24,134 nucleotides of DNA from positions 1 through 24,134 of IMG/VR virus record IMGVR_UViG_3300025684_000067, one strand, 5' to 3'. How positions within the stretch are numbered: the first letter of the stretch is position 1; every line of letters begins with the position of its first letter. Below the pieces are notes generated by a model. The model ran no database searches. It saw only the letters and a program-made list of their open reading frames with translations, and was not told the DNA's origin. Shown piece by piece: positions 1 to 24,134 of the stretch. Position numbers and translations under genes: made by a program. Source of the DNA: a virus.

Positions 1-1029
1 ACAGGCGCAGGCAAAACACTAATAACAGCCGCACTTAGTAGCAGTGTAGAAAAGTACGGGCGTAGTATTGTAGTTGTGCCTAACAAAAGTTTGGTTGTAC
101 AAACAGAAGAAGACTACATCAACTTGGGATTGGATGTGGGTGTTTACTTTGGTGACAGGAAAGAGTTTGGCAAAACACATACTATCTGTACGTGGCAAAG
201 TTTAAACAGCATGCTCAAGAACACAAAGAACGGAGTAGCACCTGTTACTATCGAAGCGTTCTTAGAAGATGTTATTTGTGTTATTATTGACGAAGTACAC
301 CAAGCAAAAGCTGACGCATTAAAAACACTATTAACAGGAGTAATGTCTAACATTCCTATTCGTTGGGGCTTGACTGGAACTATACCCAAAGAGAAACATG
401 AGTTTGCTAGTTTACATATAAGTTTAGGTGAAGTAGTAAATCAAATTGCTGCCAGCGAACTACAAGACATGGGTGTACTAGCACAATGTAACGTAAACAT
501 ATTACAAACACAGGACCACAAAGAGTACACCGAGTATCAACAAGAAATGCAGTATCTTGTTACAGACGATACACGCATACAATGGATGGCTGATCGCATT
601 AATGGTATTAAACAAAACGGCAATACTCTTATACTAGTAGACAGGATCAAAGCAGGAGAAAAACTACAAGAGTTAATCCCCGAAAGTGTTTTTGTTAAAG
701 GCGATGTTAAACTTAAAGATAGAAAAGATGCGTATGACGAAATCAAAGAAGGAACAAACCTGGTTATAATTGCTACTTACGGTGTTGCCGCTGTGGGCAT
801 TAACATCCCTCGTATTTTTAATTTGGTTCTTGTTGAGCCCGGAAAGAGCTTCGTTAGGGTAATTCAAAGTATTGGTCGCGGTATTCGTAAAGCCAAAGAC
901 AAGGACCATGTCGAAATCTGGGACATAACTAGTAGCTGTAAGTTTAGCAAGCGACATTTGACCAAACGGAAAGCTTTCTATAAAGAAGCAAACTATCCGT
1001 TTAAGGTTTATAAACTTAAAGAGTATTAA
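1..1029 (+). CDS. uvsW: UvsW-type superfamily 2 DNA helicase, 5'-truncated by window edge
   Basis: The open frame runs from base 1, so the N-terminus lies outside the window. The first visible codons encode TGAGKT, a Walker A motif. Downstream are a DEAH-like box (IIDEVHQAK), motif III (LTGT), and a C-terminal RecA-like lobe ending in motif VI (QSIGRGIRK). This order is that of SF2 helicases of the T4 UvsW family, which unwind branched DNA and R-loops in recombination-dependent replication. A GTG at 76 lies in frame but is after Walker A, so it is not the true start. About 343 residues are visible; T4 UvsW has about 500, so roughly the first third (the N-terminal DNA-binding domain) is missing. 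Family call is firm; the exact orthology to UvsW rather than another phage SF2 helicase is inferred from size and genome type. Confidence 0.9.
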   Translation, partial: TGAGKTLITAALSSSVEKYGRSIVVVPNKSLVVQTEEDYINLGLDVGVYFGDRKEFGKTHTICTWQSLNSMLKNTKNGVAPVTIEAFLEDVICVIIDEVHQAKADALKTLLTGVMSNIPIRWGLTGTIPKEKHEFASLHISLGEVVNQIAASELQDMGVLAQCNVNILQTQDHKEYTEYQQEMQYLVTDDTRIQWMADRINGIKQNGNTLILVDRIKAGEKLQELIPESVFVKGDVKLKDRKDAYDEIKEGTNLVIIATYGVAAVGINIPRIFNLVLVEPGKSFVRVIQSIGRGIRKAKDKDHVEIWDITSSCKFSKRHLTKRKAFYKEANYPFKVYKLKEY

Positions 1030-1030
1030 C

Positions 1031-1059
1031 TTGACCTATTAACCGGTTTGTGTTACATT
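1031..1059 (+). promoter_or_regulatory. sigma70-like early promoter
   Basis: TTGACC at 1031-1036, a 17-base spacer, then TACATT at 1054-1059. It starts two bases after the helicase stop and lies 23 bases before the ATG at 1083, leaving room for the AAAGGAT Shine-Dalgarno near 1071-1077. The spacing is canonical. The -10 is imperfect, hence moderate confidence. Confidence 0.5.
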
Positions 1060-1082
1060 AATATACAAATAAAGGATACCTT

Positions 1083-1583
1083 ATGAGAATACTTACAGCA
1101 GAAAATACTTGCTTTGAAATGTCTGACTTTCCAGAAGAAGTAAGCGATCTTCGGTTTGGTGTATTAGACAACAGCAATCCTGCAGACCCTGATTACTTTT
1201 TTATTCCTTTAATTTTTCTAGAAACGTTTAACGATCCTGCGTTTGTACTAAACATAGGGGGCAAAATTATACGTGTGCCTTACAATTGGCAAATACTGAT
1301 AGGTGAAGCAGACTATGGTGACCTTGAAGTACTTCCGTTAACAAGACTTAACGATAGAGATTTTAAAGCATTTGCATTTAATCCAATTAGCGATATTATG
1401 CCCGATTTTACACCAATTGAAATAGTTGATGTATATCATGACATTAAATGGTATTTTCCTAAATTAAAACCTGGTAATATGTTAGCAATACCATTAGAAA
1501 ATAAACCAAAGCCTAAATGTGCTTATTTTGTTAAAGACATTAGCAAACAATGCGAAATAGTAGATATTAATAAGGCTTGGTAA
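1083..1583 (+). CDS. conserved T4-like phage protein of unknown function
   Basis: A 166-residue acidic, soluble protein with no signal peptide or membrane segment. The ATG follows an AAAGGAT Shine-Dalgarno at good spacing. The sequence is rich in prolines and aromatics (for example DYFFIPLIFLE and KWYFPKLKPG), suggesting a compact beta-rich fold. I recognise its style from marine T4-like phages but know no assigned function. It sits between UvsW and a probable gp62, with its stop codon immediately followed by the next ATG, so it is probably translated together with the clamp-loader gene and expressed early from the promoter at 1031. A role in replication or recombination is suggested only by context. 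Confidence 0.8.
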   Translation: MRILTAENTCFEMSDFPEEVSDLRFGVLDNSNPADPDYFFIPLIFLETFNDPAFVLNIGGKIIRVPYNWQILIGEADYGDLEVLPLTRLNDRDFKAFAFNPISDIMPDFTPIEIVDVYHDIKWYFPKLKPGNMLAIPLENKPKPKCAYFVKDISKQCEIVDINKAW

Positions 1584-2069
1584 ATGAGCGAAAGTGGTAT
1601 TAAACTGGCAGATTTGTTTCGTGCAGTCAATAACAAAAACACAGACTGGTGGGAAACTCTTACCGAAGAACAGCAACATAAGTTTAGCAGTTGGTTGTAC
1701 AGCCGATATATGAGTATAGTACGACATAATAATCCTGACATGCATAGATACTATTTGATTAACGCAAATCAAACACTTAATCCATCAATTAGCATGCTTA
1801 CTAAAAATCATGCCAAATTAATATACCTGTTAATGACCACAATGGTCAATGAATACACCCGTGTGGATCATCAATACATTCCTCCGATGAAAAAGAACAA
1901 AGCTAACAAAGACATTAACACTATAATGAAATTGTTGCATCAAATTTATCCAAATTACAAGGACGACGAACTTGAATTGTTAGCATCAACAACAAACAAA
2001 AAAGAAGTAAAACAATTGTTACAAGATCATGGATACAGCGACAAACAAATCAAGGCATCGTTTAAATGA
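1584..2069 (+). CDS. 62: probable gp62-like clamp-loader small subunit
   Basis: A 161-residue protein starting directly after the preceding stop. The N-terminal part (LADLFRAVNNKNTDWWETL, then FSSWLYSRYMSIV) resembles the N-terminus of cyanophage gp62, where a short Trp-containing segment is followed by a helix of the type YxxNRxLSM. The C-terminus (ELELLAS, KEVKQLLQDHGYSDKQIK) resembles the helical end of the same family. In T4, gp62 joins the gp44 ATPase to load the gp45 sliding clamp. No catalytic motif is expected in this subunit. gp44 is not in the window, so the neighbour that would settle it is missing. The call rests on remembered family pattern, so it is moderate. Confidence 0.55.
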   Translation: MSESGIKLADLFRAVNNKNTDWWETLTEEQQHKFSSWLYSRYMSIVRHNNPDMHRYYLINANQTLNPSISMLTKNHAKLIYLLMTTMVNEYTRVDHQYIPPMKKNKANKDINTIMKLLHQIYPNYKDDELELLASTTNKKEVKQLLQDHGYSDKQIKASFK

Positions 2070-2794
2070 CTAGTAGTTTAAATGACATAATTAAGGCGGC
2101 AAAAGATCTAGGACCTATGCCTAAGGATTTTAAGTGTCAGTACTGTGGAAAAAGTTATGTTAAAGAAAGTACACTTGCTAGTCACTTGTGCGAACCGAAG
2201 CGCAGATTTCAACAAAGAAACGAAGTTGGTGTACGACTAGGGTTTATGTCTTATCAAAAGTTTTACAAATTTACACAAAATAAAGAAAAAACAACATATG
2301 AAAAATTCAGTTCTAGTCCTTATTATACAGCATTTGTTAAATTCGGAAGGCACTTGCACAGTATAAATGCTATAAAACCAGAACGCTTTGCAGAATGGGT
2401 TATTAAAAATAACAAAAAACTTGATCAATGGACCAAAGATGTTTTTTATAGCGAATACCTATTAGAATATATAAAAAATGAAGATACACAGGATGCACTA
2501 GAACGTAGTATAATAGAAATGCAAAAATGGGCAGAGATACACTCAAGTCAAGTTAATCATTACTTTAAATATGCCAATGAAAATAAAATTACACGAGCAA
2601 TAAGCAACGGCAGAGTTAGTCCTTGGATTATATATTGTAGTAGTAGTGGAATACAGATGCTAGAAAGATTAAATCAAGAACAATTGTCAATTGTGTTTGA
2701 GTGGATCGATCCTCAGTACTGGAATTCCAAATTAAAAAAATATCCTGCAGACACCGAATGGTGCAAAGATATTTTAAATAAATCAGGATTTTAA
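2066..2794 (+). CDS. C2HC zinc-finger protein of marine T4-like phages
   Basis: A 242-residue protein whose start overlaps the preceding stop (ATGA), so translation is probably coupled. Near residues 24-42 is a single zinc-finger-like unit, CQYCGKSYVKESTLASHLC, with the last His of a C2H2 finger replaced by Cys. The rest is helical and aromatic-rich (SPYYTAFVKFGRHL, FAEWVIKNNKKLDQW, DALERSIIEM) and lacks recognisable catalytic motifs. Similar proteins occur in marine T4-like phages without assigned function. A nucleic-acid-binding role in the replication block is plausible from the finger and from co-transcription with the gp62-like gene, but it is inference. Confidence 0.75.
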   Translation: MTSSLNDIIKAAKDLGPMPKDFKCQYCGKSYVKESTLASHLCEPKRRFQQRNEVGVRLGFMSYQKFYKFTQNKEKTTYEKFSSSPYYTAFVKFGRHLHSINAIKPERFAEWVIKNNKKLDQWTKDVFYSEYLLEYIKNEDTQDALERSIIEMQKWAEIHSSQVNHYFKYANENKITRAISNGRVSPWIIYCSSSGIQMLERLNQEQLSIVFEWIDPQYWNSKLKKYPADTEWCKDILNKSGF

Positions 2795-2816
2795 GTGGAC
2801 GAAGATGAATTAGAAA

Positions 2817-3242
2817 ATGTACCACAACATTAAAGAAGTAGAAACCGAAATAAAAACACTGTTGGAAAATTATCAACAGGCAGCAATGGGCACACATAGA
2901 GGTGCATATCCAGAAGTTAGCAAGATAACTCCTGTAGTTGAAGACGGTGTAATTTATTTACTACTCAGTGACTTGAGCAGACACACCGATAATATAAAAA
3001 GAAACCCAATAGTTACATTGTACTTTGCTGATAAAAACAAAAATCGTACACAAATGAATAACCCAAGACTTACATTATACGGTGTGTTGGAGAAAGTAAA
3101 AAAAACAGAAGAGGCATTAAAAAAGTTTGACAAACGTGATAAAGGTGCTAGTATGTACGGACAGTTTGGAGATTTTAACATCTATCAGTTTTCAGAAGAC
3201 GACAGACTGTATATCGCAGGCTTTGGAAAGGCTTACAAATGA
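2817..3242 (+). CDS. HugZ/PPOX-like FMN-binding split-barrel protein
   Basis: A 141-residue protein resembling the split-barrel domain of pyridoxamine 5'-phosphate-oxidase-like and HugZ/HutZ proteins. Visible motifs are a first strand pair (AAMGTHRGAYPEVSKITPVV), the segment LLLSDLSRHTDNIKRNPIVTLYF near residues 48-70 that is very HugZ-like (S-x-L-x-x-H-T-x-N), NNPRLTLYG near 81-89, and the C-terminal AGFGKAY resembling the GGFGxAY ending of HugZ. HugZ proteins bind heme or flavin and degrade heme; other relatives have different flavin roles. Only the barrel is present, without the extra C-terminal helical heme domain of full HugZ. The start has a weak ribosome site, and the gene is linked by ATGA to the next. 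The fold call is fairly firm; the substrate is unknown. Confidence 0.7.
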   Translation: MYHNIKEVETEIKTLLENYQQAAMGTHRGAYPEVSKITPVVEDGVIYLLLSDLSRHTDNIKRNPIVTLYFADKNKNRTQMNNPRLTLYGVLEKVKKTEEALKKFDKRDKGASMYGQFGDFNIYQFSEDDRLYIAGFGKAYK

Positions 3243-3625
3243 AAGTTAAAATTGGAAAGTATCCTAATCATAGGTTCTATCACAACTGGCTATACGACTG
3301 GTTTGGATATTCGCCTAAACAAAGAACAAGTATAAAGATTCACAAGTATGATACATGGAGCATGGATCATACACTTGCTCCTATCATCCTGCCTATGCTT
3401 GTACAACTCAAAGCAACTCAACACGGCTATCCAGCAAACTTGACAGAACAAGAATGGGATGATATACTAGATGAAATGATTTGGGCGTTTGAACAAAAGT
3501 GCCGAGATGATTGGATGGATGACTACGACTACAGCTGGGATAGTGAAGAAGCTAAAGTACACCAAGAACGCATGACAAACGGGTTTAAACTATTTGGAAC
3601 TTATTTTGAGAACTTGTGGGATTAA
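3239..3625 (+). CDS. conserved acidic Trp-rich marine phage protein
   Basis: A 128-residue protein starting within the preceding stop (ATGA overlap). It has a conserved-looking N-terminus (MKVKIGKYPNHRFYHNWLYD), a central segment with DTWSMDHTLAPIILPML, and an acidic Trp-rich end containing WDDILDEMIWAFE. This arrangement is common among small proteins of marine T4-like phages, where it has no known function. No catalytic motif, signal peptide or membrane helix is seen. Its place in the early block suggests early expression. I do not assign a role. Confidence 0.75.
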   Translation: MKVKIGKYPNHRFYHNWLYDWFGYSPKQRTSIKIHKYDTWSMDHTLAPIILPMLVQLKATQHGYPANLTEQEWDDILDEMIWAFEQKCRDDWMDDYDYSWDSEEAKVHQERMTNGFKLFGTYFENLWD

Positions 3626-3629
3626 GTAA

Positions 3630-4193
3630 ATGGATATTGATATCGATAGTGCAGACAGAGAACGTATTCTTCAACTAATACGCAATGTTCCAGCAAGCAT
3701 ACATAGAAAAGACGAAATTGTAAAACACAACACTGGTGTGTATGTTACGGATATTCCAGTTGATCCTAGCACAGGGTTGTGTACTATTGATCACAAGCAA
3801 AGCGAAGCAATGGGATACATCAAGTTGGACTTTCTTAATGTTAACTTGTACGAGCGTGTCAATGACCATGCACACTTAGATCGTTTAATAAACACAGAGC
3901 CAGACTGGGATCGTCTTAATGATAGAAGTTTTGTAGAAAATATTATACATATTGGTAATCATTATGACACACTACATCGCATGCCTAAACCAACAAACAC
4001 TATTCCTAGAATGGCAATGTTATTAAGTGTAATACGCCCGGCTAAACGACATTTAATAGGACTGCCGTGGAACGAAGTAGCTAAAAGTGTATGGGGAAAA
4101 CCCGACGACGGTAGTTACTTCTTTAAGAAATCCCATGCAGTTGCTTACGCAACATTGGTAGCAGTTAATATAAACTTAGACTGTGGTGTTTAG
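3630..4193 (+). CDS. miniature DnaE-like (Pol III alpha-type) protein
   Basis: A 187-residue protein that carries, in order, segments resembling conserved motifs of bacterial DNA polymerase III alpha. These are DIDID at residues 2-6 (compare the PDIDxDF catalytic pair), HNTGVYVTDIP at 33-43 (compare the HxAGVVI region), GYIKLDFLN at 62-70 (compare GLVKFDFLG, which holds the third catalytic Asp), RMAMLLSVIRP near 127-137 (compare the A-x-x-RPG region), and FFKKSHAVAYATLVAVN at 164-180 (compare FxKSHAxAYAxIAYxT). DnaE spreads these over about 400 residues, so this is a strongly shortened version without PHP, thumb or OB domains. Similar proteins are known to me from cyanophages as hypothetical. 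Polymerase activity is not implied. It ends the early block and converges on the minus-strand gene. Confidence 0.7.
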   Translation: MDIDIDSADRERILQLIRNVPASIHRKDEIVKHNTGVYVTDIPVDPSTGLCTIDHKQSEAMGYIKLDFLNVNLYERVNDHAHLDRLINTEPDWDRLNDRSFVENIIHIGNHYDTLHRMPKPTNTIPRMAMLLSVIRPAKRHLIGLPWNEVAKSVWGKPDDGSYFFKKSHAVAYATLVAVNINLDCGV

Positions 4194-4540
4194 TCTAGTT
4201 TTCTAACTAGCTGTATATTTTTTCTTTTTGTTCGTTTTGTGCTTAACTCGTTGAGTCTAACACAATGCCCGCCGATTATTTCTACTTCTTTACTAATCAA
4301 TGTTTTGGCACAATATGCAAACGGTTTCCAATCATTCTTGAGAAAAATATTAATTGGAATCATTCTATTAGATTCCCACCACCATTGATCGGCAAGGCGG
4401 AGGAACTTGCTTTTATCCTCTTCGCGTAATGTATTATAGTCGTATATTGTCGTAACATCATTGTCTTGATTTTGTATTACACAAACATATTCTATATTAC
4501 TGTATTTGACAATTGCCAAGAACGGGTATTTTTCTAACAT
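4190..4540 (-). CDS. conserved marine T4-like phage protein, only minus-strand gene
   Basis: A 116-residue protein. Its stop codon overlaps that of the convergent DnaE-like gene. The sequence has a beta-rich N-terminus (FLAIVKYSNIEYVCVIQNQD), a conserved-looking centre (FLRLADQWWWESNRMIPINIFL) and a basic end (KRTKRKNIQLVRKL). This WWWESN-x-x-(I/L)PI pattern with a terminal IQLV is one I know from T4-like cyanophages, without function. It is soluble, with no catalytic motif. It must have its own promoter in 4541-4600, where the sequence is very AT-rich, but I see no convincing -35 for it. Being antisense to the early transcript it might also influence read-through of the upstream block. Confidence 0.8.
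   Translation of the reverse strand: MLEKYPFLAIVKYSNIEYVCVIQNQDNDVTTIYDYNTLREEDKSKFLRLADQWWWESNRMIPINIFLKNDWKPFAYCAKTLISKEVEIIGGHCVRLNELSTKRTKRKNIQLVRKLD
4195..4229 (+). terminator. possible terminator after the early block
   Basis: Inverted repeat CTAGTT at 4195-4200 and AACTAG at 4205-4210 with a TTCT loop, followed after seven bases by a T-rich run at 4218-4229. It lies just after the stop of the DnaE-like gene, but inside the 3' end of the convergent minus-strand gene. The stem is short and AT-rich and the T run is offset, so this is weak. Confidence 0.3.
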
Positions 4541-4571
4541 TATTTTCTTTTCGTTATTACCTTATAATAAG

Positions 4572-4579
4572 GATAAATA
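4572..4579 (+). promoter_or_regulatory. T4-like late promoter box (GATAAATA)
   Basis: GATAAATA differs from the T4 late consensus TATAAATA by one base. Counting from it, transcription would start near 4585, 16 bases before the ATG at 4601, with AAGGACGAG between as ribosome site. A short palindrome (CCTTAT-A-ATAAGG, 4560-4572) abuts it. Confidence 0.65.
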
Positions 4580-4600
4580 TCTTTATTAAGGACGAGCCAA

Positions 4601-5353
4601 ATGATTAACTACTATGGATATTTATACAAACAAAGTCACCACGTAACAATCGGCGCAGGCTTGCCAGATAGGCAGAACAATATGTATTATGCAAAACCAA
4701 TAAAACTTCATAAAGGTGTAGATAATCCTATACAATTTAATATTAAAAATAACCATCAGAAAAAAGTTAATGTCGGCGGTAGTACTTTTGTATTAAATGT
4801 GATAGAGCCACAAACAGGCAGAGAACTGCTAACAAGAACTTTAATCATTGCAGACGGTGTTAAAGGAATTTTAACTACAACCTTTACTCGTGAAGATATG
4901 CAGACTTTTGACAAAAACAAATACAATTACGGAATTATTTGTACTCAAGGTGATGGCATTGAATATCCAGTTTATGTTGACGAAAACTACGATGCAAGTG
5001 GAACAATTGAAGTTCGTGGCGATGCGTATGCACAGCTAGTTTCTAGCAGCACACCTACAATTGGTGCATACAACGGCGGAGTAGCATATACAAGTGCAAT
5101 TGCAGTAGATGCTAGCAACACTGGTTTAAATACAGTTGCATACACGCTAGATGCGTTTGTGGGAAATATTGTAATTCAAGGACATTTAGAAGATTCAACT
5201 GCTACAAGTTTTTGGATTGATATTTCTACTAACACATATAGCAGTGCTACAACTGGAGTATATCCTGTAAATTTTGAAGGTATGTTTTCGGGTATAAGAT
5301 TTAAGATTACCAAAACATCAGGCGATGTAACAAAGATACAGCACAAAGTATGA
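4601..5353 (+). CDS. virion structural protein with BppU-like N-terminal domain
   Basis: A 250-residue protein rich in Thr, Ser, Gly and Asn, typical of beta-structured virion components. Residues about 30-110 (a KGVDNPIQFNIKN segment, later FVLNVIEPQTGRELL, and IADGVKGILTTTFTREDM) follow the pattern of the immunoglobulin-like BppU N-terminal domain used in phage baseplates and receptor-binding complexes. The C-terminal half (VSSSTPTIGAYNGGVAYTSAI and a later FWIDISTNTYSS) looks like a second beta-sandwich that ends in a FxGxxFKI-type strand. A late promoter box and good Shine-Dalgarno precede it. It overlaps the metallopeptidase gene by four bases. A baseplate, neck or fibre location is inferred. 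Confidence 0.65.
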   Translation: MINYYGYLYKQSHHVTIGAGLPDRQNNMYYAKPIKLHKGVDNPIQFNIKNNHQKKVNVGGSTFVLNVIEPQTGRELLTRTLIIADGVKGILTTTFTREDMQTFDKNKYNYGIICTQGDGIEYPVYVDENYDASGTIEVRGDAYAQLVSSSTPTIGAYNGGVAYTSAIAVDASNTGLNTVAYTLDAFVGNIVIQGHLEDSTATSFWIDISTNTYSSATTGVYPVNFEGMFSGIRFKITKTSGDVTKIQHKV

Positions 5354-6045
5354 GATTTAACGAATTTACAAATGAAGCAAAAATTAAACCCGATGAAGAT
5401 TTCATGGACCGGGTTGAAGAAATTATTGACGATAGTATCGAGGAATACAAAGAATACCTTGATGACAATAATGACAAAGATGACATCAGTGAGCTAGAAG
5501 AAATACTCAACAGCAACAATGTTGACGAACTTCCCATTGAGTTTATAACAGATTATTCACCACGCAAGGATCCAAACGAATGGGTTAGTGCCGCAGCTGA
5601 TTGGACTAAAGAAGAAGGCAAAAGCGTAAGAGTATTTTTGCATGCAAAAAATCTCGAAGGTGTTTGGGGTCCAGAAACATTTAAAAATATTCTAATGCGT
5701 ATGCTAGCCCACGAAACAATTCATTGGAAACAGTACGATAAAATAAATCCAGATACTTTAGAAAAACACAAAAGTGGATACATGAAGGGTGTGGAAAAGA
5801 AAAAGCAAGGCGGCACTGAACGTGATCTAATGAGAATGTATTTACGGGATCCGCACGAACTAATGGCATATGCACACGACTTAGCAGATGAAATGAAAAG
5901 CAACACAGACGATCCAGATGAAGCACTTCGCAATCCAGAAAAGTACAGAAACCAACTTCCTGTGTACGATCGATTCAGAAACAGTTTTCCTAAAGATGCC
6001 AAACAAATTAAACAATTAATGAAGTATACTGCCGATTATTATTAG
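5350..6045 (+). CDS. HExxH metallopeptidase-like protein with capsid-targeting-like N-terminus
   Basis: A 231-residue acidic protein. HETIHWKQ at residues 121-128 is the zinc-binding HExxH motif of zincins within a hydrophobic helix (ILMRMLA precedes it). About 45 residues later is DPHELMAYAHDLADEM (168-182), which could supply the third ligand and resembles the E-x-x-A-Y-A helix of minimal metallopeptidases. The N-terminus MRFNEFTNEA closely resembles the capsid-targeting sequence of T4 internal proteins (pattern M-K-x-x-x-x-F-x-x-E-A), which the gp21 prohead protease cleaves after Glu. I infer that it is packaged in the head and perhaps injected. It overlaps the upstream virion gene (ATGA) and shares its late promoter. 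Substrate unknown. Confidence 0.7.
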   Translation: MRFNEFTNEAKIKPDEDFMDRVEEIIDDSIEEYKEYLDDNNDKDDISELEEILNSNNVDELPIEFITDYSPRKDPNEWVSAAADWTKEEGKSVRVFLHAKNLEGVWGPETFKNILMRMLAHETIHWKQYDKINPDTLEKHKSGYMKGVEKKKQGGTERDLMRMYLRDPHELMAYAHDLADEMKSNTDDPDEALRNPEKYRNQLPVYDRFRNSFPKDAKQIKQLMKYTADYY

Positions 6046-6048
6046 TAG

Positions 6049-6077
6049 TTGACAGACTATTTTAGTTCTGTTAATAT
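6049..6077 (+). promoter_or_regulatory. sigma70-like early promoter for primase
   Basis: A perfect TTGACA at 6049-6054, a 17-base spacer and TAATAT at 6072-6077 (an overlapping TATAAT lies at 6075-6080 but would give a 20-base spacer). Transcription is predicted to start at about 6084, one base before the ATG at 6085. Confidence 0.65.
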
Positions 6078-6084
6078 AATACAG

Positions 6085-7086
6085 ATGAATACTATACAAC
6101 AATCATTATTAGATGTATTGCCACTGAAGCGCAAGCAAGCCAGTAAAGGCTGGCTTAGTTTCAATGCTCCGTGTTGCACGTATCAAAGCGAAACGCCCGA
6201 CACAAGAAGCCGCGGCGGTGTGATGTTTACTCCCGAAGGTGGCTTTAGTTATCATTGTTTTAATTGTAACTTTAAAACTGGATGGCAACCAGGTAGGCAC
6301 TTGGGCTTTAAGGCCAGGAACTTGTTTAGTTGGTTTAACATGCCGTATGATCAAATACAAGTATTGGTATTTGATGCAATGCGTAATGTTGATCGAGAAA
6401 TAGTTCAACAAGAGTTTAAGAAAAAAAGTAAAACATTTAAACCAGTTGAACTACCGGAGTGTGCTCCGTTGAATGAATTAATAGCAGCAGGTGCACAAGA
6501 TATTGACAAGGACATTGCCAGGATATATAGTTTTATACAAGAACGAGGTTTTAGTATTGACGATTATAACTGGCAATGGAGCCCAGATACAACCAATGGT
6601 ATGAACAAAAGAGTAATTATACCTTATGTGTGGCAAGGAAAAACAATTGGATATACAGCTAGAAGTACAATTAATGGCAGCAAATTAAAATACTTTAATC
6701 AAGTTGATAGTGACTATGTGTTTAACACTGACGCACAGACGCATGAACGAGAATTTGTGTTGGTTACTGAAGGTCCATTGGACGGAATAGCAGTTGGCGG
6801 AGTTGCAGTGTTGACTAACGAAGTTAGCGAAAATAAAGCAGAGATTATTGAAAGTCTGGGCAAACGTGTAATTGTTGTGCCTGACAGAGACAAAAGTGGA
6901 TTAAAGCTAATTGATGCAGCATTGCAGTATGGGTGGAGTGTAAGTTTTCCATTATGGGAAACTGATATTAAAGATTGTGCAGATGCATATAAGCGTTACG
7001 GTAAATTGTATACACTAAGAAGTATACTTCAAGAAGTCGAAAGTAGTGATTTAAAGATTAAATTGCGATCTCGAGAGTTGGTCTAA
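6085..7086 (+). CDS. 61: gp61-type DNA primase
   Basis: A 333-residue primase, close to the 342 of T4 gp61. An N-terminal zinc-ribbon region has NAPCC near residues 28-31 and YHCFNCNF near 57-63, the typical Cys pattern of phage primases. The central region contains a TOPRIM-like core: VLVTEGPLDGIAVGG carries the catalytic Glu and VVPDRDKSG the metal-binding DxD. It makes RNA primers for lagging-strand synthesis, working with the gp41-type helicase encoded next. I choose ATG 6085 and not the TTG at 6049, because that TTG is the -35 box and the conserved N-terminus begins at MNTIQQSLLDVL. No Shine-Dalgarno precedes the ATG, consistent with a leaderless message. Confidence 0.9.
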   Translation: MNTIQQSLLDVLPLKRKQASKGWLSFNAPCCTYQSETPDTRSRGGVMFTPEGGFSYHCFNCNFKTGWQPGRHLGFKARNLFSWFNMPYDQIQVLVFDAMRNVDREIVQQEFKKKSKTFKPVELPECAPLNELIAAGAQDIDKDIARIYSFIQERGFSIDDYNWQWSPDTTNGMNKRVIIPYVWQGKTIGYTARSTINGSKLKYFNQVDSDYVFNTDAQTHEREFVLVTEGPLDGIAVGGVAVLTNEVSENKAEIIESLGKRVIVVPDRDKSGLKLIDAALQYGWSVSFPLWETDIKDCADAYKRYGKLYTLRSILQEVESSDLKIKLRSRELV

Positions 7087-7098
7087 TAAAGGATTACA

Positions 7099-8490
7099 AT
7101 GACAAAAGATTATAGTATTGACTTACAAAAACTATTTTTAGAAATTATGTTAGCAGACGCTCAGTGTTTTGTACGTGTGCAAAACATCTTTGACAGTATC
7201 AATTTTGACCGTAGTTTAAAAGCCCCGGCAGATTTTATCAATAACTATAGCAAAAAGTACACAGACCTTCCTGATGTAAATCAAATACATGCTGAAACAG
7301 GCGCTACACTGCAAAAATTAGATAATGTAGATGATGCTACTACTGAATGGTTTATGGACGAGTTTGAAAGTTTTACAAGACACGAGACACTCAAGAGGGT
7401 AATTCTTGAAAGTGCTGACTTGATTGAAAAAGGCGAGTATGACCCAATTGAGAAACTAGTAAAAGATGCAGTACAAATTAGTCTAACACGAGACTTAGGA
7501 GTTGATTACTTTGCTGATCCTAGAACACGATTAGAAGAAATCAAAGACAATAACGGCCAAATGACCACAGGATGGCCTAGCTTGGACAGGAAATTGTTCG
7601 GCGGATGGAACAGGGGCGAATTAGAAATCTTCGCAGGCGGCTCTGGCTCGGGTAAAAGTTTGTTTATGCAAAATCTCGCAGTTAACATGATGCAAGCCGG
7701 TAAAAACGGTGCATACATTACACTAGAACTTAGTGAAAACTTGTGTAGTATGCGTATTGACTCAATGACAACAGGCATTGCAACTAACAAGATCTTTAAA
7801 AATCTTGACGAGGTTGAAATGAAAGTTAAAATGATGGGCAAGAAAAGCGGCAACTTGCGTATTAAATATATGCCTGCACAAAGCACGGTTAATGATATTA
7901 GAAGTTATCTCAAAGAATTGCAAATCAAAGATGGAGTGTCGTGTGATTATATTTGTGTAGACTACTTGGATCTATTAATGCCAGTTAGTGCTAAAGTTAG
8001 TCCGAGTGATTTGTTTGTTAAAGACAAATATGTATCAGAAGAATTGCGCAACTTAGCAAAAGAACTAGACATTGTTCTTATTACAGCATCGCAGTTGAAT
8101 CGTAGCAGTGTTGAAGAAGTTGAATTTGATCATAGTCATATTTCTGGCGGCATTAGTAAGATAAATACAGCAGACAACGTGTTTGGTATCTTTACAAGTA
8201 GAGCAATGCGTGAAACTGGACGCTATCAACTACAGTTAATGAAGACACGTAGTAGTAGTGGAGTAGGACAAAAAGTTGATTTGACGTTTGACATTGAAAG
8301 CTTGCGTATTTTAGATGCAGAAGATCAGGATGATTATACTCCTGGACCAAGTAGTAGTAATATTATGGATAAACTTAAAAAGAAGTCTGTAGTTAGCAAT
8401 AGTAAACCTACAGAGCATACTCCTAAAATAAAAGCAGAAGTACAAACCACTGCACTAAAGAGCATGCTTGACAATTTGAAAGGTAATTAG
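7099..8490 (+). CDS. 41: gp41-type replicative DNA helicase (DnaB-like)
   Basis: A 463-residue DnaB-family helicase, near the 475 of T4 gp41. The N-terminal domain (1-140) is helical. The RecA-like motor begins around TGWPSLDRKLFGGWNRGEL. Walker A is GGSGSGKS at 180-187, followed by an arginine-rich DnaB-type segment. Walker B is YICVDYLDLL near 284-293. Later motifs include LVITASQLNRSS-like DIVLITASQLNRSS and the sensor ISGGISKINTADNVFGI. It forms the hexameric 5'-3' helicase that drives the replication fork. It follows the primase by 12 bases with an AAAGGAT ribosome site, so the two form a primosome operon. The end (GPSSSNIMDK onward) is a low-complexity tail. Confidence 0.95.
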   Translation: MTKDYSIDLQKLFLEIMLADAQCFVRVQNIFDSINFDRSLKAPADFINNYSKKYTDLPDVNQIHAETGATLQKLDNVDDATTEWFMDEFESFTRHETLKRVILESADLIEKGEYDPIEKLVKDAVQISLTRDLGVDYFADPRTRLEEIKDNNGQMTTGWPSLDRKLFGGWNRGELEIFAGGSGSGKSLFMQNLAVNMMQAGKNGAYITLELSENLCSMRIDSMTTGIATNKIFKNLDEVEMKVKMMGKKSGNLRIKYMPAQSTVNDIRSYLKELQIKDGVSCDYICVDYLDLLMPVSAKVSPSDLFVKDKYVSEELRNLAKELDIVLITASQLNRSSVEEVEFDHSHISGGISKINTADNVFGIFTSRAMRETGRYQLQLMKTRSSSGVGQKVDLTFDIESLRILDAEDQDDYTPGPSSSNIMDKLKKKSVVSNSKPTEHTPKIKAEVQTTALKSMLDNLKGN

Positions 8491-9477
8491 ATGAGTTGCC
8501 CAGATGCATTCAATTGTTTAAATGTAGAAGCTAAAGATGATGAAACTTACATTAGTTCGTGTTGTGTTATGCCATCTTGGAAAGTAGAAAATATTGATTT
8601 TATTAACGACGAAAATTTCAAAAGAATTAGAGAACAATGGAATAATGGCGAATGGCCGGATGAATGTAGTTATTGTAAAACCGTTGAAGACCGCGGAGAT
8701 AGAAGTCGTAGACACGGCTCAATTGAGTGGGAAGAAAGAAACATAAATGACGGTGTTGATTACACTGATAAAATTTTGAAGATAGACTATTGGACAGGAA
8801 ATAATTGCAATCTAAGATGTGCCATTTGCGGTCCTCGTTTTAGTATTGCGTGGCAAAAAGAATTAGGTATAGAAAAACAAAAAAGAGTAACACAAACCAA
8901 TAAATTTTGGAAAACCATTGATGTTGATGAAGTGAGATGGGTACATTTTAACGGAGGCGAACCTATGTTAGTTGACGAACACTGGGAGTTACTTAAAAAG
9001 ATTAAAAACAAAGAGAATGTAGTTTTAAATTACAACACTAATGCAAGTGTCCTGCCAAAGCCCGAACTAGTTGATCTATGGAGTCAATTTAAGTTAGTGT
9101 CACTAGACTTTAGTATTGACGATATTGGTAAAAGATTCGAATATCAACGCTATCCGGCAAAATGGGAAAAGATAGTTGAAAATTTATTTTGGTTTAGAGA
9201 ACAGATGCCGGTTAATGTGATGTTTGGAGTAAACAGTGCTTTGGGTATTTTGAATTATAATAACTATCCTCATTTAAAAAACTGGTTTAATGAAAATTTT
9301 AGTACTAATAGAGTAACTGATCCGGTTAGGTTAGTATGGCAGTCAACTGATGGAATTCTTAGTAAGGATGTTAAAGATAAACGTAAAGTAGTAGAATATT
9401 TAAACCGATTGGACAAGCGGAGAGGCAGCAATTGGAGAGAAACGTTCCCAGAATTAATAGACTTTTTATATAATTGA
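8491..9477 (+). CDS. radical SAM protein of the twitch-domain type
   Basis: A 328-residue protein starting directly after the helicase stop. CNLRCAIC (Cys 106, 110, 113) is the radical SAM CxxxCxxC cluster motif, and FNGGEPML (about 153-160) is the GGEP SAM-binding motif. Upstream, CC at 24-25 and CSYC at 59-62 resemble the additional N-terminal Cys region that precedes the radical SAM core in the twitch/SPASM-like proteins frequent in marine phage genomes. The enzyme should hold one 4Fe-4S cluster for the 5'-deoxyadenosyl radical and perhaps a second auxiliary cluster. Substrate is unknown; modification of a peptide, protein or nucleotide is possible. Co-transcription with primase and helicase is implied by the zero spacing. 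Confidence 0.85.
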   Translation: MSCPDAFNCLNVEAKDDETYISSCCVMPSWKVENIDFINDENFKRIREQWNNGEWPDECSYCKTVEDRGDRSRRHGSIEWEERNINDGVDYTDKILKIDYWTGNNCNLRCAICGPRFSIAWQKELGIEKQKRVTQTNKFWKTIDVDEVRWVHFNGGEPMLVDEHWELLKKIKNKENVVLNYNTNASVLPKPELVDLWSQFKLVSLDFSIDDIGKRFEYQRYPAKWEKIVENLFWFREQMPVNVMFGVNSALGILNYNNYPHLKNWFNENFSTNRVTDPVRLVWQSTDGILSKDVKDKRKVVEYLNRLDKRRGSNWRETFPELIDFLYN

Positions 9478-9480
9478 TTA

Positions 9481-9488
9481 GATAAATA
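9481..9488 (+). promoter_or_regulatory. T4-like late promoter box (GATAAATA)
   Basis: GATAAATA two bases after an AT-rich end of the radical SAM gene. The predicted transcription start, six bases beyond the box, is 9494, which is the A of the ATG. No Shine-Dalgarno is visible between, so the late message would be leaderless. Confidence 0.6.
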
Positions 9489-9493
9489 TTAGT

Positions 9494-9745
9494 ATGAAAA
9501 AGCAAACTCGTAGTATTCTTGAAGAAATTGGTAACATGGTACCCGCACAAGACCGGGCAATTGTTGTTGAAAGTCGTGCAAATCACGTCATCAATAGTGC
9601 AATCAACCTAATTGATATGATCCATGAAAATTTTGATCCTGATATAGCATTAGAGTTAGAACGTAGATTTGTTAACAGCATCAAAGGAAAAGATGCAAAA
9701 AAATTCCAACGTGGAATTAGAAAGCAGCAAAATGAAGGCCGTTGA
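9494..9745 (+). CDS. small conserved marine T4-like phage protein
   Basis: An 83-residue mostly helical protein beginning MKKQTRSILEEIGN, followed by RANHVINSAINLIDMI and a basic C-terminal end (NSIKGKDAKKFQRGIRKQ). I recognise this arrangement (an N-terminal KKQTRSILEE, then a helix of the SAINL-(I/L)-(E/D)MI type and a terminal RF-(V/I)-NSIK) from marine T4-like phages, where it is unassigned. The late box right before it and the virion-type genes after it suggest a late role, perhaps assembly. Its end overlaps the next gene by 14 bases. Confidence 0.75.
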   Translation: MKKQTRSILEEIGNMVPAQDRAIVVESRANHVINSAINLIDMIHENFDPDIALELERRFVNSIKGKDAKKFQRGIRKQQNEGR

Positions 9746-10256
9746 AATACTTACTGAAGTTCCAGCAGGTACTAGCTTCATGAATTCATTAAAAGGCAAA
9801 GTTAACAGCATTGCTAATAAAAGAAATGAACGCAAAGAAAAACTTGAAATTATCAAACAAAATAAACAAAAATGGTTTGATAATATTAAAAAACTTCAAC
9901 GAGCCAATATAAACATGCGCAACAGTGAAGTATACAAAGACCAATTAATCAAGTACTTGACTAGCAATAATGCCAAACAGTTATCCAATGAGCTAATGAA
10001 TAAGATTAAATATTCTGATTTGTCAAGTCGTTCTTTAACTGATATTATAGCACATGCTGGAGAAGATCGTAAAAAAGCACTAACAAAACTACCTGTTAAA
10101 TCCCGTGAATATCAAATAGGAGATTTAGTAACCTATAAAAACAAAAAAGGCGAAACTCGTACCGGTGCAGTAAGCCAACAGCTGAGCCCAACTAAAATAC
10201 AATTGCAAATTGGAAATGCAAAATTTGCAATTAACAAGGATCAAATAGTACAATGA
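9732..10256 (+). CDS. probable internal head/virion protein with coiled-coil region
   Basis: A 174-residue basic protein if started at ATG 9732; longer starts (TTG 9669, ATG 9693) run deep inside the previous gene and look unlikely. The chosen N-terminus MKAVEILTEVPAG resembles the short propeptides with an (I/L)xE site cut by the T4-type prohead protease. A lysine-rich helical stretch follows (KRNERKEKLEIIKQNKQKW). The C-terminal part (YQIGDLVTYKNKKGETRTGAV, then KIQLQIGNAKFAINKDQIV) looks like an SH3-like small barrel. Function unknown. It overlaps both neighbours, so expression should follow the late promoter at 9481. Confidence 0.7.
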   Translation: MKAVEILTEVPAGTSFMNSLKGKVNSIANKRNERKEKLEIIKQNKQKWFDNIKKLQRANINMRNSEVYKDQLIKYLTSNNAKQLSNELMNKIKYSDLSSRSLTDIIAHAGEDRKKALTKLPVKSREYQIGDLVTYKNKKGETRTGAVSQQLSPTKIQLQIGNAKFAINKDQIVQ

Positions 10257-10921
10257 GTTTTGACTTTTTAAAAGATTTAAGCGAAGCAAGAGTATTTAGG
10301 AACGCTACTAAACTACCAGAAGTAAGTGTAGGTACAATAGGCGAAAACTTTTTCAACAGCGCAATGGCACTGCAAATTATGGCATACGAAAACCCCAAAG
10401 CGGCACAGCGTTATGCACAGACAACACTTGCAGGTGGATTAGATGGGTGGCGTAGTAGCGGTAGCGACATGAACAACATGGCACAGATACTAATGAATCC
10501 TGACCGCTACAGCGATAGAATTAAATATGATCAACGTGTGAGTTTTCCTAAATTACAATTTAAAAACTGGTTAAACGGGATTGCTAAAAATAAACCTGAT
10601 CCTAGTTATGATAGAAGATTTTTCTTAGCACTACAAAGACAGCTGGGGGTTAAGAACCCAGGGTTGCTTAGTGCAAGAAGAGTAGTTGCTGATTGGAGTA
10701 GTTCATTAGGCAACGAACGTGTAAGCGCAGCGCAGCGTGTACACAGAGGTCTTAGTAAGGACCTTAAACAAAGTGACTTGTTTTCACCATTTAATAGAGT
10801 CATGAACAAACGTGGTACTTGGAAAGATCCAAAAGCAGGCGGCAGCATTCCATTGTGGGCAAAACTGGCGGCTGCTGGAGCCGGCGGATACTTAGTAGGA
10901 AAAAGCGTATCTAAATGGTAA
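10253..10921 (+). CDS. probable virion/internal head protein with C-terminal hydrophobic helix
   Basis: A 222-residue protein starting within the preceding stop (ATGA overlap). The N-terminus MSFDFLKDLSEARVF has LSE followed by A, matching the (L/I)xE-A consensus of T4 gp21 prohead protease. The body is basic, with many Arg, Asn and Ser residues. At 200-218 a small-residue hydrophobic segment (PLWAKLAAAGAGGYLVGKSV) could insert in membrane. A head-packaged protein that meets the host membrane during injection would fit, but this is inference. No known family is recognised. Confidence 0.65.
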   Translation: MSFDFLKDLSEARVFRNATKLPEVSVGTIGENFFNSAMALQIMAYENPKAAQRYAQTTLAGGLDGWRSSGSDMNNMAQILMNPDRYSDRIKYDQRVSFPKLQFKNWLNGIAKNKPDPSYDRRFFLALQRQLGVKNPGLLSARRVVADWSSSLGNERVSAAQRVHRGLSKDLKQSDLFSPFNRVMNKRGTWKDPKAGGSIPLWAKLAAAGAGGYLVGKSVSKW

Positions 10922-10927
10922 GAAAAT

Positions 10928-10960
10928 GTTAGGGCAGGTTGTTAATATTCCTGCCCTAAC
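10928..10960 (+). terminator. strong hairpin after the 10253-10921 gene, no U-tract
   Basis: GTTAGGGCAGG at 10928-10938 and its exact complement CCTGCCCTAAC at 10950-10960 form an 11-base-pair GC-rich stem with an 11-base loop. It is followed by TTAAATATT, not by a T run. It may be a weak terminator, an RNA-processing or stability hairpin, or both. A CTTAAATA next to it is a poor late-promoter match. Confidence 0.5.
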
Positions 10961-10985
10961 TTAAATATTAAAAGGCACAACTATT

Positions 10986-11615
10986 ATGATTTTAGTATTT
11001 GGATGTAGCTATACACACGGAGAAGTTCCAGACCAACTCGTCGTAGAACATACATATCCGGCACTAATTGAAAGATCACTTAATATACCAGTTATCAATT
11101 TTGGAGTTCCTGGAGGTTCTAATGCTTTTAGTGATTTTTTAATATCAAAAGCATTGGATATATTTGATCCTAAATTTGTATTTTTTCAAACAACTTATCC
11201 TACCAGAAACTTTTATGGAAACTTTTCTGGAAGTTTAGCAGGGTTAACTGATTTTGACGAATATCTCGAACAACCAATAAGAGGTCGTCCAAATTACCTT
11301 CGTGTAAAGTATAAAGAATTACAAAAACAGTTTTTACATTTTCGTCCGACATCAGCTGAGTCTGATGGTGTGAGGTGGTATTACGAAAGATTTTTAAATG
11401 ATAGGCTAGATTTAGAAGGTACACAAGGTGCTTTTTCGGCATTGCATAGGTTAAGAAATACACCACATTATGCATTTGAAATGTATACATCTGGCTTATA
11501 TGGATTAGAAGATAAAGCGCACCTGTTTAAACCATTAGATTGGGCAGACACAAGCAAACATCTTAGTCGTAGTGGCGCAATAAAATTATCAAAAAATTTA
11601 TTAAATTTTATGTAA
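10986..11615 (+). CDS. SGNH/GDSL-like hydrolase domain protein
   Basis: A 209-residue protein. FGCSYTHGE at residues 5-13 holds the nucleophile Ser of block I (G-x-S-x-T/x-x-G), GVPGGSN at 40-46 matches the Gly oxyanion block and Asn block, and DTSKHLSRSGAIKLSKNL near the end (188-205) resembles the D-x-x-H catalytic block followed by the usual S-x-x-G-x-x-x-L helix. SGNH enzymes are esterases, lipases or acetyl-hydrolases; in phages they can trim acyl groups of surface polysaccharide or act within virions. Here the D-to-H spacing is one residue longer than usual. It has an AAAGG ribosome site and sits among late genes. Substrate unknown. Confidence 0.65.
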   Translation: MILVFGCSYTHGEVPDQLVVEHTYPALIERSLNIPVINFGVPGGSNAFSDFLISKALDIFDPKFVFFQTTYPTRNFYGNFSGSLAGLTDFDEYLEQPIRGRPNYLRVKYKELQKQFLHFRPTSAESDGVRWYYERFLNDRLDLEGTQGAFSALHRLRNTPHYAFEMYTSGLYGLEDKAHLFKPLDWADTSKHLSRSGAIKLSKNLLNFM

Positions 11616-11643
11616 TAACAAAGTACTTTTTTTTAATTAAAAA

Positions 11644-11651
11644 GATAAATA
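11644..11651 (+). promoter_or_regulatory. T4-like late promoter box (GATAAATA)
   Basis: GATAAATA with predicted start near 11657, followed by an AAAAGGA ribosome site about ten bases before ATG 11684. Confidence 0.65.
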
Positions 11652-11683
11652 TTAGTATACAAAGATAAAAGGATTTTTATAAA

Positions 11684-11935
11684 ATGGCACTATTAAGTTC
11701 AAACGCAGCAGTTGAAGCCGGCCAAGGCATGGGCGCAACTCATTACCTATACGCAGTAACAATTGCAACAATTACAGTTGAAGACGCAGTTGCAGCAATA
11801 ACAACAACATACGGTGGTACTGTTGTTGGTATCAACAGCACTACAGATGCAACATGCTATGTAATGGTTGAAAGCGGCCCAGGCGGCGCAGAAGCAACTG
11901 GCGGTATTGCTCTAACAGCAACGTTCGCACACTAA
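11684..11935 (+). CDS. small Ala/Thr-rich virion-type protein
   Basis: An 83-residue protein dominated by Ala, Thr, Gly and Val, with alternating hydrophobic and polar residues (YLYAVTIATITVEDAVAAI, then CYVMVESGPGG). It lacks charge clusters and has no recognised catalytic motif. Its monocistronic unit, with its own late box and a rho-independent terminator 39 bases after the stop, implies strong, independent late expression, as for abundant virion proteins or decoration proteins. I do not recognise the family. Confidence 0.75.
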   Translation: MALLSSNAAVEAGQGMGATHYLYAVTIATITVEDAVAAITTTYGGTVVGINSTTDATCYVMVESGPGGAEATGGIALTATFAH

Positions 11936-11973
11936 TTTAACTAATATAATAATATTAGTTAGAATTTTAAAAA

Positions 11974-11999
11974 GGCGCTCTTTTGGAGCGTCTTTTTTT
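11974..11999 (+). terminator. rho-independent terminator
   Basis: GGCGCTC at 11974-11980 pairs with GAGCGTC at 11986-11992 (one G-T pair), loop TTTTG, then seven T residues. A weaker AT-only hairpin (CTAATAT-AATA-ATATTAG) lies just before, at 11941-11958. Confidence 0.85.
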
Positions 12000-12002
12000 A
12001 TG

Positions 12003-12010
12003 AATAAATA
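12003..12010 (+). promoter_or_regulatory. T4-like late promoter box (AATAAATA)
   Basis: AATAAATA, one base from the T4 late consensus, just after the terminator. The predicted start is near 12016, with AAGGAAAA about 11 bases before ATG 12042. Confidence 0.6.
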
Positions 12011-12041
12011 CTACTATTATAACAGAATTTAAGGAAAACAC

Positions 12042-12440
12042 ATGGCACAGATAACAAGAGTGCATGGCGATGTACTAAGCGGTGTTAATCAAAACGCAAC
12101 ACCTGGAGAACTAGTAACCTTTGGTGGCAGCAAATCAAAATGTTTTAAAATACTAGTAAAAGACAGTGCAAATATTGCAGTAGATATTAGTGATGAAGTT
12201 CAATCTGGAGAAGCAGCTGAAACTATAATTTTTGAAATACTTAAAATTTCTTCATTGTTGTTTTTACAAATTGAAAATGATGCAAGCGGTCAGATTAGTA
12301 TTATGATTGAACACGATGGCGGTGGCTGGGATCACGTTACCCTACAAGAAACTCTAAGACAACTAGGAATTACCTGTGGTGTTAATAATGTTGATGTAAG
12401 TGGCACCACAGTTGAAGATGTTGGACTTAAACTAGCATGA
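12042..12440 (+). CDS. small virion-type protein, unknown family
   Basis: A 132-residue protein beginning MAQITRVHGDVLSGVNQNAT, mainly short beta segments (CFKILVKDSANIAVDISDEV, then ISIMIEHDGGGWDHVTLQETL), with a Thr/Val/Asp composition typical of virion proteins. It has its own late promoter and a good ribosome site, and overlaps the next gene by four bases. No enzyme motif is seen and I do not recognise the family. Confidence 0.75.
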   Translation: MAQITRVHGDVLSGVNQNATPGELVTFGGSKSKCFKILVKDSANIAVDISDEVQSGEAAETIIFEILKISSLLFLQIENDASGQISIMIEHDGGGWDHVTLQETLRQLGITCGVNNVDVSGTTVEDVGLKLA

Positions 12441-12853
12441 TGCACAGATATAGTGTATATACAACTGTTGATATTACACCCACAGGCGTGTATAATAGCG
12501 ATGAAAAAACTGATAAAGATTTCTGGCTGAAAAGAAATCAGCAAAGTAATTTTGATAGTTTATGTCAGACTATTAGCTTACGGGCAAACTTATCTGACAC
12601 CCATGTCGAACAACTTGTCATTGATAAAATTATATCTGGATCACTATTTTTAGATTCTAACTTACCTGACTATTTTAATGTTTGGCATTTAAGTTTTTCA
12701 GTAGATAGATTTGAGCCGTTTGGAGAGAACCATAGTGCATTGCTTGAAGATCTACATTTTGTACCTATTATTCCAAATTTAAACGAAACTTCTCCAATAT
12801 TTCCAAGTTACTTTATGACAACAGGAAATTTAAAAAACATATATATTATATAA
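12437..12853 (+). CDS. hypothetical protein coupled to the 12042 gene
   Basis: A 138-residue acidic protein beginning MMHRYSVYTTVDITPTGVY, starting at an ATG that overlaps the previous stop. The interior (DKDFWLKRNQQSNFDSLCQTI, SLRANLSDTHVEQ) is of the soluble mixed type. Near the end are proline/aromatic-rich segments (FVPIIPNLNETSPIFPSYFM). No known domain is recognised. Co-translation with its neighbour implies a shared late role. Confidence 0.7.
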   Translation: MMHRYSVYTTVDITPTGVYNSDEKTDKDFWLKRNQQSNFDSLCQTISLRANLSDTHVEQLVIDKIISGSLFLDSNLPDYFNVWHLSFSVDRFEPFGENHSALLEDLHFVPIIPNLNETSPIFPSYFMTTGNLKNIYII

Positions 12854-12864
12854 TAGGTTTCAGG

Positions 12865-12872
12865 TGTAAATA
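12865..12872 (+). promoter_or_regulatory. possible late promoter box (TGTAAATA)
   Basis: TGTAAATA differs from TATAAATA by one base and lies 12 bases after the 12437 gene stop. It would give a leader of about 125 bases before ATG 13005 that contains the inverted repeats listed next. Weak by itself. Confidence 0.3.
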
Positions 12873-12880
12873 CTGTTGTT

Positions 12881-12982
12881 CCAAGGGCGATAATTCTTGG
12901 TATCTAGGCACATCATTGGCAAAATAAACAAGGCTCAACTACACTTGTATATACAAGTATAACTAACACACTCATAATGAGT
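12881..12982. repeat. cluster of three short inverted repeats in an intergenic gap
   Basis: Within the 151-base gap 12854-13004: CCAAG/CTTGG arms at 12881-12885 and 12896-12900, a perfect 16-base palindrome ACTTGTATATACAAGT at 12943-12958, and the odd palindrome ACTCAT-A-ATGAGT at 12970-12982. No T run follows any of them. They may be protein operators or leader RNA structure for the following gene. No gene is seen in the gap. Confidence 0.55.
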
Positions 12983-13004
12983 ATAAACACAAGGAAACCG
13001 ATTG

Positions 13005-13298
13005 ATGTCTACCACAGGACTCGAAAAAGAGAGTTTAGAAGCGCACGTTGACCTGTGTGCCGAAAGGTATGGGCAAATGAAAAAAGATTTAGAAATGTTA
13101 GCACACGGTATTAATAATACAAATACTCGTCTAGATAATCTAGAAAATTTAATAATTACAATCGATAATAGACTATCTGAAAAAGAAAACAACGCACTAA
13201 GATCAATTATAAGAATAGCAGGAATTTTAATTTTTGGTTTACTAGGATCTTTAGCTACAGTAGTTTGGTATTTTTTTACAAATTCAATAATTCAATAA
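13005..13298 (+). CDS. coiled-coil protein with C-terminal transmembrane helix (XhlA/holin-accessory-like)
   Basis: A 97-residue protein from ATG 13005, with AAGGAAA at good spacing; the in-frame TTG at 13002 would add one residue. Residues 1-65 are polar and helical, with a heptad-like run (NNTNTRLDNLENLIITIDNR). Residues 70-93 form one strongly hydrophobic helix (IAGILIFGLLGSLATVVWYFF). This topology is that of XhlA-type lysis accessory proteins and of marine phage proteins beginning EKESLEAHVDLC. A role in lysis or membrane anchoring is plausible; no lysin is in the window. Confidence 0.6.
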   Translation: MSTTGLEKESLEAHVDLCAERYGQMKKDLEMLAHGINNTNTRLDNLENLIITIDNRLSEKENNALRSIIRIAGILIFGLLGSLATVVWYFFTNSIIQ

Positions 13299-13305
13299 TA
13301 TAATA

Positions 13306-13527
13306 ATGTATAAATTAGAAATTGCACCCGGAGTAAATGTAAGCATTAATTCGCAGGAATACAGTCTGGTACAGTATTTAAAAAAGTACAAGACTCTTTC
13401 TTCTGAATCATTGACAACAGATGCAATTCGTGTTATACATACACTAATGTCAAAAGGCATATTACTTAGGTCTAAGAAAGGCGAAAATGTTTACTATAAA
13501 TTGCGATCAAACTTCACTGTTAGATAA
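13306..13527 (+). CDS. small winged-helix-like protein
   Basis: A 73-residue protein. SLVQYLKKYKTLSSESLTTDAIRVIHTLMSKGILLRS reads as helix, helix, recognition helix, and KKGENVYYKL as the wing. This is the pattern of small winged-helix domains. The ATG follows seven bases after the preceding stop without a clear Shine-Dalgarno, so it is probably translationally coupled. Its last 41 bases overlap the next gene. DNA binding or a protein-interaction role is inferred only from the pattern. Confidence 0.6.
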   Translation: MYKLEIAPGVNVSINSQEYSLVQYLKKYKTLSSESLTTDAIRVIHTLMSKGILLRSKKGENVYYKLRSNFTVR

Positions 13528-13942
13528 ACTAGATCAATTTGTTACAAAACAAATTTCGGTCACTGACACTACGATTATCAAAGTAAAACCAAATTTAATC
13601 ACAGTAGGTCCTTACCGTGTAATTACACAAGGACCTAGATTTAACGTTACAAAAGGACCTACAGTTGTTTGTGAGTTCTTAAAAAGAAGTTGGGCAGCAG
13701 GATATGCTATCTGTCTTGTGAAAAGCAATAATGCAGTTGCCGAAAAGCTACTAAGCACAAATAAAAAGTATACCAAACTTCGTGAGGATAGATCTTTTTA
13801 CAATTATCACATTAAGCGTAACGCAAAAAACAACAATTTTAATAGAGTTGTTATGTTTGAAAACAGACTAAGTCGCACTCTTGGCGAAATCAACGAACTA
13901 GAAGATTCAATTTTTCAAGATCTGAAATCTCTTTCAATTTGA
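13487..13942 (+). CDS. conserved hypothetical phage protein
   Basis: A 151-residue basic protein beginning MFTINCDQTSLLDKL, with a beta-rich centre (TTIIKVKPNLITVGPYRVITQGP) and a helical C-terminus (VVMFENRLSRTLGEINELED). The start lies 41 bases inside the preceding gene, in another frame; downstream ATGs would remove the apparently conserved N-terminal MFT(I/V)NCD segment. No catalytic motif is seen. Its stop codon overlaps the next late-promoter box. Confidence 0.7.
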   Translation: MFTINCDQTSLLDKLDQFVTKQISVTDTTIIKVKPNLITVGPYRVITQGPRFNVTKGPTVVCEFLKRSWAAGYAICLVKSNNAVAEKLLSTNKKYTKLREDRSFYNYHIKRNAKNNNFNRVVMFENRLSRTLGEINELEDSIFQDLKSLSI

Positions 13943-13948
13943 TAAATA
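13941..13948 (+). promoter_or_regulatory. T4-like late promoter box (GATAAATA)
   Basis: GATAAATA overlapping the stop codon of the preceding gene. Predicted start near 13954, then AAGGAT at 13959-13964 and ATG 13971. The 15 bases CTTATAATAAGGATA after it recur near the 4572 late box. Confidence 0.65.
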
Positions 13949-13970
13949 CTCTTATAATAAGGATAGATTA

Positions 13971-15107
13971 ATGCGACTAGTTGATATAAATAAAGTTGAG
14001 TGGAAACAATTAAACGAAGATATGAAAATTCGTATTGGTTGGAACTTCAACAAACTTGAGACGCAAACAACTGCACAAGTTTTGTCGATGCTCGAAAGCA
14101 TTGATACTAAACTTTCTCAATTTAAAAATAATAAACACAGATTTGAAACTCAAAACAATCAAACATTTAATGGGTTATTAATGGCAAAGAAGATTCTTGA
14201 AAGTTTTCTGTCAGAGGCAAACGACACACATTGCTCGGACGATTGCTGTGGTAGCGATGTAACAGCAGAAGATTGTACATGTGCCCCGACTTGTAAACAT
14301 TGTAACTGCAACGCAGTTAATGAAGCGGCAGAATGCAAATATTGCGGTGGTGATTGCCCTAATGATGAAGACCATGCATGTGACGGCTACTCGGGCGATA
14401 TCGATGGACTATATGAATCTGAAGAAGTAATGGAATTAGATACAAATCGTTTAGTACTTGAAGCAGATGCAGCAAAAATGATTGATCGTGTAATGGCTAA
14501 CACATTAGAAGAAATTAATAGTTTAGGTAAACGTTTCCGCGATGGCGGCACACTACACAGAGCAATCCTGGCGCAAGGCGGCAAATTTGATGCTAAGGGT
14601 TTAAACGAAGCGTTTGACGATGTATACGACGAAGTATCAGTGGCACATTACGATGCGCTAAGTCACCATAATGTTAGCGAAGCAACGCCAATGATGGAAG
14701 ACGAAGTCGGCGCAGCAGAAAGTCTAATGGCAGCACAAGATATGGTAGATCGTATTCAAGGAATGCTAGAAGATGTAGGCGAAATGTTAAACGAGCAATT
14801 GCTTCCATTAACAGACAGTCTACGTGCCAGTAGCGGTGCAGAAGCTGCAGGTGCATTTAACTCTAGTGCTACTGAAACTTTAAATAATCTACTAGAAACA
14901 TTGCGTGGGTCACGTGAATCAATGGCTAATTCAGTTGCTTCACTCAGTGGCAACGAGCCAGTTTCAATGAGTAGTGCAGAAGTGCCAGTAGATGATATGG
15001 ATGACGAAGATGTTAACACCGACGCTGAAGTCGAACTAGATGATTTTGAAACGTCTGATTCAGCAGCTGGCGGCGACAGAGAACTGGGTCGTACAAAGAG
15101 AGACTAA
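13971..15107 (+). CDS. Cys-rich, prohead-protease-substrate-like internal head protein
   Basis: A 378-residue very acidic protein. The N-terminus is helical. Residues 88-137 hold twelve Cys in CC, CxC, CxxC and CxxxC spacings, suggesting a metal-binding or disulfide module. Five places match (L/V)xE followed by A: 80-83, 116-119, 162-165, 211-214 and 235-238; T4 gp21 prohead protease cuts at (L/I)xE before a small residue. The region 245-330 is long amphipathic helix (AAQDMVDRIQGMLEDVGEML). The end is Asp/Glu-rich (VDDMDDEDVNTDAEVELDDF). Together this looks like a scaffold-core or internal-peptide precursor, as gp22, gp67 and gp68 are in T4. The assignment is inference; no family is recognised firmly. 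Confidence 0.65.
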   Translation: MRLVDINKVEWKQLNEDMKIRIGWNFNKLETQTTAQVLSMLESIDTKLSQFKNNKHRFETQNNQTFNGLLMAKKILESFLSEANDTHCSDDCCGSDVTAEDCTCAPTCKHCNCNAVNEAAECKYCGGDCPNDEDHACDGYSGDIDGLYESEEVMELDTNRLVLEADAAKMIDRVMANTLEEINSLGKRFRDGGTLHRAILAQGGKFDAKGLNEAFDDVYDEVSVAHYDALSHHNVSEATPMMEDEVGAAESLMAAQDMVDRIQGMLEDVGEMLNEQLLPLTDSLRASSGAEAAGAFNSSATETLNNLLETLRGSRESMANSVASLSGNEPVSMSSAEVPVDDMDDEDVNTDAEVELDDFETSDSAAGGDRELGRTKRD

Positions 15108-15457
15108 TGAGATTACACGAAATTGAGTCCTTTGGGGCAACAGAGAAAAGAGCTGCCCTAGCTACATTGTTAAACATGCTAAAAGCTAGGGCAGATTATG
15201 CTGACCAAGGGCTAAAAATCAGTCTCGACAAACTAAACACAATGTTAATGAATCTCGGTTACAGTGTTACTTTTGATGAACTAGTCGATTATACAAAAGG
15301 CAATACTATGTTTGATAATTTGATTACAGATTTAAATCAAGAATTCATTACAATTAATACTGGATTTAACATTGATAGCGAAGACGAAGCACCAGACCCC
15401 GGCAGCGAAAAAACAGTAAAACAAATGGCAAAACGTGCAACAAAGCGCAGGAAATAA
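15107..15457 (+). CDS. small conserved phage protein, possible internal head or core protein
   Basis: A 116-residue protein whose ATG shares one base with the preceding TAA. It begins MRLHEIESFGATEKRAALAT, then a helical domain (ALATLLNMLKARADYADQ, LDKLNTMLMNLGYSVTFDEL), a region like the small marine T4-like proteins with GYSVTFDELVDY, and ends with the basic tail KQMAKRATKRRK. The basic end could bind DNA or the acidic product encoded upstream. Co-translation with the Cys-rich head protein suggests a common role in assembly. Confidence 0.7.
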   Translation: MRLHEIESFGATEKRAALATLLNMLKARADYADQGLKISLDKLNTMLMNLGYSVTFDELVDYTKGNTMFDNLITDLNQEFITINTGFNIDSEDEAPDPGSEKTVKQMAKRATKRRK

Positions 15458-15459
15458 CA

Positions 15460-15825
15460 ATGACAAATTTAATCAAAGCATCTACTGCAAAAGCAAATAG
15501 TACAACTTATACTTCTACAGTATTTGAAGAAATTGCATTGTTAGAATTATACATTATTGCTGCCGTTGATAGTGGTACACTTGAAGCAACACTAAATGCT
15601 AGTAGCACAGTGGACATTAATGGTGTTACTGTAATTGGTAGTAAAATGACAAACAACGATGCTACAGGCGAAGCATACTACAATGTGTGGAAACAAACCA
15701 CAACTGACGCAGCAAAGTCTGCTGAAATGAGTGCAGTTATTAAACACTTCCAAGATCTTGGTTATAGCATTAATAGAAAAAGCACAACAGGTACTATTTT
15801 ATATTGGAACATTACCTGGAATTAA
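15460..15825 (+). CDS. Thr/Ser-rich virion-type protein
   Basis: A 121-residue protein three bases after the preceding stop. It is rich in Thr, Ser, Ala and Asn (KASTAKANSTTYTSTVFEEI and ATLNASSTVDINGVTVIG), and ends with a short strand pair (TTGTILYWNITWN). A helix at 80-98 (AAKSAEMSAVIKHFQDLGY) followed by a beta end is reminiscent of small beta/alpha virion or fibre proteins. No enzyme motif. It is the last gene of the late unit that starts at 13941. Confidence 0.7.
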   Translation: MTNLIKASTAKANSTTYTSTVFEEIALLELYIIAAVDSGTLEATLNASSTVDINGVTVIGSKMTNNDATGEAYYNVWKQTTTDAAKSAEMSAVIKHFQDLGYSINRKSTTGTILYWNITWN

Positions 15826-15836
15826 CACTTTAGGTG

Positions 15837-15865
15837 TTGACTAATCTACAAATCTAAGTTATAAT
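15837..15865 (+). promoter_or_regulatory. sigma70-like early promoter for the PD-(D/E)XK gene
   Basis: TTGACT at 15837-15842, a 17-base spacer and a perfect TATAAT at 15860-15865. Predicted start at about 15872, on the ATG at 15871. A small hairpin (TTAACAC/GTGTTGA arms, 15822-15840) overlaps the -35 box and could be a weak end for the upstream late unit. Confidence 0.75.
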
Positions 15866-15870
15866 AACAT

Positions 15871-16551
15871 ATGACTTTAATATTAGATAACAAATTTCCT
15901 TACAAAGAAGTTAAGAGAAAAAACGTCGACGGATCAAGAAAATATCTTACTCCTTCTGGCGCCGTCCCTAGTGTCACGACTATTCTAGGAAAAACCAAAG
16001 ATATGACTCATCTTATTGCGTGGAAGAAGCGTGTTGGCGAGTCTAAGGCACAGGAAATTGTTACTGAAGCTGCCGGTGTAGGTACTCGTATGCACAAATA
16101 TCTTGAAGATTATGTAGAAACTGCAGAATGGATAACACCTGGCAGCAATCCATATGCTAAACAAGCACACGCAATGGCTACTCGTATCAAAGACGAAGCA
16201 CTAGTTGATGTTAACGAAATTTGGGGCAGTGAGATTGCTTTGTACATGCCTGGCATTTATGCAGGAACATGCGACCTAGTCGGACAATACAAAGGAAACT
16301 CTTGTATTATGGATTTTAAACAAACTAACAAACCTAAAAAAGCAGAGTGGGTAGAAGATTACTATCTGCAAATGACTGCATATGCACTAGCACACAACGA
16401 ATTGTTTGGAACAAATATCCGCGAAGGACATGTGTTTATGTGTGCAAGAGACTTAACGTATCAACAATTTGATCTATGGCCCGATGATTTTAATAAGTGG
16501 AGCGATGCTTGGTGGAGTAGATGTGAAGAGTATTATTCGAAGTTTGGCTGA
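15871..16551 (+). CDS. PD-(D/E)XK nuclease (RecB/Cas4-like exonuclease)
   Basis: A 226-residue protein with the ordered motifs of PD-(D/E)XK nucleases: PSVTTILG at 33-40, GTRMHKYLED at 71-80 (GxxxH motif), Glu in WGSEIAL (about 121), AGTCDLVG at 131-138 with the catalytic Asp, IMDFKQTNK at 146-154 with the D-x-K pair, and QMTAYALA at 167-174 (QxxxY motif). These mark the RecB/Cas4-like exonuclease branch common in marine T4-like phages. It probably degrades or processes DNA ends in phage replication or host DNA breakdown. Its own sigma70-like promoter within a late region suggests early expression. No Shine-Dalgarno precedes the ATG. Confidence 0.85.
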   Translation: MTLILDNKFPYKEVKRKNVDGSRKYLTPSGAVPSVTTILGKTKDMTHLIAWKKRVGESKAQEIVTEAAGVGTRMHKYLEDYVETAEWITPGSNPYAKQAHAMATRIKDEALVDVNEIWGSEIALYMPGIYAGTCDLVGQYKGNSCIMDFKQTNKPKKAEWVEDYYLQMTAYALAHNELFGTNIREGHVFMCARDLTYQQFDLWPDDFNKWSDAWWSRCEEYYSKFG

Positions 16552-16557
16552 TAAATA
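16550..16557 (+). promoter_or_regulatory. T4-like late promoter box (GATAAATA)
   Basis: GATAAATA at the stop codon of the nuclease gene. Predicted start near 16563, with an AAAGGAAAA ribosome site before ATG 16586. Confidence 0.65.
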
Positions 16558-16585
16558 TCTACAATAGAACAATAAAGGAAAACGT

Positions 16586-18133
16586 ATGCCAATCGTTAGC
16601 ATTAGTAAAATTCAACACAGATACGGACTAAGCGATAATGGTCCAAGTAACAGCGACAATCTACAACTAAGTGCTGCTGAACTTGGGTGGGAAATTGACA
16701 CCAGGAAATTATATATTGGCAACGGTCCAATTTCCGAAGGCGCTCCAGCAGTTGGCAATACACAAATTTTAACCGAACACGACGACATTGTTGGTGTAGT
16801 TGATAGCTACAAGTATAAAGCAGAACTCACAGGTTACGTTCATGCATCTTCGTCAAGAACCTTGCAAGCAAAACTTGATGAGTATGTTAGTGTTCGTGAT
16901 TATGGTGCCATTGGCGACGGTACAACCAACGATACAGATGCAATAAAAAATGCACTTAGAGAATTGTTTACAAGTACAACACAAAACAACTATATTAGAC
17001 GAACACTGTTTTTTCCTGCAGGTGTTTATAGTGTTAACGAAACAATCGGTATTCCTCCATTTGCAAAATTAGTAGGCGAAGGTAAAAATAGTTCAGTTAT
17101 AATTTACAATGGCGAAGACACAAATGAGTTAGTTGTTACAACTGTAGATAGTGAGTATCAACAAGGTGTAAACATTGGAAATAACGATGCTAGAAGTCCT
17201 CAACATATTGAAGTAAGCGATATGTCGTTTGAAAGAGGTTCCGACGGTCCAGTACTTGAAGTGGTTAACAGCAGACAATGTGTGTTTAGAAATATCAATT
17301 TCTCTGGGATTACCACCGGTATACCTAGTGCAGTAAACAATCTTGGTGCATGTGTAACAGTGTCTAAAACTGGTGCAATTAACACAAATAATATTGTTTT
17401 TGAAAATTGTAGTTTTGTACAAAATGCATTTGGCGCCGAAATTGATGATAATGTTTTTAATATTGTGTTTAACGGGTGTTATTTTGACACACTCTGGGAA
17501 GGTGTAAAAGTCGGACAAACAATCACTGGCAACGGTCCGCGTTCTATTAATATTACTAACAGTCACTTTGATGACATTTATGAAAGTGCAATCCATGTTT
17601 ATAATGTTCCGGGTGTTAATAGTGCTTATAATTATTTTGGTAGTAATATTGCTAAAAATAACTCTAGTACTCCAGCGGTAGAAGTAATAAAATTTGAAAG
17701 CAACGGAAATACCAGTATCGGTGATGTGTTTGAAAGAACTGATTTAGAAGCAGAAACTTATGCTAGAGTTTCGAACAGCACCGAAACTTACAGTGTAAAT
17801 GCTAGCGATGGTGTTTATTTTGGAAATCACAAAACCGAAGCAGGAAGAACTGCAACATTAATCGCAGGGTCAACTGCGGTTAGTACTGGGTTAACATTTG
17901 ATAGTACAAATGAAAAATCAACGTTAATCTACTATACTGCAATTAAAGGCACTAATCAAAGACAAGGTACTTTAAGAATTACAGGTGCTAATATTACAGA
18001 CGAATATAACGAAACATCAGACTTGTCATTGAGTTTTGCAGTAGTAGACGATAGTACAAATATAACGCTAAATTATACACTAGCAGCAGGAACAGACGTA
18101 ACATTTAAATATTCAGCCCAACGTATAGTATAA
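16586..18133 (+). CDS. tail fibre/tailspike with pectate-lyase-type beta-helix
   Basis: A 515-residue protein. The N-terminal 60 residues (ending GELG-like ELGWEIDTRKLYIGNG) resemble the virion-attachment domain found at the start of the major tropism determinant and other marine phage fibres. YVSVRDYGAIGDGTTNDTD at about 99-117 is the signature start of pectate-lyase-3 or glycosyl-hydrolase-28-like right-handed beta-helices. The middle shows many N- and V-rich short repeats typical of the helix coils (NIVFENCSFVQNAFGAEI and later ones). The C-terminal 120 residues form Thr/Ser-rich beta structure, likely for trimerisation. It should recognise or depolymerise host surface polysaccharide. Catalytic residues cannot be located by eye. 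Confidence 0.85.
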   Translation: MPIVSISKIQHRYGLSDNGPSNSDNLQLSAAELGWEIDTRKLYIGNGPISEGAPAVGNTQILTEHDDIVGVVDSYKYKAELTGYVHASSSRTLQAKLDEYVSVRDYGAIGDGTTNDTDAIKNALRELFTSTTQNNYIRRTLFFPAGVYSVNETIGIPPFAKLVGEGKNSSVIIYNGEDTNELVVTTVDSEYQQGVNIGNNDARSPQHIEVSDMSFERGSDGPVLEVVNSRQCVFRNINFSGITTGIPSAVNNLGACVTVSKTGAINTNNIVFENCSFVQNAFGAEIDDNVFNIVFNGCYFDTLWEGVKVGQTITGNGPRSINITNSHFDDIYESAIHVYNVPGVNSAYNYFGSNIAKNNSSTPAVEVIKFESNGNTSIGDVFERTDLEAETYARVSNSTETYSVNASDGVYFGNHKTEAGRTATLIAGSTAVSTGLTFDSTNEKSTLIYYTAIKGTNQRQGTLRITGANITDEYNETSDLSLSFAVVDDSTNITLNYTLAAGTDVTFKYSAQRIV

Positions 18134-18136
18134 AAA

Positions 18137-18595
18137 ATGTGGTTTCAGCAGAAAAGAGACGAACGTATCCTCCATTGGCGTGACTGGCGAAAGTCTATTG
18201 AGGGAAAAGACAAGCACGAAGTTTTGCAAGAAATTGCAACAACTTGGGCACAAGTTCCAACTTGTTCTCAAATAATAGCACAAGATTCATTTGACGAATG
18301 GCCAAATCCTTGGCAACTGATTAGTGATAATTATTATTGTGATCTTTCGGTAGCATTAGGAATGTGCTATTCAATATTACTACTTGACAACTACCAAGAC
18401 TTGTATGAAGATGTAAGTCTTAACATTTATAAACAAAACGATAATTGGATTAATTTACCAACAATTAACCAGGGGAAATATGTGCTTAATTGGAACATCG
18501 GTGAGATTGTAAATATAGAACACATTGCAAAAACTCATAACTTGCAACTAATTTTTTCTTATTCGAATATTGATCTTTTGAATAAAATTAGTTAA
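18137..18595 (+). CDS. hypothetical protein following the tail spike
   Basis: A 152-residue protein three bases after the tail-spike stop. It is Trp-rich (ILHWRDWRKSIEGKD, EWPNPWQLISDNYYCDLSVA) with a central helix LGMCYSILLLDNYQD and a C-terminal half of beta type (LNWNIGEIVNIEHIAKTHN). I know similar small proteins beside fibre genes in marine T4-like phages but no function. Its position suggests a fibre-associated or chaperone role; this is inference. Confidence 0.7.
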   Translation: MWFQQKRDERILHWRDWRKSIEGKDKHEVLQEIATTWAQVPTCSQIIAQDSFDEWPNPWQLISDNYYCDLSVALGMCYSILLLDNYQDLYEDVSLNIYKQNDNWINLPTINQGKYVLNWNIGEIVNIEHIAKTHNLQLIFSYSNIDLLNKIS

Positions 18596-18598
18596 ACT
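18570..18598 (+). promoter_or_regulatory. possible sigma70-like promoter for the nrd operon
   Basis: TTGATC at 18570-18575, 17-base spacer, TAAACT at 18593-18598, within the end of the preceding gene. It would start transcription about 25 bases ahead of ATG 18630. Both boxes are imperfect. Confidence 0.35.
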
Positions 18599-18629
18599 AA
18601 TAAAAAAGAAACATAGAAAGTAAACATTA

Positions 18630-20957
18630 ATGCCAACTACATTTGTGACAAAACGTAACGGAAATAAAGAAGAACTTGATATTGAAAAATTACATAAAGT
18701 AGTGTTTTTTGCGTGCAATGACATAAACGGAGTGTCACCGAGTGAAGTAGAAATTAAAAGCCAAATTCAATTTTACAATGGTATTACTAGCAGCGAAATC
18801 CAAGAAACACTTATTAAAAGCGCAAGCGAACTTATTAGCGAAGAAACGCCAAATTATCAATGGGTTGCAGGGCGTTTAATCAATTATCATCTACGCAAAG
18901 AAGTGTACGGACAATATGAGCCAATTAAGGTAATCGACCTGGTAAAGAAAAATATCGATCTAGGTTATTATGATACAGAATTGCTCAATTGGTACGACGA
19001 ACAAGAATGGGAGCGTATAAATAATTTTGTTAAACATGATCGCGATGATTTGTTAAGTTACGTTGCAATGGAACAAATGCGTGGAAAGTATTTGGTACAA
19101 AACCGTGTTACTAAAACAGTTTACGAAACACCACAGATGTGTTATGTTTTGATTGCAGCAACACTATTCCACAACTATCCAAAAGAAACACGCCTACAGT
19201 GGGTAAAGGAATACTACGACTGTATTAGTCAACACGAAATTAGTTTGCCTACTCCTGTTATGGCCGGTGTGCGTACACCACAACGCCAATTTAGCAGTTG
19301 TGTGCTTATTGAAACCGGCGATAGCTTGGATAGTATTAATGCTACTTCGAGTGCTATTGTAAAGTATGTTAGCCAAAAAGCAGGCATTGGCGTAGGTGCA
19401 GGTAGTATCCGTGCTATTAACTCTCCTATTCGCAATGGAGACACAGCGCACACTGGTGTAATTCCGTTTTATAGATTATTTCAAAGTTCTGTAAAAAGTT
19501 GTAGTCAAGGCGGCGTCCGAGGCGGCGCAGCAACAATTTATTACCCAATTTGGCATTTTGAAGTAGAAGACCTTCTTGTATTGAAAAACAACAAAGGTAC
19601 AAACGAAACTCGTATTCGGCAAATGGACTTTGGTGTGCAATTAAATAAATTGTTTTACGAACGACTAATCACAGGCGGCGATATTACACTGTTTTCGCCA
19701 AGCGATGTTCCAGGGTTGTATGAAGCATTTTATGCAGATCAAGATGAGTTTAAACGCTTGTACGAAACTGCAGAACGCAACACAAGACTGCGCAAAAAAA
19801 CTGTAAAAGCACAAGAGTTGTTTAGTTCTTTTATGAATGAACGTAAAGAAACTGGTCGCATTTATTTGCAAAACGTAGACAATGCCAATACACATAGTAG
19901 TTTTGATGAAAAACTACATCCAATTCGCCAATCAAATCTTTGTGCAGAAATTGATTTGCCAACTAAACCGTTGAATAATATCAATGACCCAGATGGTAGA
20001 ATTGCACTTTGTACACTAAGTGCTGTTAACTGGGGTTTGATAAAAACAATAAAGGACTTTGAACGTCCGTGTAAAATGGCAATCCGAGGGCTAGATGCGC
20101 TACTAAGTTATCAGAACTATCCAGTTCTTGCTGCCGAAGAAAGCACAAAAGACTTTCGTCCACTAGGCGTTGGTATTATCAATTTTGCTTACTTCCTTGC
20201 AAAAAATGATCTTAGTTACACAGACGACCTTGCGCTAGAAAAAGTTGACGAGTATGCAGAAGCATGGAGTTACTTTCTAATTAAAGCAAGTGCAGATTTG
20301 GCAGCAGAACAAGGTGCATGTCGACTAAACGATGAAACAAAATACAGCAAGGGTATTGTTCCGTGTGATACTAGAAAACTAGATATTGATGAATTAGTAC
20401 CACATGTAGAGCGAATGGATTGGGACGGACTACGTGAACAATTAAAAGCCACGGGTATTCGCAATGCTACAACAATGGCACTTATGCCAAGTGAAACTAG
20501 TGCACAAATTGCCAATGCTACAAATGGAATTGAGCCGCCTCGTAGTCTTATCAGTATTAAACAAAGTAAAGACGGTATTTTAAAACAAGTGGTTCCGCAA
20601 ATTCATAAACTAAAAAACAAATACGAACTACTATGGGATCAATCTACTCCTGAAGGTTATATTAAACTTGTAAGTGTTCTTCAGAAATGGATTGATCAAG
20701 GTATTAGTGCAAACACTAGTTATAATCCACAATTTTACGATGATGATAAAATTCCAATGAGTACAATGCTACAGCACTTGTTGATGTTTTACAAATACGG
20801 TGGCAAGCAATTGTATTACTTTAATACATTTGACGGTGCCGGTGAAGTGGACATTGACAAGATGTCTGGAAGCATGTTAAACTCACAAGATAAGACAATT
20901 GAAGATTTTGAAACACAAGCGGAATACGACGACTATTGCGAAAGTTGCGTAATTTAA
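18630..20957 (+). CDS. nrdA: class Ia ribonucleotide reductase large subunit
   Basis: A 775-residue NrdA, near the usual 750-780. An ATP-cone-like N-terminus (TFVTKRNGNKEELDIEKL) precedes the barrel. Key residues appear in order: Cys 224 in FSSCVLIE, the active-site NLCAEI (Asn-x-Cys-x-Glu), the second redox Cys in ALCTLSAVNWG, a P-loop-like MPSETSAQI segment, the radical-transfer Tyr pair in QLYYFNT near 730, and the C-terminal redox tail CESCVI. It reduces ribonucleoside diphosphates for phage DNA synthesis, with NrdB and the glutaredoxin encoded next. All catalytic residues seem intact, so the enzyme should be active. Confidence 0.97.
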   Translation: MPTTFVTKRNGNKEELDIEKLHKVVFFACNDINGVSPSEVEIKSQIQFYNGITSSEIQETLIKSASELISEETPNYQWVAGRLINYHLRKEVYGQYEPIKVIDLVKKNIDLGYYDTELLNWYDEQEWERINNFVKHDRDDLLSYVAMEQMRGKYLVQNRVTKTVYETPQMCYVLIAATLFHNYPKETRLQWVKEYYDCISQHEISLPTPVMAGVRTPQRQFSSCVLIETGDSLDSINATSSAIVKYVSQKAGIGVGAGSIRAINSPIRNGDTAHTGVIPFYRLFQSSVKSCSQGGVRGGAATIYYPIWHFEVEDLLVLKNNKGTNETRIRQMDFGVQLNKLFYERLITGGDITLFSPSDVPGLYEAFYADQDEFKRLYETAERNTRLRKKTVKAQELFSSFMNERKETGRIYLQNVDNANTHSSFDEKLHPIRQSNLCAEIDLPTKPLNNINDPDGRIALCTLSAVNWGLIKTIKDFERPCKMAIRGLDALLSYQNYPVLAAEESTKDFRPLGVGIINFAYFLAKNDLSYTDDLALEKVDEYAEAWSYFLIKASADLAAEQGACRLNDETKYSKGIVPCDTRKLDIDELVPHVERMDWDGLREQLKATGIRNATTMALMPSETSAQIANATNGIEPPRSLISIKQSKDGILKQVVPQIHKLKNKYELLWDQSTPEGYIKLVSVLQKWIDQGISANTSYNPQFYDDDKIPMSTMLQHLLMFYKYGGKQLYYFNTFDGAGEVDIDKMSGSMLNSQDKTIEDFETQAEYDDYCESCVI

Positions 20958-20974
20958 TAAAGGGACACATACAC

Positions 20975-22102
20975 ATGAGCGTTTTTGACGTTAACAATAA
21001 AATAGATCACACTAAAGTAACAGCATTTTTGGACCCAAGTGGCGGTCCTACGATTCAGCGTTACGATACTATGAAGTATCCAAGTTTTGACAAGTTTACT
21101 GACAGTCAACTTGGATTCTTTTGGAGACCAGAAGAAGTTGATGTTTACAAAGATGCCAAGGACTTTAAAGCACTTACTAAACATGAACAACATATTTTTA
21201 CGTCTAATTTGAAACGACAAATACTATTAGACAGTGTACAAGGTCGTGCACCTGCAGAATCGTTTGGTAGCATTGTAAGTCTTCCTGAACTAGAAAACTG
21301 GATTATTACTTGGACATTTAGTGAAACAATCCATTCACGTAGTTACACACATATTATTCGTAATGTATATAATAATCCAAGTGTTATTTTTGATGGAATG
21401 ATGGACATTGAAGAAATTGTTGACTGTGCCGGCGATATTAGTAAATACTACGACGACCTAATTGAACTATCACGTTGGTATAACCTGTTAGGCGAAGGTA
21501 CACATACAGTTAACGGCAAAAAAGTTATAGTTGATATGTATGAGCTTAAAAAGAAACTATGGCTAGCACTTATGAGTGTTAACATTTTGGAAGGCGTTCG
21601 CTTCTATGTTTCATTTGCTTGCTCTTGGGCATTTGCTGAAGCAAAGAAGATGGAAGGCAATGCTAAAATTATCAAGTTTATTGCCCGTGATGAAAATCTA
21701 CACTTGGGTAGTACGCAACTATTGCTAAAAACACTTCCTAAAGATGATCCAGACTTTGTTAGAATTGCAGAAGAAACCAAAGACGAATGCATTAAAATGT
21801 TCACTGATGCTGTGGATCAAGAAAAACAATGGGCTGACTATCTATTTAAAGATGGATCAATGATTGGGTTAAACACACAACTTCTTAACCAGTATATTGA
21901 ATATATTGCAAACAGAAGAATGGAAAAAGTAGGTTTCCAGAAAATCTATCAACAAACACAAAATCCGCTTCCGTGGACACAAAAATGGATTAGCGGTGCT
22001 GACGTGCAAGTTGCTCCACAGGAAACAGAAATTACTAGTTATGTAGTAGGAGGCACAAAGCAAGATGTTGACGAAAATACATTTAAAGGATTTAGTTTAT
22101 GA
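20975..22102 (+). CDS. nrdB: class Ia ribonucleotide reductase small subunit
   Basis: A 375-residue NrdB (E. coli has 376). ATG 20975 is chosen because AAAGGGA lies ahead of it, and an upstream TTG at 20936 would lie inside nrdA. Metal ligands and radical residue are visible: Asp 86 in LLDSVQG, Glu 117 and His 120 in FSETIHS, radical Tyr 124 in SYTHII, Glu in NILEGVRFY, and Glu/His in ARDENLHLG. The C-terminal tail, ending DENTFKGFSL, is the type that docks into NrdA. It generates the di-iron tyrosyl radical needed by NrdA. The stop overlaps the glutaredoxin start by four bases. Confidence 0.97.
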   Translation: MSVFDVNNKIDHTKVTAFLDPSGGPTIQRYDTMKYPSFDKFTDSQLGFFWRPEEVDVYKDAKDFKALTKHEQHIFTSNLKRQILLDSVQGRAPAESFGSIVSLPELENWIITWTFSETIHSRSYTHIIRNVYNNPSVIFDGMMDIEEIVDCAGDISKYYDDLIELSRWYNLLGEGTHTVNGKKVIVDMYELKKKLWLALMSVNILEGVRFYVSFACSWAFAEAKKMEGNAKIIKFIARDENLHLGSTQLLLKTLPKDDPDFVRIAEETKDECIKMFTDAVDQEKQWADYLFKDGSMIGLNTQLLNQYIEYIANRRMEKVGFQKIYQQTQNPLPWTQKWISGADVQVAPQETEITSYVVGGTKQDVDENTFKGFSL

Positions 22103-22350
22103 TCGAAATTTACGGCAAACCACAGTGTCCGTTTTGTGATAGAGCAAAAGCACTGTGTGAAACAAGAAAATTACCATACTCGTACTTCCAACTTGGTACA
22201 GACTTTACTCGTGATGAAGTACTAGAAATGTTTCCTAATGCACGAACTTTTCCGCAAATTAAAGTAAGAGGTAAGAGTATCGGGGGTTGGGACAAATTTC
22301 CGCAATATTTAGAAGAAACAAATTATACAGGAACAGGAGATTCTTTATAA
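22099..22350 (+). CDS. nrdC: glutaredoxin
   Basis: An 83-residue thioredoxin-fold protein with CPFC at residues 10-13 in KPQCPFCDRAK, the cis-Pro segment ARTFPQIKV, and the GG-containing SIGGWDKF, all glutaredoxin hallmarks. It most likely reduces the phage ribonucleotide reductase, since its start overlaps the nrdB stop. It has the length of short phage glutaredoxins such as T4 NrdC (87 residues). Confidence 0.95.
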   Translation: MIEIYGKPQCPFCDRAKALCETRKLPYSYFQLGTDFTRDEVLEMFPNARTFPQIKVRGKSIGGWDKFPQYLEETNYTGTGDSL

Positions 22351-22351
22351 T

Positions 22352-22441
22352 ATGGCATTACGAAAACCGCGAGCAACCAAAACTAAAATGAAGGTTGCTG
22401 CAAAAAAGGCAACTAAGATTGGAAAAAAGAGAAAAAAATGA
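22352..22441 (+). CDS. 29-residue very basic peptide
   Basis: A small ORF of 29 codons: it begins MALRKPRATKTK and ends IGKKRKK. Eleven Lys and three Arg make about half of its residues, with Ala, Thr and few hydrophobics, resembling the basic tails of histone H1-like and ribosomal proteins. Its ATG is one base after the glutaredoxin stop and its TGA overlaps the next ATG, so it is in a coupled translation chain, which supports it being real. It probably binds nucleic acid, by charge. It may instead bridge translation to the Sm-like gene after it. Confidence 0.65.
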   Translation: MALRKPRATKTKMKVAAKKATKIGKKRKK

Positions 22442-22746
22442 TTATTGAAACTCCATATAAATTAAACGATGCAATTACACTAAAACTAACAGGCGGCGAT
22501 GAAGTTGTAGCAAGATTTGTCGAAGAAGACCAAACTACAATTACTATACAAAAGCCATTGGCATTGGTTGCATCTCCGCAAGGTATGGCGCTGGCACCTT
22601 TTGCTTTTACTATTGATCTGGATGTAAAACTTAAAATAAATAAAAGTACAGTAGTCTTTGTTTACAAAACACAAGCTGATATGGCAAGTCAATATATGAC
22701 AAGCACTAGTGGACTTCAGGCAGCACCTGCTAATTTTAAAATATAA
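22438..22746 (+). CDS. small beta-barrel, possible Sm-like (LSm) phage protein
   Basis: A 102-residue protein. ITLKLTGGDEVVARFVEEDQTTITIQKP at about 13-40 resembles the Sm1 strand pattern (a strand, G-(G/D)-x-(V/E), bent strand, loop with D, and strand), and the later DLDVKLKINKSTVVFV may be the second half of the barrel. The C-terminus is Ala/Ser-rich. Marine T4-like phages carry such Sm-like proteins. If the fold is right it would form a ring and bind RNA. The sequence between the two halves is longer than in Hfq, so the call is tentative. It overlaps the basic peptide gene. Confidence 0.5.
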   Translation: MIIETPYKLNDAITLKLTGGDEVVARFVEEDQTTITIQKPLALVASPQGMALAPFAFTIDLDVKLKINKSTVVFVYKTQADMASQYMTSTSGLQAAPANFKI

Positions 22747-22756
22747 AGTATTAGAT

Positions 22757-22918
22757 ATGCATAATATTGATATTAAACATTATGTAAAAAAATTAAAAGA
22801 GCACGAATCCCAACGGCTAAGCACCAATCAGCGTAATGCTTATTGGAAAAGTTATGAAATATCAAAACGAGATCCTTTTGTAACTTTCGACAACATTACT
22901 ATCAAAAGAAAGAAATAA
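22757..22918 (+). CDS. 53-residue basic hypothetical protein
   Basis: A basic, mostly helical 53-residue protein (HYVKKLKEHESQRLSTNQRN, then SYEISKRDPFVTFDNI). ATG 22757 lies ten bases after the preceding stop; the earlier in-frame TTG at 22709 is inside that gene. The ribosome site is weak. The stop is one base before the transporter start, so it belongs to the operon. No family recognised. Confidence 0.6.
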   Translation: MHNIDIKHYVKKLKEHESQRLSTNQRNAYWKSYEISKRDPFVTFDNITIKRKK

Positions 22919-22919
22919 T

Positions 22920-23891
22920 ATGTTTAGATTTTTTACAGAGAAGAAATGGCTTCTATGGTCATGGCTAGGAAGTATTGCAATTTTGAGTTCGTTGTGGATT
23001 CAAGTTAAAATTGATGTTAAAATCAACGAATGGTTCGGGTCGTTTTACGATATGATTCAACGTGCACTAGCAGAACCTAATGCAATCACTGCCGCAGAAT
23101 ACTGGAAAGGATTATTTGATTTTTTCTGGCTTGCTGGAATTTATGTTGCAATTGCAGTTGCAGTAAGTTTCTTTACCGCACACTATTTGTTCCGTTGGAG
23201 AGCAAGTATGGTAGAATGGTATCACAGTGTGTATGACAAAGCCCGCACAATTGAAGGCGCAGCACAGCGTGTACAAGAAGATACTATTAAGTTTAGTAGA
23301 ATTATGGAAAGTTTAGGAACAAGTTTTATTGAATCGATCATGGTTCTAGTACAGTTTGTTCCGATTCTACTAGGTCTGAGTGTAGGTATTCCGATCTTCT
23401 TCTTTGGTGATTGGCAGTATGGGCTTGTCACTGGTGCACTTGTTTGGAGTATTGGTGGAACTATTTTCCTAGTACTACTAGGATGGCTTTTGCGTCTAGT
23501 TGGCGTTGAATACGACCTTCAGAAAAAAGAAGCAGCATATCGTAAGATTCTAGTTATTGCTGAAGATAATAAAAAAGTGCGTCCAAAAAAAATTAACGAG
23601 TTGTTTGAAGATGTACGTGGGATTCACTTTAAAAGTTACTTGCGTTATCTTTATTTCAATATTGGGCGTGTTGCATACTTGCAGGCAAACGTGCTAAGTG
23701 CTTATGTATTTTTAGCACCAGCAATTATTGCAGGTGTAGTTACGTTAGGTGTAATGCAGCAAATTATTAGAGCATTTGGTCGAGTTGAAGGATCGATGCA
23801 ATATTTGCTCAAAGCATGGCCAACAATCATCGAACTGTTAAGTGTGTTTAAACGTTTAAGAGAGTTTGAACAACAAATAAAAGATAAATAA
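22920..23891 (+). CDS. sbmA: SbmA/BacA-type peptide transporter, N-terminally short
   Basis: A 323-residue membrane protein matching E. coli SbmA/BacA in distinctive places: HYLFRWRASM near 88-97, IEGAAQRVQEDT at 111-122, AAYRKILVIAED near 205-216, YLYFNIGRVAYLQ near 243-255 and TLGVMQQI with FGRVEGSMQYLL beyond. Hydrophobic helices lie around 10-28, 66-86, 135-155, 165-182 and 255-280. SbmA (406 residues) imports antibiotic peptides such as microcin B17 and proline-rich peptides, as a homodimer driven by proton gradient. The phage protein begins about 85-90 residues later, so it lacks the first helices. It follows the nrd cluster by one base. The role for the phage is unknown. Confidence 0.9.
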   Translation: MFRFFTEKKWLLWSWLGSIAILSSLWIQVKIDVKINEWFGSFYDMIQRALAEPNAITAAEYWKGLFDFFWLAGIYVAIAVAVSFFTAHYLFRWRASMVEWYHSVYDKARTIEGAAQRVQEDTIKFSRIMESLGTSFIESIMVLVQFVPILLGLSVGIPIFFFGDWQYGLVTGALVWSIGGTIFLVLLGWLLRLVGVEYDLQKKEAAYRKILVIAEDNKKVRPKKINELFEDVRGIHFKSYLRYLYFNIGRVAYLQANVLSAYVFLAPAIIAGVVTLGVMQQIIRAFGRVEGSMQYLLKAWPTIIELLSVFKRLREFEQQIKDK

Positions 23892-23905
23892 TTTTAAGAA
23901 AACAC

Positions 23906-23934
23906 TTGACATCTGGTACAACATGTACTATATT
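23906..23934 (+). promoter_or_regulatory. strong sigma70-type promoter ahead of a micro-ORF and tRNA
   Basis: TTGACA at 23906-23911, a 17-base spacer, then TATATT at 23929-23934. The spacer contains the palindrome GTACA-ACA-TGTAC at 23916-23928, placed where a repressor would compete with RNA polymerase. It is the best -35 in this window with that at 6049. Confidence 0.8.
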
Positions 23935-23961
23935 AAGTGTATAACAAAGAGAGATAATAAC

Positions 23962-24021
23962 ATGTCAAACACTACAACATATATTACTTGTTGGCCGCCA
24001 AGGGATTGGGGAATGTTTTGA
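23962..24021 (+). CDS. 19-residue Trp-containing leader-like micro-ORF
   Basis: ATG 23962 with a GAGAG-type ribosome site. The 19-codon peptide is MSNTTTYITCWPPRDWGMF and ends with TGA at 24019-24021. Two of its codons are TGG. After the TGA the frame continues for eight sense codons to TAA at 24046-24048. A terminator hairpin and a tRNA-Trp gene follow. The position and Trp content resemble an attenuator leader, but translation has not been shown. Confidence 0.45.
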   Translation: MSNTTTYITCWPPRDWGMF

Positions 24022-24051
24022 CGTGACTTTTTAATAAAGTTATTTTAAGCA

Positions 24052-24085
24052 AGCCCCTAGTGTTAATTCATTAGGGGCTTTTTTT
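24052..24085 (+). terminator. rho-independent terminator
   Basis: AGCCCCTA at 24052-24059 pairs with TAGGGGCT at 24072-24079, loop 12 bases, followed by T residues to 24085. It separates the micro-ORF from the tRNA gene. Confidence 0.85.
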
Positions 24086-24098
24086 ATGATAACTTTAC

Positions 24099-24134
24099 GA
24101 GGGTGTAGTGAAATGGTATCACGCTGGTCTCCAA
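24099..24134 (+). tRNA. tRNA-Trp (CCA), 5' half, cut by window edge
   Basis: The acceptor 5' strand GAGGGTG (24099-24105), TA, D-stem GTGA (24108-24111) pairing with TCAC (24119-24122) around a loop with GG, then G, anticodon stem CTGGT, and loop starting C-T-CCA-A. The anticodon CCA at 24131-24133 follows the invariant T at 24130 and reads UGG. The 3' half is beyond the window. Confidence 0.8.

What the first reader, a model, noticed from the sequence alone, without database searches (positions are those of the whole stretch)
3630..4193. Miniaturised DnaE-like protein that keeps several Pol III alpha motifs in order
Seen: within 187 residues the protein has DIDID (2-6), HNTGVYVTDIP (33-43), GYIKLDFLN (62-70), RMAMLLSVIRP (127-137) and KKSHAVAYATLV (166-177). 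Known: DnaE has PDIDxDF, an HxAGVVI region, KFDFLG with the third catalytic Asp, an RPG region and KSHAxAYA, in the same order over roughly 400 residues. Inference: the gene is a compacted Pol III alpha palm/fingers core, perhaps a small polymerase, a DNA-binding decoy or an inhibitor of host replication. Phages of this type already have their own polymerase family, so the protein is odd.
Basis: partly seen in the sequence, partly recalled or inferred. Interest (0 to 1): 0.75.

Follow-up and report, generated by a model that had tools for sequence, protein, structure and literature searches.

The report
Half of a split mini polymerase
This phage gene encodes the metal-binding half of a very small bacterial-type DNA polymerase whose other half sits in a distant gene of the same kind of giant phage; the split was described in 2021, but nobody seems to have tested whether the pieces make a working enzyme.

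Summary
Window 3630-4193 encodes a 187-aa protein with five DnaE-like motifs in DnaE order, and the resemblance is true homology: PHROG 11778 'DNA polymerase' at 1e-55, a full-length DnaE family at 3.9e-6, four collinear profile matches, and an AlphaFold model (pLDDT 95) that overlays residues 1-187 on E. coli DnaE 401-778. D2, D4 and D67 fall on the catalytic triad (D401, D403, D555) and are invariant in 120 relatives.

The protein is not a complete mini-polymerase. It starts exactly at the catalytic strand and lacks the preceding GS (dNTP-binding) motif. That motif is carried by a separate ~170-aa protein which ends at DnaE residue 393 and is encoded elsewhere in nearly every related large genome checked. 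These phages also carry a family B polymerase.

This is the 'split minimal Pol III alpha' of Iyer et al. 2021 (PMC7824862), of which the window protein is a new member. Best explanation: the two halves assemble into a ~40-kDa, thumbless, Pol-beta-like polymerase or nucleotidyltransferase that assists the family B replicase. Assembly and activity are inferred, not shown. Decoy or host-inhibitor ideas have no support.

The parts
3630..4193 (+). C-unit of split minimal Pol III alpha, 187 aa plus stop
   Evidence: PHROG 11778 1e-55; AlphaFold pLDDT 95.0; aligned to E. coli DnaE 401-778, Z 8.4, and PolC 972-1293, Z 9.6
3633..3647 (+). DIDID (residues 2-6): first two catalytic aspartates, D2 and D4 = E. 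coli D401 and D403
   Evidence: D2, D4, D6 invariant in 120 sequences; chain ranges of the fold alignment start at 401
3726..3758 (+). HNTGVYVTDIP (residues 33-43), counterpart of DnaE HxAGVVI at the return to the palm
   Evidence: H33 and G36 invariant; profile alignment to DnaE 504-569
3813..3839 (+). GYIKLDFLN (residues 62-70): K65 and third catalytic aspartate D67 = E. coli D555
   Evidence: K65 and D67 invariant in 120 sequences; phrog_405 and hhalign match
4008..4040 (+). RMAMLLSVIRP (residues 127-137), counterpart of the DnaE RPG region in the fingers
   Evidence: R136 and P137 invariant; weak but collinear profile match at DnaE 618-632
4125..4160 (+). KKSHAVAYATLV (residues 166-177), counterpart of DnaE NKSHAxAYA
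   Evidence: K166, H169 and Y173 invariant; profile match at DnaE 726-756
4190..4540 (-). Convergent neighbour ORF of unknown function (116 aa, phrog_11637); its 3' end overlaps that of the C-unit
   Evidence: phrog_11637 1e-29; a minus-strand ORF in this place in 129 of 149 related loci, 119 of them similar to this one; also in RaK2, Phosso, Cassandra, Vibrio, Atu_ph07 and Alishewanella phages. Neighbour, not shown to be part of the polymerase
76..1029 (+). UvsW-type helicase (cut at the window edge), upstream replication/recombination neighbour
   Evidence: Pfam Helicase_C 2.9e-8 and ResIII 2.3e-6; same order in RaK2
6049..7086 (+). Primase (gp61-like) in the position of the RaK2 and Phosso primase
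   Evidence: No Pfam match; assigned by position
7099..8490 (+). DnaB/gp41-type replicative helicase
   Evidence: Pfam DnaB_C 3e-23; same order

Best explanation
The gene encodes the C-terminal half of a minimal, split DNA polymerase III alpha. It supplies the three metal-binding aspartates, the second palm segment and a cut-down fingers. A separate phage gene supplies the other half: the first palm segment with the GS motif that holds the triphosphate. The two proteins are inferred to assemble without covalent joining into one Pol-beta-type active site of about 357 residues in all, with no PHP, thumb or clamp-binding parts. Such an enzyme would be distributive; the most likely job is short synthesis or gap filling beside the phage's family B replicase. 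Shown: homology, domain boundaries, co-occurrence of the halves in relatives, invariant catalytic residues, purifying selection, replication-gene neighbours. Inferred: assembly, catalysis, the gap-filling role, and that the window's own virus has the N-unit (the 24-kb window is a fragment and does not show it).
For: C-unit starts at DnaE residue 401 and N-unit ends at 393, without overlap. The active-site motif is cut between the GS motif and the aspartates, so neither half can be active alone, yet both motifs are invariant: D2, D4, D67 in 120 C-units and GRGSS in 68 N-units. N-unit present in all the largest records that carry the C-unit. Median dN/dS 0.062 and 0.067. Replication-gene neighbours in diverse phages. 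Split phage enzymes that reassemble are known, including a split gp43 (PMC2988022).
Against: No interaction or activity shown. The two genes are never neighbours. One 289-kb contig had N only and one unverified 109-kb record had C only. The thumb and the fingers segments YQEQVM and LRRAMGKK of DnaE are absent, which makes templated synthesis less sure. Foldseek E-values alone are modest, 1.3e-3 at best.
Confidence: 0.65

Rival explanations
1. The two halves form a complex that uses the Pol-beta-type site for something other than templated DNA synthesis, such as untemplated end addition or transfer of a nucleotide to another molecule.
For: The catalytic site is complete across the two halves, while the thumb and the DnaE fingers segments YQEQVM/LRRAMGKK are gone. 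Other members of this superfold do untemplated transfer (general knowledge).
Against: Parts of the fingers that have no catalytic aspartate are still conserved: the IRP-K region and KxxHxxxY. The genes sit with primase, helicase and clamp loader.
Confidence: 0.2
2. The pair is a catalytically silent accessory of the replisome, for example a scaffold or dNTP sensor that helps the family B polymerase.
For: A family B replicase is present in 12 of 13 large records, so a second polymerase is not strictly needed.
Against: All three aspartates, K65 and the GS motif are invariant, which an inactive scaffold would not need.
Confidence: 0.1
3. The protein is a decoy or inhibitor of the host replicase.
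For: It resembles a piece of the host enzyme.
Against: It is aligned only to the catalytic stretch 401-778 of DnaE, not to the clamp- and tau-binding C-terminus. It is conserved in a replication cluster in phages of many different hosts. Its counterpart half is another conserved phage gene.
Confidence: 0.03
4. A decaying remnant of a captured DnaE with no function.
For: Much shorter than DnaE; the CBB paper called one half truncated.
Against: Median dN/dS 0.062, never above 0.14 in 127 pairs; at least 597 contigs encode it; invariant catalytic residues.
Confidence: 0.01

Closest known systems
Split minimal Pol III alpha of group 2.2 jumbo phages (Iyer et al. 2021, PMC7824862); PHROG 11778; e.g. 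RaK2 ORF124 (C) with ORF162 (N), Cassandra_0017 with Cassandra_0087
   Same: Same C-unit along its whole length (35-48% identity to the window protein), same catalytic residues, same neighbours, same separate N-unit gene, family B polymerase in the genome
   Different: The window member begins at the catalytic strand itself (MDIDID), without the 4-10 residue lead of most relatives; its own N-unit lies outside the 24-kb fragment
Bacterial DNA polymerase III alpha (DnaE) and PolC, family C
   Same: Palm fold, three aspartates, HxxG, KxDFL, RP and KSHAxAY regions in order
   Different: No PHP, GS motif, thumb, YQEQVM/LRRAMGKK fingers segment or C-terminal domains in this chain; 187 aa against about 1,140
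Compact contiguous DnaE of some large phage contigs (578-582 aa; L088, L285)
   Same: Phage-borne, without room for an N-terminal PHP domain, has GS motif and PDIDxDF
   Different: GS and aspartates in one chain, longer thumb and fingers; occurs beside the split pair in two contigs
Pol beta / family X
   Same: Same nucleotidyltransferase superfold as Pol III alpha and similar total size when the halves are summed (general knowledge)
   Different: No sequence or fold match to family X appeared in the lists; matches are to Pol III alpha and PolC
Split phage enzymes: Aeh1 NrdA and split gp43 (43A/43B) of Aeromonas phages (PMC2988022)
   Same: One enzyme encoded as two chains that reassemble
   Different: Those arose by insertion between the two pieces of one gene; here the two genes are far apart and no intervening element is seen

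Membership tests
Split minimal Pol III alpha (Iyer et al. 2021) | Short stand-alone protein with the Mg2+-binding C-terminal part of the Pol III alpha core | tested here: met
   187 aa, aligned to E. coli DnaE 401-778 with D2, D4, D67 on the triad
Split minimal Pol III alpha (Iyer et al. 2021) | Separate N-terminal NTP-binding protein encoded at a distance in the same genome | tested here: inconclusive
   Met in relatives; the window is a 24-kb fragment without it
Split minimal Pol III alpha (Iyer et al. 2021) | Family B polymerase in the same genome | tested here: inconclusive
   12 of 13 large relatives have PF00136; not visible in the fragment
Split minimal Pol III alpha (Iyer et al. 2021) | Member of the described protein family (PHROG 11778) | tested here: met
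   1e-55 over residues 1-183
Split minimal Pol III alpha (Iyer et al. 2021) | Polymerase activity on reconstitution (proposed, never a tested feature) | not testable with these tools
   Needs a bench assay; no experimental report found
Family C DNA polymerase (DnaE/PolC), complete enzyme | Three catalytic aspartates in palm context | tested here: met
   D2, D4, D67 invariant in 120 sequences; fold match
Family C DNA polymerase (DnaE/PolC), complete enzyme | GS (dNTP-binding) motif in the same chain | tested here: not met
   Chain begins after it; the motif is in the separate N-unit
Family C DNA polymerase (DnaE/PolC), complete enzyme | PHP, thumb and C-terminal clamp-binding/OB parts | tested here: not met
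   187 aa in all, aligned only to DnaE 401-778, with 26 residues between DIDID and HNTG where DnaE has the thumb

The most novel reading that the evidence does not exclude
A heterodimeric, thumbless family C enzyme of about 40 kDa, possibly the smallest Pol III-type polymerase, working as a dedicated gap-filling or repair polymerase beside a family B replicase in a large group of giant phages.
Probability: 0.35. Interest if true: 0.72.

Novelty: new member of a known kind. Interest (0 to 1): 0.45.

Why it matters
If the two halves work together, they define how little a Pol III-type active site needs: no thumb, no PHP and only part of the fingers. They would also show that a widespread group of giant phages runs two unrelated polymerase families at once. 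The pair is small, conserved in many sequenced phages of laboratory bacteria and should be easy to express, so the 2021 proposal is directly testable. The exact break between the GS motif and the aspartate strand also bears on whether the split form came from DnaE by fission and loss or is an old, simple form, as Iyer et al. suggested.

Tried and rejected
Pfam and PDB sequence searches with the single protein gave nothing useful, nor did a PDB search with the C-unit profile; DnaE-like profile families and folds were needed. I looked for fused or neighbouring N and C genes in the fetched loci (5-10 kb flanks) and found none. A trans-splicing split intein was considered: the N-unit ends at FLK and most C-units start within about ten residues of DIDID, which leaves no room for intein halves. 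A pseudogene or truncation remnant was rejected on dN/dS about 0.06 and invariant residues. A DnaQ-type exonuclease next to uvsW, as annotated in RaK2, was not seen by eye upstream in the contig closest to the window. My first DnaE reference alignment contained one wrong ORF, an elongation factor (seen); it was rebuilt without it and the match became stronger. A viral-contig scan with a megaphage DnaE found no relatives. Family X polymerases did not appear among the fold matches, which does not exclude a similarity. Co-folding of the two halves and residue coupling between them could not be run.

Full report
OBSERVATION. The ORF at 3630-4193 (+) is real: 187 aa, ATG start directly after an in-frame stop, TAG end. 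The five motifs are at the residues stated. PHROG 11778 ('DNA polymerase', 197 positions) matches residues 1-183 at 1e-55, and the DnaE-like families phrog_405, phrog_12219 and phrog_11165 match the HxxG-KxDFL and KSHAxAY parts at 3.9e-6 to 0.011. Pfam and PDB sequence searches with the single sequence are silent.

HOMOLOGY TO POL III ALPHA. A profile of 120 relatives aligned against a set of DnaE proteins (bacterial, phage and plasmid) gives four separate matches, all in order: the DIDID region to profile positions 396-416, HNTG..KLDFLN to 504-569, the IRP region to 618-632 and the KKSHAVAY region to 726-756. Only the second (E 4e-5) and fourth (3.5e-4) are convincing on their own; the order of all four carries the rest. 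The first, second and fourth also appear in order in several single DnaE sequences. AlphaFold2 on the window protein with this alignment gives pLDDT 95.0 and pTM 0.84. Structural alignment finds Pol III alpha and PolC first and almost alone: PolC 3f2b Z 9.6 (182 residues, 3.3 A, chain 972-1293), Taq 3e0d Z 9.5 (462-835), E. coli 2hnh Z 8.4 (180 residues, 3.5 A, 401-778); the next unrelated chain has Z 3.3. Foldseek alone is weaker (best E 1.3e-3). By these alignments D2, D4 and D67 correspond to E. coli D401, D403 and D555 (residue roles from general knowledge of DnaE). D2, D4, D6, K65, D67, H33, G36, R136, P137, K139, H169 and Y173 are invariant in all 120 aligned relatives. Only two contig-end fragments (L217, L185) were left out for want of the DIDID stretch.

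IT IS A HALF, AND THE OTHER HALF EXISTS. The protein starts at the catalytic strand, so the GS (dNTP-binding) motif that precedes it in DnaE is missing. Searching PF07733 in the large records that carry the gene finds, far away in each, a short protein of about 170 aa with GxGRGSS that stops at FLK or FLN. It is annotated 'DNA polymerase' or 'DnaE-like' in RaK2 (ORF162, near gp44), Cassandra_0087 and Phosso, and matches the truncated alpha reported for CBB. Its profile matches Taq Pol III alpha 380-455 and E. coli 320-393. Its model (pLDDT 89.7) aligns over residues 71-170 with E. coli DnaE 279-393 and M. tuberculosis 307-413, Z about 10-12. So the N-unit ends at DnaE 393 and the C-unit begins at 401: the split falls between the GS motif and the aspartate strand, without overlap. 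GRGSS is invariant in 68 N-units.

CO-OCCURRENCE. 63 records of the phage collection hold the C-unit. The N-unit of RaK2 also finds 63, and a second N-unit query lists the same phages plus further records, probably weaker hits to true DnaE. Not every row of these lists could be printed, so the overlap is stated as near-complete rather than exact. Alishewanella phage Slicko01 (141 kb), absent from the printed N-unit rows, has both. Among the large viral contigs searched, one of 289 kb had N only, and one unverified 109-kb Klebsiella record had C only; the others had both. The two genes were never on one fetched locus and no fusion was seen. A family B polymerase is present in 12 of 13 large records.

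SELECTION AND NEIGHBOURHOOD. Median dN/dS is 0.062 for the C-unit (127 pairs) and 0.067 for the N-unit (99 pairs). The gene lies between uvsW and primase-helicase (gp61, gp41) in the window and in RaK2, Phosso and Cassandra. Directly downstream is a convergent small ORF of unknown function, conserved in most related loci.

WHAT IS LOST. 26 residues separate DIDID from HNTG, where DnaE has the thumb; and about 20 residues separate RPAKRHLIG from KKSHAVAY, where DnaE has about 90-100 including the YQEQVM and LRRAMGKK segments. N plus C make about 357 residues, close to Pol beta (size from general knowledge). From this I infer a small, distributive, Pol-beta-like enzyme rather than a replicase; whether it copies a template is open.

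LITERATURE. Iyer et al. 2021 (PMC7824862) describe this arrangement: in group 2.2 jumbo phages the family B polymerase is accompanied by a 'phage-specific minimal version' of Pol III alpha, split into an N-terminal NTP-binding and a C-terminal Mg2+- and template-binding protein from distant genes, perhaps cooperating in synthesis of one strand or in repair. The CBB and Atu_ph07 papers had each noted a Pol III alpha-like protein. I found no experimental test in the papers held. Precedents for reassembly of split phage enzymes exist, including a split gp43 (PMC2988022).

VERDICT. Observation confirmed; interpretation partly right; a new member of a described but untested kind. Interest moderate: the arrangement is strange and testable, but it is already in print.

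Noticed in passing
window 22920-23891 (+): A full-length SbmA/BacA-type peptide transporter (Pfam PF05992, 1.3e-135) in a T4-like phage fragment; at least 220 IMG/VR contigs carry relatives (the listed 80 are 84-94% identical), while the annotated phage collection has almost none. Why phages would carry it is unexplained.
   Followed up: partly
window 4190-4540 (-), and related loci: A small ORF of unknown function (phrog_11637) runs convergent to the C-unit with overlapping 3' ends; it is kept in 129 of 149 related loci and in RaK2, Phosso, Cassandra, Vibrio, Atu_ph07 and Alishewanella phages.
   Followed up: partly
L088:520-2253 (-) in G003 and L285 in G022: Contiguous compact DnaE-like proteins of 578-582 aa with GS motif and PDIDxDF but no room for an N-terminal PHP domain, in two large phage contigs that also carry the split pair. 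In G003 (167 kb, may be partial or mixed) no family B polymerase was found.
   Followed up: partly
window 2817-3242 (+): A PNPOx/CREG-type flavin-binding-like protein (Pfam 8.7e-10 and 1.2e-9) in the replication cluster.
   Followed up: no
window 8491-9477 (+): A radical SAM protein (Pfam 1.7e-10) directly downstream of the replicative helicase.
   Followed up: no
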